Of a stretch of 64,000 bases of DNA, positions 1-64,000 are shown piece by piece (the first letter of the stretch is position 1; the number at the start of each line of letters is the position of its first letter). The notes below the pieces were generated by a model. It was given only the letters and a program-made list of their open reading frames with translations, ran no database searches and was not told the DNA's origin. The position numbers and the translations under genes are program-made. Origin of the DNA: Mesorhizobium sp. YIM 152430 (GTDB lineage Bacteria; Pseudomonadota; Alphaproteobacteria; Rhizobiales; Rhizobiaceae); the NCBI RefSeq assembly GCF_029210365.1, contig NZ_JARGES010000015.1, positions 186,001 through 250,000 of the forward strand, read 5' to 3'.

Positions 1-1
1 A

Positions 2-1300
2 GAGGCGCCCGCTGAAGCTGCACCCGCTCCAGAAGCGCCGGCCGATGCTGCTCCGGAAGCGGCACCTGCCGAAGAGGCGCCGGCCGAAGGCGCGGCCACC
101 CAGCCGGCCGAGCCCGGCGAGGCGCTCCAGGTCGAGATCCCGCCCGAACAGGCATTCGAGGAGAGCGACGATCTCGCGCCGATCCTCGATTCGCAGAAGG
201 TCGATCCCGCCGAAGCCGAGGCCGCGTTCGAAGCCGAGGCTGCCGCCGAGGGCGAGACACCCGAGCAGATCGAGCAGGAACGCGCGCGCCGCGCACGCCC
301 TGCCGGCCCTGCCCCGACCTCCGAGCAGGATTCGCAGGCTCTCGAACAGCCGATCGAGATCCAGTCCCTGCGCGCCGAGGAAGGCCGCCGTCTGGAGGAA
401 ACCGAAATCCGCGAGCGTCGTCGTGAACGCCGCGAGGGAGCCGAAGTCGTTCGCGAGATCGACAACCGCTTCATCATCAACTTCAACAACACGACCGTCA
501 TCCAGAGCGACGACCGTCCGCGTCTCGTCCGCGAGTCGGAAGTGTATTACGAGGAACTGCCGCGCGGCCGCACCCGCGAAGTGATCGTGCGTCCGAACGG
601 CGTCGAGATCGTCACGATCCGCGACCGCTATGGCGATGTGATCCAGCGCTCGCGCTTTGAGCCCGATGGTCGCGAATACGTCCTCGTCTATGCCGACGAC
701 CGCCGCTTCGACTACGATCGGCCCCGCCGCTGGCGCGACCCGGCTCGCGATCTTCCGCCGCTGCGACTGACGATCCCCGTCAGCCAGTACATCCTGGAAG
801 CCAATCGCGTGGAAGATCCGGACATCTACTACGAGTTTCTGGATCAGCCGCCGGTCGAGCAGGTTCGTGAGGTCTACACGATCGACGAGGTCAAGTACTC
901 CTCGCGTGTCCGCGACATCGCGCGGCGCGTCGATCTCGACACGCTGACCTTCGATTTCGGTTCGGCGACCATCCCGCAGAGCGAGGTCGGCCGTCTCCAG
1001 GGCATTGCCGACGCGATGACGCGTATGCTCGACGAGAACCCCGCCGAGACGTTCCTGATCGAGGGTCACACCGACGCCGTCGGCTCGGAAGCCGCCAATC
1101 TGGCGCTTTCCGACCGGCGTGCCGAAGCCGTAGCCATCGCCTTGACGGATTTCTTCGACATTCCGCCGGAAAATCTGGTCACTCAGGGCTATGGCGAGCA
1201 GTTTTTGAAGGTGAACACGCAGGAGGAAGAGCGCCGCAACCGCCGCGTCGCGATCCGCCGCATCACCCAGCTTGTCGCCCCGGTGGCACAGGCCCGGTAG
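2..1300 (+). CDS. OmpA-family outer-membrane protein, 5' truncated by window edge
   Basis: The frame is open from base 2, so the start lies before the window; 432 residues are visible. The first ~90 residues are a low-complexity Glu/Ala/Pro stretch, followed by a charged Arg/Glu helix-like segment around residues 120-155 and a YD/RY-rich region. The last ~120 residues are a C-terminal OmpA domain: FDFGSATIP, then EGHTDAVGS, then RRNRRVAIRR, the usual peptidoglycan (diaminopimelate) binding motifs. OmpA-like proteins of this type anchor the outer membrane to peptidoglycan. An internal GTG at 542 is not the real start, because the frame upstream has the same composition and continues unbroken. 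A Rho-independent terminator follows the stop. The function of the long acidic N-terminal part is not known to me. Confidence 0.85.
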   Translation, partial: EAPAEAAPAPEAPADAAPEAAPAEEAPAEGAATQPAEPGEALQVEIPPEQAFEESDDLAPILDSQKVDPAEAEAAFEAEAAAEGETPEQIEQERARRARPAGPAPTSEQDSQALEQPIEIQSLRAEEGRRLEETEIRERRRERREGAEVVREIDNRFIINFNNTTVIQSDDRPRLVRESEVYYEELPRGRTREVIVRPNGVEIVTIRDRYGDVIQRSRFEPDGREYVLVYADDRRFDYDRPRRWRDPARDLPPLRLTIPVSQYILEANRVEDPDIYYEFLDQPPVEQVREVYTIDEVKYSSRVRDIARRVDLDTLTFDFGSATIPQSEVGRLQGIADAMTRMLDENPAETFLIEGHTDAVGSEAANLALSDRRAEAVAIALTDFFDIPPENLVTQGYGEQFLKVNTQEEERRNRRVAIRRITQLVAPVAQAR

Positions 1301-1367
1301 GATACCTAGATAAAAGGTTCCCTGCCCCATCCCCCTCGGGCTTCGGGCCCGGCGGGGAGAGGCACCA

Positions 1368-1400
1368 GAGCCCGGTCGTCCTCCAGCGACCGGGCTCTTC
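1368..1400 (+). terminator. Rho-independent terminator after the OmpA-family gene
   Basis: An 11-bp perfect stem, GAGCCCGGTCG (1368-1378) and CGACCGGGCTC (1387-1397), with an 8-nt loop, is followed by TTCTCGTTC. It lies between the stop of the OmpA-family gene and the convergent stop at 1405, so it may serve both genes, though the T-rich side favours the plus strand. Confidence 0.7.
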
Positions 1401-1404
1401 TCGT

Positions 1405-3066
1405 TCAGATCGCCTTGAGTCGGCTGTCGCGCAGCAGGCCGTGTTCCTCGAGGACCGGATAGGCAATCGACGCCAGAAGCGAATTGATCTGCTTCAGGTC
1501 GCGGATCGTGTCGAGATGGATCGAGCTCGTCTCGACGCTCTCGGCCGTCCCGAGGCGCAGCCGGTCGAAATGACGCTGGCTGGAGCTCTTTTCGAGATCG
1601 CGCAGCCGCTCCTTTTCCTGGACGAGCTGGCGTGCCGTCTCTCGGTCGCGCGAGACGAGAACGTTGAAGGCGAGCCGGGCATTGGCGAGCACCGCCGCGT
1701 GCATCTCGTGCAGTTCGTCGAGCCCGTCATCGGAAAACTTCACGCCGCGCTCCAGCTTCTTCTTCACCTGCGCCAGCATGTTGCGCACGATGATGTCGCC
1801 CACCTGTTCGAGCTTCACGCAGGCGCCGAGCAGTTCCTGGTAGCGCAACGCCTGGTCCTCGCTCATCTGCGAAGCGCTGATGCGCGCAAGGTAGAGCTTG
1901 ATGGCCGCATGGCGCTCGTCCACCCGGTCGTCCAGCGCCGTCAGCGCCGCGATCTTCGGCTTGTCGGCGTCCTCGTAAAGCTCCATCACATTGGTCAGCA
2001 TGATCTCGACCGTATCGCAGATCGCCATCACCTCGCGCGTGGCATTGCCGAGCGCCAGCGGCGGATTGTCGAGCACGGCAGGATCGAGCGAGGAAACCGG
2101 CTGGTCCTCGAGGTCGATCACCGCTTCCGGCTGCATTGCCGTCAGCGCCCCCGCGACCAGTCGATGCACGATGCCCGCCAGCGGCAGCCCGATGATCACC
2201 AGCGCCAGGTTGAAGGCGATATGCGCGTTGACCAGTTGCACCTCCGGCGAGCCGCCGAGAAGGTCGAGCGGCGGATGGACCAGTGCGATGACGATCAGCG
2301 CCGTCACCGCGCCGATCCCGCGCAGGACGAGATTGGCGATCGGCACGGAACGTCCCGCCGGCGCCATGGTGCGCGACAGCATGGCCGCGATCAGCCCGCC
2401 GCCCAGATTGCAGCCGAGCACCATGACGATGCCGAGTTCGACCGGAACGAGATCGCGCGCGGCAAGCGCCACGATCAGCAGGATCGCCGCGACGCTGGAA
2501 TGGAAGAGCCACGTCATGATCGCCGCGATGATGAAGGCGGTGATCGGATCGGCGGCGAGGAAGTCGACGACGACCGGCAGCAGCCGGCTTTCGCGAAGCG
2601 GCTCCGACGCGTCCCCGATCAGCCTGAGCGACAGGAGCAGGAGGCCGACACCGACGAGGATGCGGCCGAACTGCCGCCAGGAGCGCCGCTCGGTCGCCAG
2701 GAAGATCGCCGTCCCGGCAAAAAGACAGATCGGAACCAGAAGGCTGAGATCGAAGGACAGCATCTTGACGACGATGGCCGAGCCGAGATCGGCGCCGAGC
2801 ACGGCAACGAGCCCGGCCGCGCCGCCGACGATGCCCGATCCCACGAACGAGCCGACGAGAAGCGCCACCGCCGTCGCGCTTTGCAGCGCGATCGCAAGCC
2901 CGGTGCCCGCGACGACGCCCGCCAGCGGATTGCGCAGCGTCGCGCGCAGCCGCCGGCGCAGCACCTCGCCATAGGCGCGCTCGACGCCGGTTCGCACCAT
3001 GCGCGTCGCCCACAGGAGCAGCGCCACTGCTCCGGCCAGATTGAGGAGGACGAGGGAGCCGCTCAC
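1405..3066 (-). CDS. Na/Pi cotransporter family protein with C-terminal PhoU-like domain
   Basis: The 553-residue inner-membrane protein belongs to the Na+/phosphate cotransporter (NptA/YjbB-like, PF02690) family. It has two inverted membrane halves with QSATA-type signature loops: LQSATAVALL near residue 60 and LFHSSVAAILL near residue 187. The C-terminal ~220 residues are soluble and helical and resemble PhoU, with long amphipathic helices ending in DLKQINSLLASIAYPV. Members export or import phosphate with sodium and are often not under Pho control. The length matches full-length homologs of 540-600 residues. The gene is convergent with the OmpA-family gene and divergent from dnaG; no regulatory partner is adjacent. 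The substrate is inferred from the family only. Confidence 0.88.
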   Translation of the reverse strand: MSGSLVLLNLAGAVALLLWATRMVRTGVERAYGEVLRRRLRATLRNPLAGVVAGTGLAIALQSATAVALLVGSFVGSGIVGGAAGLVAVLGADLGSAIVVKMLSFDLSLLVPICLFAGTAIFLATERRSWRQFGRILVGVGLLLLSLRLIGDASEPLRESRLLPVVVDFLAADPITAFIIAAIMTWLFHSSVAAILLIVALAARDLVPVELGIVMVLGCNLGGGLIAAMLSRTMAPAGRSVPIANLVLRGIGAVTALIVIALVHPPLDLLGGSPEVQLVNAHIAFNLALVIIGLPLAGIVHRLVAGALTAMQPEAVIDLEDQPVSSLDPAVLDNPPLALGNATREVMAICDTVEIMLTNVMELYEDADKPKIAALTALDDRVDERHAAIKLYLARISASQMSEDQALRYQELLGACVKLEQVGDIIVRNMLAQVKKKLERGVKFSDDGLDELHEMHAAVLANARLAFNVLVSRDRETARQLVQEKERLRDLEKSSSQRHFDRLRLGTAESVETSSIHLDTIRDLKQINSLLASIAYPVLEEHGLLRDSRLKAI

Positions 3067-3375
3067 GATCCCGTCCTGCGCGATTGCCTCGTGCGACGGG
3101 AATTTGCGGAAGGCCGAAGCCCGTTGCCTATGTGAAGGAAAAACATGAGATCAGCTTTGCTCTGTCGCGGTTTGTCCGCGGCTTTTTCTTTAGTCGATTA
3201 ACAGGAATCGCACGGCCGGCAAAGGCACGCAAGCGCGCCTTCATGGGCCAATGCCGATCGCGCGAACCTTGTCTGCCCTGGGTGCCCGCGCCTGTGAATG
3301 TCGGGTATGACCGGCGCAATCGCTCGCACCTTTTTGCGCCACGCTCTATATGCAGATGAAAGCGAGTTGTCCCAG
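3067..3375. other. Intergenic region between the Na/Pi transporter and dnaG
   Basis: About 310 bases without a convincing gene. A short hairpin (CGCGG 3166-3170, CCGCG 3176-3180) followed by GCTTTTTCTTT could be a weak plus-strand terminator, but the stem is only 5 bp. Both flanking genes point outward, so their promoters must lie here; I could not pick -35/-10 pairs with confidence. Confidence 0.4.
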
Positions 3376-5295
3376 ATGAGATTCCCCCCTTCCTTTCTCG
3401 ACGAGATCCGCGACCGGGTGCCGATCTCTTCGGTGATCGGGACGCGCGTGACGTGGGACCGGCGCAAGACCAATGCGCCGCGCGGCGATTTCTGGGCCTG
3501 CTGCCCCTTCCATGGCGAGAAGTCCCCCTCCTTCCACTGCGAGGACAAAAAGGGCCGTTACTACTGTTTCGGCTGCGGCGCTTCCGGCGACCATTTCCGC
3601 TTCCTGACCGAGCATGACGGCCTCGCCTTCCCCGAGGCGGTCGAGCGCATCGCCGACATGGCCGGCGTGCCCATGCCCGCCCGCGACGTTCAGGAGGAAC
3701 GCCGCGAGCGCGAGCGCGCCTCGCTCTCCGACGTCATGGAAATGGCGACGCAGTTCTTCCAGGATCGGCTCCAGGGCGCCGACGGGGCGAAGGCCCGCGC
3801 CTACTTGCGCGAGCGTGGCCTGTCCGGCCCGACCCAGCAGAAATTCCGCCTCGGCTATGCCCCCGAAAGCCGCAACGCGCTGAAGGAGCATCTGGCGGGC
3901 AAGGGCATCGACAAGGGCCAGATCGAGGCTTGCGGCCTCGTCGTCCACGGTTCCGACATCCCCGTCTCCTACGACCGCTTCCGCGACCGCATCATGTTCC
4001 CGATCGAGGATGCGCGCGGCCGCGTCATCGCCTTCGGCGGCCGCGCCATGGCGGCCGATGCGCCCGCGAAATACCTCAATTCCAACGACACCGAACTCTT
4101 CCACAAGGGTCAGGTGCTCTACAATCTGGCCCGCGCACGCTCCTCCCTCGCGCGCGGCGGAACCGTGATCGCCGTCGAAGGCTATATGGACGTCATCGCG
4201 CTCGCGCAGGCCGGCGTCGAGAACGCCGTTGCCCCGCTCGGCACGGCGCTCACCGAAAACCAGCTCGAACTCCTCTGGCGCATGTCGGGCGAGCCGGTGC
4301 TGTGCTTCGACGGCGACCAGGCCGGTATGAAGGCAGCGTTCCGCGCCGCCGACCTCGCTCTGCCGCTCGTCCAGGCCGGCCGCACGCTTCGTTTCGCCCT
4401 CCTGCCCAACGGCCAGGACCCCGACGATCTGGTCAAGACCGAAGGCGCCGAGGCCTTCCGCGCCATCGTCGCGGAGGCCCGCCCGCTTGCCGACATGCTG
4501 TGGCAGCGCGAGACGGCCGGCTCGACCTTCGAAACGCCCGAGCGCCGCGCCGAACTCGAAAAGCGCCTGCGCGAATTGACCTTCCAGATCAGGGACGAGG
4601 ACGTGCGCCGCCACTACCAGCAGGAGATGCGCGACCGCGTGATCCGCTTCTTCGGCGCGACCCGCCCGCAAAACCCGCGCTTTCAAAAAGGCGGCGGCCA
4701 GGGACGGCCCGGCGCGGCCGACCAGATGGGCAAGCAGCGCTTCGCCGTCTCCGAAACCCTCGCGCGGTCCTCCATGGTGCGTCGCGCCGCTTCGGCCATG
4801 CCGCTGCGCGAGACGTCGATCCTCGTCACGCTCGTTCATCACCCCGATCTCGTCGACGAGTTTTTCGACGAGATCGACCGGCTGTCGATCACCAGCGCGG
4901 AACTGCGTCAGTTGAAGGCTTGCATCGTCGATGCCGCTGCGCACGGGCTGACGGGCAAGGCCGGCACGCTGGTCGCCCATGTCCGATCCTGCGGCATCGC
5001 GGAAATCTGGGAACGCGCTTTGTTGCAGGTCAAGGGCGCCGGCCTGTGGACCGCTTTCCCCGAGGCCGCGCTCGACGACGCCCGCAACGCCTTTCAGCAG
5101 GCGCTATACTTGCAGCAGGCGGCTCAGTCTCTACATAGGGAGTTGAAAGCAGCCGAAACCGCGCTTGCGACCGAGCCAACGGATGAGAATTACCGTCATC
5201 TGGTCGACGTGCAGTCGCAGTTGCGGGACGTGCAGGCCACCGAGGCGCTGATTGAAGGCTTCGGGGTCCAGTCGGGTCGCGCGGGCCGGGCCTGA
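3376..5295 (+). CDS. dnaG: DNA primase DnaG
   Basis: DnaG makes the RNA primers for chromosome replication and acts with the replicative helicase DnaB. The 639-residue protein has the N-terminal CHC2 zinc-binding domain (CPFH near residue 43 and CFGC near residue 64), then the catalytic core with the Toprim motifs VEGYMDV (about residues 270-276) and CFDGDQAG (about residues 313-320), and a C-terminal helical region that would contact DnaB. I placed the start at the ATG at 3376 (MRFPPSFLDEIRDR), the usual DnaG N-terminus; an in-frame ATG at 3298 would add 26 atypical residues. It lies 326 bases upstream of rpoD on the same strand, the common dnaG-rpoD order. No key residue appears to be missing. 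Confidence 0.96.
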   Translation: MRFPPSFLDEIRDRVPISSVIGTRVTWDRRKTNAPRGDFWACCPFHGEKSPSFHCEDKKGRYYCFGCGASGDHFRFLTEHDGLAFPEAVERIADMAGVPMPARDVQEERRERERASLSDVMEMATQFFQDRLQGADGAKARAYLRERGLSGPTQQKFRLGYAPESRNALKEHLAGKGIDKGQIEACGLVVHGSDIPVSYDRFRDRIMFPIEDARGRVIAFGGRAMAADAPAKYLNSNDTELFHKGQVLYNLARARSSLARGGTVIAVEGYMDVIALAQAGVENAVAPLGTALTENQLELLWRMSGEPVLCFDGDQAGMKAAFRAADLALPLVQAGRTLRFALLPNGQDPDDLVKTEGAEAFRAIVAEARPLADMLWQRETAGSTFETPERRAELEKRLRELTFQIRDEDVRRHYQQEMRDRVIRFFGATRPQNPRFQKGGGQGRPGAADQMGKQRFAVSETLARSSMVRRAASAMPLRETSILVTLVHHPDLVDEFFDEIDRLSITSAELRQLKACIVDAAAHGLTGKAGTLVAHVRSCGIAEIWERALLQVKGAGLWTAFPEAALDDARNAFQQALYLQQAAQSLHRELKAAETALATEPTDENYRHLVDVQSQLRDVQATEALIEGFGVQSGRAGRA

Positions 5296-5427
5296 CGAAA
5301 AGTCGGTCGGACCGCCGGGCCGGCAATTGATTCGCTTTTTTGCGGCGAATCATGTCACAGCGCTTGACCTTCCGCCGGAATGACGGAATCAGGACGACCA
5401 CGAACCTTAACGAGCGGCTTGCCCGCA

Positions 5428-5455
5428 TTGAAGACGGATGATGGGACGGTACACT
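5428..5455 (+). promoter_or_regulatory. Candidate sigma-70 promoter for rpoD
   Basis: TTGAAG at 5428-5433 and TACACT at 5450-5455 are separated by 16 bases and lie about 165 bases upstream of the rpoD start. The rest of the 326-base dnaG-rpoD gap (5296-5621) shows no gene. A second TTGACC at 5364-5369 lacks a good -10 partner. This is a pattern match only. Confidence 0.4.
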
Positions 5456-5621
5456 GGTTTTGAGCGGGTTGGGCACGCCGGTTTCGATACCAGGGTTAAC
5501 AGCGCATTTACGTGAACGCGCGTATGCGCGGTCGAGCGCGCCTCTTGCGCATCCGCATCCATGTCCGTGACGAGAGCCGCTGAGGCTTCCAATGGCCTGA
5601 TGGCCGCCTGGAGAACAACAT

Positions 5622-7640
<2,019 letters not shown>

Positions 7641-7663
7641 CCGCTGATCGACAAAACTTACAA

Positions 7664-7686
7664 GGGGCGCCTCGGGCGCCCTTTTT
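7664..7686. terminator. Rho-independent terminator after rpoD
   Basis: The stem GGGCGCC (7665-7671) / GGCGCCC (7675-7681) with a TCG loop is followed by TTTTT. It lies between the convergent stops of rpoD and the TetR gene; the T-run favours rpoD, but the hairpin can also act on the other strand. Confidence 0.85.
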
Positions 7687-8285
7687 CATGAATGTCGGGT
7701 TGCCAGCCCTGCCATGATGGCGTCGATCGCCTGCTTCTTGTCCGCCTCCGACGCCCCACCGGCAACATCCAGCGCCGCCCGGTCGAACATCGCCGACAAT
7801 AACGTGGCCACCGCGTCGAGCGGCAGGCGGCGGATTGCACCTTGCCGCATCGCGATCGCAAGCCCTTCGCGCAAGGTCCGGCCACCATGACGGGCATCGA
7901 TCTCGTCCATCGCCTTGCGGCCGAGCACGGCCGGGCCGTCGAGCAGCAGAAGGCGCGTGCGGCCGGGCTGCGACATTGCCGCCATGAAGGCTTCGCCGCC
8001 TCGTATCAACGCGTCGAGCGCCGGCAGTTCCTCAGGCGTCAAAGCTGCGATCTCGCCTGCGACCGCCTCGGATTCCACTTCGACCACGGCGCGGAACAGC
8101 GCCTTCTTGTCGGCGAAATGGTGATAGAGCGCGCCGCGCGTCACCCCTGCCTTTTCCACGATCTGCGGTGTGCCGGTCTCGGCATAGCCTTGTTCGACGA
8201 ACAGCGCTCGGGCCGCTTCGATAAGCGCGCTGCGCGTCCCTTCCGTCCGCGCATGATTGGAACGGCGCTCTGATTCCTGTTGCAT
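7686..8285 (-). CDS. TetR/AcrR-family transcriptional regulator
   Basis: The 199-residue repressor-type protein has the N-terminal TetR helix-turn-helix (ALFVEQGYAETGTPQIVEKA, then GVTRGALYHHFADKKALF, about residues 26-65) and a C-terminal ligand-binding half resembling TetR_C-type domains (FMAAMSQPGRTRLLLLDGPAVL). The ATG at 8285 (MQQESERRS) was chosen because one 17-bp palindrome ends immediately upstream; earlier in-frame starts would lie inside the operator region. It is divergent from the VOC-family gene, and the two perfect palindromes between them are its probable operators, so it should repress both itself and the VOC gene. The inducer is unknown. Confidence 0.88.
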   Translation of the reverse strand: MQQESERRSNHARTEGTRSALIEAARALFVEQGYAETGTPQIVEKAGVTRGALYHHFADKKALFRAVVEVESEAVAGEIAALTPEELPALDALIRGGEAFMAAMSQPGRTRLLLLDGPAVLGRKAMDEIDARHGGRTLREGLAIAMRQGAIRRLPLDAVATLLSAMFDRAALDVAGGASEADKKQAIDAIMAGLATRHS

Positions 8286-8302
8286 ACATACAGCCTGTAT
8301 GT
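8286..8302. promoter_or_regulatory. TetR operator 1 (17-bp perfect palindrome)
   Basis: ACATACAG-C-CTGTATGT, immediately upstream of the TetR start codon. It is the same sequence as operator 2 except for the central base. A repressor bound here would block its own gene. Confidence 0.8.
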
Positions 8303-8314
8303 TAATTGAATGAC

Positions 8315-8331
8315 ACATACAGACTGTATGT
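8315..8331. promoter_or_regulatory. TetR operator 2 (17-bp perfect palindrome)
   Basis: ACATACAG-A-CTGTATGT, 29 bases centre to centre from operator 1 and 24 bases before the VOC start. The pair of near-identical sites is typical of cooperative binding by two TetR dimers on nearby faces of the helix. Confidence 0.8.
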
Positions 8332-8354
8332 TTTTTCAACAGGGAGTGAAAGCC

Positions 8355-8777
8355 ATGAAATCGACGAGCTACTATCCGGTGATCATGACCGACGACGTCG
8401 CCGGCACGACCGCCTTCTACGTCACGCATTTCCGCTTCAAGCCGGTCTTCGAGAGCGACTGGTATGTGCATCTGACCTCAAGCGAGGACCGTCGCGTCAA
8501 TCTCGCGATTCTCGACGGAACCCATGAAACGATCCCCGCCATCGGCCGCGGGCGCGTCTCGGGGCTGATCCTGAACTTCGAGGTCAAGGACGTCGATGCC
8601 GAATATGCGCGCGCGCAGGCGGCGAGCCTGCCGATCCACCTTGCCATTCGCGACGAGGCGTTCGGCCAGCGCCATTTCATCACCGCCGACCCGAACGGCG
8701 TCCTGATCGACATCATCAAGCCGATTCCGCCCAGTGCCGAATTCGCCGCGCAATATGCGCCGGACGCCATGCCATAG
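8355..8777 (+). CDS. VOC-family (glyoxalase/bleomycin-resistance-like) protein
   Basis: The 140-residue protein has the paired beta-alpha-beta-beta-beta modules of the vicinal oxygen chelate fold: [20 protein letters not shown] at the N-terminus and the second module around [14 protein letters not shown], ending in [16 protein letters not shown], a typical VOC C-terminal strand motif. Members include glyoxalases, dioxygenases and antibiotic-sequestering proteins, so the substrate cannot be named. The ATG at 8355 is preceded by AGGGAG; an upstream ATG at 8310 would put the start inside operator 2. It is divergent from, and probably repressed by, the adjacent TetR gene, which suggests a detoxification or resistance role. 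Confidence 0.8.
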
Positions 8778-8895
8778 CCTGATCGATGGATCGCGCCGGG
8801 ATTGCGATCGGCGCATACTCCGCGCGTTCCAACTTCAAGCCATGTCGGCGCCGCAGCGTCATCTCGCACCTCTGCGGCACGCAGAAAGGTGCAGC

Positions 8896-9186
8896 ATGAC
8901 GACCTACATCGTTCTCGTGAACTGGACGGATGAAGGCATTCGCAATGTCGGCGATTCCCCGAAGCGTCTCGACGCAGCCCGCAAGCTGCTGGCGGATATG
9001 GGCGGAACGTTTCGCGACATCTGGATGACGATGGGCGAGCACGACCTCGTCGCCATATGCGAAGCGCCCGACGATGCGGTTGCAGCCCGTTTCGCGCTCA
9101 TGCTCGCCAAGGGCGGCAGTATCCGGACACGCACGCTGAAGGCATTCCCGGAAGCCGCCTATCGCGAGATCATCGCCAAGCTCTAG
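8896..9186 (+). CDS. GYD domain-containing protein
   Basis: The 96-residue protein has the GYD (PF08734) ferredoxin-like fold: MTTYIVLVNWTDEGIRNV at the start, DIWMTMGEHDLVAICEAPDD in the middle and IRTRTLKAFPEAAY near the end. The family is widespread, small and cytoplasmic, with no established biochemical role. The ATG at 8896 has a weak AAGG sequence upstream; longer in-frame versions add residues unlike the family. It follows the VOC gene after 118 bases, on the same strand, and may share its transcript. Confidence 0.82.
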   Translation: MTTYIVLVNWTDEGIRNVGDSPKRLDAARKLLADMGGTFRDIWMTMGEHDLVAICEAPDDAVAARFALMLAKGGSIRTRTLKAFPEAAYREIIAKL

Positions 9187-9238
9187 ACTTGCGACGCGCG
9201 CCACGCCGGTCCACCTTGTGGAAAGCAAGGGACGCCGC

Positions 9239-9667
9239 ATGGATCAAGATGCATACGAGACCGTGGAAGGCGGATGCCATTGCGGTGGCGTCCGGTTCAG
9301 GGCGCATCTCGTCGATGGCCTGAACACCGCACGGCGCTGCACCTGCTCGCTCTGTGCCATGCGCGGGGCCATCGCCGTCTCGGCGCGGGTGGAGGATTTC
9401 CAAGTCGAAAAGGGCACCGAGTTGCTGACCCTCTACCAGTTCAACACAATGGTGGCCGAGCACTGGTTCTGCTCGGTATGCGGTATCTACACCCATCACC
9501 GCCGCCGCTCGAGACCGACCGAATTCGGCATCAACGTCGCCTGCATCGACGGGCTCAGCCCGTTCGATTTCGCCGAAGTCGTCGTCAATGACGGCCAGAC
9601 CCATCCCAACGACCGCCCGCCGGGCACGGATGGCATTACCGGCATCCTGCGTTTCGATCCTCGATGA
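9239..9667 (+). CDS. GFA/CENP-V-fold protein (glutathione-dependent formaldehyde-activating-like)
   Basis: The 142-residue zinc protein has the GFA (PF04828) pattern: GGCHCGGVRF, then CTCSLCAMRG, then WFCSVCGIYTHH, giving the cysteine pairs that bind two zinc ions. The family was named after Gfa of methylotrophs, but its direct role in formaldehyde-glutathione adduct formation is disputed, so 'activating enzyme' should be read as a family label. The ATG at 9239 has AAGGGA upstream; a GTG at 9218 is in frame but less well placed. It lies 52 bases after the GYD gene. Confidence 0.83.
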   Translation: MDQDAYETVEGGCHCGGVRFRAHLVDGLNTARRCTCSLCAMRGAIAVSARVEDFQVEKGTELLTLYQFNTMVAEHWFCSVCGIYTHHRRRSRPTEFGINVACIDGLSPFDFAEVVVNDGQTHPNDRPPGTDGITGILRFDPR

Positions 9668-9724
9668 ACGCCGGATTTTCACCAATCACGCCTCTATGCT
9701 AGATCTCGAATCGAGGAGAAGAAA

Positions 9725-10003
9725 ATGTCGTTTTTCAGAAAGCTGTTCGGTGGCGGCCCCGCCGCACCGGCGCCTGCGGCCGAACCTCAGGACTACAAGG
9801 GCTTCACCATTCGCCCGACTCCGTTTCAGGAAGGCGGCCAGTATCAGACCTGCGGCATCATCTCGAAGGAGATCGACGGCATCGTCAAGGAGCACAAGCT
9901 GATCCGCGCCGACCGCTTCCCATCCCTCGACGACGCGACGGAAACGACGGTCCGCAAGGCGCGCCAGATGATCGACGAACAGGGGGAGCGGATCTTTGGC
10001 TAG
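9725..10003 (+). CDS. HlyU-family protein
   Basis: The 92-residue protein begins MSFFRKLFGGG, has an Ala/Pro linker and then a conserved core from DYKGFTIRPTPFQEGGQYQ to ARQMIDEQGERIF, matching the alphaproteobacterial HlyU family (PF10115). That family takes its name from a Vibrio haemolysin activator, but these short proteins lack an obvious DNA-binding helix-turn-helix, so a regulatory role is not shown. AGGAG lies just before the ATG. The 3' end overlaps the start of the next, small lipoprotein gene by 8 bases, which suggests translational coupling. Confidence 0.78.
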   Translation: MSFFRKLFGGGPAAPAPAAEPQDYKGFTIRPTPFQEGGQYQTCGIISKEIDGIVKEHKLIRADRFPSLDDATETTVRKARQMIDEQGERIFG

Positions 10004-10178
10004 GCTCGCGCTTGTGCTGATGATTCTCGTTCTGCCGGGCTGCGCGGTGTTCGGCGGCGCGGGAAGCGCGACGCTCGGCGACGGTCGCATCGATGCGCGC
10101 GGCAGTGGCGCCGCGGCCGGCATCGGCGCGTCCGGTCCCTATGTCGGCGCGACTTCGGGCCGCGTCATCGTCCGGTGA
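9996..10178 (+). CDS. Small Gly/Ala-rich lipoprotein
   Basis: A 60-residue product starting at a TTG (9996) with GGGGGAG about 8 bases upstream, inside the end of the HlyU-like gene. The N-terminus is a lipoprotein signal (LALVLMILVLPGCAV, lipobox LPGC, Cys16). The mature part of about 45 residues is Gly/Ala/Ser-rich with GDGRIDARGSG and GASGPYVGATSGR, and has no known domain. I do not recognise a family. It may be an outer-membrane or periplasmic lipoprotein co-expressed with the HlyU-like protein. The lipobox and the coupling support that it is real. Confidence 0.55.
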   Translation: MARLALVLMILVLPGCAVFGGAGSATLGDGRIDARGSGAAAGIGASGPYVGATSGRVIVR

Positions 10179-10216
10179 GGCGCGACCTGCAACCTCAACG
10201 CGATCGGTCGGTTGTA

Positions 10217-10375
10217 TGGAAAAAACGGGAGTCGCTAGGGGCCTAGACGACTCCCGTAGAGGTCAGAAGGCCCGTCTTGCCCTCCCAAAATCGCATATGG
10301 CGGTACGGCCTGGGAGAGTTCGAGAAAAGCGAATGCTTCGAACCCTGAGGAAATGTGCCGGTTTCTTCCGCAGGT
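10217..10375 (-). ncRNA. Candidate small RNA (hairpin-rich, minus strand)
   Basis: Read on the minus strand, this gap holds a hairpin with arms at about 10345-10350 and 10320-10325, a second one pairing CTCCCA with TGGGAG (arms near 10310-10316 and 10281-10287), and a very good terminator at 10220-10256. The flanking genes are convergent (lipoprotein plus, yqeY minus), and yqeY already has its own terminator at 10412-10440, so the second terminator needs another explanation. I could not assign an Rfam family or a clear promoter. The exact 5' end is a guess. Confidence 0.4.
10220..10256 (-). terminator. Strong Rho-independent terminator, minus strand
   Basis: The 9-bp stem CGGGAGTCG (10226-10234) / CGACTCCCG (10248-10256) is extended by CTAG/CTAG pairing in the loop and is followed on the minus strand by six T residues (10220-10225 read in reverse). 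Confidence 0.8.
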
Positions 10376-10411
10376 TGCATCACCCAAACGGGTGAATGTT
10401 TGCGTTCAGAC

Positions 10412-10440
10412 AAAAAAGCGCGACGCCAGCGGCATCGCGC
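10412..10440 (-). terminator. Rho-independent terminator of yqeY
   Basis: GCGCGA (10418-10423) pairs with TCGCGC (10435-10440), with additional pairing inside (TGCCG/CGGCA-like), and is followed on the minus strand by TTTTTT (10412-10417 in reverse). It lies 20 bases after the yqeY stop. Confidence 0.85.
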
Positions 10441-10459
10441 CCTCTGGAACGCTGAACGT

Positions 10460-10909
10460 TTATTTCAGCATCGTCTTTACCATTCCGCTGGCCTTGGAAA
10501 AATCCATCTGGCCGGGAAACTTCTCCTTCAGCGCATTCATGCACTTGCCCATGTCGCGCAGGCCGTCGGCCCCGACCTCGGAGATCACCTGTGCGCAAGC
10601 CTGCCGCGTGTCCTCCTCGCCGAGTTGCTTCGGCAGGAAGTCGCGGATGATATCGATTTCGTGCCGCTCCTGCTCGGCCAGTTCGAGCCGGTTGCCCTCT
10701 TCGAAGGCGCGCGCCGAGTCCTCGCGCTGCTTGACCATCTTGGCCAAGATCTGCGTGATCTCGTCGTCGCTGACGGCGTCCTTGCCCTGCCCGCGATTGG
10801 CGATGTCGCGATCGGTGATGGCAGCCTGGATCAGCCGCAGCGTCGAGGTGCGCCGCTTATCCTGGCTCTTCAGGGCCGCTTTCAGTGCCTGGGCGATTTT
10901 CTCGCGCAT
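10460..10909 (-). CDS. GatB/YqeY domain-containing protein
   Basis: The 149-residue protein is a stand-alone YqeY (PF09424): MREKIAQALKAALKSQDK at the start, then TSTLRLIQAAITDRDIA, then EIDIIRDFLPKQL, and MNALKEKFPGQMD near the end. The same domain forms the tail of the GatB subunit of tRNA amidotransferase; the free protein is thought to act on tRNA or tRNA-dependent amidation, but this is not proven. The ATG at 10909 has GGAG 9-12 bases upstream. It is divergent from carA, a common arrangement in Rhizobiales, and is followed by its own terminator. Confidence 0.92.
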   Translation of the reverse strand: MREKIAQALKAALKSQDKRRTSTLRLIQAAITDRDIANRGQGKDAVSDDEITQILAKMVKQREDSARAFEEGNRLELAEQERHEIDIIRDFLPKQLGEEDTRQACAQVISEVGADGLRDMGKCMNALKEKFPGQMDFSKASGMVKTMLK

Positions 10910-11029
10910 GGCTTGTTCTCCTGTGACGGATGCGGAACATACCGCCCGCCGACTGCCGAAGCAATCGTATCCGTCTGTAACGCGTTGATTTGATTGATTC
11001 GTGTCAGTTCGAATTGCAGCTTCCGGCAA

Positions 11030-11058
11030 TTGACCCGGCTTTCGCCTTCACCTATTGT
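11030..11058 (+). promoter_or_regulatory. Candidate sigma-70 promoter of carA
   Basis: TTGACC (11030-11035) and TATTGT (11053-11058) with an exact 17-base spacer. Transcription would start near 11065, giving a leader of about 140 bases before the carA ATG. Confidence 0.6.
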
Positions 11059-11088
11059 CCGCCACCTGCATGGACCGACTTGAGTCTT

Positions 11089-11124
11089 GCACGGGATGTT
11101 CCCACCTGGGAGCATGGCCCGTGC
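11089..11124 (+). promoter_or_regulatory. Leader hairpin in the carA 5' untranslated region
   Basis: GCACGGG (11089-11095) pairs with CCCGTGC (11118-11124); inside it, ATG pairs with CAT and TCCC (11100-11103) with GGGA (11108-11111) around an ACCT loop, with a two-G bulge. About 14-15 pairs in total, roughly 25 bases after the predicted transcription start. It has no T-run, so it is not a simple terminator; it may stabilise the message or bind a regulator. Confidence 0.5.
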
Positions 11125-11204
11125 GTTTCGTTGCGACATATGGCCCGGAACGCACCTCATTTCAAGGGCAGAGCCTGCCCGCGCGACGTTGACTGGAGAT
11201 ATGT

Positions 11205-12404
11205 ATGGCTGCTGCAACCGCCCCCTGGAGCATCGAGAAACCCACCGCAGTCCTCGTGCTCGCCGATGGCACGGTGATCAAGGGCAAGGGCGCCGGGGCC
11301 ACCGGCGAACGCGTGGCGGAAGTCGTCTTCAACACCGCGTTGACCGGCTATCAGGAAATCCTGACCGATCCGTCCTATGTCGGCCAGATCGTCACCTTCA
11401 CCTTTCCACATATCGGCAATATCGGCGCCAATGACGAGGACATCGAGGATTTGAGCCCTGCCGGGCGTCACGGCGCGGTCGGCGCGATCTTCAAGGCCGA
11501 CATCACGGCGCCGTCCAATTATCGCTCAGTCGGCCATCTCGACGAGTGGCTGGCAAAGCGCGGCATCGTTGCGATTTCCGGTCTCGACACGCGCGCGCTG
11601 ACCGCCCTCATCCGCGAGCGCGGGGCGCAGAACGCCGTCATCGCGCATGATCCGTCCGGCAATTTCGACCTCGCCGCGCTGAAGGCCAGGGCCGCCGCGT
11701 GGTCTGGCCTTCTCGACCTCGACCTCGCCAGGGACGTCTCGTCCGGCCAGTCATCCGTCTGGTCCGAGACGCCCTGGGTCTGGAACGAGGGCCATGGCAG
11801 CCAGAGCGAGCCCGCCATGCACATCGTCGCCATCGACTATGGCGTCAAGCGCAACATCCTGCGCCTGATGGCCGGGCTCGGCGCCAGGGTCACGATCGTT
11901 CCCGCCACGACCGACGCGCAGGCGATCATCGCCATGCAGCCGGACGGCGTCTTCCTGTCGAACGGCCCTGGCGACCCGGCCGCAACCGGCAGATATGCCG
12001 TGCCGGTCATCAAGGATCTGATCGCCGCCAACCTGCCGGTCTTCGGCATCTGCCTCGGCCACCAGATGCTGGCACTAGCCGTCGGCGCGAAGACCGAGAA
12101 GATGCACCAGGGTCACCACGGCGCGAACCACCCCGTCAAGGACCACACCACCGGCAAGGTCGAGATCGTGTCGATGAACCACGGCTTCGCGGTGGATTCG
12201 AAGTCCCTGCCGCAAGGCGTCGAGGAGACTCACGTTTCGCTCTTCGACGGCTCGAACTGCGGCATCGCGCTCACCGGCAAGCCGGTTTTCTCGGTCCAGC
12301 ATCACCCCGAAGCCTCACCCGGCCCCCAGGATTCGCACTACCTCTTCCGCCGTTTCGTGAACCTGATCCGCGAACGCAAGGGCGAGCCGGCACTGGCGGA
12401 GTAG
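11205..12404 (+). CDS. carA: Carbamoyl-phosphate synthase small subunit CarA
   Basis: CarA is the glutamine amidotransferase subunit that hydrolyses glutamine and passes ammonia to CarB for carbamoyl phosphate, the precursor of pyrimidines and arginine. The 399-residue protein has the N-terminal CPSase small-chain domain (TALTGYQEILTDPSYVGQIV, FPHIGNIG) and the C-terminal class I glutaminase with the nucleophile Cys in FGICLGHQMLALA (about residues 283-295) and the His/Glu pair in SVQHHPEASPGP. All catalytic residues are visible. The ATG at 11205 follows GACTGGAG. It is divergent from yqeY. Unusually for the standard operon, carB is not next but starts 2.3 kb downstream, with a metallopeptidase, a regulator and an exporter gene between. 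Confidence 0.97.
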   Translation: MAAATAPWSIEKPTAVLVLADGTVIKGKGAGATGERVAEVVFNTALTGYQEILTDPSYVGQIVTFTFPHIGNIGANDEDIEDLSPAGRHGAVGAIFKADITAPSNYRSVGHLDEWLAKRGIVAISGLDTRALTALIRERGAQNAVIAHDPSGNFDLAALKARAAAWSGLLDLDLARDVSSGQSSVWSETPWVWNEGHGSQSEPAMHIVAIDYGVKRNILRLMAGLGARVTIVPATTDAQAIIAMQPDGVFLSNGPGDPAATGRYAVPVIKDLIAANLPVFGICLGHQMLALAVGAKTEKMHQGHHGANHPVKDHTTGKVEIVSMNHGFAVDSKSLPQGVEETHVSLFDGSNCGIALTGKPVFSVQHHPEASPGPQDSHYLFRRFVNLIRERKGEPALAE

Positions 12405-12523
12405 CGTCTGCGTTGCCCGGCGCTCGAAAGCCGCCGCGCTGGTTGGTGGTTCGAGGCTCGGATTGCTGTGCTTGTCACAGGAATCCATGCTTCAACGGTT
12501 GCGCAACCCTCGACCTCGCCGAA

Positions 12524-13432
12524 CTAAATCTGCCCCGAAAACGTATCGCAATCCTGCCAGCGGCCGCTCTCATAGCCGCGTATGAACCAGGTCTGGCGCT
12601 GTTCGGACGAGCCGTGAGTGAAGCTGTCGGGCACCACCTGCCCCTGCGTGCGCCGTTGCAGCGTGTCGTCGCCGATCTGGTACGCGGCATTCAGCGCCTC
12701 GTCGATGTCGCCGTCCTCGAGCAGGCCCTTCTGTTCCGTGAAATGGGCCCAGACGCCGGCATAGCAGTCCGCCTGTAGCTCGACGCGCACCGACATCTCG
12801 TTGGCCTCGGCCTGGGTCATCCTTTGCCGCTGCTGGTGGAAGCGCGGCAGCACGCCGGTCAGGTTCTGGACGTGATGGCCGACTTCGTGCGCGATGACGT
12901 AGGCTTGCGCGAAATCGCCCGATGCACCGAATCGGCTGCCGAGTTCGTCGAAGAAGGCAAGGTCGATATAGACTTGATTGTCATTCGGGCAGTAGAACGG
13001 CCCCACCGCCGAGGACGCCTGCCCGCAGGCCGAATCCACCGCGCCCGAGAACATCACCAGCGTCGGCTCCTGATAGGTCTCGCCCTGCGTCTGGAAGATG
13101 CCGTTCCACACGTCCTCCGTCTCGGCCAGAACGACGCCGACGAACTGCGCCTGCTCGTCACCACCGACCGGACGCTGCTGCTGCGTCACCTGCCCGGAAG
13201 GCGGGGCCGAACCGCCGCCGCCCATCATGTCCATCGGGTTGATGCCGAGGAAAGAGAGGACGAGGAACACCACCACAAGGATGACGATGCCGGACATGCC
13301 GCCCGCACCTGCGCGCCCAATGGGAATTGGAATGCGCGGCCCGCCCCGTCCGAAGCCTCCCGGCATCCGTGCAGGTCCCTGCCCACGCCGGTCCTCGACA
13401 TTGCTGCTTTGACGACGACCTCTCCAACGCAT
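12524..13432 (-). CDS. YpfJ-family neutral zinc metallopeptidase
   Basis: The 302-residue protein belongs to the putative neutral zinc metallopeptidase family (YpfJ/KPN_02809, PF04228). It has a Gly/Arg-rich N-terminus, one membrane segment (GIVILVVVFLVLSFLG, about residues 47-62) that anchors it in the inner membrane, and a soluble domain with the zinc motif AYVIAHEVGHHVQ (HExxH) and the downstream metal-ligand region VELQADCYAGVWAH. Conserved cysteines (ACGQAS, PFYCPND, ADCYAG) suggest disulphides and a periplasmic domain. The substrate is unknown. It is convergent with carA. The length is normal for the family. Confidence 0.9.
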   Translation of the reverse strand: MRWRGRRQSSNVEDRRGQGPARMPGGFGRGGPRIPIPIGRAGAGGMSGIVILVVVFLVLSFLGINPMDMMGGGGSAPPSGQVTQQQRPVGGDEQAQFVGVVLAETEDVWNGIFQTQGETYQEPTLVMFSGAVDSACGQASSAVGPFYCPNDNQVYIDLAFFDELGSRFGASGDFAQAYVIAHEVGHHVQNLTGVLPRFHQQRQRMTQAEANEMSVRVELQADCYAGVWAHFTEQKGLLEDGDIDEALNAAYQIGDDTLQRRTQGQVVPDSFTHGSSEQRQTWFIRGYESGRWQDCDTFSGQI

Positions 13433-13558
13433 GGCAATCCCCTCATAGACGCAGTAAAGCGCATTTCAACGGAATGCCCGCCCTCCGGTTCCGTCAAGGA
13501 GAAAATCGGACCTGACGGTGCGTTCGGAGTTACGCGTGCGAGAGCGACGAAATCCCGT

Positions 13559-14092
13559 TCAGTTTTCGTTCGCCAGTTGCGCGATGTCGTCGAAGATCGC
13601 GTCCCACTCCTTCGCGTCGATATCGAGGATGCCGAGCCCGCGCAGCATGAAGATGCCCTCACAAGCCAGAAACGCCAGCCGCCGCCGGCGCCCCTCGGCA
13701 TCGTCGCGGAAACTGTCGAGCCAGCCGCGATAGTCCGCGCGTAGCGGCTCCGCCTCGTCACCGACTTCCACCAGCGCGGCCATCAGGCTCGCCGCCCGCG
13801 CCGCCATCGCTTCGCTCTCGTCGCGCGTGGCATCGATCCGCGCCTTGAGACGATCGCCCTCGCCGGCAGCGTGTCGTGCCGCAACCTCGGCCTCGAACCG
13901 TCTCAGGTCCCGCTCCATCATCGCCGCGATCAGCGCCGACTTGCTGGCGAAGCAGTAGAGCACGCCGCCCTTCGACACCCCCGCACGCGCCGCCACCTGA
14001 TCGAATGTGAGTTGCCCCGCCCCCGCCTCGCTAACGATGGCCTCGGCGGCGTCGAGAATGGCATCGCGGTCGATCGTGCGCTTGCGTCCCAT
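13559..14092 (-). CDS. TetR/AcrR-family regulator (QacR/EbrR-like context)
   Basis: The 177-residue regulator has a typical TetR DNA-binding domain (ILDAAEAIVSEAGAGQLTFD, then GVSKGGVLYCFASKSAL, about residues 11-55) and a helical C-terminal domain of the TetR_C type. The ATG at 14092 has GAGGA 7 bases upstream. It is divergent from the SMR exporter gene, with 93 bases between, so it very probably represses that exporter. The gap contains TATATA-rich promoter sequence and a loose repeat of TCTGGTCGGA and CTCTGTCCGG, but no perfect palindrome, so the operator cannot be fixed by eye. Confidence 0.87.
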   Translation of the reverse strand: MGRKRTIDRDAILDAAEAIVSEAGAGQLTFDQVAARAGVSKGGVLYCFASKSALIAAMMERDLRRFEAEVAARHAAGEGDRLKARIDATRDESEAMAARAASLMAALVEVGDEAEPLRADYRGWLDSFRDDAEGRRRRLAFLACEGIFMLRGLGILDIDAKEWDAIFDDIAQLANEN

Positions 14093-14185
14093 TCAAAATT
14101 CCTCTTTTCAATCCGTCTGGTCGGATATATATAAGCTCTGTCCGGCCGCCTGTCACGCGGCCTTTCCTTTGTGATGGAGACTATC

Positions 14186-14506
14186 ATGGCATGGGTTTTT
14201 CTTGGGTTTGCAGGGCTGTTCGAGGTCGTCTGGGCGACTTCGATGAAAATGTCTGCGGGCTTCACGAAGATCGGCCCGACGGCGATCACCATTCTGGCGA
14301 TGATCGTTTCCTTCACCTTCCTGTCCCTGTCGCTGAAGGCGCTGCCGCTCGGCACCGCCTATGCGATCTGGACCGGCATCGGCGCGGCCGGCGCCTTCGT
14401 CGTCGGCGTCATGTTCATGGGCGAGGCGCTGACTTTCGGCCGTGCGATCTCGATCCTGCTGCTCGTCTCGGGCATCGTCGGCCTCAAGCTGTCGTCCGGC
14501 GTGTGA
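14186..14506 (+). CDS. Small multidrug resistance (SMR) transporter, SugE/Gdx type
   Basis: The 106-residue inner-membrane protein has four transmembrane helices. It opens with MAWVFLGFAGLFEVVWATSM, containing the conserved membrane Glu of SMR exporters (LFEVVW), and continues with LPLGTAYAIWTGIGAAGAFV, the SMR signature. The WAT-x-x-K sequence near the start is characteristic of the SugE/Gdx branch, members of which export guanidinium rather than bulky drugs. Family assignment is firm; the substrate is inferred. I chose the ATG at 14186, which has GGAG 6 bases upstream; a GTG/ATG at 14171-14174 is in frame but gives an atypical N-terminus. Regulation is probably by the divergent TetR gene; I see no guanidine riboswitch. 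Confidence 0.9.
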   Translation: MAWVFLGFAGLFEVVWATSMKMSAGFTKIGPTAITILAMIVSFTFLSLSLKALPLGTAYAIWTGIGAAGAFVVGVMFMGEALTFGRAISILLLVSGIVGLKLSSGV

Positions 14507-14667
14507 ACAGGCGGCGCGCGCCGTCCACAACCCGCATTTTCGGGGTTACGTTCGCGCGCGCCTTTCCCTATAAGGCGCCCTTAGCCTGACATATGAAATC
14601 CTTCCGCCGCACCGGTCGCCCCGCGCGCCCGGCCTTCGCGGCAGAACGCGCGCGAGACGGACGCTCC

Positions 14668-18147
<3,480 letters not shown>

Positions 18148-18172
18148 GGCAACACCCCAACCGCGCATGATC

Positions 18173-18190
18173 TCCCCCCTTGCGGGGGGT
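18173..18190. repeat. C-rich/G-rich palindrome after carB
   Basis: CCCCCC (18174-18179) and GGGGGG (18184-18189) around a short TTGC-type loop. It resembles the CCCCTTGTGGGG-type intergenic palindromes also seen at 48508-48530 and 54608-54753. It may end carB transcription but lacks a T-run. The following 200 bases to 18389 hold no recognisable gene. Confidence 0.45.
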
Positions 18191-18389
18191 CCGAAGGACG
18201 GGCCGAGACCTGTGCTCGGGCCAGGGCGTCCGGCAGGACAGAGGGGGGCGCTGTCCCGCAAACCTATCCGCGCTAACGTATCGCGTCGGCTTCCGACGTG
18301 ATTTCAACCGTTCGACCGCATATATTTTGCTTTCCAAGTCGCGGACCGTCAGCTTAGCTCTCTGCTTATCTGAGGCGAAAGGTGAGGCT

Positions 18390-19223
18390 ATGACCGCTAT
18401 AGCCATTTGGCGCAACGATGAGGTCGAAGGAAACCCGTCGCTATGGGCTGCTGCCGATAGCAGAGTGTCCGGGGTGGACGGCAATCTGCTTATTGCCGAT
18501 GCAGTGAAAATCTTGTCGCTTCCGATCATTTGCCGACGGCCGGGACCGAACGGATTCTTCAGCGAGACCTATTTCGTTCACACGCTCGGTTACTGCTTCG
18601 CGGGCAGTACGCTTATGGGACAGAACGCCTATCTTGGCCTTGCGCCGCTACTCTCGAACCTAATATCGGCGACGTCATATATTCCCTCGATCGAGGACAT
18701 CACCCGCCAGATTTTGGCGTACCTGAAAGTTACTTTCGAGGACTACAGACCGATAGGGGCGCAACAATCGCTCTTTGAAGTGGCCGTGTTCGGCTATTGT
18801 CACAGGACGCAGCAGTTGGAGATTGTCCATTTCCGCCCCAAACTCGTTCAGAACGTCTACGAGGTAGGCATAGAAGCCCACCAGAATTTGCACGCCCACG
18901 ACTTCGTATACCTAGGGAACGACGGCGCAGCGCTTCGGGAAGAAATCAAGAACGCCTTTAACGGTGAAGCGATACCGGGCCGCCCTATTTCGCGCGCGCC
19001 GCGTTTTGTCATTCAAGACCTTATAGCAAGTAATGAAAGCCTTACGATCGGCGGCGATCTTCAACTCGCCATCGCCGACAGGTTCGGCTTTCGACCGTTC
19101 GCATTGGTAAGACCTTATGTCCTGGGGCAGCCTGCCGCCTACACTAGCTATCTTGGTCGTGAACTAACGGACGATTTGACAACCGTCGGCGAAGCGCGGA
19201 CGTCGCCTATGATGATCGTATAG
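18390..19223 (+). CDS. Orphan proteasome-beta/HslV-like (Ntn-hydrolase fold) protein, putative
   Basis: The 277-residue protein has no name I recognise, but its layout resembles proteasome beta-type Ntn hydrolases. After Met removal it begins with Thr (MTAIAIWRND), like HslV. It then has WAAADSRVSG, comparable to the Asp17 strand, and ADAVKILSL, comparable to Lys33, with the Asp and Lys 17 residues apart (16 in proteasomes). Later, YCFAGSTLMGQNAYLGL, FEVAVFGYCHRTQQLEIVHF and FVYLGNDGAALREEI follow the order of the remaining beta-subunit strands and helices. The ATG at 18390 has GGTGAGG upstream. GC content is visibly lower than that of carB, which suggests transfer. There is no HslU-like ATPase nearby. 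The fold is inference; the catalytic Thr is only predicted. Confidence 0.5.
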   Translation: MTAIAIWRNDEVEGNPSLWAAADSRVSGVDGNLLIADAVKILSLPIICRRPGPNGFFSETYFVHTLGYCFAGSTLMGQNAYLGLAPLLSNLISATSYIPSIEDITRQILAYLKVTFEDYRPIGAQQSLFEVAVFGYCHRTQQLEIVHFRPKLVQNVYEVGIEAHQNLHAHDFVYLGNDGAALREEIKNAFNGEAIPGRPISRAPRFVIQDLIASNESLTIGGDLQLAIADRFGFRPFALVRPYVLGQPAAYTSYLGRELTDDLTTVGEARTSPMMIV

Positions 19224-19377
19224 CGCCGCCGCATCCGTGAGATTTTGAGGCGAGGATTGCAAAGCATCCGGTTAGTATGGCTGCTTCTTCACATTGCCAT
19301 CCGAAAGTCGCCATTCCGCTTTCCTCCAATTTCGCCGCGTCGGATTTCCTGATCATACTGAACAAACGCCTCAACGC

Positions 19378-19405
19378 TTGCCGCAACCCGCTCACCTGCT
19401 ACACT
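19378..19405 (+). promoter_or_regulatory. Candidate promoter of the toxin-antitoxin pair
   Basis: TTGCCG (19378-19383) and TACACT (19400-19405), 16-base spacer. Transcription would begin at or next to the antitoxin ATG at 19412, and no ribosome-binding site is visible (only C residues precede the ATG), so the message may be leaderless. Confidence 0.45.
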
Positions 19406-19411
19406 CCCCCC

Positions 19412-19612
19412 ATGACCAAGCTGGAAAAGATCGAAGAGTCCGTCGCCGCCCTCTCCGACGCGGAGCTGAAGCGCTTTGCCGCCTGGTTTGCGGACTATCA
19501 GTGGGAGCGCTGGGACCAACAGCTTGAGCAGGACGTCGAAGCGGGCAAGCTGGACAATCTCGCCGATCAGGCGCTGGCCGACTTCGACGCCGGGCGCACC
19601 CGGTCCCTTTGA
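19412..19612 (+). CDS. Antitoxin of a type II toxin-antitoxin pair, putative
   Basis: The 66-residue acidic protein (MTKLEKIEESVAALSDAELK at the start, DQQLEQDVEAGKLDNLADQA later) is of the kind found directly upstream of RelE/ParE-type toxins: a helical N-terminal part and an acidic, probably unfolded C-terminal half that would wrap the toxin. No clear DNA-binding motif is seen, so autoregulation is uncertain. Its TGA overlaps the TTG start of the toxin gene by 4 bases, giving coupled translation. Identification rests mainly on the neighbour and composition. Confidence 0.7.
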   Translation: MTKLEKIEESVAALSDAELKRFAAWFADYQWERWDQQLEQDVEAGKLDNLADQALADFDAGRTRSL

Positions 19613-19863
19613 AGCATCACACCAACCCCGCCTTCTGGTCGCATTACGACCGGCTGGAACCCGAAATCCGGCGGTTGGCCGACAAGAATTTCGCATTGCT
19701 GAAGGCCGATCCGCTGCATCCATCGCTTCGCTTCAAGCGCGTCGGCCGCCTGTGGTCGGCGCGCGTCGGCCTCAACCATCGCGCGCTTTGCGTCAGGCGC
19801 GACGATGACTGCGTCTGGTTCTGGATCGGAACGCACGCCGAATATGACCGCCTGATCGGCTGA
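19609..19863 (+). CDS. RelE/ParE-superfamily toxin
   Basis: The 84-residue basic protein has the RelE/ParE fold pattern: helices in NPAFWSHYDRLEPEIRRLAD, then DPLHPSLRFKRVGRLWSARV, then HRALCVRRDDDCVWFWIGTH and the terminal HAEYDRLI. The LHPSL...WSARV...HRAL...HAEYD series is characteristic of a widespread ParE/HigB-like subgroup. Toxins of this superfamily are either ribosome-dependent mRNA nucleases or gyrase poisons; which one applies cannot be told here. It starts at TTG (19609), overlapping the antitoxin stop. A short element also found next to the methyltransferase at 46 kb follows the stop. Confidence 0.82.
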   Translation: MKHHTNPAFWSHYDRLEPEIRRLADKNFALLKADPLHPSLRFKRVGRLWSARVGLNHRALCVRRDDDCVWFWIGTHAEYDRLIG

Positions 19864-19867
19864 CGCC

Positions 19868-19923
19868 CACAAAAACTTATCCCCCCGCGGCCACCTCCAC
19901 GCGCCCTTGCCCTTGCGGCAACT
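19868..19923 (+). repeat. Short dispersed element, copy A (downstream of toxin)
   Basis: Contains in order CAAAAA, CTTATCCCC (19876-19884), GCCACCTCC (19890-19898) and CCTTGCGG (19911-19918). The same blocks occur in the same order on the minus strand at 46316-46382, just downstream of the methyltransferase gene. Some spacer bases differ, so this is an old or degenerate repeat. Confidence 0.5.
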
Positions 19924-20018
19924 CCATGTGAAGCTTTGCGCCTCGGGAGGAAACCGCGACGGCCGCAGGCCGGCCGCCGCCGATGGCGCGAAAAGCGCTT
20001 CAGACGGGAGGTCGGATC

Positions 20019-22055
20019 ATGGGTAAACGCGCCGGAGAACGACGCACGGGACCGAAATGCATCGCCATTGTCGGTCCCTTCGCAAGCGGCAAGACCACGC
20101 TTCTGGAAGCGATCCTCGCCCGAACCGGCGCGATCCCCCGCCAGGGCGCCGCCGGCCAGACGGTCGGCGATTTCTCGCCCGAGGCCCGTGCCCACGCGAT
20201 GAGCGTCGAGGCCACGGTCGCCACCACCGATTTCATGGGCGAAAGCCTGACCTTCATCGATTGCCCCGGCTCCGGCGAGTTCGCCTATGAGGCGGTGCCG
20301 GTGCTGAGCGCCTGCGACCTCGCCATCGTCGTCGCCGAACCCGACGAGAAGAAGATTCCCGCGCTGCAACTGATCCTGCGCCAGCTCGACGATCTGGGCG
20401 TGCCGCGAATGCTCTTCCTGAACAAGATCGACAAGGCCACCGCCGGCGTGCGCGACACGCTGAAGCTGTTGCAGCCGGCCAGCCGCACCCCGCTTCTGCT
20501 GCGCCAGATTCCCTTGCGCGAGAACGGCATCGTCGTCGGCTCGATCGACCTCGCGCTGGAGCGCGCCTATGTCTATCGCGAGCACGCGCCGAGCACAGTC
20601 ACCGACATTCCCGACGACCAGCGCGCCTCCGAGCTCGAAGCGCGCTTCCAGATGCTCGAGACCCTGGCCGACCACGACGACGCGCTGATGGAGCACCTGC
20701 TCGAGGAGATCGAGCCCCCGCGCGACGAGATCTTCGACGATCTTTCCGCCGATCTGCGGGACGGCTCCGTGACACCGGTCCTGATCGGCGCCGCCGAGCG
20801 CGGCAACGGCGTGCTGCGGCTCCTGAAGGCGATCCGCCACGACGCGCCCGACGTCGCGGCAACGCGCGAGCGCCTCGGCATGTCGTCCGAAGGCAAGCCG
20901 GTCCTGATGGTGCTGAAGACCGTCCACACGCCCCATGGCGGCAAGCTCTCCATCGCCCGCGTGCTGGCCGGCCAGATCGGGGATGCCGCCGAAATCTGGA
21001 ACGCCCAGGGCGCGTCAGACAAGATTTCCGGCCTCTACCGGATGCTCGGCAAGGACCAGACGAAAATCGCTTCCGCCGGCGAAGGCGAAACGGTGGCGCT
21101 CGGCAAGCTCGATGCGATCGCGACCGGTGACACGATTTCGACGGCCAAGGGCGTGGCGGCGATCCCCGTGCAGTCTCCTGCCGATCCGGTTCACGCCATC
21201 GCGCTGCGCTCGAAGGAGCGCAGGGACGACGTCAAGCTCTCCGCCGGCTTGCAGAAGCTGGTGCAGGAAGACCCCTCGCTCACCATGGAGCAGAACCAGG
21301 AAAGCGGCGAGACGATCCTGTCGGGCCATGGCGAGATGCATCTGCGCGTCGCCATCGAGCGGCTGGAGAACAAGTACCAGATCGCCATCTCCGCGAGCGA
21401 ACCGGCGATCCCCTATCGCGAGACGATCCGCAAGCCCGTCTCGAAACGCGGCCGCCACAAGAAGCAGTCCGGCGGGCACGGCCAGTTCGGCGACGTGGTG
21501 CTCGACATCCGGCCGCTCGCCCGCGGCGCGGGCTTCGAGTTCACCGACACGATCACCGGCGGCGTGGTGCCGAAGCAGTATTTCTCCTCCGTCGAAACCG
21601 GCGTGCGCGACAGCCTGAAGACCGGTCCGCTCGGCTTCCCGGTCGTCGACATCGCGGTCAACCTGGCCGACGGCTCCTACCACAATGTCGATTCCTCCGA
21701 CATGGCGTTCCAGCAGGCCGCTCGCCTTGCGATGAAGGAAGCGCTGGCCGAGGCGTCCGCCGTCATGCTGGAGCCGATCTTCAAGGTCGAGATCGTCACC
21801 CCCTCGGACGCCACCGCCCGCATCACGGCCATCGTGTCGCAGCGCCGAGGCCAGATCCTCGGCTTCGACGCGCGTCCCGGCTGGGAAGGATGGGATGTCG
21901 TGGAGGCAATGATGCCGCAGGGCGAAATGCGCAATCTGATCGTCGAGTTGCGCTCGGCGACGGCCGGCGCGGCGACCTATGTGGCGCGCTTCAACCACAT
22001 GGCCGAACTCACCGGCCGGCAGGCCGAGGAACTGAGCCAGGGCAAGGCAGCCTGA
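20019..22055 (+). CDS. Elongation factor G-like translational GTPase (EF-G paralog)
   Basis: The 678-residue protein has the full EF-G domain order: G domain (P-loop GPFASGKTTL, about residues 20-29; G4 LNKIDKA near residue 137), domain II, domain III (LSGHGEMHLRVAIERL), domain IV (GRHKKQSGGHGQFGDVVLDI) and domain V (ITAIVSQRRGQILGFDAR). In G3, canonical DTPGH is DCPGS (FIDCPGSGEF), so the catalytic His is Ser. This marks it as a paralog of the FusA2 kind, not the main translocase, which normally sits with rpsL-rpsG-tuf. Its role may be ribosome recycling or a stress function. The ATG at 20019 has GGGAGG upstream; an earlier ATG at 19983 is less likely. Confidence 0.9.
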   Translation: MGKRAGERRTGPKCIAIVGPFASGKTTLLEAILARTGAIPRQGAAGQTVGDFSPEARAHAMSVEATVATTDFMGESLTFIDCPGSGEFAYEAVPVLSACDLAIVVAEPDEKKIPALQLILRQLDDLGVPRMLFLNKIDKATAGVRDTLKLLQPASRTPLLLRQIPLRENGIVVGSIDLALERAYVYREHAPSTVTDIPDDQRASELEARFQMLETLADHDDALMEHLLEEIEPPRDEIFDDLSADLRDGSVTPVLIGAAERGNGVLRLLKAIRHDAPDVAATRERLGMSSEGKPVLMVLKTVHTPHGGKLSIARVLAGQIGDAAEIWNAQGASDKISGLYRMLGKDQTKIASAGEGETVALGKLDAIATGDTISTAKGVAAIPVQSPADPVHAIALRSKERRDDVKLSAGLQKLVQEDPSLTMEQNQESGETILSGHGEMHLRVAIERLENKYQIAISASEPAIPYRETIRKPVSKRGRHKKQSGGHGQFGDVVLDIRPLARGAGFEFTDTITGGVVPKQYFSSVETGVRDSLKTGPLGFPVVDIAVNLADGSYHNVDSSDMAFQQAARLAMKEALAEASAVMLEPIFKVEIVTPSDATARITAIVSQRRGQILGFDARPGWEGWDVVEAMMPQGEMRNLIVELRSATAGAATYVARFNHMAELTGRQAEELSQGKAA

Positions 22056-22072
22056 CGCACCACGCATGAAGC

Positions 22073-22100
22073 AAAAAAAAGCCGGATCGAAAGATCCGGC
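22073..22100. terminator. Bidirectional terminator between the EF-G paralog and iclR
   Basis: Perfect 8-bp stem GCCGGATC (22081-22088) / GATCCGGC (22093-22100) with a GAAA tetraloop. On the minus strand it is followed by eight T residues (22073-22080 in reverse), so it is best for transcripts coming from the iclR side; on the plus strand it is followed by TTGAAGT. Confidence 0.8.
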
Positions 22101-22370
22101 TTGAAGTATGGAAGTGCCTTTTCAGGCGAAACCTCCAGAGGGGAACACTCGCGGGCACCAATGGGAGGAGGAACGTGCCCGGGAGATGATCGTGATATGT
22201 GCTCGGAATGCCCAAAGATCAAGCATTGTGTTTTGCATTGCACCCATGCAGTTTTGCATGGACGGCTTCTGATCAATTAAGCGGCTGTTTTCGTTCATCG
22301 CTTCATCATCTGGCTCAATCGCCAGGCAATCCGTGACACCCTACTTTTTCCTTGCGCGCCCATGAAAAGT
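22101..22370. other. Intergenic region downstream of iclR
   Basis: 270 bases, AT-richer than the surroundings, with two TTTTGCAT-type repeats (near 22230-22260) and ATTAAGCGG. No gene is supported. It is the 3' flank of iclR up to the terminator and might carry a 3' UTR or an unrecognised small RNA. Confidence 0.3.
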
Positions 22371-23204
22371 TCATCGGCCACGACCGTTCAGCGCCGCCTC
22401 CACGCTGCGAACGAGGTCGCGAATCGCCGGTCCGACCTCTTCGTGCATGAATTTTTCGGTGAACTGATAGGGCGGCCCGCCACAGTTGAACGCATAGACG
22501 CCCGACCCGTCGGCGGCGGAGAGCGGCGCTGCGACGGCATGGATTCCCGGCCGCCAGGCACCCGCCGAGATCGCGTAGCCGCGCTGGATGCAGGCGTCGA
22601 TCTCCGCCCGCATTTCCCGTTCGAGTTGCGGCCACTCCGCGCCATAGCGCGGCGCCATCTCGGCGATGGCGCGCTCGCGCTCGTCCTGCGGCATGACGGC
22701 AAGCAGCGCCCGGCCCATCGCGGACCGGGCGAGCGGGATGCCCGAACCGATATCGAGCTGGAAGGTGATCGCCGCCGAGCCGCGGGAAATGTCCACGTAG
22801 AGCGCCCGGTTGCGGTCGCGGATGCCGAGCGCCACCGGCGCGGCGAGCCGTTCGGCAAGCTCGTCCATATGCGCCCGCGCGATCTGGCGGATTCCCAGAT
22901 TGGCCAGCGCCGAGTAACCGAGCGTGATGGCCGAGGGCGCAAGCTGGTATTTGCCGGTACGCGGCATCTTCGTCAGATAGCCGAGCGCGCAGAGCGTATA
23001 GGTCAGGCGCGTTACGGTCGGTTTGGGCAAACCCGTCCGCTCGGCGATCTCCTGATTGCCCAGAAAGCCGTCGCGCGGCCGAAAGGCGCGCAGCACCTCG
23101 AGGCCCCGTGCCAGCGCGGTCACGAATTTGCGGTCGCCGCCATCCTCGACATCCACAGCCTCCTCCGTTGATTGTATCCGTGCCTGTTCGGTTGCGGTTG
23201 ACAT
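22371..23204 (-). CDS. IclR-family transcriptional regulator
   Basis: The 277-residue regulator has an N-terminal winged helix-turn-helix (GLEVLRAFRPRDGFLGNQEI, then GLPKPTVTRLTYTLCALGYL, about residues 33-80) and the C-terminal IclR ligand-binding domain (QLDIGSGIPLARSAMGRALL, then GYAISAGAWRPGIHAVAAPL). The ATG at 23204 has GGAGGAG just upstream. It is divergent from the TRAP transporter operon, and a set of TGCGAAA/TTTCGCA half-sites lies between them, so it probably controls that operon and itself in response to the transported carboxylate or a derivative. The inducer is not known. Confidence 0.92.
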   Translation of the reverse strand: MSTATEQARIQSTEEAVDVEDGGDRKFVTALARGLEVLRAFRPRDGFLGNQEIAERTGLPKPTVTRLTYTLCALGYLTKMPRTGKYQLAPSAITLGYSALANLGIRQIARAHMDELAERLAAPVALGIRDRNRALYVDISRGSAAITFQLDIGSGIPLARSAMGRALLAVMPQDERERAIAEMAPRYGAEWPQLEREMRAEIDACIQRGYAISAGAWRPGIHAVAAPLSAADGSGVYAFNCGGPPYQFTEKFMHEEVGPAIRDLVRSVEAALNGRGR

Positions 23205-23236
23205 GGCTCCTCCATTCCCCAAGGATACCGAATTGT

Positions 23237-23265
23237 TGCGAAAGTCAATTTCGCAGTGCGAAATT
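23237..23265. promoter_or_regulatory. IclR operator region with three alternating half-sites
   Basis: TGCGAAA (23237-23243), TTTCGCA (23249-23255) and TGCGAAA (23257-23263). The last two form a 19-bp perfect palindrome AATTTCGCA-G-TGCGAAATT (23247-23265); the first two form a second inverted repeat with a 5-base spacer. It lies 33 bases from the iclR start and 67 bases before dctP. Confidence 0.8.
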
Positions 23266-23331
23266 AAGGAGGCTGCCGGAAGGATCCGGCGGCAAAATGG
23301 CTTCGGCCTATTCGAAGTGGAGGAAACACGA

Positions 23332-24390
23332 ATGTCCTATTTCAGCCGTCTGGCGCTCGCGCCGGCCGTCGCCGTGGCGTTGTCCGTCAGCGCCTTTTCC
23401 GCCAGCGCGCAGGAAAGCGTGACCTGGCGCGTCCAGTCGCACTGGCCGCAATCGTCGAGTTCCTATGCCGACAGCCTGGAATATCTGCGCGACACGCTCG
23501 ACGAGCGCACCGGCGGACGGCTGAAGCTGGAGCTCCACCCGGCAGGCGGCCTTTTCGGCGCCGACGAGATCTTCAATGCGGTGCGTCGCGGCGTCATCCA
23601 GATGGGCACGATCTCGCCGGCCTATGCGATGGGCGAGATGGAAACGGCGGGCATCGCCTTCGGCCTGCCGGCGGCCTTCGAGAACGAGTGGGAAGCGCAG
23701 TATTTCTTCAAGACGCTCGGCTTCGAGGACATGGTTCGCGAGGATGCCGCCCAGCACGGCCTCTATTATTCGACGGACAAGGTCTTCACCAACGAACTCG
23801 TTCTGACGAGCCGTCCCGAGACGCCGGCGGATTTCAGCGCGCTCACCCTGCGCTCGTCCGGCACCTTGCAGAACTACCTGACCGATGCCGGCGCCGCGGT
23901 ATCCTCGATCCCCGGTTCCGAGCTCTATCAGGCGCTGTCGTCCGGCGTGGTCGACGGTGCCCATTGGGGCGCGGTCCAGGGCGCGCTCTCGATGAGCCTC
24001 TACGAGGTCGCGAAATATCACGTCCGCCCGCCGCTCAGCGTCGGCGGCATCGATGCCTTCATCGTCAATCAGGAGGCGATCGACGCATTGCCGGAGGACG
24101 TTCAGCAAATCCTCTACAACACGCTCGACGAGCAGTTCTGGCGCCGGACCAACGAGTACATCTTCGGCGAGCAGCGCGCTCTTGCGCGCGCTCAGGCCGA
24201 GCATGATGTCGAGGTCATCGAGTTGCCGCAGGAAGTCCGCGACCAGATGTTGCAGGCCGCGCAGGTGAGCTGGCAGCGCGAGCGGGACCGCGGCGAACGC
24301 GCCGCCGCCGCGATGGACATGCTCGAGGAATTCCTCGCAGAGCTCGGTCGTGCGCCCACCGGCACCGGCGAAACTGAAGAAGCCGAATAG
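23332..24390 (+). CDS. TRAP transporter substrate-binding protein (DctP family)
   Basis: The 352-residue periplasmic protein binds the substrate of a tripartite ATP-independent transporter. It has a signal peptide (SYFSRLALAPAVAVALSVSA, cleavage after ASA) and a DctP fold: VTWRVQSHWPQSS, GRLKLELHPAGGLFGADEIF, ALTLRSSGTL with the Arg that usually pairs with the substrate carboxylate, and VVDGAHWGAVQGA. The GAHWG sequence is usual in the DctP7/TAXI-distant branch that binds 2-oxo or hydroxy acids; I would not name the ligand. The ATG at 23332 has GGAGGAA upstream. It is followed by a strong hairpin and the two membrane subunit genes. Confidence 0.92.
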   Translation: MSYFSRLALAPAVAVALSVSAFSASAQESVTWRVQSHWPQSSSSYADSLEYLRDTLDERTGGRLKLELHPAGGLFGADEIFNAVRRGVIQMGTISPAYAMGEMETAGIAFGLPAAFENEWEAQYFFKTLGFEDMVREDAAQHGLYYSTDKVFTNELVLTSRPETPADFSALTLRSSGTLQNYLTDAGAAVSSIPGSELYQALSSGVVDGAHWGAVQGALSMSLYEVAKYHVRPPLSVGGIDAFIVNQEAIDALPEDVQQILYNTLDEQFWRRTNEYIFGEQRALARAQAEHDVEVIELPQEVRDQMLQAAQVSWQRERDRGERAAAAMDMLEEFLAELGRAPTGTGETEEAE

Positions 24391-24398
24391 GCCCTGCC

Positions 24399-24421
24399 GC
24401 GCCGGGCCTTTGGCCCGGCGC
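24399..24421 (+). promoter_or_regulatory. Intercistronic hairpin between dctP and dctQ
   Basis: Perfect 10-bp GC stem GCGCCGGGCC (24399-24408) / GGCCCGGCGC (24412-24421) with a TTT loop. No T-run follows. A hairpin here would protect the dctP message from 3' decay or partly stop transcription, giving more binding protein than permease. Confidence 0.7.
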
Positions 24422-24453
24422 CCTCCCTTTCCCTCATATCAGCGGGTCATGCC

Positions 24454-25005
24454 ATGAAGGTCCTTGGCGCGAGCGCAGGCGCGATCACCTGGCTGAACGA
24501 ATGGGTCGGGCGCATCACCGCCCATCTCGTCCTGTTCATGTTCGTCTTCCTGTTCGTCGAAGTGCTGCTTCGCTATTTCTTCCGCGCGCCGAGCAACTGG
24601 ACCGGCGAGCTGTCGCAGCTCATCTTCGGCGTTTACGCGCTGCTCGGCGGCGGCTATCTCTTGATCAGCAACGGCCATGTCAATGTCGACCTGATCTATG
24701 GTCGCTGGTCGCGGCGCACCCGCGCCGCTGTCGACATCGCCACCTCCGTCCTTTTCTTCGTCTTCATCGTCGTCCTGCTCTGGCAGGGCTGGTCGCTCGC
24801 CGCCGATTCCGTCGCGCGCTGGGAGCGCTCGCAATCGGCCTGGAACCCGCCGGTCTGGCCGGTCAAGGTGATGATCCCGGTTTCGGCCGCGCTTCTGCTT
24901 CTTCAGGGCCTCGTCAAGCTGGCCAACGACATCCTGATCGTCGCCGGCCGCGAGCCGATCGTCCCCGACGCAAAACCCCATGACGGCGCGGGAGACACGC
25001 TGTGA
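24454..25005 (+). CDS. TRAP transporter small permease (DctQ family)
   Basis: The 183-residue inner-membrane protein has four predicted transmembrane helices and the DctQ pattern: NEWVGRITAHLVLFMFVFLF, then EVLLRYFFRAPSNWTGELSQ with the conserved RYxF and W-x-x-E motifs, and GWSLAADSVARWERSQSAWN. It links the binding protein to the large permease. The last codons overlap the GTG start of dctM (GTGA), so translation is coupled. The product is somewhat longer at the C-terminus than minimal DctQ proteins. The substrate follows that of the binding protein and is unknown. Confidence 0.92.
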   Translation: MKVLGASAGAITWLNEWVGRITAHLVLFMFVFLFVEVLLRYFFRAPSNWTGELSQLIFGVYALLGGGYLLISNGHVNVDLIYGRWSRRTRAAVDIATSVLFFVFIVVLLWQGWSLAADSVARWERSQSAWNPPVWPVKVMIPVSAALLLLQGLVKLANDILIVAGREPIVPDAKPHDGAGDTL

Positions 25006-26318
25006 GCATCGAACTCCTGACCGTCCTCTTCTTCGGCTCGCTGATCGTCTTCCTGATCCTCGGCCTGCCGCTCGCCTTCGTCCTCGGCGGCGTCTCGACC
25101 GCCTTCCTCTATTTCACCTGGGGACCGGACGCCTTCTACATCGTCGCCTCGCGCATGTGGACGACGATGAACAATTTCACGCTCATCGCCATCCCGCTCT
25201 TCATCCTGATGGCGATGCTTCTGGAGCGTTCCGGCGTCGCCCAGAACCTCTACCGCATGATGCATCTGTGGTGGGGCGGCGTGCGCGGCGGGCTTGCCAT
25301 AGGCACGGTCGGCATCTGCGGCCTCTTTGCCGCCATGTGCGGCATTTCCGGCGCGGCCGTCGTGTCGATGGGCACGATCGCGCTCCCGAACATGCTCAAG
25401 CGCGGCTACGACAAGGAACTCGCGCTGGGAGCCATCAATGCCGGCGGCGGCTTTGGCATCCTGATCCCGCCCTCGATCCTGATGGTGCTCTATTCGCTGA
25501 TCACCGGCGTCTCGGTCGGCCAGCTCTTTGCCGCCGGCATCGTCCCCGGCATCCTGCTGATGGTGCTCGTTTCGCTCTACATCGCCATTCGCTGCTTCAT
25601 CCAGCCGCATATGGGCCCGGCCCTGCCCCCCGAGGAGCGCGGCGACTGGGGCGAGAAGATGCGCGCGCTCGGCTCCGTCCTGCTGCCGATCTTCATCGTC
25701 ATCATCGTCCTCGGCTCGATCTTCGGGGGTCTCGCGACGCCCACCGAGGCCGCCGCCATCGGTGTCTTCGGCGCCATCGTCGCCGCGCTCGTCAATCGGC
25801 AGTTCTCGTTCAAGATGCTGAGCGAAGCCTGTATGCGCACCTTTCGCCTGACCGCGATGGTCATGTGGATTCTCTTCGCCGCGCACGCCTTCTCCACCGC
25901 CTACAATGCGATGGGCGCGCAAAGCTTCATCTTGGAGATGATGGAATATGTGCCTGGCGGCGCATGGGGCGCGCTCGCCGCGATCCTCGTCATCCTGTTC
26001 CTGCTCGGCATGGTGCTCGATCCGGTCGGCATCATGCTCATTACCCTGCCGGTCTTCCTGCCGATCATCCAGGCGCACGGTTTCGACCCGATCTGGTTCG
26101 GCATCGTCTTCATCGTCATGATGGAGATCGGCTACATGACCCCGCCCTTCGGCTTCAACCTGTTCTACCTGAAGGGCGTCGCGCCGCCGGAAGTGACGAT
26201 GGGCGACATCTACCGCTCGGTCATTCCCTATACGCTGGTCGAACTCCTCGGCCTCGCCATCATCATCGCCTTCCCGGCACTGGTGCTGTGGTTGCCGGCA
26301 CTGGTCTATGCACGCTAG
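25002..26318 (+). CDS. TRAP transporter large permease (DctM family)
   Basis: The 438-residue inner-membrane protein has about twelve transmembrane helices and forms the sodium-driven transport channel of the TRAP system. Clear DctM signatures are GISGAAVVSMGTIALPNMLK near residue 123, NAGGGFGILIPPSILMVLYS near residue 147, GGLATPTEAAAIGVFGAIVA near residue 242 and the C-terminal TPPFGFNLFYLKG. The GTG start at 25002 overlaps the dctQ stop by 4 bases. The length is at the usual value for the family. It ends the TRAP operon; the next gene, an adenylyltransferase, begins 8 bases later and may be read from the same transcript. Confidence 0.95.
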   Translation: MSIELLTVLFFGSLIVFLILGLPLAFVLGGVSTAFLYFTWGPDAFYIVASRMWTTMNNFTLIAIPLFILMAMLLERSGVAQNLYRMMHLWWGGVRGGLAIGTVGICGLFAAMCGISGAAVVSMGTIALPNMLKRGYDKELALGAINAGGGFGILIPPSILMVLYSLITGVSVGQLFAAGIVPGILLMVLVSLYIAIRCFIQPHMGPALPPEERGDWGEKMRALGSVLLPIFIVIIVLGSIFGGLATPTEAAAIGVFGAIVAALVNRQFSFKMLSEACMRTFRLTAMVMWILFAAHAFSTAYNAMGAQSFILEMMEYVPGGAWGALAAILVILFLLGMVLDPVGIMLITLPVFLPIIQAHGFDPIWFGIVFIVMMEIGYMTPPFGFNLFYLKGVAPPEVTMGDIYRSVIPYTLVELLGLAIIIAFPALVLWLPALVYAR

Positions 26319-26326
26319 AAGCGCGC

Positions 26327-27094
26327 ATGGCCAGATCGGATATCCCGCATGAGGCGGTGCAGACGCTCGGCGTCCTGCGGACAGTCTTCGGCGAATCGCT
26401 ACAGGCCGTCTGGCTGCATGGATCGGCTGTTGAGAAGGGCTTGCGACCCGACAGTGACGTCGACATCCTTGCCGTTGTCGACAAGGCAACGGTCGCGGCC
26501 GAGCGCAGGCGTCTGGTCGACGAACTCATGCTGATCTCAGGTCCCCCGCGCGATGAAGGTCCGCGCCCCGTCGAATTGATCGTCGTCCGCCGGGCTGATT
26601 TGGCGCCGACCGCCTTCCCCGCGCGCAGCGAGTTCGTCTATGGCGAATGGCTGCGCGAGGACTTCGTCAAGGGTTTCGTGCCCGAATCTCACGCCGATCC
26701 TGAGATGACGCTGATCCTCGCGCAGGCGCGCCGCACCGCCCTCGCGCTGTTCGGCACGAACTCTGATGCGCTGCTACCTGACATTTCGCCAGCGGATGTC
26801 CGTCGTGCCATGAGCGTCGCCCTTCCCGCCCTGCTGGGCTCCTTGCAGGGCGACGAGCGCAACGTGCTCCTGACCCTGGCGCGCATGTGGTACACGGCTG
26901 AAACGGGCAGGTTCGCCTCCAAGGATGACGCGGCCGAATGGGCCGCTGCGCATCTCGACGAAGTCTCGGCCGACCTGCTGGGCTACGTGCGGCGAGCCTA
27001 TCTGGGCGAGATCGTTGACGACTGGAGCGGGCGCCGGCAGACCGCCGAAAAGGTCGCCGACCTGCTCGCCGGTCGCCTGAAGCCGGCGCTTTGA
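26327..27094 (+). CDS. Aminoglycoside nucleotidyltransferase, AadA/ANT(3'')-like
   Basis: The 255-residue protein resembles AadA enzymes, which adenylylate streptomycin and spectinomycin. It has the nucleotidyltransferase motif WLHGSAVEKGLRPDSDVDIL (GS-x10-DxD, about residues 25-44), a third acidic position in RPVELIVV, the AadA-typical FVYGEWLREDF, and a C-terminal helical domain with RNVLLTLARMWYTAETGRFA and SKDDAAEWA, which in AadA contacts the drug. The length matches AadA (about 260). Base composition is like the neighbours, so it looks like a resident chromosomal gene rather than an integron cassette. It starts 8 bases after dctM. Resistance is plausible but not shown; homologs in environmental bacteria may be weak or have other substrates. 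Confidence 0.85.
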   Translation: MARSDIPHEAVQTLGVLRTVFGESLQAVWLHGSAVEKGLRPDSDVDILAVVDKATVAAERRRLVDELMLISGPPRDEGPRPVELIVVRRADLAPTAFPARSEFVYGEWLREDFVKGFVPESHADPEMTLILAQARRTALALFGTNSDALLPDISPADVRRAMSVALPALLGSLQGDERNVLLTLARMWYTAETGRFASKDDAAEWAAAHLDEVSADLLGYVRRAYLGEIVDDWSGRRQTAEKVADLLAGRLKPAL

Positions 27095-27104
27095 ATGCCG
27101 CCCC

Positions 27105-28001
27105 TCAATAAGCCCAGCTTCTTGCCTTCGCGATCAGAAAGTCCCGAAACACATGCAGCTTCACCTGATTGCGCATGGCGTCGGGGTAGCAGAAATAGGT
27201 GTCGAAGGACGGCACTTCGGTTTCCGGCATGAGTTGCACCAGCGGCGAGCCCTGCTCGATCGTGTAATCGGGCAGCATACCGATGCCGGCTCCCTTCTCG
27301 ATCGCCGCCTTGATCGACAGGATGTTGTTGATCTGGAGGCTTGCAATCCGCTTGGAGCCTTCCGGCTTGCCCGCCGTTTCCAGCCAGTTCATGTCGGCCA
27401 GATGCGAGGGCACCGGCTCGCCGAAAGTGACGATGCGGTGCTTGTCGAGATCGGTGATCGAATTCGGCTTGCCGTGCTTGGCGATGTAGGCTGGTGCCGC
27501 GAACAGGTGGAAATGGACCGTGAACAGCCGGCGCTGGATCAGGTCGGGTTGCTGCGGCTGGCGCAGCCGGATCGCGCAGTCCGCCTGGCGCAGCGTCAGG
27601 TCGAGCTCCTCATTGGCGAGGACGAGCTGGAGCTGGATGTCGGGATAGAGATCGAGGAATTCCTGCACGCGCTCGGTCAGCCAGCCGGAGCCGAGCCCGA
27701 CCGTCGTCGTCACACGAAGCGCGCCGGACGGCCGGTCGGTCGTCTCGGTGAGCTGCGCCTTCACCTGTTCGAGCTTCATCAGCACGTCGTGCGCGGTGCG
27801 ATAGAGCATCTCGCCCTGCTCGGTCAGCACAAGCCCGCGCGCGTGGCGATGGAAGAGCGCAACGCCGACATCCTGTTCGAGCGCACTCACCTGCCGCGAG
27901 ATCGCCGACTGCGACAGGCGCAGCGTCTCGGCGGCATGGGTGAACGACCCGGCCTCCGCCGCCGCGTGAAACACGCGCAATTTATCCCAGTCGAGCGCCA
28001 T
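27105..28001 (-). CDS. LysR-family transcriptional regulator
   Basis: The 298-residue regulator starts MALDWDKLRVFHAAAEAGSF, has a LysR helix-turn-helix (ETLRLSQSAISRQVSALEQD, about residues 25-44) and the periplasmic-binding-like effector domain. Its N-terminus resembles the VtlR/LsrB branch of Rhizobiales LysR regulators; the LsrB relation is inferred from the trxB neighbour and the MALDWDKLR start. Members of that branch are linked to redox and cell-envelope control. It lies 38 bases downstream of trxB on the same strand, so the two are probably co-transcribed. A convergent nucleotidyltransferase gene lies on the other side. Confidence 0.92.
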   Translation of the reverse strand: MALDWDKLRVFHAAAEAGSFTHAAETLRLSQSAISRQVSALEQDVGVALFHRHARGLVLTEQGEMLYRTAHDVLMKLEQVKAQLTETTDRPSGALRVTTTVGLGSGWLTERVQEFLDLYPDIQLQLVLANEELDLTLRQADCAIRLRQPQQPDLIQRRLFTVHFHLFAAPAYIAKHGKPNSITDLDKHRIVTFGEPVPSHLADMNWLETAGKPEGSKRIASLQINNILSIKAAIEKGAGIGMLPDYTIEQGSPLVQLMPETEVPSFDTYFCYPDAMRNQVKLHVFRDFLIAKARSWAY

Positions 28002-28039
28002 TTTTCCCCTCGTATGATTATGCTCTTTCGGCGCGTAAG

Positions 28040-29011
28040 TTATTCGGCGGCTTCGCGGTGAACCTCCAGTTCGGCGATGTAGCGTTCGGCTTCGAGCGCC
28101 GCCATGCAGCCCATGCCGGCCGCCGTCACCGCCTGGCGGTAGATGTCGTCGGTCACGTCACCCGCCGCGAACACGCCCGGAATGTTGGTGGCGGTCGAAT
28201 CCGGTGCCGTCCACAGATAGCCGTTCGGCTTCTGCTTGAGCTTTCCGGCGAAAAGCTCGACGGCCGGCGAATGCCCGATCGCGACGAAAATGCCGTCGAT
28301 CGGCATCTCGCTGATCGCGCCTGTCTTCACATGCCGCAGCTTGAGCCCGGTGACCGAAGGCGGCATCGGCGCCTTCTTTTCGCCGGTGATCTCCTCGACC
28401 GCGTGGTCCCAAATCACCTTGACGTTGTCCTTGGCCATCAGCCGGTCGCGCAGGATGCGCTCGGCGCGGAATTCATCGCGCCGGTGGACCACGGTCACCG
28501 ACTTCGCCAGATGCGAGAGGTAGAGCGCTTCCTCGACCGCCGTATTGCCGCCGCCGACCACCACCACGTCCTTGCCGCGATAGAAGAACCCGTCGCAGGT
28601 CGCGCAGGCCGAAACCCCGAAGCCCATATAGGTCTGTTCCGAAGGCAGCCCGAGCCATTTCGCCTGCGCCCCGGTCGCGATGATCAGGGCGTCTGCCGTC
28701 CACTCCTGGCCGGAATCGGTGCGCAGACGGAACGGGCGAATGTCGAGATCGACCTCGGTCACCAGATCGCTGACGATTTCCGTGCCGACATGCTCGGCCT
28801 GTTTGAGCATTTGCTCCATCAGCCACGGCCCCTGAATCGGGTCGGCGAAGCCGGGATAGTTCTCGACATCGGTCGTGATCATCAACTGCCCGCCCTGCTG
28901 CATTCCGGCGATCAGCACCGGCTTCAGCATCGCCCGCGCGGCGTAGATCGCGGCGGTGTAGCCGGCCGGGCCGGAACCGATGATGAGAACAGGTGCGTGA
29001 CGGCTGCCCAT
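28040..29011 (-). CDS. trxB: Thioredoxin reductase TrxB
   Basis: TrxB transfers electrons from NADPH through FAD to thioredoxin. The 323-residue protein has the FAD-binding GSGPAGYTAAIYAAR motif near the N-terminus, the redox-active disulphide in ACATCDGFFYRG (CATC, about residues 134-146), the NADPH-binding GGGNTAVEEALYL, and the C-terminal FAD motif GVFAAGDVTDDIYRQAV. All catalytic residues are present and the length is standard. The ATG at 29011 has GAGGGG upstream. It lies upstream of the lysR gene on the minus strand and is divergent from lrp. Confidence 0.97.
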   Translation of the reverse strand: MGSRHAPVLIIGSGPAGYTAAIYAARAMLKPVLIAGMQQGGQLMITTDVENYPGFADPIQGPWLMEQMLKQAEHVGTEIVSDLVTEVDLDIRPFRLRTDSGQEWTADALIIATGAQAKWLGLPSEQTYMGFGVSACATCDGFFYRGKDVVVVGGGNTAVEEALYLSHLAKSVTVVHRRDEFRAERILRDRLMAKDNVKVIWDHAVEEITGEKKAPMPPSVTGLKLRHVKTGAISEMPIDGIFVAIGHSPAVELFAGKLKQKPNGYLWTAPDSTATNIPGVFAAGDVTDDIYRQAVTAAGMGCMAALEAERYIAELEVHREAAE

Positions 29012-29263
29012 GGCAAGACCCCTCGAAAGAACCGCGCAGTGCCCCGCGCCAAAAACCCAAACGTCGATCTAAGTATGACCATGGGTACCGTGCAAGGCGG
29101 CAATGTCATTTCACACAGTTGCGTCGGCATGGTGACAGTGCCCCGCATTTCCCTTTGCGCCAATCCGGCAGAGCGTCGCACGCGCGCCATTGCCAAAAAT
29201 CGCCATTTGGGTAATTTCCTTTCGTTACCACGAAAGATTCGTGCGCAGCCGAAAGAAACCGCG

Positions 29264-29734
29264 ATGAAAGCCGATCTCGATGCCATCGACTGGAAAATCC
29301 TGGCCGAGTTGCAGTCGGACGGGCGGATGACGAATGTCGAACTCTCGCGCCGCGTCGGCATTTCGGCCCCGCCCTGCCTGCGCCGGGTCAAGCGGCTCGA
29401 GGATGCAGGCGTCATCCGCGGCTATCGCGCGCTTTTGAACACCCAGGATCTGGGCCTCCACGTCGTCGCCTTCTGCCTCGTCGGGCTCAACCACCAGTCC
29501 GAATCCGACCTGAAGGCTTTCGCCGAAAAGACCCGCGCCTGGCCGATCGTGCGCCGCGCCTGGATGGTCTCGGGCGAGAGCGACTTCATGCTCCACTGCG
29601 TCGCCAAGGACCTCGCCGCCTTCCAGGCTTTCGTCATCGAGGAACTCACCTCCGCGCCCAATGTCGACACCGTCCGCACCGCGCTGACCATCCGGCAAGT
29701 CAAGGACGAGGGCCTCGCGGCGATCGGAGAGTAA
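29264..29734 (+). CDS. Lrp/AsnC-family transcriptional regulator
   Basis: The 156-residue protein has an N-terminal helix-turn-helix (LDAIDWKILAELQSDGRMTN, then VGISAPPCLRRVKRLEDAGV) and a C-terminal RAM ligand-binding domain (VVAFCLVGLNHQSESDLKAF, then VSGESDFMLHCVAKDLAAFQ). It is of the Lrp type that senses amino acids and organises DNA as octamers or larger. The start at 29264 is preceded by GAAAGAAA, a poor ribosome-binding site, but it gives the expected N-terminus. It is divergent from trxB across a 252-base gap that shows no other gene. The stop lies 1 base before the convergent glycosyltransferase stop. Confidence 0.93.
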   Translation: MKADLDAIDWKILAELQSDGRMTNVELSRRVGISAPPCLRRVKRLEDAGVIRGYRALLNTQDLGLHVVAFCLVGLNHQSESDLKAFAEKTRAWPIVRRAWMVSGESDFMLHCVAKDLAAFQAFVIEELTSAPNVDTVRTALTIRQVKDEGLAAIGE

Positions 29735-29735
29735 A

Positions 29736-30539
29736 TCACCGAAAGGGAATGCGGCCCCAGCGCGTCGGGCCGAACAGCGTCCTCGTCCGCCCCGCGATCG
29801 CAATCGCCCCCTTGGAAATGCCCGACACGATCTCGCGCCTGATCTTCGCCAGCGTCCCGAGTTTCCGCCGTGTCGTCAGGCGCTCGTCATAAAGCTGGCT
29901 TTGATAGGTCCGCGCCTCGCCCTCGATCCGCTTCAGCTTGCCCAGCTTCAGCCCCTGGATCGCCACCGCCGGGACGAGTTGATGCACCCGCGCGCGCGCG
30001 AACGGCTCGCCTTCCGGGTCGAACAGGAAATCGTCCACCTGCCGGTCGATCGCCGCGCTCGCCTCGACCAGCATTCGTGCCGTCGCCGCGTCGAGCGCAT
30101 AGGCCCCGGCGCCCAGATGCCTGCCCGTCAGCAGATGCACCTCCCGCCCCTCGACATTTGCGACCGGCGCCTTGGCGATCCTGGTCGGCGCGAGATACGT
30201 CTCCAGCTTGACGATCCCGGCTTCCTTCGGAAACCAGTCTGCGTTGAGAAAGAACGGAGCGGCGCCCTCGCCGAAAAACACATCGTCCTCCAGCACCACT
30301 CCATGGCTCTCGCCGCTTTCGACCAGCACCTGCCAGCAGCGGCGGTGGCTGATGAAGCAGGCGGTCTCGCCCCGGCTCAACCGTCGTCCTTCCAGCGCAT
30401 TGACGCGGTCGTCGAGACCGAGCCCCTGCCCGTCGGTCGCCGCCAGCCGCGTGAACGCAACCCCGATGCGGCCGAACTCGCGACCCATATGCGCAAGGCG
30501 TTCGGGCGCGCGGTCGAGATTGATGACGAGAATCAGCAT
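29736..30539 (-). CDS. Glycosyltransferase family 25 (LPS-type) protein
   Basis: The 267-residue protein matches GT25 enzymes (PF01755), which add sugars such as galactose to lipooligosaccharide. It begins MLILVINLDRAPERLAHMGR, the typical GT25 start, followed by LSRGETACFISHRRCWQ and the metal-binding VVLEDDVFF (about residues 80-88). RHLGAGAYALDAATARML is the usual later motif. It acts in the cytoplasm at the inner membrane. The ATG at 30539 has AGGAAGG upstream. It is divergent from the next glycosyltransferase gene, and together with an O-antigen ligase-like gene it forms a surface-glycan group. The donor and acceptor are unknown. Confidence 0.88.
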   Translation of the reverse strand: MLILVINLDRAPERLAHMGREFGRIGVAFTRLAATDGQGLGLDDRVNALEGRRLSRGETACFISHRRCWQVLVESGESHGVVLEDDVFFGEGAAPFFLNADWFPKEAGIVKLETYLAPTRIAKAPVANVEGREVHLLTGRHLGAGAYALDAATARMLVEASAAIDRQVDDFLFDPEGEPFARARVHQLVPAVAIQGLKLGKLKRIEGEARTYQSQLYDERLTTRRKLGTLAKIRREIVSGISKGAIAIAGRTRTLFGPTRWGRIPFR

Positions 30540-30621
30540 GAGCCTTCCTAAGTGACCGGCCCCGCAGATGACAAGTCTCGCGCGCCGCGCTAGACAGCGC
30601 TCGAAACGCAGCCGAGGCAAT

Positions 30622-31569
30622 GTGAGCGAATCCGTCAGCGCATACCGGTTCAAGCCCGACGACCTCGGCGTCGGCCGCCGCCTGCCCGGCATCAGCATCT
30701 TCATGCGCGTGCGCAATGGCGCCGATTTCCTCGAAGTCGCGATCCGCAGCCACGCCGATGCTGTCGACGAGATCGTCGCGGTGCATAACCAGTGCACCGA
30801 CGGCTCGGACAAGATTCTCCATCGCCTCGCCGCCGAGCTCGGCCCGAAGCTGCGCGTGATCCATTATCCGGGCCGGGTCTTCCCGCCGGGCAGCGAGGGC
30901 CATTCGCGCGAGGCGGCGGATTCGCCGGCGAGTTTCGTCAACATGTCGAATTTCGCGTTGGCGCAGACGCGCCACACCGTCGCGATGAAGCTCGACGACG
31001 ACCATGTCGCGATCGACGACCGCTTCGCCCGCCTCGCCGCCCGCGTCAGTTCGAACGCGTTCCGGCTGAACGAAACGCTCTGCTTTTCCGGCATCAACCT
31101 TGCGCGCGATGCAAATGGCACGGTCGGCGTGCCAGCCCACGAACCGCTCGTCGGCACAGGCGATCATTTCCTGTTCGAGGTCCGCCCCGACACCTTCTTT
31201 CGCCACGATCCCCGCTTCGAGCATTTCCACCATGCCGATACGCGCGTCTTCGGCGACATCACCTACTGGCACCTGAAATATCTGAAGGCCGGGCTCGGTT
31301 TTGCCAATTACGAGATGGACGAGGGCCCCAATCCGCGCTTCGAGCGCAAGAAGAAGCGGCTGATGGAAAACCGCAAGCTCCTGACCGTCGCGGAACTGGC
31401 CGCGCGCCAGCCCGCATGGGCGGGGCTTGCGCGCCACCTGCCGCTGCCCGAAAAGACCAGGCTCAAACTGGCGCGGGCCCAGGCCTTGCGCATCGATCCG
31501 CCGGCGCTCGACCGCGCTGCCCTTGGATCGGCCCTTGGAGAGACGCATGACGACCACGATCCCCGATAA
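30622..31569 (+). CDS. Glycosyltransferase family 2-like protein
   Basis: The 315-residue protein has a GT-A-like N-terminal half: GISIFMRVRNGADFLEVAIR, then VDEIVAVHNQCTDGSDKI, then VAMKLDDDHVAI with a DxD-type metal site (about residues 127-138). The C-terminal part contains paired aromatic/His stretches (RHDPRFEHFHHADTRVFGD) and basic helices. The start is uncertain: GTG at 30622 has GAGG 5 bases upstream and gives SESVSAYRFK; an ATG at 30568 would add 18 very basic residues without a ribosome-binding site. Its 3' end overlaps the next glycosyltransferase gene by 23 bases. A surface-polysaccharide role is inferred from the neighbours. Confidence 0.75.
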   Translation: MSESVSAYRFKPDDLGVGRRLPGISIFMRVRNGADFLEVAIRSHADAVDEIVAVHNQCTDGSDKILHRLAAELGPKLRVIHYPGRVFPPGSEGHSREAADSPASFVNMSNFALAQTRHTVAMKLDDDHVAIDDRFARLAARVSSNAFRLNETLCFSGINLARDANGTVGVPAHEPLVGTGDHFLFEVRPDTFFRHDPRFEHFHHADTRVFGDITYWHLKYLKAGLGFANYEMDEGPNPRFERKKKRLMENRKLLTVAELAARQPAWAGLARHLPLPEKTRLKLARAQALRIDPPALDRAALGSALGETHDDHDPR

Positions 31570-32281
31570 TGTGACGACCGTCCTGACGAGCTGCGGACGC
31601 TGGGATTTCCTCGTCGTCTCGCTCGACACCTTCCTCGCGCATCACAGGCCCGGCCGGTTCATCCTCGTCGAGGATTCCGCCGACCACGACTTCGCCACCC
31701 GAATCAAGGATCGCTATCCGCAGATCGAGGTGGTTCTGAACGACCCGCGCCTCGGCCAGCACAGGGCGATCGACCGCGTCTATGCGATGATCGACACGCC
31801 CTACATCCTGCATCTGGAAGACGACTGGCACTTTCTCGGCGAAATGGACATCGCGGACGGCATCCGGGTGCTGGAATCCGACCCGGCCGGCATCACCGCC
31901 GTCTGCTTCGCCCGCTTCACCGGCCTCAAGAAGCGCCAGCGCATCTTCGGCCGGAAGGTCGATCACGACGGCCGTCCCTACATGCATATGGGCCGCTCGC
32001 ACCGCGAATGGCACGGCTTTTCCTTCTATCCGAGCGTGCTGCGCAAGGATTTGTGGGAAGAACACGGCCCCTATGCGAAGTTCCAGAACGAACGCGCCAT
32101 CTCGAAGCACATGAAGGCGGCCGGCAAGGAAATGATCTACCGGTTGCCCGGCGTCGGCGTCCATGTCGGTTCCGGCAAGAGCGTCTACGACCCTGCCCGC
32201 GCCAACGAGAAACGCCGCGTCACCGGCGCCTTCTGGTCCCGCCTCTTCGGCCGCAAGCGTTACTTCTTCGACAAGGGCTGA
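31547..32281 (+). CDS. Glycosyltransferase family 2-like protein
   Basis: The 244-residue protein has the GT-A order: NVTTVLTSCGRWDFLVVSLD at the N-terminus, then RFILVEDSADHDFATRIKD, then YILHLEDDWHFLGEMD with the metal-binding DxD-like EDDW (about residues 87-102). Later motifs include HREWHGFSFYPSVLRKDLWE. The family adds sugars to lipid-linked or LPS acceptors in the cytoplasm. The ATG at 31547 lies inside the end of the previous glycosyltransferase gene with GGAGAG upstream, so the two are translationally coupled. Its 3' end overlaps the convergent O-antigen ligase-like gene by 22 bases, an unusually tight arrangement. Confidence 0.82.
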   Translation: MTTTIPDNVTTVLTSCGRWDFLVVSLDTFLAHHRPGRFILVEDSADHDFATRIKDRYPQIEVVLNDPRLGQHRAIDRVYAMIDTPYILHLEDDWHFLGEMDIADGIRVLESDPAGITAVCFARFTGLKKRQRIFGRKVDHDGRPYMHMGRSHREWHGFSFYPSVLRKDLWEEHGPYAKFQNERAISKHMKAAGKEMIYRLPGVGVHVGSGKSVYDPARANEKRRVTGAFWSRLFGRKRYFFDKG

Positions 32282-33516
32282 GACAGGTTCCCGGATTCGG
32301 AACGTCGAAAGATCAGAAAATTTGCGGTTGCCGACCCGAAAATGAAAAGCGTGTCCATGATGTCATGATTTAGCATGATGTTGGACATGCCGCTTGTAAC
32401 GAATGTCGCATGGATCGACAGCAGCATGGCGAAGCCGAAATTCGCCGCTTCGTCGCGTTGTCGGCGCATTGCCAGCCAAAGCGGGACCAGAATCATTGCA
32501 AGCATTGCAACGACGCCAATGAGCCCTGATTGAACGGCCGCGGTGACGATGAAATTGTGAAAGTGGGAGTAGCCCACCTCGGTCCCGGTGAGTTGCAGTA
32601 CACGCTCCGCCATAAGGGCCGGTATATTGTTGGAACCATGCCCGATCAGCGGCTTGTCGCTCCACAGATCGAGCCCCGCTTCCCATATCAGGAGCCTTTG
32701 ACCGATCGAGTTCTGGTAGTCGCTGTACTGGGTGATGCGTTCATGATCATGAGCAACTTCCATCACACGCTGGGAAACTCTGTCGTAAGACAAGGCCACC
32801 ATGCCCGCGATCAGGATCACGCCGGCGATCATGGCTCGAAAGGATACGCTCGGGGCATGGTTTCGGCTGCGCGTGAACACGGCAATCATCGGTCCGATCA
32901 GGATGACCGGCCAGAGCCCCCGCATACCCGACAGCAAGAGCGCGCCTGCCGCGCAGCCCGCGGCCGCGATGGCCAGCGCCTGCGTCCAGCCGTGGCGCCG
33001 CGCCGCCGTGATCACGCACAGGCAATAGAGCAGCGCTGAGATCGACGCGAACGGCCCCGAATTGCCCGCCCCGCCCGAGGCCCGGTAGTCCCCCAGATAG
33101 ACGACTTCGAACGCTGCGAAAATGAAAGTTGCAAGCGACCCTGAAACGGCACCCCATTGGACCGCTGCCGCAATGTCTTCTCGCCTGCATTTGCACAGCG
33201 ACGCGTAGAACAGCGAGAATCCCAGGAAGGGCAGGTATTCGACGATCTTGACCAGCGATCTGGGGTGCGAATAATTGACCAGTTCCGCCATGGTGAGGGC
33301 GGCGAAATAGGCTGCGAAGGCGGCAGCCACCAGCCGCACCTCGAATTCCAGATCGAGAGCAAGCCGTCCTCTTGAAAGTTCAACGAGGTTCCAAAGCAGC
33401 GCGCCGGCCAAAAGCACCGTTATCGTGCTTCCAATGACGCCGCCCCAGCCGATGATGACCAGGGTGAACAGCCAGTTCGTCGCCGGATAGGTCGGCCGCC
33501 GAACTGCCAAGGTCAT
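32260..33516 (-). CDS. O-antigen ligase/polymerase-family membrane protein (WaaL/Wzy-like)
   Basis: The 418-residue protein has about ten to twelve transmembrane helices and the O-antigen ligase signature (PF04932) in the large periplasmic loop: RLLIWEAGLDLWSDKPLIGH, followed by YSHFHNFIVTAAVQSGLIGV with the conserved His. Such proteins join O-antigen to lipid A-core or polymerise repeat units. The start at 33516 (MTLAVRRPTYPATNWLF) has no good ribosome-binding site; upstream in-frame starts would add a Cys-rich segment unlike a membrane protein. It has a slightly lower GC than the neighbours, usual for surface-glycan genes. Confidence 0.86.
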   Translation of the reverse strand: MTLAVRRPTYPATNWLFTLVIIGWGGVIGSTITVLLAGALLWNLVELSRGRLALDLEFEVRLVAAAFAAYFAALTMAELVNYSHPRSLVKIVEYLPFLGFSLFYASLCKCRREDIAAAVQWGAVSGSLATFIFAAFEVVYLGDYRASGGAGNSGPFASISALLYCLCVITAARRHGWTQALAIAAAGCAAGALLLSGMRGLWPVILIGPMIAVFTRSRNHAPSVSFRAMIAGVILIAGMVALSYDRVSQRVMEVAHDHERITQYSDYQNSIGQRLLIWEAGLDLWSDKPLIGHGSNNIPALMAERVLQLTGTEVGYSHFHNFIVTAAVQSGLIGVVAMLAMILVPLWLAMRRQRDEAANFGFAMLLSIHATFVTSGMSNIMLNHDIMDTLFIFGSATANFLIFRRSESGNLSQPLSKK

Positions 33517-33684
33517 GTGGTCGTGGCCGCGAACCGGACCGGTGCGACCACAACCTGCGCAATGCCGTTCATGCTGTCCTGCTCCGATTTCAGGTCTGCT
33601 GACGGGCGAGCACGCCGGCTCGCCGCATTCCAGTGTATCCGCCGAACTCACGCACGCCGCGATGAAGCCGGCGCAAAGGCAAGG

Positions 33685-34158
33685 TCAAGCCCAGCGCAGT
33701 TCCACGATCTCGTATCCCCGCGCGCCGCCCGGCGCGTTGACCTCGATCTCGTCGCCTACGCCCTTGCCGATCAGCGCGCGCGCGATCGGTGAGGAGATGG
33801 AGATGCGGCCGGCCTTCACGTCGGCTTCCTGGTCGCCGACGATCTGGTAGGTCTTTTCCTCCTCGGTGTCCTCGTCGACGAGGACCACCGTGGCGCCGAA
33901 CTTGATCGTGTCGCCCGACAGCTTCGACACGTCGATCACTTCGGCGCGCGCGGTCAGGTCTTCCAGTTCGTTGATGCGGCCCTCATTGAGGCTTTGCGCT
34001 TCCTTGGCTGAATGATACTCGGCATTTTCCGAGAGGTCGCCATGGGCGCGCGCTTCGGAGATCGCCTCGATGATGCGCGGCCGCTCTTCCTGCTGGCGCC
34101 AGCGCAACTCTTCCTTCAGCGTTTCGAAACCGGGGCCGGTCATCGGGACCTTGTTCAT
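33685..34158 (-). CDS. greA: Transcription elongation factor GreA
   Basis: GreA rescues backtracked RNA polymerase by stimulating cleavage of the transcript 3' end. The 157-residue protein has the N-terminal coiled coil ([40 protein letters not shown] with the tip acidic residues DLSENAE) and the C-terminal FKBP-like domain ([37 protein letters not shown]). The ATG at 34158 has AAAGG upstream. The length is standard. Unlike in many rhizobia as I remember them, it is not next to carB; about 15 kb separates the two here, which may reflect insertions. Confidence 0.97.
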
Positions 34159-34331
34159 TTCATTCGACCTTTCGTCGTAATTCCTGTCGTTTCGTCTTCT
34201 TTCTCGACGGCGGGGATAACGCAAAAGGACGGCCCGGCAGCCTCGGCTAACGAACCGTCCAAATCCCTGATCCCGACAATATAGCAATCGATTGCCGATT
34301 TTCACGCAAATTCTGTCCTCTTCCCACCCGA

Positions 34332-34682
34332 TCACGAACGAAAGATGATGGCGGCGCCCGCGGCGATCAGAACGAAGCCGGCGACATGGTTCAAGGTGAT
34401 CGCTTCCTTGAGATAGAAGACCGAGAACAATACGAAGACCGAAAGCGTGATGACTTCCTGCATCGTCTTCAACTGGGCGGCGGAATAGGCTTCGTGTCCG
34501 ATCCTGTTCGCCGGAACGGCGAGCCAGTATTCGAAGAAGGCGATGAACCAGGAAATCATCACCACCGCATAGAGCGGCGCGGCCTTGAACTTCAGGTGGC
34601 CATACCAAGCGAACGTCATGAAGACGTTCGAGGCGACGAGCAGCAGGATCGGCAGGACCTTTGCGGAGAGGATGGGGAGCAT
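34332..34682 (-). CDS. DMT-family small membrane protein (DUF486)
   Basis: The 116-residue inner-membrane protein has four transmembrane helices and matches PF04342 (DUF486): [50 protein letters not shown] and [20 protein letters not shown]. The family belongs to the drug/metabolite transporter clan, but no transport activity is established. The ATG at 34682 has GAAGGAG in the leader. It is divergent from the DUF3775 gene and follows greA on the same strand, 173 bases upstream of it. Confidence 0.88.
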
Positions 34683-34769
34683 CGAAGGAGAACCGGTTGC
34701 GGGATCGCCTGCTTTCCGCCTGATCCCGTCATCTGTCAATTCCCGTCTTGTGGCACCCGTCCGTGATGC

Positions 34770-34778
34770 TGCTATAGT
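34770..34778 (+). promoter_or_regulatory. Extended -10 promoter element before the DUF3775 gene
   Basis: TGCTATAGT (34770-34778), an extended -10 (TGn-TATAGT). A weak -35 (TTGTGG, 34748-34753) lies 19 bases upstream. Transcription would start about 34785. Confidence 0.45.
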
Positions 34779-34803
34779 GCGTTTCATGTCTGGGAGAGCG
34801 AAT

Positions 34804-35229
34804 GTGCAGCAGCGCTTGCAGCCTGAATTCGATCTGACGATCGATCCTGAAACGGTGCGCCAGTTCGTTCTCAAGGCGCGCGCCATCTCGGCCGCCCTCA
34901 ACGACGACTACGACGCCGGCCACGAGCACGAGATCGAGATCGACGACCAGTCCCGCGACCGCCATGCCCATGACGGGCTGGCCGAGGAGGAGGAGCAGAA
35001 TCTCACCGCCTCGGAACTGCGCGCCCTGATCGAGGATCTGAATGTGGACGAGGCCGCTGATCTCCTGGCCATCATGTTCATCGGCCGTGGCGATTTCGAT
35101 GCGCGCGAATGGGATCAGGCGGTGGCCGAGGCGCGGCCGCGCGTCAACAAGCGCGTCTCGACCTATCTCCTCGGAATGCCGATGCTTGGCGAATGGCTCG
35201 AAGAGGGGCTCGAGAAGATCGGCGCCTGA
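34804..35229 (+). CDS. DUF3775 domain-containing protein
   Basis: The 141-residue protein has the features of DUF3775 (PF12616): FDLTIDPETVRQFVLKARAI, ALNDDYDAGHEHEIEI, LTASELRALIEDLNVDEAAD and a C-terminal RVSTYLLGMPMLGEWLEEGL. The family is mostly alphaproteobacterial and of unknown function. The GTG at 34804 has GGGAGAG 6-8 bases upstream and is my preferred start; the ATG at 34786 is in frame but would coincide with the predicted transcription start. It is acidic and probably cytoplasmic. Confidence 0.75.
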   Translation: MQQRLQPEFDLTIDPETVRQFVLKARAISAALNDDYDAGHEHEIEIDDQSRDRHAHDGLAEEEEQNLTASELRALIEDLNVDEAADLLAIMFIGRGDFDAREWDQAVAEARPRVNKRVSTYLLGMPMLGEWLEEGLEKIGA

Positions 35230-35297
35230 ATAAAGCGCGACACCAAAATTGAGGGGCAGCGCGGCATCGCTCGCCAAGCGGGGGCGTTGTTCATCCG

Positions 35298-36200
35298 ATG
35301 CGCCCTTTTTTGATCCCCTCCCTGTCGGTCCTGCTTCTCCTGTCCGCCGCAGCGTTTTCGCAAGATGGCGGCGAGGTCGACTTGCCCGACGCGGCTCCCG
35401 TTCCGCAGGAATTGCCCGAAGGCGGGCGCGGGCCGGATGCACCGCCAGGCCGGCAAGTGGAGAGTGCCGCCGAAACGGCGGGCACGCAGCAGGAGAGCGG
35501 AGAGACCATGGACGAACCGCAGGAACTGCCCGAAACGCAAGCCGCGCCCCTGCCCTCGCCCCGTCCCGACGCGCTTGGGAACCCGGAGCCGGAGAGCAGG
35601 GCTGCCGATGAGGCGCCCGCCAGGAAACCCAGCCCGACCCGGCAATCGACCGCAATGCCCTCCGATGAAATCGCCTGCCGCGCCCGCCTTCGCGAACTCG
35701 GCGTCGCCTTTGAGGAACATCCGCCGCAATCCGAACCTGAAGGCTGCGAGATCGCCCACCCGCTCACCGTCTCCTCGCTGGGTGGCGGCGTCGCGCTGGA
35801 ACCGGGAGGGATCATGAACTGCGCCATCGCAGAGGCCAATGCCCGCTTCGTGCGCGATCAGGCGCAGCAGCAGGCGACGCGCCATCTGTCCTCGCGCATC
35901 AAGGCGGTCAACCAGGTCTCCGCCTATGTCTGCCGTCCGCGCCACGGCACACGCAAGCTGTCCGAACATGCCTTCGGCAACGCGCTCGACTGGGGCGCGG
36001 TGGTCCTCGAGGATGACCGCCGCCTCGACGTGCGCGCCTATCGGCGCGGCTCGCCCGAAGCGACATTCTTCGCCGCCATCCGCAGGGCTGCCTGCGGGCC
36101 GTTCACCACCGTTCTCGGCCCCGGCAGCGATGCCGATCACGCCGATCATCTCCATTTCGATTTGGCGGAACGCGCCAACGGCTCGACCTATTGCCGGTGA
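35298..36200 (+). CDS. Extensin-family protein with M15-like zinc peptidase motifs (1)
   Basis: The 300-residue secreted protein has an N-terminal signal (IPSLSVLLLLSAAAF), then ~100 residues rich in Pro, Glu and Ala, then the extensin-like C-terminal domain (PF06904). That domain contains SEHAFGNALDWG and DHADHLHFDL, which fit the metal-binding pattern of M15 peptidoglycan peptidases (SxHxxGxAxD and HxDxxHF). Cysteines at CRARL, GCEIAH, MNCAIA, YVCRP, AACGPF and the C-terminal YCR suggest disulphides. A cell-wall peptidase role is an inference from these motifs. The next gene is a paralog. Confidence 0.85.
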   Translation: MRPFLIPSLSVLLLLSAAAFSQDGGEVDLPDAAPVPQELPEGGRGPDAPPGRQVESAAETAGTQQESGETMDEPQELPETQAAPLPSPRPDALGNPEPESRAADEAPARKPSPTRQSTAMPSDEIACRARLRELGVAFEEHPPQSEPEGCEIAHPLTVSSLGGGVALEPGGIMNCAIAEANARFVRDQAQQQATRHLSSRIKAVNQVSAYVCRPRHGTRKLSEHAFGNALDWGAVVLEDDRRLDVRAYRRGSPEATFFAAIRRAACGPFTTVLGPGSDADHADHLHFDLAERANGSTYCR

Positions 36201-36288
36201 TCATGGGCCGTTAACCTCGCGGGCCAGACTTCATTTACCCTTTTTGCCTAACCTGCCTGCGACGGGACAGGAAGACGGGTTCAGTATC

Positions 36289-37116
36289 ATGCGTAAAGCG
36301 TTCGGCGCGTATTTGCCGGGCAAGGTCCGCACCGTTGCGAGTGTTTTCGCGATTGCGGCAGGGGCCATTGCCTTCACTTCCTGTTCCGTCATCGACGTCA
36401 TGTCGCCGGAGCCGCGCGCCGATGTCGGCTACACCTCGTCGATCGCATCCGTCACGCCGCGCGCCCCCGTCGCCTCCTCGTCGGGAATGCAGCGTCTCGT
36501 GCCGTCCAACCCGATGATGGTCGGCTATCCGCGCCTCAACCAGCCCTCCGCGCCGCAGGGCATGACGATGCCGGCCGCAGAAGCCCAGTGCAGGCAGCAA
36601 TTGCGCCGCATGGGCGTCACCTATCGCGATCTCGCACCGATCAATGATGGCGGGTCTTGCCGCATCGACCATCCGATCCAGGTCTCGAGCCTCGCCGGCA
36701 ACATCAGGATGCAGCCGGCTGCCACGCTCAACTGCCAGATGGCGCTCGCCTTCGCGAGTTGGACCCGCAACGAACTCGCGCCCTCGGCCCGCTGGCGGTA
36801 TCTGTCCGGCGTCAAGACCATCCATCAGGGGTCGAGCTATTCGTGCCGCCGCATCGCCGGCACCAATACGGCGTCCGAACATTCCAAGGGCAACGCGCTC
36901 GACGTCATGCGCATCGAACTCAACAACGGCCGCGACATCGACGTGCGCAAGCCCGGCTGGTTCGCCTTCCGCGAGAAGAGCCTGTTGACGAACGTGCGCC
37001 GCGGCGGCTGTTCCTACTTCACCACGGTCCTCGGCCCCGGCTACAACGCCGCCCATGCCGACCATTTCCATTTCGACTTGAAGGGCCGGCGCAACGGCTA
37101 CGTCGCCTGCCGCTGA
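36289..37116 (+). CDS. Extensin-family lipoprotein with M15-like zinc peptidase motifs (2)
   Basis: The 275-residue paralog of the previous gene has a lipoprotein-like signal (VFAIAAGAIAFTSCSVIDV, Cys about residue 32), a short Ser/Pro/Ala linker and the same extensin-like C-terminal domain. Its metal motifs are SEHSKGNALDVM and AHADHFHFDL, and it keeps the cysteines (CRQQLR, SCRIDH, LNCQMA, YSCRR, GGCSYF). The ATG at 36289 was chosen because it gives the signal; an upstream ribosome-binding site is only GGTTCAG-like. It may be anchored in the inner or outer membrane, facing peptidoglycan. Both paralogs keep all proposed metal ligands. Confidence 0.85.
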   Translation: MRKAFGAYLPGKVRTVASVFAIAAGAIAFTSCSVIDVMSPEPRADVGYTSSIASVTPRAPVASSSGMQRLVPSNPMMVGYPRLNQPSAPQGMTMPAAEAQCRQQLRRMGVTYRDLAPINDGGSCRIDHPIQVSSLAGNIRMQPAATLNCQMALAFASWTRNELAPSARWRYLSGVKTIHQGSSYSCRRIAGTNTASEHSKGNALDVMRIELNNGRDIDVRKPGWFAFREKSLLTNVRRGGCSYFTTVLGPGYNAAHADHFHFDLKGRRNGYVACR

Positions 37117-37164
37117 TTTTGCCTCTCGCGCCGGGGCGCGCGCTTTGGTAGTGAGCAGGACATC

Positions 37165-38457
37165 ATGCTCACAATCGAAATCGCGATCGTCGTCGTCCTC
37201 ATCTGCGTCAACGGCGTTCTGGCCATGTCTGAACTCGCCGTGGTGTCGTCCCGGCCCGCCCGCCTGAAGGCAATGGCGGAAGAGAACGTCTCCGGTGCCC
37301 GGAGCGCCATTCGCCTCGCCTCGGATCCCGGCCGTTTCCTCTCAACCGTGCAGATCGGCATCACGCTGGTCGGCGTCCTGTCGGGCGCCTTTTCCGGCGC
37401 CACGCTGGGTCTTCGCCTGTCGGCCTGGCTTTTGGACGCCGGCTTGCCCGCCTCCGCGGCCAACCCGCTCGGCGTCGGCATCGTCGTCGCGCTCATCACC
37501 TACGGCTCGCTCATCATCGGCGAACTCGTTCCCAAGCAGATCGCGCTGAAGAACCCCGAGCGGGTGGCCGTCAGGGTCGCGCCCATGATGAAGCTCCTAT
37601 CCCGCATCGCGCTGCCGCTGGTTTGGCTGCTCGACGTGTCGGGAAAGGCGGTGCTGAAGCTGCTCGGTCAGGATTCGCAGGACAGCCGGAAGGTTACCGA
37701 CGAGGAGATCGCCGCGCTGATGGCGGAGGCCGAAAGCTCCGGCGTCATCGAGACCGACGAGCGCCGCATGATCGCCGGCGTCATGCGCCTTGCCGACCGC
37801 TCGGTGCGCTCGATCATGACACCGCGCCTCGATGTCGACTGGCTCGATGTCGACGCCGCGAAGGAAATCGTCCGCCGCAAGCTGATCGAAACCCAGCATT
37901 CGCACCTGCCCGTCGCCGAGAACGGCATCGACGGGATGCTCGGCATCGTGCGCACCCGCGACGTTCTCTCGCATCTGCTGTCGGGCAGGGAAATCGACCT
38001 GCGCGCGGTCGTCAAGGACGTGCCCATCGTCCACGACTATACCGACGCGCTCGATGTGCTCGCTACATTGCGCATGGCGGACATCCCGATGGCGCTGGTC
38101 CATGACGAGTATGGAAACTTCGAGGGCCTGGTCACGCCGACCGATATTCTGGAGGCGATCGCGGGCGTTTTCCGCTTCGATTCGGCTGAGGACGAGCCCA
38201 TGTCCGTCGCCCGCGATGACGGATCATGGCTTTTGTCGGGCTGGATGCCGGCAGACGACATGGCCGAGACACTGGGCTTGAAACTGCCCAATCGCCGCTC
38301 CTACGAGACGGTGGCCGGCTTCGTTCTGTCACATCTCAACCGACTGCCCGAAACCGGCGAGAAGGTCGAAGCGCTCGGCTGGCGCTTCGAGGTGGTCGAC
38401 ATGGACGGGCGACGAATCGACAAGGTCATCGCCGCCCGCATCCTGTCGGAGCCTTAA
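37165..38457 (+). CDS. CNNM/CBS-domain membrane protein (hemolysin/TlyC-like family)
   Basis: The 430-residue protein has an N-terminal CNNM (DUF21) membrane domain of three or four helices (IEIAIVVVLICVNGVLAMSE, STVQIGITLVGVLSGAFSGA, GELVPKQIALKNPERVA), a CBS pair (IMTPRLDVDWLDVDAAKEIV to GLVTPTDILEAI) and a C-terminal CorC-HlyC domain (DGSWLLSGWMPADDMAETLG). The family is linked to magnesium/cobalt resistance or export; older 'hemolysin' names are misleading. The ATG at 37165 has AGGA upstream. Its stop overlaps the convergent FMN-reductase stop by 4 bases. Confidence 0.93.
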   Translation: MLTIEIAIVVVLICVNGVLAMSELAVVSSRPARLKAMAEENVSGARSAIRLASDPGRFLSTVQIGITLVGVLSGAFSGATLGLRLSAWLLDAGLPASAANPLGVGIVVALITYGSLIIGELVPKQIALKNPERVAVRVAPMMKLLSRIALPLVWLLDVSGKAVLKLLGQDSQDSRKVTDEEIAALMAEAESSGVIETDERRMIAGVMRLADRSVRSIMTPRLDVDWLDVDAAKEIVRRKLIETQHSHLPVAENGIDGMLGIVRTRDVLSHLLSGREIDLRAVVKDVPIVHDYTDALDVLATLRMADIPMALVHDEYGNFEGLVTPTDILEAIAGVFRFDSAEDEPMSVARDDGSWLLSGWMPADDMAETLGLKLPNRRSYETVAGFVLSHLNRLPETGEKVEALGWRFEVVDMDGRRIDKVIAARILSEP

Positions 38458-39050
38458 GCCGCCTTCGCCTGCCTTTCGTCGGCGTCACGCGCGGCCTTAA
38501 GCGCGCTGGCCAGCCAGGCGAGTTGGTCGAACATGCCCTTGGCTCCGTCATTTAGGAAGCCGAACTCCGCAAGGCTCTTGCCTTCCTTGGCCTCGACCAT
38601 CACCGGCCACATGATGTGAACGGCGGTCTTGACCGGCACGAGCTGGAGTTCCACCGCGATCAGGCGAAGCTGTTCCACCGCACGCGCGCCGCCGACGCCG
38701 CCATAGCCGACGAAGGCCGCAGGCTTGTTGGTCCATCCTGCCGCGGCATAGTCGAGCGCGTTCTTCAGGACGGCGGTCGGCCCGTGATTGTATTCGGCGG
38801 CGGTGAAGATGAAGCCGTCGAATTCGGCGATCTTATCCTGCCACTTGCGCGCGACCTCGTTCTTCGAGGGTGCCCAGGCGGGCGAGACTTCCTCGTCGAA
38901 GAGCGGCATCGGATAGTCGCGCAGATCGACCACCTCGAAGGTCATGTCCGGGCGCGCATCGCCCAGTTCCTTGATCCATGCGGCCGGTTTGTCGGCAAAC
39001 CGGCCGGGCCGGGTCGATCCGATGACGATTGCAATCTTGGGGTTGGCCAT
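38454..39050 (-). CDS. NADPH-dependent FMN reductase-family protein
   Basis: The 198-residue flavodoxin-fold protein has IAIVIGSTRPGRFADKPAAW at the N-terminus (FMN phosphate loop GSTRPGR), FIFTAAEYNHGPTAVLKNAL with the PEYN-like flavin loop (AEYN) and the later VGYGGVGGARAVEQLR. It reduces FMN, quinones or azo/nitro compounds using NAD(P)H (family knowledge). The ATG at 39050 has CAGGAG upstream. It is divergent from an HxlR-family regulator, a classic arrangement in which the regulator senses electrophiles or quinones and controls the reductase. A perfect GTATC/GATAC repeat lies between them. Confidence 0.91.
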   Translation of the reverse strand: MANPKIAIVIGSTRPGRFADKPAAWIKELGDARPDMTFEVVDLRDYPMPLFDEEVSPAWAPSKNEVARKWQDKIAEFDGFIFTAAEYNHGPTAVLKNALDYAAAGWTNKPAAFVGYGGVGGARAVEQLRLIAVELQLVPVKTAVHIMWPVMVEAKEGKSLAEFGFLNDGAKGMFDQLAWLASALKAARDADERQAKAA

Positions 39051-39077
39051 GAGAAACTCCTGTTTTAAGGAAACTTG

Positions 39078-39092
39078 GTATCCTTTTGATAC
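39078..39092. promoter_or_regulatory. HxlR-type operator GTATC-N5-GATAC
   Basis: GTATC (39078-39082), CTTTT spacer, GATAC (39088-39092). It lies between the divergent FMN-reductase and HxlR genes, 28 bases from the reductase start, where a bound regulator would cover the promoters. Confidence 0.7.
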
Positions 39093-39140
39093 TGACACTA
39101 CATAAGTGACCGATCCTGAGTTTCACAAGGAGGCACTTCA

Positions 39141-39533
39141 TTGACACTCAGTCACCTGCACGAGACCGATACGTGCCGCGCCGTCAGCGGCATCCTGTCG
39201 CGCGTCGGCGACAAGTGGACGGTGCTCGTGATCGAAACGCTGGGCGACGGCCCGCACCGCTTTTCCGAACTGCGGCGGACGCTCGGCTCGATTTCGCAGA
39301 AGATGCTGACGACCACGTTGCGCGGGCTGGAGCGCGACGGTTTCGTCACCCGCACCATCTACCCGACCATTCCGCCGCGCGTGGATTACGAATTGACGCC
39401 GCTTGGCCGCGACCTGCTCGTGCCGGTCCGCGCACTCGGCGAATGGGCGCGCGACAATCGCGGCAAGGTGGAGGCGGCGCGTTCGGCCTTCGATGCCGCC
39501 AATCCGGAAATCAGGCGGATTTCAGCGGCTTGA
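39141..39533 (+). CDS. HxlR-family transcriptional regulator
   Basis: The 130-residue winged-helix protein has the HxlR order: CRAVSGILSRVGDKWTVLVI, then RFSELRRTLGSISQKMLTTT, then LRGLERDGFVTRTIYPTIPP and VDYELTPLGRDLLVPVRALG. The single Cys near the N-terminus (DTCRAVS) matches the redox-sensing Cys of HypR/QorR-like regulators. It starts at TTG (39141) with AAGGAGG 7 bases upstream. It is divergent from the FMN reductase, and the GTATC-N5-GATAC site between them is its probable operator. It may sense quinones, aldehydes or oxidants. Confidence 0.92.
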   Translation: MTLSHLHETDTCRAVSGILSRVGDKWTVLVIETLGDGPHRFSELRRTLGSISQKMLTTTLRGLERDGFVTRTIYPTIPPRVDYELTPLGRDLLVPVRALGEWARDNRGKVEAARSAFDAANPEIRRISAA

Positions 39534-39564
39534 GCCGTTTCGCGGAATCAGCCTGCGAAGAACT

Positions 39565-39954
39565 TCACTCGGCCGGAACGGCTTTCGGTTTGCCGTCGGT
39601 GTCGAGCGCCACCATGACGAAATCGGCATGGGTGACCCGCTCCATCAGATCCGACAGATAGCGCTGCGCCCAGGCTTCGACGCGCAAGGTCATCGACGAG
39701 CGGCCGACCTTGGTGATGTCGATATAGATGCACAGCGTATCGCCCACCTTCATCGGCTTGGCGAAGGACATCTCCTTGACCGCCGCCGTGACAACGCGGC
39801 CCTTGGCGCGTTCGGCGGCGCGAATGCCGCAGGCCAGATCCATCTGCGCCATCACCCAGCCGCCGAAGATGTCGCCGGCGGCGTTCGCATCGGCGGGCAT
39901 GGCGAGCGTTCGCAGCGTGAGTTCTCCGACCGGGTTGACGTCGCTGCGATTCAT
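39565..39954 (-). CDS. Acyl-CoA thioesterase, hotdog fold (YciA-like)
   Basis: The 129-residue protein has the hotdog helix ANAAGDIFGGWVMAQMDLAC (catalytic Asp and the GGWVMxxMD motif) and VGDTLCIYIDITKVGRSSMT, typical of YciA/YbgC-type broad-range acyl-CoA thioesterases. It hydrolyses acyl-CoA to free acid and CoA in the cytoplasm, normally as a hexamer. The ATG at 39954 (MNRSDVNPVGELTLRTLAMP) fits homologs. It is convergent with the HxlR gene and divergent from the GMC oxidoreductase gene. Confidence 0.9.
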   Translation of the reverse strand: MNRSDVNPVGELTLRTLAMPADANAAGDIFGGWVMAQMDLACGIRAAERAKGRVVTAAVKEMSFAKPMKVGDTLCIYIDITKVGRSSMTLRVEAWAQRYLSDLMERVTHADFVMVALDTDGKPKAVPAE

Positions 39955-40094
39955 GTCGGCTTCCCCTGCAATCCGAAACTGATGTCGTATTCCCGTAACC
40001 CCCGGTCGGAAAATCCACAAGCCATGCCGGATGGGGTTGCGCCCGCCCCGCCCGCTCCGGCTAAGCTTCGGGCTTCATCCGGCGAGGCTCACAC

Positions 40095-41723
40095 ATTCCC
40101 TCCTCCGCGCACATCTGTGATTTCGTCATCGTCGGCTCCGGCTCGGCCGGTTCGGTCGTCGCCGAGCGCCTGTCCGCTTCCGGCCGGCATTCGGTTCTGG
40201 TGCTGGAGGCCGGCGGATCGGACCGGCGCTTCTTCGTCCAGATGCCGCTCGGCTACGGCAAGACCTTCTTCGACCCGCGCGTCAACTGGAACTATCGCGC
40301 CGAGCCCGATCCCGGCCTCGCCGGCAATGCCGACCACTGGCCGCGCGGCAGGATTCTCGGCGGATCGAGTTCGATCAACGCCATGGTCTGGATCAGGGGC
40401 CATTCGTCCGATTTCGATGAATGGCGCGACGCGGGCAATGCCGGCTGGGGCTATGACGACGTCCTGCCGATCTTCAAAAAGATCGAGGACAACGAGGCGG
40501 GCGAGGACGCCTTTCGCGGCCGCGGCGGCCCGATCCACGTCACCGACCTCACCCGTCATGTCCACCCTTTGACCAGAAGCTACCTGGCCGCCGGCCGGGA
40601 ACTCGGTCTTCCCATCAACCCGGATTTCAACGGCGAGGCCCAGGAAGGCATCGGCATCTACCAGATCACCACGCGCGACGGGCGCCGCATGTCCGCCGCG
40701 CGCGCCTTCCTGCGCCCCGCCATGAAGCGCCCGAACCTGCGCGTCGAGACGAACGCGCTCGCGACCCGCATCCTCTTCGAAGGCTCCCGCGCGATCGGCG
40801 TCGAATATCTCAAGAACGGCCGCAGGCAGGAGGTCCGCGCCGGTCGCGAGGTCATCGTCGCCGGCGGTTCGGTCAACTCGCCGCAACTGCTGCAACTCTC
40901 CGGGATCGGCCCCGCCGATCACCTCCACGCGCTCGGCATCGAAGTAAGGCAGGACTCCCGCCATGTCGGCCGCAACCTTCAGGACCATCAGGGCATCAAC
41001 TACACGTTCAAGGCACGCGAAAAGACGCTCAACCAGTTGCTGCGGCCATGGTGGGGCAAGATGCTCGCCGGCTCGCGCTATCTGCTGATGCGCGACGGAC
41101 CGCTGGCGATGTCGATGAACCAGGGCGGCGGCTTCTTCCGCACGCGCCCGGACCTCGACCGGCCGAACATGCAGCTCTATTTCCAGGCGTTCTCCACCGT
41201 CCTGCCGCGCCCCGGCGAACGCCCGATCCTTTCGCCCGATCCATGGCCCGGCTTTTCCATCGGCCTGTCCAACTGCCGCCCGACCAGCCGCGGCGAAATC
41301 ATGATCCGCTCCGCCGACCCGACAGAGCATCCGAAGATCGTCGTCAATGCCTTCTCGACCGACCACGACGTCGAGGAGATGCTGGAAGCGGTCAAATTCC
41401 TGCGCCGCCTCGCCGGAACCGAGGCGATGCGCGGGCTGATCGCGGAAGAAGTCCTTCCCGGACCCTTTGTCCGGGACGACGATGCGCTCATCGAGGACTT
41501 CCGTCGCCGCTCCGGCACGGTCTATCATCCCGTCTCGACCTGTCGCATGGGCCCCGACCCTTCCACCTCCGTCGTCTCCCCGCGTCTCAAGGTCCACGGC
41601 ATCGAAGCCCTGCGCGTCATCGACGCCTCGATTTTTCCGAGCGTCGTCGGAGGCAATACGAATGCGGCGGCGATCATGACGGGCTGGAAAGGCGCGGAGA
41701 TGGTGCTGGAGGGTTTGGGATGA
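40095..41723 (+). CDS. GMC-family oxidoreductase (choline dehydrogenase-like), apparent AUU start
   Basis: The FAD-dependent oxidoreductase has the dinucleotide-binding motif DFVIVGSGSAGSVVAERLSA at its N-terminus, GRILGGSSSINAMVWIRGH (GMC signature 1), GGSVNSPQLLQLSGIG (signature 2) and the C-terminal YHPVSTCRMG and NTNAAAIMTG with the catalytic His region. It probably oxidises an alcohol. The nearest ATG/GTG/TTG in frame is GTG at 40200, which would cut off the FAD motif; the frame is closed by TAA at 40062. Between these, ATT at 40095 has GAGG 7 bases upstream and gives a normal length of 542 residues. So the gene either uses AUU, or carries a mutated ATG or a sequencing error. Confidence 0.8.
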   Translation: MPSSAHICDFVIVGSGSAGSVVAERLSASGRHSVLVLEAGGSDRRFFVQMPLGYGKTFFDPRVNWNYRAEPDPGLAGNADHWPRGRILGGSSSINAMVWIRGHSSDFDEWRDAGNAGWGYDDVLPIFKKIEDNEAGEDAFRGRGGPIHVTDLTRHVHPLTRSYLAAGRELGLPINPDFNGEAQEGIGIYQITTRDGRRMSAARAFLRPAMKRPNLRVETNALATRILFEGSRAIGVEYLKNGRRQEVRAGREVIVAGGSVNSPQLLQLSGIGPADHLHALGIEVRQDSRHVGRNLQDHQGINYTFKAREKTLNQLLRPWWGKMLAGSRYLLMRDGPLAMSMNQGGGFFRTRPDLDRPNMQLYFQAFSTVLPRPGERPILSPDPWPGFSIGLSNCRPTSRGEIMIRSADPTEHPKIVVNAFSTDHDVEEMLEAVKFLRRLAGTEAMRGLIAEEVLPGPFVRDDDALIEDFRRRSGTVYHPVSTCRMGPDPSTSVVSPRLKVHGIEALRVIDASIFPSVVGGNTNAAAIMTGWKGAEMVLEGLG

Positions 41724-41777
41724 CGTCGAGGCTTACCCCACTCCGTCGCCACCGCCTTACCGATCAAAGGACCGACC

Positions 41778-42995
41778 ATGAAAATCACCGACGTCAAGAC
41801 CTGGGTCGTAGGCAACCCGCCGCCTCACATCGGCGGCCGCTACTTCATCTTCGTCCGCCTCACGACCGATAGCGGCGTCAAGGGCTATGGCGAGGCATAC
41901 AACGCCACCTTCGGCCCGCACCTCACCGCGAAGATGATCGAGGATGTCGCCGCGCGCTACCTCATCGGCACCGACCCGCACGACATCGAGAATTTCTTCC
42001 GCCGCGCCTATTCGTCCGGTTTTTCGCAGCGTCCCGACATTTCGATGATGGGCTGCGTGTCGGCGCTTGAAATGGCCTGCTGGGACATCGTCGGCAAGGA
42101 AGCCGGCAAGCCGGTCTACAAGCTCCTCGGCGGGCAGGTCCACGAGCGCCTGCGCTCCTACACCTATCTTTATCCCCAGACCGGCAGCGTCTATCCGAAC
42201 GAAGCCGACAACGCCGACCGCAACGTCTACAACGACCCCGACCTCGCCGCCGAATGCGCGCTTCAATATGTCAGCCAGGGCTTCAACGCCGTAAAGCTCG
42301 ACCCCGCCGGCCCCTACACTGCCTTCGACGGCCACCAGCCGCGCCTCGTCGACATCGACCTGTCCGCGCGCATGATGAAGGCGATCCGCGAGGCGGTCGG
42401 CACGCGCGCCGACATATTGTTCGGCACGCACGGCCAGTTCACCGCCTCCGGCGCGCGCCGCATGGCCCGCGCGATCGAGCCCTATGATCCGCTCTGGTTC
42501 GAGGAGCCAGTCCCGCCCGACATGCCGGAAGTCATGGCCGAGGTCGCGCGCTCGACCTCTATCCCGATCGCGACCGGCGAGCGGCTGACGACCAAGTGGG
42601 AGTTCGCGCGCGTCATCGAGCAGCGCGCCGCCTCGATCCTCCAGCCCGACCTCGGCCGCTCCGGCGGCATTCTGGAGACGAAGAAGATCGCGGCGATGGC
42701 CGAGGCGTATCACATCCAGATCGCCCCGCACTGCTATTGCGGCCCGATCGTCGGCGCCGCCAACATCCAGCTTGCCGCGACCCTGCCGAATTTCCTGATC
42801 CTGGAGTCCATCCGAACCTGGGACGGCTTTCATGCCGAGCTTCTGACGAAGAAGATCGACTGGGAGGACGGATGGGTCATCCCATCCAGAGAGCCAGGGC
42901 TTGGGGTCGAAGTGAACGAGGCCATGGCGGATGCGCATCCGTGGAACGGGGCGTCTCTCCATCTTGCCATGGAGCCGCATCCGCTCTTCCCCTGA
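41778..42995 (+). CDS. Enolase-superfamily protein (mandelate racemase/muconate lactonizing-like)
   Basis: The 405-residue protein has the N-terminal capping domain (MKITDVKTWVVGNPPPHIGG) and a TIM barrel with GFNAVKLDPAG, WFEEPVPPDMPEVMAEVA (second metal Glu), IPIATGERLTTKWEF (third metal Glu) and IQIAPHCYCGPIVGAANIQL with the general-base His. It is closest in layout to sugar-acid dehydratases of the galactonate/mannonate group. At the usual first metal position the sequence is ILFGTHGQ, where many relatives have an Asp (DxHG), so the metal site may differ. The ATG at 41778 has AAGGACCG upstream. It follows the GMC oxidoreductase by 54 bases on the same strand, suggesting a joint pathway of alcohol or sugar-acid oxidation. 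Confidence 0.86.
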   Translation: MKITDVKTWVVGNPPPHIGGRYFIFVRLTTDSGVKGYGEAYNATFGPHLTAKMIEDVAARYLIGTDPHDIENFFRRAYSSGFSQRPDISMMGCVSALEMACWDIVGKEAGKPVYKLLGGQVHERLRSYTYLYPQTGSVYPNEADNADRNVYNDPDLAAECALQYVSQGFNAVKLDPAGPYTAFDGHQPRLVDIDLSARMMKAIREAVGTRADILFGTHGQFTASGARRMARAIEPYDPLWFEEPVPPDMPEVMAEVARSTSIPIATGERLTTKWEFARVIEQRAASILQPDLGRSGGILETKKIAAMAEAYHIQIAPHCYCGPIVGAANIQLAATLPNFLILESIRTWDGFHAELLTKKIDWEDGWVIPSREPGLGVEVNEAMADAHPWNGASLHLAMEPHPLFP

Positions 42996-43292
42996 CGCCC
43001 GATTTTTCAATCACCTGAGAGCCTTGTTGGAATCACTGCGGCAGAACCCCGGCCGATCACGTCAGGCTCACAGAAAAATGTGATTCGCCAAAATATGGGC
43101 GCCGTGCAAATTTCCCCAAGGTCAAGGGAAATCGGTCGAAAGCTCGCGCAATCATTTCATCGCGGCAACAAGAGTGATGGCCGGCGCCTCTTTATTTTCG
43201 AATGCCTGCACTACCATAATTTATGGCCAGCGCCAGATCTGGCCCGAGTTCAGGATGCGTGGCTGCGTCCTGACGAGACACGGGAGGCCACG
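42996..43292. other. Intergenic region before the small gene at 43293
   Basis: About 300 AT-richer bases. CATAAT at 43215-43220 could be a -10 for the following small gene, with a poor -35 (TTATTT). An AT-rich stretch with ACAGAAAAATGTG near 43070 is also present. No gene or clear terminator is supported. Confidence 0.3.
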
Positions 43293-43505
43293 ATGACTGT
43301 CAGTGCTTTGCGGGCCCGTTCCGGGCAAACGGATTTGCAGGACGACAACCGGTTGCGCGACGCGATCGATGCGGTATTCGAGGAACTTGGGCTTTCCGAC
43401 GAGAAAGCCCCTCGCCGTGCCACCATCGAGGCCCGGATGCGCGACGCATACCGGCGCGGCCCGCGTCACAACCTCAACCTCGTCGACGCCGGTCTGCGGG
43501 CCTAG
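43293..43505 (+). CDS. Small hypothetical protein (70 residues)
   Basis: The product is MTVSALRARSGQTDLQDDNR at the start, followed by a helical DAIDAVFEELGLSDEKAPRR and a basic C-terminus (RMRDAYRRGPRHNLNLVDAG). I do not recognise the family and see no motif or membrane segment. CGGGAGG lies 5 bases before the ATG, a strong ribosome-binding site, and coding bias fits the surroundings, so it is probably real. Its stop overlaps the stop of the convergent transglycosylase gene by 4 bases. Confidence 0.6.
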   Translation: MTVSALRARSGQTDLQDDNRLRDAIDAVFEELGLSDEKAPRRATIEARMRDAYRRGPRHNLNLVDAGLRA

Positions 43506-44077
43506 CATCCGCGCAGTTGGGCGGCGTAGTTGTTCGCCATGGTCGTCGCGCGCTGGGCCGCGCGCTGGACGCCGGCATTTCCGCGCCATGACCCGCGGGC
43601 ATAGCCCGCATGTCCCGAGTAATAGGCAAGATAGAGATTGTAGGCGTCGGTCTTGGCGATGCCGTTCGTGCGACTGCTGGTGTCGTGATACCAGCCGACG
43701 AAGTGGATGGCGTCGCCGAAATTGGTCCGCCGCGCCGCAAAACGCCCCGTCTCCCGCTGGTAGCGCTCCCACGTCCCGTCCAGCGCCTGCGAATAGCCAT
43801 AGGCGGTCGAGGGCCGCTTCCACGGAATGACGCCGAAAAGCCTCGTGCGCGGCGGGCGGGCGCGCGGTTCGAAATTCGATTCCGTATAGATCGTCGCCAT
43901 CAGGATCGGCACCGGCACGCCATATTCGCGCTCCACGCGCTGCGCGTCACGCCGCCAGTTTTCGAAGAACCCGCTTCGCTGCGCGAAGATCGAGCATGAA
44001 TTGGTGGTGTTCTTGGGAGCCGAGGCGCAGGCAGACAAGCTCAGCGCCACGAGAACGGCGACCAACACGATACGCAT
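43502..44077 (-). CDS. Lipoprotein with lytic transglycosylase (SLT-like) domain
   Basis: The 191-residue protein has a lipoprotein signal (IVLVAVLVALSLSACASAP, lipobox LSAC, Cys17) and an SLT-like domain: YGVPVPILMATIYTESNFEP with the catalytic Glu (TESNF, about residue 67), STAYGYSQALDGTWERYQ and a conserved end region (TDAYNLYLAYYSGHAGYARG). Such enzymes cut glycan strands of peptidoglycan. It is probably anchored in the outer membrane. The ATG at 44077 has GAGGAT upstream. No gene partner suggests a special role. Confidence 0.85.
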   Translation of the reverse strand: MRIVLVAVLVALSLSACASAPKNTTNSCSIFAQRSGFFENWRRDAQRVEREYGVPVPILMATIYTESNFEPRARPPRTRLFGVIPWKRPSTAYGYSQALDGTWERYQRETGRFAARRTNFGDAIHFVGWYHDTSSRTNGIAKTDAYNLYLAYYSGHAGYARGSWRGNAGVQRAAQRATTMANNYAAQLRGC

Positions 44078-44240
44078 CGCAAATCCTCTCGTCTTGAGAA
44101 GATTGCTAAACAGTAAACCTTAACAGACGGTTTTGATTCAGCTTTTAGCTGATGCCCGGATATGTTTCGCCCTTCAAAGACGCGCCAGATGTGCCGCGTT
44201 GGAGGCCGCCATGTCCAGTCGCTCCGCGCCGGATGTTTCC

Positions 44241-44456
44241 TCAACTCCGTCCGATCGCGTCCATGCACCGCCGCATCGAGAACCCTTCCACCTTGCGCGT
44301 ATTGCCGAGCAGGACCGTCAGCCGCTCATAGCCCTGGCATCGTGCCGTGATATCCCCGGCGCGCGCCTGATCGATGGGACGCATGACGACCAGGGCGACG
44401 ATGAAGGCGGCCAAGGTGGAAACGAAAAGGGCGGAGAGAATCGAGCGGAACTTCAT
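44241..44456 (-). CDS. Small hypothetical single-pass membrane protein
   Basis: The 71-residue product starts MKFRSILSALFVSTLAAFIV, one transmembrane or signal segment, followed by a short soluble part with two cysteines (ITARCQGYERL and MRRCMDAIG). An in-frame ATG at 44549 would add 31 residues and has a GAGAG-type site; neither start is clearly better. No family is recognised. The two-Cys pattern suggests a periplasmic disulphide. I rate it as probable, not certain. Confidence 0.45.
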   Translation of the reverse strand: MKFRSILSALFVSTLAAFIVALVVMRPIDQARAGDITARCQGYERLTVLLGNTRKVEGFSMRRCMDAIGRS

Positions 44457-44605
44457 CAAATCGGTCGTCCATGTTCGGGCAATCTGTCTCGGCGGCAAAA
44501 CGGTCCGTTTCATGGACGGTTCGATCACATCCTCATATCCGGCCATCATGGTTAATCGCTCTCTCGCCGCATCGATGTCGCGGATGCCTGATCAGCTTTC
44601 TCCTG

Positions 44606-44652
44606 GGCATGATGTTGTCCGAAAACCGGTTCCCACTTTTCGGCATCATGCC
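44606..44652. repeat. Rhizobiales-type palindromic repeat, copy 1
   Basis: Outer arms GGCATGATG (44606-44614) and CATCATGCC (44644-44652) enclose a 27-base core (44617-44643) that begins GTCCGAAAACCGGTTCC and ends ACTTTTCGG. The same core occurs at 49402-49428 with different outer arms. The 3' end overlaps the last codons of the EamA gene. Confidence 0.8.
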
Positions 44653-45557
44653 TCCGATGGCCGCGGCTGCGCCAGGCTGCGCTCGCGAAACAGGATGTAG
44701 AGCCCGGCGGCCATGGTGATGGCGATACCGATGGCGGCGAGGCCGTTGGGCAGGTCGGCGAAGATCAGCCAGCCGATGAAGGTGGCGAAGGGGATTTCCA
44801 GATATTGCACCGGCGCGACGGTGGCGGACGGCGCAAAGCGCAGCGACCACGTCATCAGGAGATGGCCGCAGGTGCCCAGCACGCCGATGGCGATGAGCAG
44901 CCAGGTCTCGGTCGCATTCGGCGTGACGATGCCGAAAAACGTGTCCGTCCGTCCCCATGACAGCGCGAGGATCAGCACCAGCACCGGCGTGCCGATGAAG
45001 CCGGAAATGGTCTGCAAGGCGAGCGGATCGCATTCCTTGGCGATCTGCCGCGAGACGAGCATGTAGAAGGCGAAGGTGAAGGCGACGACGATCGGCAGGA
45101 AGGCCGGCCAGCCGACTTCGGCAAAGCTCGGCTGCACGACGAGGAGCGTGCCGATGAAACCGACCGCGCAGGCGGCGATGCGGCGCGGGCCGACCTCTTC
45201 GCCGAGGATCGTGGCGCCGAGCACCAGCATGATGAACGGCATGACGAAGGCGATGGCGACGGCATCGGCCAGGGGCAGATAGCGCAGCGAGGTGAACATC
45301 GCGCCGATGCCGACGATGTGGAGCGCGGTGCGCAGGAAGGTCATGCGCAGCACATAGGGGCTCATGCGCAGCGAAATGCCGGTGGCGAAGATGATCGGCA
45401 ATAGGATGACGGCCTGGATGGCGAAGCGCACGGCCAGAAGCTGCACCAGCGGGATCGTGTCGCCGAGGATCTTCGCCGTCGCATCGCCGAGCGGCGCGAT
45501 GGCGCAAAAGCCGATCATCAGGAGGATGCCGAGCATCGGCCGGTCGTGGTGGGTCAT
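44646..45557 (-). CDS. EamA/DMT-family transporter
   Basis: The 303-residue inner-membrane protein has ten transmembrane helices in two EamA halves (first around FLRTALHIVGIGAMFTSLRY and LPLADAVAIAFVMPFIMLVL, second around RFAPSATVAPVQYLEIPFAT). The family exports metabolites or drugs; the substrate is unknown. The ATG at 45557 overlaps the TGA of the upstream cysteine-rich gene (ATGA), so the two are coupled. The C-terminal codons run into a palindromic repeat, which may form the transcript end. The length is normal. Confidence 0.9.
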   Translation of the reverse strand: MTHHDRPMLGILLMIGFCAIAPLGDATAKILGDTIPLVQLLAVRFAIQAVILLPIIFATGISLRMSPYVLRMTFLRTALHIVGIGAMFTSLRYLPLADAVAIAFVMPFIMLVLGATILGEEVGPRRIAACAVGFIGTLLVVQPSFAEVGWPAFLPIVVAFTFAFYMLVSRQIAKECDPLALQTISGFIGTPVLVLILALSWGRTDTFFGIVTPNATETWLLIAIGVLGTCGHLLMTWSLRFAPSATVAPVQYLEIPFATFIGWLIFADLPNGLAAIGIAITMAAGLYILFRERSLAQPRPSEA

Positions 45558-45985
45558 CCCTTCCGCTTAGCCGCCCGCCTTCCCCGCGACAATGGCGCAG
45601 CGTTCGTTTCGGCACCGGACCAGCGGGCAAGCGCCGCCGCCTCGCGCGCGGCGCGGGCGCATTGCGCGCGCCAGGCGATCAGGATGCCGAGCACCATGGC
45701 CTGGAAGTCGCGCTCGGTTTCCGCGCAGAACTGCGCCCCGCAGGCCGCGCCCGCCTCGATGTCGCTCGCGCGGCAGGAGTTCGCGCGCCGACAAGCGGCG
45801 CGCGGGCAAAAATGCGGCAGACCGGCCATGCCGGATTTGAGCCGGAACGCGGTGAGGATTTCGGCCTCGGGATAGGGCGGCGCAGCGACGAGCGCGCCGA
45901 TCCCCTCGCACAACACGCCGACATGACGGGCAATGCGCACCTCGCGCGGCTCCCAGCTATTCGAGTCGTAAGGCTCTTCCTGCAT
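45554..45985 (-). CDS. Cysteine-containing hypothetical protein coupled to an EamA transporter
   Basis: The 143-residue product has a cluster of cysteines: HFCPRAACRRANSCRASD (about residues 58-75), followed by AACGAQFCAETER. The C-terminus is basic (RGRRAAKRKG). The spacing is reminiscent of a zinc- or metal-binding site, but I do not recognise the family. The GAGGAGAG-type ribosome-binding site before 45985 is strong. Its stop overlaps the start of the EamA transporter gene, so it may belong to the same function. Confidence 0.6.
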   Translation of the reverse strand: MQEEPYDSNSWEPREVRIARHVGVLCEGIGALVAAPPYPEAEILTAFRLKSGMAGLPHFCPRAACRRANSCRASDIEAGAACGAQFCAETERDFQAMVLGILIAWRAQCARAAREAAALARWSGAETNAAPLSRGRRAAKRKG

Positions 45986-46393
45986 TTCTCTCTCCTCGGC
46001 TGGATTTTGGGCGTGCGAAGGCGGCCGCGCCCTTTAGCCGGGAGCGGGATGGGTCGGGAAACGGGCGGCCGTCCGGTTCGCCAGTTCTTTTTGTTGTATT
46101 GCGACCCGAACGGCCGTCCGTCGGTGGCTGTCACGCTCTCGGCCGGTCACAGACGATCCCTTTAGGGACGCCCGCGGCTTTTCCCGCATGGCTCGGATTG
46201 CGCTTGACGCGCGCGCCTCACCACGCCGGCCTGTTCCGTGCCTTCACGAGCCTTCGGCGAACCACGCCTCCGGGGGAAGTCACCGCCGCCCTCCCAAAAC
46301 CCGGTTCCGGCTCCGGTTCCCGCAAGGGCGATGGGAGGGAGAATACGGGAGGTGGCGGGGGTGGGGATAAGTTTTTTTGTTGAGGCGAGAAAA
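45986..46393. other. Gene-free region downstream of the methyltransferase
   Basis: 408 bases without a convincing gene. It contains a palindrome CCCTCCC (46289-46295) / GGGAGGG (46333-46339) and copy B of the element also found after the toxin gene (46316-46382). A possible reading frame on the minus strand is low-complexity Arg/Gly/Pro and is not supported. Confidence 0.4.
46316..46382 (-). repeat. Short dispersed element, copy B (downstream of methyltransferase)
   Basis: On the minus strand: CAAAAAAA, CTTATCCCC (46363-46371), GCCACCTCC (46348-46356) and CCCTTGCGG (46320-46328), in the same order as copy A at 19868-19923. The spacers differ in length. Both copies lie directly downstream of an accessory gene in the same orientation as that gene. 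Confidence 0.5.
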
Positions 46394-48064
46394 TCAGAAA
46401 ACAAAACCCGCTTGCTTGTCCGACTTTTCCGCCGGTGCCTTTCTGAACGCGGTGGAATCAATAATCGGCAAGCGGGGGAATTCCCGAAAGCTCAAGAGCC
46501 CTTCGATCGTTAGAATTTGGATGCGCGGGAAGCGCTGCGTGCCAGTTCCCATGTCGATCTCGACAAAGCCCGCGGATGCGGCTTCCGCTACCATCTGCCG
46601 TGTGGGCGGATTGAGCGTTACGAAGAGGCCAATCAGAGCTTTCTCACGTCCGATCACGCTCTTGAGCTTATGAACCTGATCGACCGAAATCCCGCCACCC
46701 TTGACCTCCACGATGGCGCGATCGGTCTTGTTCTTGCCGGTACGCAGGAAAACAACGCCATCGATCCCGGTATCAGCACCCTTGCGTCCGCCTCGGAAGG
46801 GCTGAGCGTCGGGAACAAGTGCGATTGCCCATTTTTCGAACTCGTGCTTGTCGCGCGTTGCGAGATCGCGGGCGGCCTCGATGTCTTTTGGGACACCGAT
46901 TGTAACGAACTCGGCACCACGCCCAAACGCATCGCGCAGCCTTCGTTCAATGAGAGAAATCGCGAGATGAGTGACGTCGATGCCGATCCACTGACGGTCC
47001 AGTTTCTGCGCCGCATGAACGGTTGTGCCACAGCCGCAGAACGGATCGAGCACGATATCGCCGGGATTGGACGAAGCGGATATAATGCGTTCGAGAAGGG
47101 CGACGGGCTTTTGCGTGGGATAGCCGAGGCGTTCCTTCGCCATAGAATTTACGGGCGGGATGTCATCGATGACACTCTGAATTTGCTGTCCATCTTGGAT
47201 GTAGCGCTTGAGCTGTGGAAATCCCGGACTTCCTGGTCGTCCAGGCGTCCAATAGATAAAGTTCGCCTCATCGAGTGCGTCGAGTTTAGCGCCCGTTCCA
47301 GATAGATCATCAGCTCCTATCTCGATGAGAATAGCTTTTGGTATACCCCAATGGCGGCCAATCGGAGTGGGATCAAAGCCTCTCCATGGCTTTCCTGATT
47401 CGCCATTTCGCGTGCCCGAAGCGGTCAAATCAGACAGGCGGTAAGTTCCCCGCTCATCGCTAAATCTGTACTTCGTGCCTACGTAAGATTGATCGTAGGA
47501 CTGCAATGTACGGTTCCAGTTAAATGCATCCGATTTCGAGGAAAAAAGAACCACGTCGTGAACAGGCCCCCACCGGCGCGGATTGTTTGCTGAGCTTGTT
47601 CGCTTCCAAACAATCTCGTTGCGGAAGTTCCTCGCACCGAAAACAGCGTCAATAAGGATTTTCAGATAGTGGCTCGCGGTCGGATCGCAGTGAAGATAAA
47701 GGGAACCGGTGGGCTTTAGAACGCGATGAAGTTCAATCAATCGGATGGACATCATGGCGAGATAGGCCATCATGTCGTTCTCGCCCAAAAAGCCACGCAT
47801 CGCCTCTAGCATCCTCGCGGCGTCGGTATTTGTCCCCTTGAGCACCTGCCAATAGGAGTCTTCCGCCGCCTCCGACCAATGCCACGTATCGTCGAACGCT
47901 TCGATCTGCGCTTGGCTTTGAACGCCGTTCGGTGCTTTGAACAGTACGTTGTAACTGGCATTCGAATTAAAGGGAGGATCCAAGTAAATGAGATCAACGC
48001 TCTCATCGGCAATATGCTCGCGCAGCACGCCCAGATTATCCCCGTAGTAAAGCTTGTTCGTCAT
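46394..48064 (-). CDS. DNA N6-adenine methyltransferase with C-terminal restriction-nuclease-like domain
   Basis: The 556-residue protein has the beta-class amino-methyltransferase order: catalytic motif IV first (LIYLDPPFNS, about residues 25-34), then a target-recognition region, then the AdoMet motif I (IVLDPFCGCGTTVHAAQKLD, near residue 344). From about residue 425 it continues into a PD-(D/E)xK/Mrr-like region: RKGADTGIDGVVFLRTG and AIVEVKGGGISVDQVHKL, with the Asp of GIDG and the EVK pair that bind metal in nucleases. It thus fuses modification with a nuclease-type domain. GC is clearly lower than the flanks, so it was probably acquired. A divergent small gene and a palindrome lie upstream. 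Confidence 0.88.
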   Translation of the reverse strand: MTNKLYYGDNLGVLREHIADESVDLIYLDPPFNSNASYNVLFKAPNGVQSQAQIEAFDDTWHWSEAAEDSYWQVLKGTNTDAARMLEAMRGFLGENDMMAYLAMMSIRLIELHRVLKPTGSLYLHCDPTASHYLKILIDAVFGARNFRNEIVWKRTSSANNPRRWGPVHDVVLFSSKSDAFNWNRTLQSYDQSYVGTKYRFSDERGTYRLSDLTASGTRNGESGKPWRGFDPTPIGRHWGIPKAILIEIGADDLSGTGAKLDALDEANFIYWTPGRPGSPGFPQLKRYIQDGQQIQSVIDDIPPVNSMAKERLGYPTQKPVALLERIISASSNPGDIVLDPFCGCGTTVHAAQKLDRQWIGIDVTHLAISLIERRLRDAFGRGAEFVTIGVPKDIEAARDLATRDKHEFEKWAIALVPDAQPFRGGRKGADTGIDGVVFLRTGKNKTDRAIVEVKGGGISVDQVHKLKSVIGREKALIGLFVTLNPPTRQMVAEAASAGFVEIDMGTGTQRFPRIQILTIEGLLSFREFPRLPIIDSTAFRKAPAEKSDKQAGFVF

Positions 48065-48098
48065 TTCACTCTCGCCTTGACCAAAAGGAACGTTTCGT

Positions 48099-48115
48099 GA
48101 ACGATTGTATCGTTC
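48099..48115. promoter_or_regulatory. 17-bp palindrome between the methyltransferase and the divergent small gene
   Basis: GAACGAT-TGT-ATCGTTC, a perfect inverted repeat, 35 bases before the methyltransferase start and 37 bases before the small gene. No T-run follows, so an operator is more likely than a terminator. A candidate binding protein is not identified. Confidence 0.6.
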
Positions 48116-48151
48116 AAACCCTGATTCGCATCATGGCGAAAGGAACATCGC

Positions 48152-48370
48152 ATGGCAAAGAGCAGTTCAGGCAGCGGTAAGAACTACCGAAGCGCAGGCA
48201 GCGGACAGTTTGTCACCAAAGCCCAAGCCGTCCGGCATCCCAGCACGACGATTGGCGAGGCGCGGGGCGGCGGTTCGACCAACGGCGCCCATCGCAGCGC
48301 AATAACCGGAAAGTTCGTGGGACCGGCAGCAGCGGCGCGCTGGCCGAATAAGACGATCAAGGATAGTTAA
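48152..48370 (+). CDS. Small protein with two RSA-x-(T/S)G-x-FV repeats
   Basis: The 72-residue basic protein consists of a Ser/Gly-rich start and two copies of a ~24-residue repeat: YRSAGSGQFVTKAQAVRHPS and HRSAITGKFVGPAAAARWPN, each ending in TTI or KTI. The same short motif (RS-A-x-TG-x-FV-x-x-x-x-A-x-x-x-P-x-T) is found in many small bacterial and phage-borne proteins of unknown role. The ATG at 48152 has AAAGGA 7 bases upstream. It is divergent from the methyltransferase-nuclease gene, so a shared regulation or accessory role is possible. Confidence 0.7.
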   Translation: MAKSSSGSGKNYRSAGSGQFVTKAQAVRHPSTTIGEARGGGSTNGAHRSAITGKFVGPAAAARWPNKTIKDS

Positions 48371-48411
48371 AAGCTATTAACGAATCCCGGCCGGACAACA
48401 GCGGAAGCGGC

Positions 48412-48810
48412 GAGGCATGGATCTTCGGGTCGAGCCCGAAGAGGTGGAGGGGGAGCGGCGAGGCGAGTGGCGTTTGCGCTGTACCCCTCATCCGCCCCTT
48501 CGGGGCACCTTCTCCCACAAGGGGAGAAGGGAACATCGCGCCCCTTCGTCATCCTCGGGCGGAGCAGGCGCGGAGCGGCTGCGCAGACCCGGGGATCCAT
48601 GCCTCTGCGTTTGTGATGGGCGGGCGGGTGACGAAATGGCCTGCGCCGGAGTGCCGGCGGTGATGGCGAGGCATGGACCCCTGTGACGGGCACAGGGGTG
48701 ACGGTGGATAGGTGGCGCGATCACGTTTGCCCCGAGCGCAGGAGGTTGCGGCGAGGCATGGATCCTCGGGTCAAGCCCGAGGATGACGAGGTGGTGGGGG
48801 AAGTGCCCGT
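48412..48810. repeat. Mosaic of short palindromic intergenic repeats
   Basis: Three plus-oriented units share GAGGCATGGA + stem + stem + GA(C)GG/TGACG: stems CTTCGGG/CCCGAAG (48423-48441), CCCCTGTG/CACAGGGG (48678-48698) and CCTCGGG/CCCGAGG (48765-48783). A fourth, inverted unit lies at 48547-48605 with a longer loop. A different palindrome, CCTTCTCCC/GGGAGAAGG, lies at 48508-48530. The arms vary together, so structure rather than sequence is conserved. Apart from these units, 48371-48916 shows no gene. Confidence 0.75.
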
Positions 48811-48916
48811 AGTCCCGGCACCGCCGCCCGCCTTTACCTCGCCGCCCTTCCCTGCTATCCGCGCGCCTTTCGCAATTCCGGTCGCAGCCTACCCGGTCAA
48901 AACAAGGACGAAGCGC

Positions 48917-49384
48917 TTGGCGCATGACACGATCTATTCGAAGCTGACGCAGCTCGGCGCGGATGCCGCCATACCGGCCCGGCCGGAGGATGCCGTGCTG
49001 GAGCGCGTGGCGAACCCGCAAGCCGGCACGCGCTATACGGTGCGCTTCACCGCGCCCGAATTCACCTCGCTCTGTCCTATGACCGGCCAACCGGATTTCG
49101 CGCATCTGGTGATCGACTATATTCCCGGCGACTGGCTGGTGGAGAGCAAGTCGCTGAAGCTGTTCCTGTTTTCCTTCCGCAACCACGGCGCCTTCCACGA
49201 GGACTGCACGGTGACGATCGGCAAGCGGCTGGTCGAGCTTCTGGAACCGCAATGGCTGCGGATCGGCGGCTACTGGTATCCGCGCGGGGGCATTCCGATC
49301 GACGTCTTCTACCAGACCGGCGCGGCGCCGGCCGATGTGTGGGTGCCCGAACAGGGGGTGCCGACCTACAGGGGAAGGGGTTAA
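48917..49384 (+). CDS. queF: NADPH-dependent 7-cyano-7-deazaguanine reductase QueF
   Basis: QueF reduces preQ0 to preQ1, a late step of queuosine biosynthesis for tRNA. The 155-residue protein is the short, single-domain type. It has the catalytic Cys in [20 protein letters not shown] (about residue 51), [20 protein letters not shown] with the conserved Glu and His, and [19 protein letters not shown] at the end. No ATG fits; TTG at 48917 has AAGGA 8 bases upstream and gives [17 protein letters not shown], the usual N-terminus. An upstream ATG (48758) lies inside a repeat unit and is rejected. No other queuosine gene is in the window. Confidence 0.93.
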
Positions 49385-49388
49385 AGTG

Positions 49389-49438
49389 AGGCATCGAATG
49401 GGTCCGAAAACCGGTTCCCACTTTTCGGTTCGATGCCT
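49389..49438. repeat. Rhizobiales-type palindromic repeat, copy 2
   Basis: Outer arms AGGCATCGAA (49389-49398) and TTCGATGCCT (49429-49438) enclose a 27-base core (49402-49428) identical to that at 44617-44643. It lies 5 bases after the queF stop. Confidence 0.8.
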
Positions 49439-49479
49439 GGGGACTGGCGGCGCGCGTCGCGGCTTGGCATAAGGCGGCC

Positions 49480-50445
49480 ATGACCGATATTTCCCGCATC
49501 CGCGCCGCAGCTTCGCGCCTGGAGGGCAAGGCCCGCCGGACGCCGCTTTTGAACTCGCAATTCCTCGACGAGATCGCCGGGCGGCGCGTCTTCGTGAAGC
49601 CGGAATGCCTGCAGCATACGGGCTCGTTCAAGTTTCGCGGCGGCTGGTCGGCGCTTTCAGCGCTCGAGCCGGATGTGTGCGCGCGCGGCGTGATCGCGTT
49701 TTCCTCCGGCAACCACGCGCAAGGCGTGGCGCTGGCGGCCAAGATGCACGGCGTGCCGGCCGTGATCATCATGCCATCCGACGCGCCGAAGATGAAGATC
49801 GACAACACCCGCGCCTATGGCGCCGAGGTGGTGCTCTACGACCGCGTGGGCGAGGACCGCGACGCGATCGGCGAGCGGCTGGCGGGCGAGCGGGGGCTGA
49901 CGCTGATCCGCCCCTTCGACGAACCGGAGGTGATCGCCGGACAGGGCACGGTGGGGCTGGAGATCGCCGCCCAAGTGGCCGAACTGGGCGTTGCGCCCGG
50001 CGAGGTTCTGGTGCCCTGCGGCGGCGGCGGGCTGACCTCGGGCATCGCGCTGGCGCTGGCCGCCGAGGCGCCGGGCTTCACCGTGCGCACCTGCGAGCCG
50101 GAAGGGTTCGACGATGCGGCGCGTTCGCTCGCGGCGGGCGAGATCCGGGCCAACCAGCCGGGCGCAAGCTCGATCTGCGACGCGATCGTCACGCCGCAGC
50201 CGGGCCGGCTGACCTTTCCGGTGATGAAGGAATTGTGCGGCGCGGGCATCGCGGTGGCCGAATCCGACGTGCGCCGCGCCATGGCGCTCGCCTTCACGCG
50301 GCTGAAGATCGTGGTGGAACCGGGCGGCGCGGTGGCGCTGGCGGCGGCGCTCTTCCATGGCGACAGGGTTTCGGGCGGCGATGTGGTGGTGGTCGCCTCG
50401 GGCGGCAATGTCGACCCGGAACTGTTCGCGTCGGTCCTCGCCTGA
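49480..50445 (+). CDS. Threonine/serine dehydratase-like PLP enzyme
   Basis: The 321-residue fold-type II pyridoxal-phosphate enzyme has the Lys that binds PLP in LQHTGSFKFRGGWSALSAL (about residue 51), SSGNHAQGVALAAKMHG, the phosphate-binding loop VPCGGGGLTSGIALALAAEA and a C-terminal VVVASGGNVD. It is of the catabolic single-domain type (no ACT domain), so feedback control by isoleucine is unlikely. It converts threonine or serine to 2-oxobutyrate or pyruvate, or could be a serine/hydroxyaspartate racemase-like relative; the substrate is not fixed by sequence alone. It is convergent with uvrB. Confidence 0.9.
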   Translation: MTDISRIRAAASRLEGKARRTPLLNSQFLDEIAGRRVFVKPECLQHTGSFKFRGGWSALSALEPDVCARGVIAFSSGNHAQGVALAAKMHGVPAVIIMPSDAPKMKIDNTRAYGAEVVLYDRVGEDRDAIGERLAGERGLTLIRPFDEPEVIAGQGTVGLEIAAQVAELGVAPGEVLVPCGGGGLTSGIALALAAEAPGFTVRTCEPEGFDDAARSLAAGEIRANQPGASSICDAIVTPQPGRLTFPVMKELCGAGIAVAESDVRRAMALAFTRLKIVVEPGGAVALAAALFHGDRVSGGDVVVVASGGNVDPELFASVLA

Positions 50446-50469
50446 CCGGGCGCAAGCGAACGCCTGGGG

Positions 50470-53304
50470 CTACCGCCCCGGCCGGCCGGTCTTGCCCGGT
50501 CTCCGCTTCTGCTTGCGCTGGTCGGCGGGGTCTTCATAAGAGCCGATGCCGGCGCGCTCGCGCTTCGGCACCGGGCCGTCGGTGGGTTTTTCCGTGCGGC
50601 GTACGGTCATCTCGTCGAGCGAATTCTTGCGGAACAGGGTGGAGCCGGCGGGCGTCGCGTGGTCGCCGGAGGTGCCCATCTCGTCGAGGTCGGGCTTGCG
50701 GAAAAGGCTCTGGCCGTCCTCGCCCACCGTGCGGTGGCGGGCGCGGCCCTTGTTGTGCTTGCCCTTCTCGCGGCCCGAGACCGGGCTTTCCATCTCGACG
50801 TCGCGCGCAAGCGGATCGTCGGAGATGGCGAGTTCCATCTCGCGCAGGCGCTTGATCTCGTCGCGCAGGCGCGCCGCGCGCTCGAAGTCGAGATCGGCAG
50901 CCGCATCGCGCATCTCCTTTTGCAGATGTTCCAGATGCGCCTTCATGTTGGCGCCGACCATCTGCCCGTCCCTGGTGACGGACGAGATGTCGGGGCGGAC
51001 GTGGTCGCGCTCATAGACCGAGGACAGGATGTCGCCGATGTTCTTCTTCACGCTTTCCGGCGTGATGCCGTTTGCTTCGTTGTAGGCAAGCTGCTTTTCG
51101 CGGCGCCGGTTGGTCTCCGCCATCGCCCGTTCCATCGAGCCGGTGACGTGGTCGGCATAGAGCACGACCTTGCCGTCGACATTGCGCGCCGCGCGGCCGA
51201 TCGTCTGGATCAGCGAGGTCTCGGAGCGCAGGAAGCCTTCCTTGTCGGCATCGAGAATGGCGACGAAGCCGCATTCGGGAATGTCGAGCCCCTCGCGCAG
51301 GAGGTTGATGCCGACCAGCACGTCGAACGCGCCGAGGCGCAGATCGCGCAGGATTTCGATGCGTTCCAGCGTGTCGATGTCGGAGTGCATGTAGCGCACG
51401 CGGATGCCCTGCTCGTGCAGATACTCGGTCAGGTCTTCAGCCATGCGCTTGGTCAGCACGGTGCAGAGCGTGCGATAGCCTTTGGCGGTGGTGTCGCGGA
51501 TTTCGCCGAGCACGTCGTCGACCTGGCTCTTGGCCGGGCGCACCTCGACGGGCGGGTCGATCAGCCCGGTCGGGCGGATGACCTGCTCGGCGAAGACGCC
51601 GCCGGACTGGTCCATCTCCCAGCCGCCGGGCGTGGCCGACACCGCGACGGTCAGCGGACGCATCGCATCCCATTCCTCGAAGCGCAGCGGCCGGTTGTCC
51701 ATGCAGGACGGCAGGCGGAAGCCGTATTCGGCCAAGGTCGCCTTTCGCCGGAAGTCGCCGCGATACATCGCTCCGATCTGCGGCACGGTGACGTGGCTCT
51801 CGTCGATGAAGACGAGCGCATTGTCGGGAATGTATTCGAACAGGGTCGGCGGCGGCTCGCCCGGCGCGCGGCCGGTCAGATAGCGCGAATAGTTCTCGAT
51901 GCCGGCGCAGGAGCCGGTAGCTTCCAGCATTTCGAGGTCGAAGCGCGTACGCTGTTCGAGCCGCTGCGCTTCGAGCAGGCGCCCTGCCTGTTCCAGTTCG
52001 ACCAGGCGGTGCTTCAGTTCCTCCTTGATCGACTTGACCGCCTGATTGAGCGTCGGACGCGGCGTGACGTAGTGCGAATTGGCGTAGATCTTGACCGATT
52101 TCAGATCGCCGGTCTTCTGCCCGGTCAACGGGTCGAACTCGGTGATGGTCTCGATCTCGTCGCCGAACATGGAGATGCGCCAGGCGCGGTCTTCCAGGTG
52201 GGCCGGGAAGATTTCGATCGTGTCGCCGCGCACGCGGAACGAGCCGCGCACGAAATTGATGTCCTGCCGCTTGTATTGCTGCGCGACGAGGTCGGCGAGA
52301 AGCTGGCGCTGGTCGAGCCGGTCGCCCACCTGCATCTGGAACGTCATTGCCGTATAGGTCTCGACCGAGCCGATACCGTAGATGCACGAGACCGACGCGA
52401 CGATGATGACGTCGTCGCGTTCAAGCAAAGAGCGGGTGGCCGAGTGGCGCATCCGGTCGATCTGCTCGTTGATCGACGATTCCTTCTCGATGAAGGTGTC
52501 GGTGCGCGGCACGTAGGCTTCGGGCTGGTAGTAGTCGTAATAGGAGACGAAATACTCGACGGCATTGTTCGGGAAAAACGACTTGAACTCGCCGTAAAGC
52601 TGCGCAGCCAGCGTCTTGTTCGGTGCGAGGATCAATGCCGGGCGCTGTGTTTCCTCGATCACCTTCGCCATGGTGAAGGTCTTGCCCGAGCCGGTGACGC
52701 CGAGCAGGACCTGCGTGCGGTCATGCTCGCGCACACCGGAGACGAGGTCGCGGATCGCGGTCGGCTGGTCGCCCGACGGCTTGAAATCGGTCTCCATCGA
52801 AATGGAGATGCCGCCTTCGGACTTGTCGGGCCGCGCCGGCCGGTGCGGCACCCACAATTCCCCGTTCTTGTGCAGCGGGTTGCCGCTCTCGATCAGGGCG
52901 GAGAGCGCCGCGACCGTCGCGGTCACGCCGGACGAGGACAGGGATGCCGCGTCTTCCAGGCTGACATCCATGCCGGCGACGGGATTGAGGCCGGCGGCCG
53001 CGCGCTCCCTGGGCGAGGCCGCCCCGCCCATCGACGTGCCGCGACCCGAGCGGGTGGGGGCGGACGAACGCTCGGGGATTTTCCTGGGTGACTTCGCCGG
53101 CTTCGCCGCATCGGCCGTTTTCCTCGGCGGCGCAGTCTTCTCCGCCTCTTCCGAAATCTGCTTCGCCCAGTCAGCGACGCCGCCGGTCAGCGGCGCGCCC
53201 TCGAATTCGGCCTGCGGCGCTTCGCCGAAGCCATGCAGCGGCTCCGACGCGTCCATGAAATCGGTAATCGGGCTGCGCCGCGCGGTCTTGGGAGATTTGG
53301 CCAT
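50470..53304 (-). CDS. uvrB: Excinuclease ABC subunit UvrB
   Basis: UvrB is the damage-verifying helicase-like subunit of nucleotide excision repair. The 944-residue protein has the Walker [15 protein letters not shown], the damage-probing beta-hairpin [20 protein letters not shown], helicase motifs ([18 protein letters not shown]) and the C-terminal UVR domain ([20 protein letters not shown]) that contacts UvrC. It is about 270 residues longer than the E. coli protein: ~160 at the N-terminus, low-complexity and Pro/Ala/Arg-rich, and ~100 at the C-terminus with two copies of LFRK-x-x-LDEM. Such extensions are usual in Rhizobiales. I see no SOS box in the 91 bases upstream. Confidence 0.97.
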
Positions 53305-53365
53305 GGCCGGAATATGGAGAGAGTCCGGGTCGAAGAAAAGGGTGGCGCCGGCTCTGGCGCATCGT

Positions 53366-53385
53366 CCTGACAGGAGGCTGTCAGG
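53366..53385. repeat. Hairpin between DUF2189 gene and uvrB
   Basis: CCTGACAG (53366-53373) / CTGTCAGG (53378-53385), 8-bp perfect stem, GAGG loop. It lies just after the stop of the DUF2189 gene and before uvrB, both read on the minus strand. There is no T-run; it may weakly terminate or separate the two transcripts. Confidence 0.45.
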
Positions 53386-53395
53386 AGCCCTGCCC

Positions 53396-54193
53396 TCAGC
53401 CCATGCCGACGACGCTGCGATAGAGATGCCAGGTCGCGTGGCCGAGGATCGGGAGTATGACGATCAGTCCGACGAGCAAGGTCGCCATGCCCAGCGCGAG
53501 TCCCGCGGCGACGATCATGCCCCAGACGAGGATCGGCAGCGGGTTCTTCAGGAAGGCGCGGACCGAAGTTTCCATCGCCGAATAGGCGCCGACATCGCGG
53601 TCCAGCAACATCGGGAAGGCGACGACCGTCGTCGCCAGCACGACCAGCGCGAAAGCGAGACCGATGAGGTTGCCGGCGACGATCAGGGTCCAACCCGCTT
53701 CGGTGCCGACGATTTCCTGCCAGAATGCCGCGAGCGAGGACGGAGCCGCGGTGCCGATCAGCCCGATATAGAGCTGACGCGCCACCAGCAGCCAGGCGAG
53801 GAACACCGCGAACAGGAAGACCCCGACCCCGGCGATCGACGGAAGGGCCGGCGAATGGCGCAGGGCGAGCACGTCCCTCCAGTGCGTGTCCAGCCCCTGC
53901 TCCTTGCGCCGGCTGATCTCGTAGATGCCGAGCGCGGCGAAGGGGCCGAGAAGCGCGAAGCCGGAAATGAGGGGGTAGACCAGCGGCAATGCATCGGCGC
54001 CCGCCGCCCAGGTCAGAAGCACGATGCCGATGATCGGATAGATCATCAAGAGGAAGACATAATGCGACGGCCGGTCGCGGAAGTCCGCGATGCCGGCGCC
54101 AAGACAGCCGAAGACCTCGCCGATATCAATCCGCCGGATGCGCGGCCGCACGATGCCGCCCTGCGCGCCCGCAACGACATGAAAGTTTGCCAT
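53396..54193 (-). CDS. DUF2189-family integral membrane protein
   Basis: The 265-residue protein has about six transmembrane helices ([60 protein letters not shown] and further ones) and matches DUF2189 (PF09955). The loop [15 protein letters not shown] and the later [20 protein letters not shown] are typical. The family is common next to or within respiratory gene regions but has no proven function. The ATG at 54193 was chosen by similarity of MANFHVV. It lies 92 bases upstream of uvrB on the same strand. Confidence 0.85.
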
Positions 54194-54372
54194 GCTTCGT
54201 TCCTCCGCTTGCTGGTGCGGGAGATGAAGCCGGCGGCCGAGTCATGTCCAGGCTGGACCGGCCGTACCGACCCCAGCTCTCGAATGACTGATCATACACG
54301 ATCGACGCCGCCTGCGCATTTGGAACCGCGATGCCGGACCGGTCATTTCCCCGCGAGCGAAGGAGCGACGAC

Positions 54373-54591
54373 ATGGCGAAATTCCGCAAAGGCACGAGGG
54401 TCGAGTGGAAGTGGGGCAGCGGCAAGGCGACGGGCAAGGTGGCCGAGAGCTTCACCGAGGAAGTGGAGCGCACGATCAAGGGCGAAAAGATCAAGCGCAA
54501 GGCGACGGAGGAAGAGCCCGCCTATCTGGTGGAGCAGGAAGATGGCGGGCGGGCGCTGAAGAGCCATTCGGAATTGAAGAGGGTCTCTTAG
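54373..54591 (+). CDS. DUF2945 (hypervirulence-associated TUDOR-like) domain protein
   Basis: The 72-residue basic protein begins MAKFRKGTRVEWKWGSGKAT and continues with GKVAESFTEEVERTIKGEKI and AYLVEQEDGGRALKSHSELK, the pattern of PF11160. It is a small SH3/TUDOR-like barrel of unknown biochemical role. The ATG at 54373 has GGAGCGACG upstream. It is divergent from the DUF2189 gene and followed by an inverted-repeat element. Confidence 0.85.
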   Translation: MAKFRKGTRVEWKWGSGKATGKVAESFTEEVERTIKGEKIKRKATEEEPAYLVEQEDGGRALKSHSELKRVS

Positions 54592-54607
54592 GGATTCCCT
54601 CGAAGGA

Positions 54608-54753
54608 GACCCCCGCCCCTTACCCCTCCCCACAAGGAGGAGGGGGACATGCGCGCCGCGCTCGTTCTTTCGTTCGTGATGCCAAGCCCGACACAAGAGC
54701 GGGATGCTGACGGCCTCCCTCCCCCTTGTGGGGAGGGATAAAGGGTGGGGGTC
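54608..54753. repeat. Inverted-repeat intergenic element of about 145 bp (MITE-like)
   Basis: Left arm at 54608-54646 and right arm at 54714-54753 are nearly perfect inverted copies of about 39 bases (shared blocks GACCCCC and CCCTCCCCACAAGG). The ~67 bases between hold GAGCGGGATG-type sequence and no gene. The arms match the CCCCACAAGGGG-type repeats found elsewhere in the window (18173-18190, 48508-48530). Confidence 0.7.
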
Positions 54754-54791
54754 CGCTTAGCAAAAATGTCCGCGCCGCGGCGCGGACCGTA

Positions 54792-55817
54792 TCACGCCAT
54801 CGCCATCCGCACGTCGCGGAACGACACCAGCCGCCGCTGCTGCTCGTCCCACAGCACCAGTTTCACGCAGCGCAGGCTTTCCATGAAGGTGATGCGGCCC
54901 ATGTCGCGCAGTTCGGGGTGGTGCTCGAGGACTTCGGGAAGTCGGTAGAATGGGACTTTCGACGACAGATGGTGGACGTGGTGGATGCCGATATTGCCGG
55001 TGAACCAGCGCAGAACGGCCGGCAGGTCGTAATGCGAGGAACCGTGCAGCGCGGCCTCCTGGAAATTCCAGTCCTGCTGCTCGCTCCAGTGCGTTTCTTC
55101 GAACTGGTGCTGGACGTAGAACAGCCAGACGCCCGCCGTCGCGGCCATCAGCGTGATCGGAAGCTGCACCATCAAGAACGGGCCGATGCCCATCAGCCAG
55201 ATCAGGAGCGCGGCGGGAGCGGCGATGCCCAGATTGGTGGCGAGAGTCGAGGTCCAGGGCGTCATGCCGGCGCGCATCATGCCAAACGGCAGGCGGTACT
55301 GGCAAATGAACAGCCATGCCGGGCCGATGCCGAACATGACGAGCGGGTGGCGGTAGAGCCAGTATTTCGTCCGCCCCCAACGCGACAGCGCGCGATATTC
55401 GGCGACCGTCAGCGTGTCGATGTCGCCGATGCCGCGCTGGCCGAGATTGCCGGTCGTGGCATGGTGGACGGCGTGCGTGCGCCGCCAGTAGTCATACGGC
55501 GTGAAGGTGAGGACGCCGATGACCCGACCGGTCCAGTCATTGAGATCGCGGCGCGCGAACAGCGATCCATGGCCGCAATCATGTTGCAGCATGAAGAGGC
55601 GGACGAGGAAGCCGGCAGCGGGAATCGTCAGCACCAGCGCCCAGTAATGGCCGTTGACGACGGCGAGCGCGGTGACGGTCCACAGGACGACGAACGGAAC
55701 GATTGTCACGACGAGTTCGAAGACGCTGCGCGCCGTGCTCGGCTCGCGATAACGGGCGAGAATTTTGGTCCAAGCGCGAGCCGCCTGCACGGCGTCTGGG
55801 GTCGCGGAATGGGTCAT
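54792..55817 (-). CDS. Fatty acid desaturase (membrane, omega-type)
   Basis: The 341-residue inner-membrane di-iron enzyme has the three His boxes: QHDCGHGSLF (HDCGH), RRTHAVHHATTG (HAVHH) and IHHVHHLSSK (HHVHH), with four to six transmembrane helices between. It introduces a double bond into fatty acyl chains of lipids and needs a reduced ferredoxin-type partner. The layout fits the FADS/delta-12-like group. The ATG at 55817 has only a weak GGA site; an ATG at 55859 is in frame but adds 14 residues. The electron donor is not in the window. Confidence 0.9.
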   Translation of the reverse strand: MTHSATPDAVQAARAWTKILARYREPSTARSVFELVVTIVPFVVLWTVTALAVVNGHYWALVLTIPAAGFLVRLFMLQHDCGHGSLFARRDLNDWTGRVIGVLTFTPYDYWRRTHAVHHATTGNLGQRGIGDIDTLTVAEYRALSRWGRTKYWLYRHPLVMFGIGPAWLFICQYRLPFGMMRAGMTPWTSTLATNLGIAAPAALLIWLMGIGPFLMVQLPITLMAATAGVWLFYVQHQFEETHWSEQQDWNFQEAALHGSSHYDLPAVLRWFTGNIGIHHVHHLSSKVPFYRLPEVLEHHPELRDMGRITFMESLRCVKLVLWDEQQRRLVSFRDVRMAMA

Positions 55818-56005
55818 CGGTTTCCAGGCTGCAAGAGGAACGTCGACCTGCCGGAACATGTGACGCGCGAATTGTTCGGAAGGGGATGGACCCCGATCGC
55901 GGCCGAAGCGGCGCGGCGCGGTTTCAACTCCCCCGCCCTGCCTAGTCGCTCGCGGCAGGCGGCGCAAGCACGCCCTTCGTCGCGTCCCCGCAAATCGTCC
56001 GAACG

Positions 56006-57016
56006 TCAGCTCTCGGCCCGGCGCGCGGCCTCGATGATCTCGCCGAGCAGGCCGTGCAGATCGTTGCGATGACCGCTGCGCGCCGAGGGACTGGCCTCGT
56101 CCGAGGTCATCACGACGGTCAGGTCGAGTTCGGGCACGACATAGAGCATCTGCCCGCCATAGCCCCAGCCATAGACGACCTTTGCGCCGGCGATCTCGCG
56201 CAGGAACCAGCCATAGCCGTAGCCGTCGCCGTTGAAGCGCGAATTGGTGCGCGGCCGCCAGGAGGTCTCGATCCATTCGGCCGAGACGAGCCGTTCGCCG
56301 TCCGGCGTCTCGCCGCCATTGCGGTAGAGTTCGCCGAAGGCGGCGAGCGAACGCGGCGTCATCGCCATCTGGTTGCCGCCGAGATAAATGCCCTGCGGAT
56401 CGCGCTCCCACGAGCCGATGCTAAAACCGTCGAGCGGGCCGAGCCAGTCCCGGGCGAGTTCCAGCGTCGAGCGGCCGGTCTGCCTGGTCAGGATGGCGGA
56501 GAGCAGATGCGTCGAGCCGGTCGAATAGAGCATCCGCCCGCCCGGCTCGTCGTCGAACGGCATGGCGAGCGCGGCGCGCACCCAGTTGCGGCTCGACACC
56601 CAGCGCCCGTAATTTCCCCCGGAAGTGCGCCCGAGCCCTGCCTGCATCGAGAGAAGATGGCCGATGGTGATGTCGTGGACACGCGGATCGGCATCGTCGG
56701 GAAGATCGTCCGCCAGCAGCGGCGCGATCTTCTGGTCGGGACCTTCCAGCACGCCCTTGTCGATGGCGATGCCGACGAGCGCCGAGACGATCGATTTCGA
56801 CGCCGACTTGATGTTGGTGGGATCCGTGACGGAATTGCCGCGATAGCCGCGCTCGGCGACGATCTCGCCATAGCGGGAGACGATCACCGTTTCGAGCGGC
56901 GCGAGGGATTCGGCTTCGTCGAGAAGGGTATCGAAGGTCGCGGGGTTTTCCTGCGCGGCGGCAGGGATGGCGAGGGTGGAGACGAGGGCGAAGGCGAGAA
57001 GGGCGCGTCTGTTCAT
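56006..57016 (-). CDS. Serine hydrolase, class C beta-lactamase-like
   Basis: The 336-residue protein has a signal peptide (RALLAFALVSTLAIPAAAQ) and a beta-lactamase/DD-peptidase-like fold. The active-site Ser-x-x-Lys is SASKSIVSAL (about residues 71-74); the second motif, normally YxN, reads YSTGSTH; the third lies around GWGYGGQMLYV. The YxN Asn is replaced, so it is more likely an esterase-like or peptidase-like penicillin-recognising protein than a true beta-lactamase. It is periplasmic. The ATG at 57016 has a weak site. The 188 bases to the desaturase start show no gene. Confidence 0.85.
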   Translation of the reverse strand: MNRRALLAFALVSTLAIPAAAQENPATFDTLLDEAESLAPLETVIVSRYGEIVAERGYRGNSVTDPTNIKSASKSIVSALVGIAIDKGVLEGPDQKIAPLLADDLPDDADPRVHDITIGHLLSMQAGLGRTSGGNYGRWVSSRNWVRAALAMPFDDEPGGRMLYSTGSTHLLSAILTRQTGRSTLELARDWLGPLDGFSIGSWERDPQGIYLGGNQMAMTPRSLAAFGELYRNGGETPDGERLVSAEWIETSWRPRTNSRFNGDGYGYGWFLREIAGAKVVYGWGYGGQMLYVVPELDLTVVMTSDEASPSARSGHRNDLHGLLGEIIEAARRAES

Positions 57017-57075
57017 CGAAGCGAGTTAGGCGGAGCGCGCGGCGAAACCATGGGCGTCACGGCAATGTGAGCGGC

Positions 57076-57735
57076 CTACGACCGCAGCCCCGTCTCGCGC
57101 AGGATGCCCTTGCGCTTGGCGTCGTAGTAATAGCCGCGCGCATAAAACCGCACGGCGCGGTCCTGGTTGCCGTCGGCGGTGAGGTAGGCGCCGCGCAGAT
57201 ATTTGACGGCGTATTTCAGATTGGTTTCGGCATCGAGCAGCCCTTCCGCCGAGCCGCGATAGCCCATGGTGCGGGCGGTGTCGTGCCGGATCTGCATCAG
57301 GCCCCAGTAGATGCGGTTGCGAGCGCCGGGATTGAAATTGCTCTCGCGCTTGACGACGCGGCGCACCAGTTCGACCGGCAGTTCGTAATGGGCGGCATAT
57401 TTGGCGATGAGCTGGTCGAGCTCGGGGCTGCGCGGCGCGACCGACTTGATGCCAGACGGCACGATCGCGGCCTGCAATGCCGAGGACGGCGTGGCGCCGG
57501 CAAAAGCGGAGGCGACGACGGCCGGCTCGCCGGATGCGGGGTCGACGGCGACGTCCGCCTCGGTGAACTTGGCCGAGGGGCGAATTTCGACCGTTTCGGG
57601 AAGCGCGACCTCGGCTTCGGCCGCAGCCTGAAGATTGGTGGCCAGGTCGCCGGTGGAGGTGCAACCGGACAGAACCGTCAATGACAACAATGAAGCGGCG
57701 ATCCAACCTGCCGCAACCGTCTTCTCAAAAGCCAA
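57076..57735 (-). CDS. Lytic transglycosylase SLT-domain lipoprotein
   Basis: The 219-residue protein begins at TTG (57735) with a lipoprotein signal (VAAGWIAASLLSLTVLSGCT, lipobox LSGC). The C-terminal ~130 residues are an SLT domain: YELPVELVRRVVKRESNFNP with catalytic Glu (RESNF), YWGLMQIRHDTARTMGY and NLKYAVKYLRGAY. It cleaves peptidoglycan glycan strands and is probably held in the outer membrane. An upstream ATG at 57810 would put 25 extra residues before the signal and is unlikely. It is a second transglycosylase in the window, besides the one at 43502. Confidence 0.87.
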   Translation of the reverse strand: MAFEKTVAAGWIAASLLSLTVLSGCTSTGDLATNLQAAAEAEVALPETVEIRPSAKFTEADVAVDPASGEPAVVASAFAGATPSSALQAAIVPSGIKSVAPRSPELDQLIAKYAAHYELPVELVRRVVKRESNFNPGARNRIYWGLMQIRHDTARTMGYRGSAEGLLDAETNLKYAVKYLRGAYLTADGNQDRAVRFYARGYYYDAKRKGILRETGLRS

Positions 57736-58086
57736 GATCGTCTCTTTCGAGTTCGTTCGAATTGTCGTCCCGCCCGGACATTCCTTACGCGAGCGGACGG
57801 CGTTCGGCAATCGCGAAACGGGAGCGCTGCAAAGCGCCGATTGCGCGCGCCTGCACCGGATCGCTCGCGGGTTGCAAGAAACTATGATGTCATCTTCACA
57901 ACTTTCTTACTTATCCACGGTTTTATTGCGCCTGCGACCCCACGCGCCATACTGCGGGCCAACGATTCGCGTCATGACCTACATGCGCGCTGACGACCGG
58001 CGCAGTTGTTTCACCGAACATCGGCCACAAGGGAAGACCGCAACATCTTTCCGGCCCGATGTTCCAGGCAGTGCGGGGGAATTCGA
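57736..58086. other. Intergenic region between the transglycosylase and a small gene
   Basis: 350 bases with divergent flanking genes. TTATCCACG at 57911-57919 differs at one position from a DnaA box, but stands alone. AT-rich sequence around 57880-57925 may hold promoters. No gene supported. Confidence 0.35.
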
Positions 58087-58326
58087 ATGGCCAGGACCGT
58101 CGACGATTGCGCCAAGCGCCGTCTCGTCGAGCGTGACGAGATCGAATTCGCCATCCGTTTCATGACGAGCCGCGGCGTCAAGCATGACGACGTGCCGGTC
58201 CAGCTTGCCCGCTACTATTATGTCGACATGGACGAGGTGAACGCGATCCTGGCCGAGATTGCCGGCAGGCCCGCAACGGCCGACAAGCCGAAACCGGCGA
58301 CCTCCAGGCTGCGCAACGTCGCCTGA
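58087..58326 (+). CDS. Small conserved hypothetical protein (79 residues)
   Basis: The product (MARTVDDCAKRRLVERDEIE, then FAIRFMTSRGVKHDDVPVQL and YYYVDMDEVNAILAEIAG) looks like a compact helical protein. I do not recognise a named domain. GGGGGA lies 6 bases before the ATG at 58087, a good ribosome-binding site, and the coding bias fits. It is convergent with the Ugp-type ABC operon. Cytoplasmic; function unknown. Confidence 0.65.
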   Translation: MARTVDDCAKRRLVERDEIEFAIRFMTSRGVKHDDVPVQLARYYYVDMDEVNAILAEIAGRPATADKPKPATSRLRNVA

Positions 58327-58364
58327 AAAAAGGCGCGGCCACGCGAGCCTCGCCCTCACGAAAA

Positions 58365-59453
58365 TCAGATGCGCCTGCCTGTCCTGGCGTCGAACAGATG
58401 CGCCATGCCCGGATTGATCGCCATCGGCAACACGTCGCCGGCTTCGACCCGCGTGCCGCCCGGCAGTCGCGCGATGAGTTCGCCGCCCGACTGGGTTGCA
58501 TCGGCGGGCTGGCCGTGCGCCAGCGTGTCGGCACCGAGGATTTCTACGGCGGTGACCTTCAGTGTCAGATCGGCCGTACTGCGGTTCGACGTGACCGTCA
58601 TATGTTCCGGCCGCACGCCGAGCAGGATTTCGCGGCCGACCTCGGGCAACACCGTGTCGCGCGGCTTGACCGAACCGCCGCCGGCCAGCGTCAGCCCCTG
58701 CCCGTCCTCGGCCACGCGCGCCGTCATCAAATTCATCGCCGGCGACCCGATGAAGCCGGCGACGAAGGTCGAGGCCGGCTTCTCGTAGATCGCCATCGGC
58801 GTGTCGATCTGCTCGGCCAGGCCGCCATTCATGACGACGAGCGTATCTGCGAGCGTCATCGCCTCGACCTGGTCGTGGGTGACATAGACCGAGGTGACGC
58901 CGAGGCGACGCTGAAGGCTCTTGATCTCCACGCGCATCTGCCCGCGCAGCTTGGCGTCGAGATTGGACAGCGGCTCGTCGAACAGGAACGCCTTGGGGCT
59001 GCGCACGATGGCGCGGCCCATGGCGACGCGCTGGCGCTGGCCGCCGGAAAGCTCGCGCGGACGGCGTTGCAGGAATTCGGCAAGGCCGAGCGTGTCGGCG
59101 GCCTCGCGCACGCGCCGGTCGATCTCGTCCTTGGCCATGCCGCGGTTGCGCAGGCCGTAGGCCATGTTGTCGTAGACCGACATGTGCGGATAGAGGGCGT
59201 AGTTCTGGAACACCATGGCGATGTCGCGCTCGACCGGCCCGAGATCGTTGACCACCTTGTCGCCGATCGAAACCGTGCCATCGGTGATCGTCTCCAGCCC
59301 CGCGATCATGCGCAGCAGCGTGGACTTGCCGCAGCCCGAGGGGCCGACCAGTACGCACATCTGGCCGTCGGGGATGGAGATGGAGACACCCTTCACGGCC
59401 TCGACCTTGCCACCATAGACCTTGCGCACGTTCTTCAGTTCGACATTTGCCAT
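58365..59453 (-). CDS. ugpC: ABC transporter ATP-binding protein UgpC-like
   Basis: The 362-residue ATPase drives uptake of glycerol-3-phosphate or glycerophosphodiesters in Ugp systems. It has Walker [22 protein letters not shown]-loop [15 protein letters not shown], signature [18 protein letters not shown], Walker [16 protein letters not shown], switch His [13 protein letters not shown] and a C-terminal TOBE/OB-fold regulatory domain of ~120 residues ([10 protein letters not shown]). The ATG at 59453 ([15 protein letters not shown]) is the UgpC/MalK start; an earlier ATG at 59528 is unlikely. It is last in the ugpBAEC order, 13 bases after ugpE. Confidence 0.92.
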
Positions 59454-59466
59454 TGATGCGGCCTTC

Positions 59467-60381
59467 TTATTTTTCGGTTTCGACGAGGCCCTTGACGAAC
59501 CATCGCTGCATGAAGACCACGACGGCAACGGGCGGCAGCATGGCCAGGATCGCCGTGACCATGACGATGTGCCACTGCGTTTCGGCGTCGGCGAAGGAGA
59601 TCATCCGGCGCAGTGCGATCACGATGGTGTTCATGTCGTTGGACGTGGTGATCAGGAGCGGCCAAAGATATTGCGTCCACCCGTAGATGAACATGATGAC
59701 GAAAAGCGCGGCGAGGTTGGTCTTGGACAATGGGAGAAGGATGTCCTTGAAGAAGCGCCAGGGCCCTGCTCCGTCGACCCGCGCCGCCTCGACCAGTTCG
59801 CCCGGAATGGTCAGGAAGAACGTGCGGAAGAGCAGGGTCGCCGTCGCCGACGCGATCAGCGGGATGATGAGGCCGGCATAGGTGTTGATCAGGCCGAGAT
59901 CGACCATGACCTTGTAGGTCGGCAGGATGCGCACCTCGACCGGCAGCATCAGGGTGATGAAGATCAGCCAGAAGAAGAGCATCCGGCCGGGAAACCGGAA
60001 GAAGACGATCGCATAGGCCGAGAGCAGCGATATGGCGATCTTTCCCACCGCGATGCCCAGCGCCATGACGGTGGTGTTGAAAAGCAGAAGATCAGCACCG
60101 ACGCCGCCGGTCTGGCGCACGCCGCCGAAGAGCGCCTGATAATAGTTCTCGAAGAACCGGTCGCCCGGCAGAAGCGGCAGCGGCGGACGCAGGATCGTCT
60201 GCAACGAATGGGTCGAGGCGACGAAGGTGTAATAGATCGGGAAGGCGACGATCAGCACGCCCAGGATCAGGACCGCATGGGCGATGTAGCGCGACGTCTT
60301 CGAGACGCCGAGCATCGCGCCATCTTCCTTGCGGCCCAGTTTGGCGGCGGTGCTGGCGCCGTTGATGGTCGTCTCAGCCAT
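59467..60381 (-). CDS. ugpE: ABC transporter permease UgpE-like
   Basis: The 304-residue inner-membrane protein has six transmembrane helices and the MalG/UgpE-type EAA loop ([20 protein letters not shown], about residues 205-224). It ends with [15 protein letters not shown], a typical MalG/UgpE tail. The Ugp assignment rests on the subunit order and the following ATPase. The start at 60381 (MAETTINGA) overlaps the ugpA stop by 8 bases, which couples the two subunits; an ATG 7 codons upstream is also in frame. An unusual ~30-residue N-terminal extension precedes the first helix. Confidence 0.9.
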
Positions 60382-61258
60382 AGTGAACCTTCTTTTCCAC
60401 ATAGCGGAACTGGATGGCGGTGAGCGCGATGACGATGACCATGAGGATGACCGACTGCGCGGCCGAGTCGCCGAGAATGAGGTTCACGAAGCCGTCGTGA
60501 TAGACCTTGTAGACGAGCGTCTCGGTCGCCCTGCCCGGCCCGCCGCCGGTCACGGCATGGATGATGCCGAACGTGTCGAAGAAGGCGTAGGTGGTGTTGA
60601 TGACGAGCAGGAAGAACGTGGTCGGCGCCAGAAGCGGGAAGACGATCGTCCAGAACCGCTTGGTCTCGCCCGCGCCGTCGATGGCGGCCGCCTCGATCAG
60701 CGTCTTGGGGATCGCCTGGAGACCCGCGACGAAGAACAGGAAATTGTAGGAAATCTGCTTCCACGCGGCGGCGGCGATGACGAGGATCATCGCCTGGTCG
60801 CCCTTGAGAAGCGGGTCCCAGGCATAGCCCGAGGAGCGCAGCATGTAGGCGAAGGTGCCCATGGCGGGGTTGAACATGAACAGCCACACCATGCCCGCGA
60901 TCGCCGGTGCGATGGCGTAGGGCCAGATCAGCATGGTGCGGTAAAAGCCTTTCCCCTTGATGATCTTGTCGGCCATCACCGCCAGAAGCAGGGCGATCGA
61001 CATGGCGAGGAATGCGACGGCCACCGAAAAGATGGCGGTGTTCTCGACCGCGTTCAGATAATTCGGGTCCGACAGCACGCGCTGGAAATTGCGCAGGCCC
61101 ACGAAGGTCGTGCGCAGGCCGAACGGGTCCTCGCGCAGCACCGACTGGTAGAGCGCCTGGCTCGCGGGCCAATAAAAGAAGATGGCCACGATGACGAGCT
61201 GCGGAGCAAGCAGCGCATAGGGCAGGATCTTGTTGGGGAAGACGACGCGCGGAGACAA
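60374..61258 (-). CDS. ugpA: ABC transporter permease UgpA-like
   Basis: The 294-residue protein has six transmembrane helices and the MalF/UgpA-type EAA loop ([20 protein letters not shown], about residues 184-203), typical of permeases that pair with UgpE. The N-terminal [20 protein letters not shown] and [20 protein letters not shown] match UgpA. It forms the membrane channel with UgpE. The ATG at 61258 has GAGAGGAACG upstream. It lies 99 bases after ugpB, across a strong hairpin. Confidence 0.91.
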
Positions 61259-61306
61259 GGACGTTCCTCTCGGTCAGTACGCGGGGCGGTTCCCCGTCTT
61301 AAACGA

Positions 61307-61333
61307 CCGCCCGCGTGTTGGCCACGCGGGCGG
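61307..61333 (-). promoter_or_regulatory. Intercistronic hairpin between ugpB and ugpA
   Basis: Perfect 11-bp stem CCGCCCGCGTG (61307-61317) / CACGCGGGCGG (61323-61333) with a 5-base loop. No long T-run on the minus strand. As in the TRAP operon, it sits just after the binding-protein gene, where it can protect that part of the message or reduce read-through. Confidence 0.72.
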
Positions 61334-61357
61334 CATTTTCTGGCGCAAGAGCCTCGG

Positions 61358-62668
61358 CTAGTTGCCGATGGCTTCCTGGATCGCGGCGTTGGCGCGCTCG
61401 ACGGCGTTGTTCAGCGCCGTCTGGGCATCCTGCTCGCCGGCCAGCATCTTCTCGAACTCTTCGTTCTGGATGTCGCGGACCTGCGGCAGGTTGACGAGGC
61501 GCACGCCGCGCGAATTCTCGGTCGGCTCCTTGCCCATCATCTGCGTGATCGGGATTTCGCGGCCCGGATTCTCGTCGTAGAAGCCGGATTCCTTGGTCGC
61601 CTCATAGGCGGCCATCGTCACCGGCAGATAGCCGGAGACCTGGTGCAGGCGAGCCTGGATTTCGGTCTGCGACAGGAATTCGAAGAACGCGGCGACGCCG
61701 GCATATTCCTCGTCGGACTTGCCTTCGAACACCCAGAGGCTCGCGCCGCCGGGAATGGTGTTCTGCGGTGCGCCCTCGGCTTCCGGATAATAGGGAAGCT
61801 GGCCGAGGCCGTAATTCATGCCCGAGTTGAGAACGTCGCCGAGACCGCCTGAGGATTCGGTCATGATGGCGCATTCGCCCGAAAGGAACAGCTGCTTGGC
61901 TTCCGAGGTGCGCCCGCCATAACGGAACGTGTCGTCGGCGGCGAGGTCGGCGATATTCTGGAAGTGGGTGACGAACTGGCCTTCATTGATCTTCAGCTCG
62001 ACATCCGTGCCGGCCAGGCCGTTTTCGTTGGTGCCGTATTGGAGGTTGTTCCACGCGGCGAAGTTCTCGAGGCCGATCCAGGTCAGCCAGGTCGAGGTCA
62101 GGCCGCAGGGTGCTGCGCCCGATTCCTTGATGGTGCGGGCGGCCTCGAAGACTTCCGGCCAGGTCGCCGGCGGGGTTTCGGGATCGAGGCCCGCTTCCTC
62201 GAAAATGTCCTTGTTGTAGTAAAGGATCGGCGAGGAGGAATTGTAGGGGAAGGACAGCATGGTACCGTCGGGACGCGAATAATAGGCGGCGATGCCGGCC
62301 AGGTATTGCGACTTGTCGAACTCGGTTCCACCCATCGAAAGGATTTCGGCGACCGGCTTCACCGCGCCTTCGGCGGCCATCATGACGCCCGTGCCGACGT
62401 CGAAGACCTGGATGATGTGCGGTGCCTGGTTGGCGCGGAAGGCGGCGATGCCGGCGTTCAGCGTTTCCGGATAGGTTCCGCGGAAGACCGGAACGACGCG
62501 ATACTCATCCTGGCTCTCGTTGAACTCCTCGGAGAGTTGCTCGACGACGTCGTTGTTGGCGCCGGACATGGCGTGCCACCAGTCGATCTGCGTCTGGGCC
62601 AGCGCGGTCGACGCGGACAAAAGGGTGAAGGTGGCGGCCAGACCCGCCGCATAGGCTTTCATGGACAT
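61358..62668 (-). CDS. ugpB: ABC transporter substrate-binding protein UgpB-like
   Basis: The 436-residue periplasmic protein has a signal peptide (AYAAGLAATFTLLSASTALA) and the family 1 solute-binding fold with the UgpB start TQIDWWHAMSGANNDVVEQL (WWHAM), FPYNSSSPILYYNKDIFEEA and WVFEGKSDEEYAGVAAFF. The WWHAM motif and the subunit order point to glycerol-3-phosphate or glycerophosphocholine. The ATG at 62668 has GGGAG 6 bases upstream. It is first in the ugpBAEC operon; no regulator or glycerophosphodiesterase (ugpQ) is adjacent, and I could not identify a Pho box. Confidence 0.93.
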   Translation of the reverse strand: MSMKAYAAGLAATFTLLSASTALAQTQIDWWHAMSGANNDVVEQLSEEFNESQDEYRVVPVFRGTYPETLNAGIAAFRANQAPHIIQVFDVGTGVMMAAEGAVKPVAEILSMGGTEFDKSQYLAGIAAYYSRPDGTMLSFPYNSSSPILYYNKDIFEEAGLDPETPPATWPEVFEAARTIKESGAAPCGLTSTWLTWIGLENFAAWNNLQYGTNENGLAGTDVELKINEGQFVTHFQNIADLAADDTFRYGGRTSEAKQLFLSGECAIMTESSGGLGDVLNSGMNYGLGQLPYYPEAEGAPQNTIPGGASLWVFEGKSDEEYAGVAAFFEFLSQTEIQARLHQVSGYLPVTMAAYEATKESGFYDENPGREIPITQMMGKEPTENSRGVRLVNLPQVRDIQNEEFEKMLAGEQDAQTALNNAVERANAAIQEAIGN

Positions 62669-62839
62669 GTTTCGCTCCCATTTGTTGGCGAAAGGTTACT
62701 TCCGCGAACCGCACTATCGGCGGTTTGTGACAACCGGACAACAGTTTTGCTGCGATCCGGTGAAACTGGAAAACGAAATTTCCCGAAATCGGCTAAGAGT
62801 CAACAGGAAAGGCACGAAATTGCGCAGATTGCTTGGATT

Positions 62840-63454
62840 TCAGGCAGGTTTCCAACCGATTTCGACATGACTTTCGTCAGAGGCGACGCGCGAGAGCCAC
62901 GCCGAAACGAAAGGAAATCGCGCCAATTCGAAACCGGCGGTTGCGGCGTCGTGGGTGTAGGCATAGAGCGCGACATCGGCGACCGAGAGCGTTTCGCCGG
63001 CGAAGAAGGGCGCGGCGCCAAGCCGTTGTTCCATCACGGCGAGCGCCCTGTTTCCGCCGTCCAGAAGCGCCGCCATCCGCTCCTCGGTCGCGAATGCGGC
63101 AAGGTGCGGATATTTGACCAGCGAGCGGCGCACGGCGATCTGCGGCTCGTGGCTGTATTGTTCGAAGAACAGCCACTGATAGGCGAGCGCGCGCTGATAG
63201 GCATCGGCCGGCAGGAACCGCGTGCCCTCGGCGAGATGCAGCAGGATGGCATTGCTTTCCGCCAGCGTGCGCCCGTCCTCGAATTCGAGCAGCGGCACCT
63301 TGCCGTTCGGGTTCTTCGCCAGATAGTCCGCGCTGCGCGTGCCGCCATCGAGGGTCGAAACCTCGACATGGCGGAAAGGCCGGCCCAATTTGGCCAGAAG
63401 CAAACGCGGCTTGTAGCAATTGCCGCTGTCGGTCATTCCGTAGAGGGTCAGCAT
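62840..63454 (-). CDS. Glutathione S-transferase family protein
   Basis: The 204-residue protein has an N-terminal thioredoxin-like domain (MLTLYGMTDSGNCYKPRLLL with the active-site SGNCYK region, then NGKVPLLEFEDGRTLAESNA with the cis-Pro and glutathione-binding ESNA) and a C-terminal helical domain (ALAYQWLFFEQYSHEPQIAV, LSVADVALYAYTHDA). Such enzymes conjugate glutathione to electrophiles or reduce disulphides in the cytoplasm. The ATG at 63454 was chosen because it gives the standard start; an upstream start adds 17 residues. Confidence 0.92.
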   Translation of the reverse strand: MLTLYGMTDSGNCYKPRLLLAKLGRPFRHVEVSTLDGGTRSADYLAKNPNGKVPLLEFEDGRTLAESNAILLHLAEGTRFLPADAYQRALAYQWLFFEQYSHEPQIAVRRSLVKYPHLAAFATEERMAALLDGGNRALAVMEQRLGAAPFFAGETLSVADVALYAYTHDAATAGFELARFPFVSAWLSRVASDESHVEIGWKPA

Positions 63455-63553
63455 GTCGGTCTCCGCTGATATCGCCCGCGAGTTTGCCAAGCCTTGCCAG
63501 TGCAAGCGAGCGGGCGCGGGCGATGGATCGATGATTTCGATTGATGGGAACGG

Positions 63554-64000
63554 TCAGGCCGGCCGGCGCAGCGGAATGATCTTGGCGTGCGGGCGCAGCA
63601 GTTCCGGCAGGCGCAGGGGGCGCTGCGTGAAGGCGGAACCGGCGAGGAAGGGCGGCGCGAGCAGGAAGCCCTGGAACATGTCCGCGCCGACATCGAGCGC
63701 CGCCTCGAATTGCGCCGTCGTCTCGATGCCGTCCGCAAGGACCTCGATGCCCTGGCCGTGCAGCAGCGTCGTCAGCCGTGCGAGCAGAATGCGCGCCTCC
63801 GGCGCGCGCGCGACCGTGCGGAACCACGCCCCGTCGAGGCGGACGTAATCGGGCGTCGCCACCATCGCGGCCGAAATGCCGGCCGGCTCGGGCCCGAAAT
63901 CGCAAAGCGCGACGCGAAAACCGTGCGCGCGCGCCGCGCCGGCCTGCTCCGCCGCCATGCCGGTCGCGGGAAGTTCGCACCAGATCCGCGGCGGGTCGTA
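63554..64000 (-). CDS. EAL-domain protein, partial, with degenerate catalytic motifs
   Basis: The C-terminal 148 residues of a larger gene whose start lies beyond the window end. It aligns with EAL domains: IWCELPATGMAAEQAGAARA, VALCDFGPEP (normally DDFG), YVRLDGAWFR (normally KxD), IEVLADGIETTAQFEAALDV and GADMFQGFLLAPPF. EAL enzymes hydrolyse cyclic di-GMP. Here the first Asp of DDFG is Cys and the Lys of KxD is Arg (RLD), so phosphodiesterase activity is doubtful; it may bind c-di-GMP or act as a scaffold. The upstream part of the protein is not visible. Confidence 0.85.
   Translation of the reverse strand, partial: YDPPRIWCELPATGMAAEQAGAARAHGFRVALCDFGPEPAGISAAMVATPDYVRLDGAWFRTVARAPEARILLARLTTLLHGQGIEVLADGIETTAQFEAALDVGADMFQGFLLAPPFLAGSAFTQRPLRLPELLRPHAKIIPLRRPA

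Follow-up and report, generated by a model that had tools for sequence, protein, structure and literature searches.

Mobile Single-Gene Cargo Encoding a Putative Proteasome-Like Threonine Hydrolase in Mesorhizobium sp. YIM 152430, With a Possible Role in Phage Defence

Introduction

What would a lone gene resembling those for proteasome beta subunits be doing beside carB in a Mesorhizobium genome? The question is raised by a reading frame in the window, by which we mean the whole stretch of 64,000 nt that was analysed (Mesorhizobium sp. YIM 152430, NZ_JARGES010000015.1, 186,001-250,000, forward strand). The original prediction took its product for an orphan proteasome/HslV-like protein of transferred origin, a reading that is, overall, partly supported. 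That the gene is mobile single-gene cargo for a Thr-Ntn, proteasome-like protein is well supported. The fullest explanation that we favour, a stand-alone threonine hydrolase that is perhaps anti-phage, falls somewhat short of an even chance.

The Gene and Its Surroundings

The gene and its neighbours occupy the following window positions:

14593-18147, carB, the upstream neighbour, named by eye
18380-18387, + strand, ribosome-binding-like AGGTGAGG, just 5' of the ATG
18390-19223, + strand, intact open reading frame of 277 aa plus stop, putative proteasome-like (Thr-Ntn) protein, product beginning MTAIAIW
19412-19863, + strand, antitoxin-like ORF (a position-based call) and ParE-like toxin, a downstream pair that is context and outside the proposed mechanism

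A purine stretch resembling AGGTGAGG also precedes the ATG in relatives L001, L002, L003, and L007. The ParE-like toxin (19609-19860) matches PF24732 (E 1.6e-6), the antitoxin-like ORF before it has no family match, and an EF-G-like gene, named by eye, stands after the pair. No ATPase partner adjoins the gene, as had been predicted, the neighbours being carB and the ParE-like pair. The expected lower-GC pocket is also there, with a G+C content of 0.546 for the gene (0.628 at third positions) vs. 0.641 for the whole window; third-position values for carA, carB, and the EF-G-like gene are 0.857-0.887. A sigma-70 promoter and a terminator 3' of the gene were considered and then dropped. Elsewhere in the window, 46394-48064 on the - strand encodes what we take to be a 556-aa DNA methyltransferase-like protein, its C-terminal GIDG...VEVKGG presumably a restriction-nuclease-like stretch; this gene sits in the window's lowest-G+C kilobase (0.527).

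Conserved Residues and Active Site

The residues that would build a threonine active site, and the segments around them, map as follows:

18393-18395, + strand, codon of Thr2, the would-be N-terminal nucleophile once Met is removed, invariant in 11/11
18456-18458, + strand, codon of Asp23 (in AAADSRVSG), counterpart of proteasome Asp17, invariant in 11/11
18507-18509, + strand, codon of Lys40 (in DAVKIL), counterpart of proteasome Lys33, invariant in 11/11
18525-18587, + strand, extra residues between Lys40 and Gly72, placed approximately by spacing comparison
18603-18605, + strand, codon of Gly72 in FAGST, counterpart of oxyanion-hole Gly47, invariant in 11/11 and aligned to HslV FAGAT
19047-19064, + strand, IGG-x-x-Q motif (residues 220-225), common to the family and its sister family

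The MT start, the Asp, and the Lys 17 residues further on are all present in the reading frame as originally described. Conservation was assessed in alignment A2, comprising the window protein and ten relatives that are 20-81% identical to it. Left out were a Hyphomicrobium copy with frameshift and stops (L003), a two-piece Vibrio copy (L010, near L011), a partial sequence (L006), E. coli copies that closely resemble L008 or L019 (L014-L018, L020, and L021), the partial L024 and L025, and L036, which was found later and used in alignment A7 and an extended HslV comparison. Invariant across all 11 rows are T2, W7, W19, D23, K40, G72, G135, C137, G176, P204, G222, G256, and G267. The ordered Thr/Ser1, Asp17, Lys33, and Gly47 that mark the proteasome-like superfamily (PMC8665760) thus occur in every row. 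The original prediction had staked itself on Thr2 being conserved in homologs, and it is kept in 11/11 here and in 7/7 sister proteins; Asp and Lys, also named there, are equally invariant as D23 and K40. The Vibrio protein L011 is counted among the 11, and retains Thr2 only if an ATC codon is its start. ATC is an unusual start, but in L011 (7988-8006) a ribosome-binding-like AAAGGAG lies shortly 5' of that codon, and the start annotated in the record, 42 bases further on, would lose the catalytic Thr. Family homology begins at MT, so a propeptide is not apparent.

Selection has acted on the protein as well. The dN/dS of the window gene is 0.16 against L001, 0.25 against L002, and 0.23 against L007 (70-81% identical relatives), and saturated against a fourth relative, L013. 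The protein is kept under purifying selection across transfers, notwithstanding three broken copies: L003 (6001-6830, frameshift and stops), L010 (8001-8725, two pieces), and the sister sequence L069 (5001-5852, in-frame stop). Given the invariant T2, D23, K40, and G72 and a dN/dS of 0.16-0.25, the Thr-Asp-Lys pattern goes beyond chance. Catalysis via a Thr nucleophile is likely.

Spacing sets the family apart. From Thr to Asp there are 21 residues in the window protein vs. 16 (T10, D26) in the HslV that this genome also encodes. Between Lys and Gly the 11 members have 29-36 residues (32 in the window protein), which is 14-21 more than the 15 of that HslV and of 7/7 sister proteins; the Anbu encoded in the same genome has 18. 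By the description in PMC8665760, connectase, PMI-5, and PMI-6 have additional residues at this position too, and the window protein could be a connectase-like protein ligase, a selective transpeptidase with a covered active site. We consider this improbable, as 14-21 residues would seem few for a two-helix cover and there is no known substrate.

Relation to Proteasome and HslV

Direct searches gave the window protein no match in Pfam, NCBIfam, PADLOC, PHROGs, or PDB sequences. Among nine family members scanned, no proteasome model was matched (PF00227 absent in 9/9), stray and unrelated matches at E 0.02-0.19 being all that appeared, and neither the window protein nor these members matched an NCBIfam HslV model. 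The family profile likewise gave no proteasome match, whether in Pfam, NCBIfam, or the PDB chains. Membership of HslV itself was considered and dropped, there being no HslV model match and no HslU partner, with carB and the ParE-like pair as neighbours.

The relation emerges through remoter proteins. A search with the A2 profile led to two of these, L024 and L025, and once A2 was extended by them, its comparison with HslV reached 0.0011, the Asp, Lys, and Gly positions coinciding. L025 also belongs to a sister family, aligned as A6 (n = 7: L025, L065-L068, L070, and L071; L069 was excluded for its in-frame stop), of which two members come from genome sequences and five from Agrobacterium, Klebsiella, Rhodococcus, and Lactiplantibacillus plasmids. 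Aligned with hhalign, A2 and A6 match over 236 columns (probability 99.3, E 2.8e-20), and T2, D, K, G, and IGG..Q all line up. The sister family in turn leads to known proteins. PF00227 appears in 4/7 A6 members at E ≤1, the best at 9e-4 and all below the gathering score (L025, for example, reaches 19.4 bits vs. a cut-off of 22.4). Against PDB sequences, 17 of 18 A6 matches were HslV or proteasome beta, the best with E 0.0019 and the others at least 0.23. In 398 genomes the A6 profile matched 66, four of them strongly (one being an A6 row) and 62 weakly; an HslV gene was present in 25 of the 26 weak-match loci examined, and the weak matches in G000 and G037 coincide in coordinates with PF00227 matches. 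With hhalign, A6 vs. HslV gave 1.5e-6, and a joint A2+A6 profile scored 35.9 against HslV vs. at most 19.7 for 40 column-shuffled versions.

Taken alone, A2 was not significant against HslV (0.21, and 0.25 in another comparison). Against Anbu, whose profile is shallow, it gave 0.01 in an alignment of residues 96-152 that leaves out the active site. Both the HslV and the Anbu profile are of this shallow kind, built from relatives of the window genome, and with them HslV vs. Anbu, a true pair, was itself missed (0.49); absent Anbu matches therefore mean little. The profile relation by which the superfamily is delimited (PMC8665760) was found only via the sister family.

Two AlphaFold models, made with few input sequences, have a mean pLDDT of 36 and 41, and structure searches with these low-pLDDT models returned nothing above unrelated rows. 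The second (mean pLDDT 41) places strands at 3-9 and 17-23, helices at 75-89 and 101-118, strands at 129-137, 142-153, and 156-167, a helix at 179-191, and strands at 224-230 and 235-239, an order compatible with that of Ntn proteins. As the models are poor, the fold assignment comes from sequence. Might the protein then be unrelated to the proteasome and carry its Thr-Asp-Lys pattern by chance? The missing direct family match, the non-significant A2 comparison, and the lack of a confident fold model would all allow this, but the chain of profile matches keeps the active-site residues in register, and chance resemblance is very improbable. The same chain, running via the sister family, bears out the predicted proteasome/HslV-like Thr-nucleophile protein. 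It points to a divergent proteasome-like Ntn family, and the Ntn fold itself is very likely.

Movement as a Single Gene

The gene lies within one further feature:

18294-19320, block of about 1.03 kb that is 90% DNA-identical to Hyphomicrobium zavarzinii (L003), the apparent transfer unit

In the congeners G001 and G003 the DNA following carB resembles the window up to 18297 and then diverges, so the left edge of the block (18294) lies no more than 3 bases from that point. Divergence begins earlier in other congeners, at 18255 in G002 and 18148 in G004. G003 resembles the window again only from 19482, and the right block edge is therefore unmatched. After carB there is a 210-aa ORF in G003, a 250-aa ORF in G001, and a 491-aa ORF in G004, while the G002 stretch has no ORF above 140 aa. 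From the Hyphomicrobium block, the coincidence at the left edge, and the differing contents of the congeners, it seems that about 1.03 kb with one gene was gained at a variable site. The transfer first suspected from base composition is thus borne out by the Hyphomicrobium block and congener divergence as well as by composition. As an observation in its own right, the post-carB stretch (window 18256-19886; L076-L079) varies among five congeners and constitutes a small insertion hotspot.

Two candidates for additional parts were dropped. A transposon with visible ends was one, the repeats found being short and scattered. The other was a conserved partner gene: the candidate, a 200-aa protein whose start looks membrane-like, was seen just before the gene in the five opened E. 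coli prophage-type loci, L008 (6917-7519), L014 (1493-2095), and L016-L018, and not next to the other copies. It may possibly be a partner in that lineage only.

Distribution

Scanning of genome contigs gave three loci, in Aurantiacibacter suaedae (L001, 81% protein identity to the window protein), an alphaproteobacterial MAG (L002, 78%), and the Hyphomicrobium zavarzinii above, whose reading frame is broken. Whole-genome samples, which overlap and of which the relatives, class, phylum, and family samples each count the window's own genome, contain the gene in 2/61 relatives, 2/385 of the class, 2/398 of the phylum, and 4/247 of the family (two of these four matches being partial). A relative was found in 1/78 genomes from the class of G469, and the congener G004 has a 24%-identical one (L005) at another site. 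Among plasmids, 7 of 72,556 records carry a relative, five of the seven typed as conjugative. Identity is 70% for Ruegeria and 20-29% for E. coli, Acinetobacter, Vibrio, and Azoarcus; matches H4, H70, and H73 were left out of locus inspection.

The E. coli plasmid copy matches 42 of 5,426 E. coli genomes. Six of these matches span the whole gene at ≥99%, and 36 fall in a 60-80% band, where the alignment covers 28% of the gene among the matches listed. We opened six of the 42 records (H8, H11, H12, H14, H38, and H45) plus the plasmid of L008, and L019-L021, opened from the 60-80% band, have a full-length gene with 60% protein identity. Phage records lack the gene (0/50,697). Viral-contig scans were without a relative in six of eight cases, one other giving L014 and L015 and the last those two and L036. 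With such low counts in genomes, plasmids, and phages, the family is rare, with a patchy spread over several proteobacterial groups.

Genomic Contexts and Rival Roles

Relatives of the gene lie on several kinds of mobile DNA. In E. coli prophages the gene is positioned near integrase, invertase, or tail-fibre genes, in an ICE it directly follows the conjugative ATPase, and one copy is on an IncI2 plasmid. Such settings might suggest addiction or maintenance cargo, that is, a toxin-like hydrolase or a modifier of host proteins favouring its plasmid, ICE, or prophage (including by superinfection exclusion). The conjugative plasmids, the adjoining ICE ATPase, the prophage accessory positions, and the toxin-antitoxin-like genes beside the gene would all suit this, but the gene has no antitoxin-like companion and the shared block contains one gene, and we regard such a role as unlikely. 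In the G469 copy (L013, 1078-2170) the gene is followed by two toxin-antitoxin-like gene pairs, recognised by eye.

Other neighbours point toward defence. On the Vibrio plasmid of L011, PDC-M27ABC lies on one side of the gene and a CBASS cyclase plus Cap15-type effector on the other, with SLATT and reverse transcriptase genes further on. In L036, a prophage-like viral contig that is P2-like by eye, PDC-S59 adjoins the gene. We scanned 14 neighbours at five family loci with PADLOC (three at L007, two at L008, one at L009, seven at L011, and one at L036). Specific matches came from two of the five loci, L011 and L036, where loci and genes alike were hand-chosen and without a background control. 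The L009 neighbour is a reverse transcriptase with broad PADLOC matches, those at L008 gave one weak ZorB match (E 0.002), and 0/3 at L007 matched. Sister loci were represented by six hand-chosen neighbours at two loci: L066, carried by an Agrobacterium plasmid, has Gabija-like genes nearby, and L068, carried by a Klebsiella plasmid, has Leo dynamin-like genes nearby. By eye, the surroundings of L001, L002, L005, and L012 are ordinary genes.

These ordinary settings would also suit the same enzyme if it were an ATP-independent peptidase that serves protein quality control in general or protects against stress, plasmids and islands being mere vehicles. The invariant catalytic residues and the lack of a visible conserved partner agree with this, and PMC8665760 discusses ATP-independent clearance among the roles that such homologs might have. 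However, the rarity of the gene (2/385 class genomes, own included), its 80-90% DNA identity across distant hosts, and the two loci with immediate defence neighbours better fit conditional cargo, and the genome is already equipped with HslV and Anbu. Quality control is therefore rather unlikely.

Proposed Function

We propose instead that a methionine aminopeptidase would remove Met1 and expose Thr2 as the nucleophile. Asp23 and Lys40 would prepare its amino group, and Gly72 would form the oxyanion hole. The enzyme would cut a protein or, like connectase, join it again after the cut. The stretch added between Lys40 and Gly72 probably covers the active site and gives it selectivity, so that no ATPase unfoldase would be needed. 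The gene would act alone, travelling as one-gene cargo; that the protein works alone is probable. Most likely it would serve where phages or mobile elements clash with their hosts, as a small defence or exclusion enzyme acting unaided on one particular protein of the phage, the element, or the host.

A stand-alone defence enzyme may be the role given the single-gene mobility and the anti-virus genes that are sometimes adjacent. This is a reasoned guess, to which we would give slightly less than an even chance. Against it, PADLOC has no match for the protein itself, the phage records lack the gene, and the defence context is not general; we also found no literature tying these proteins to defence among open PMC articles, a set outside which preprints and most subscription papers fall. 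The most specific version is somewhat unlikely in its full detail. In it, single-gene defence would consist of an ATP-independent, substrate-selective Ntn hydrolase with a proteasome-type threonine nucleophile, which upon infection would cut or ligate a protein of the phage or the host. Plasmids, ICEs, and prophages would have carried it through the Proteobacteria, while its sister family extends to Actinomycetota and Bacillota. One proteasome-like family now has a context, as plasmid, ICE, and prophage cargo that is twice beside defence systems. If a lone proteasome-type threonine enzyme does take part in phage defence, the function of its homologs becomes directly testable.

Comparison With Known Systems

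The window genome has its own HslV (L026) and Anbu (L027) at separate sites. HslV (ClpQ) shares Thr, Asp, Lys, and Gly in the same order, and the sister profile aligns with it across the active-site half. It differs in being 182 aa long, with residues before Thr and a Lys-Gly spacing of 15, whereas the window protein has 277 aa, a spacing of 32, and Thr at position 2, and its gene has no HslU-like neighbour. Anbu (242 aa) likewise begins MT, followed by Asp and Lys, but has a Lys-Gly spacing of 18 and exceeds the PF00227 cut-off, which the window protein does not. The 20S proteasome beta subunit (PF00227) has the same order of Thr1, Asp17, Lys33, and Gly47 and is weakly recognised in 4/7 sister proteins, in contrast to its absence from 9/9 family members scanned. 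The unnamed, mostly plasmid-borne sister family of Proteobacteria, Rhodococcus, and Lactiplantibacillus shares the MT start, D-S-R, K, G, IGG..Q, and a similar length; unlike the window family, it is without the extra Lys-Gly residues (spacing 15, 7/7).

Fuchs, Alva and Lupas (2021) described 22 further proteasome-like families in prokaryotes and reported that genomic context gave no functional hint for these (PMC8665760). The original prediction saw no known family name for the protein, and no database match was found, but the family may be listed, uncharacterised, among these 22. As described in PMC8665760, connectase is a monomeric archaeal protein ligase in which an element at the S3/S4 site covers the active site and adds specificity; by description, the window family has its extra element at this same site. 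PMI-6 has an insertion there, like PMI-5, which occurs only in Proteobacteria (19 sequences in nr90) and has its insertion between S3 and S4, and GPH is mainly proteobacterial (PMC8665760). Compared by these descriptions, PMI-5 and GPH resemble the window family in host range and PMI-5 also in the insertion, and PMI-5 is the family of Fuchs et al. (2021) that fits the window protein best.
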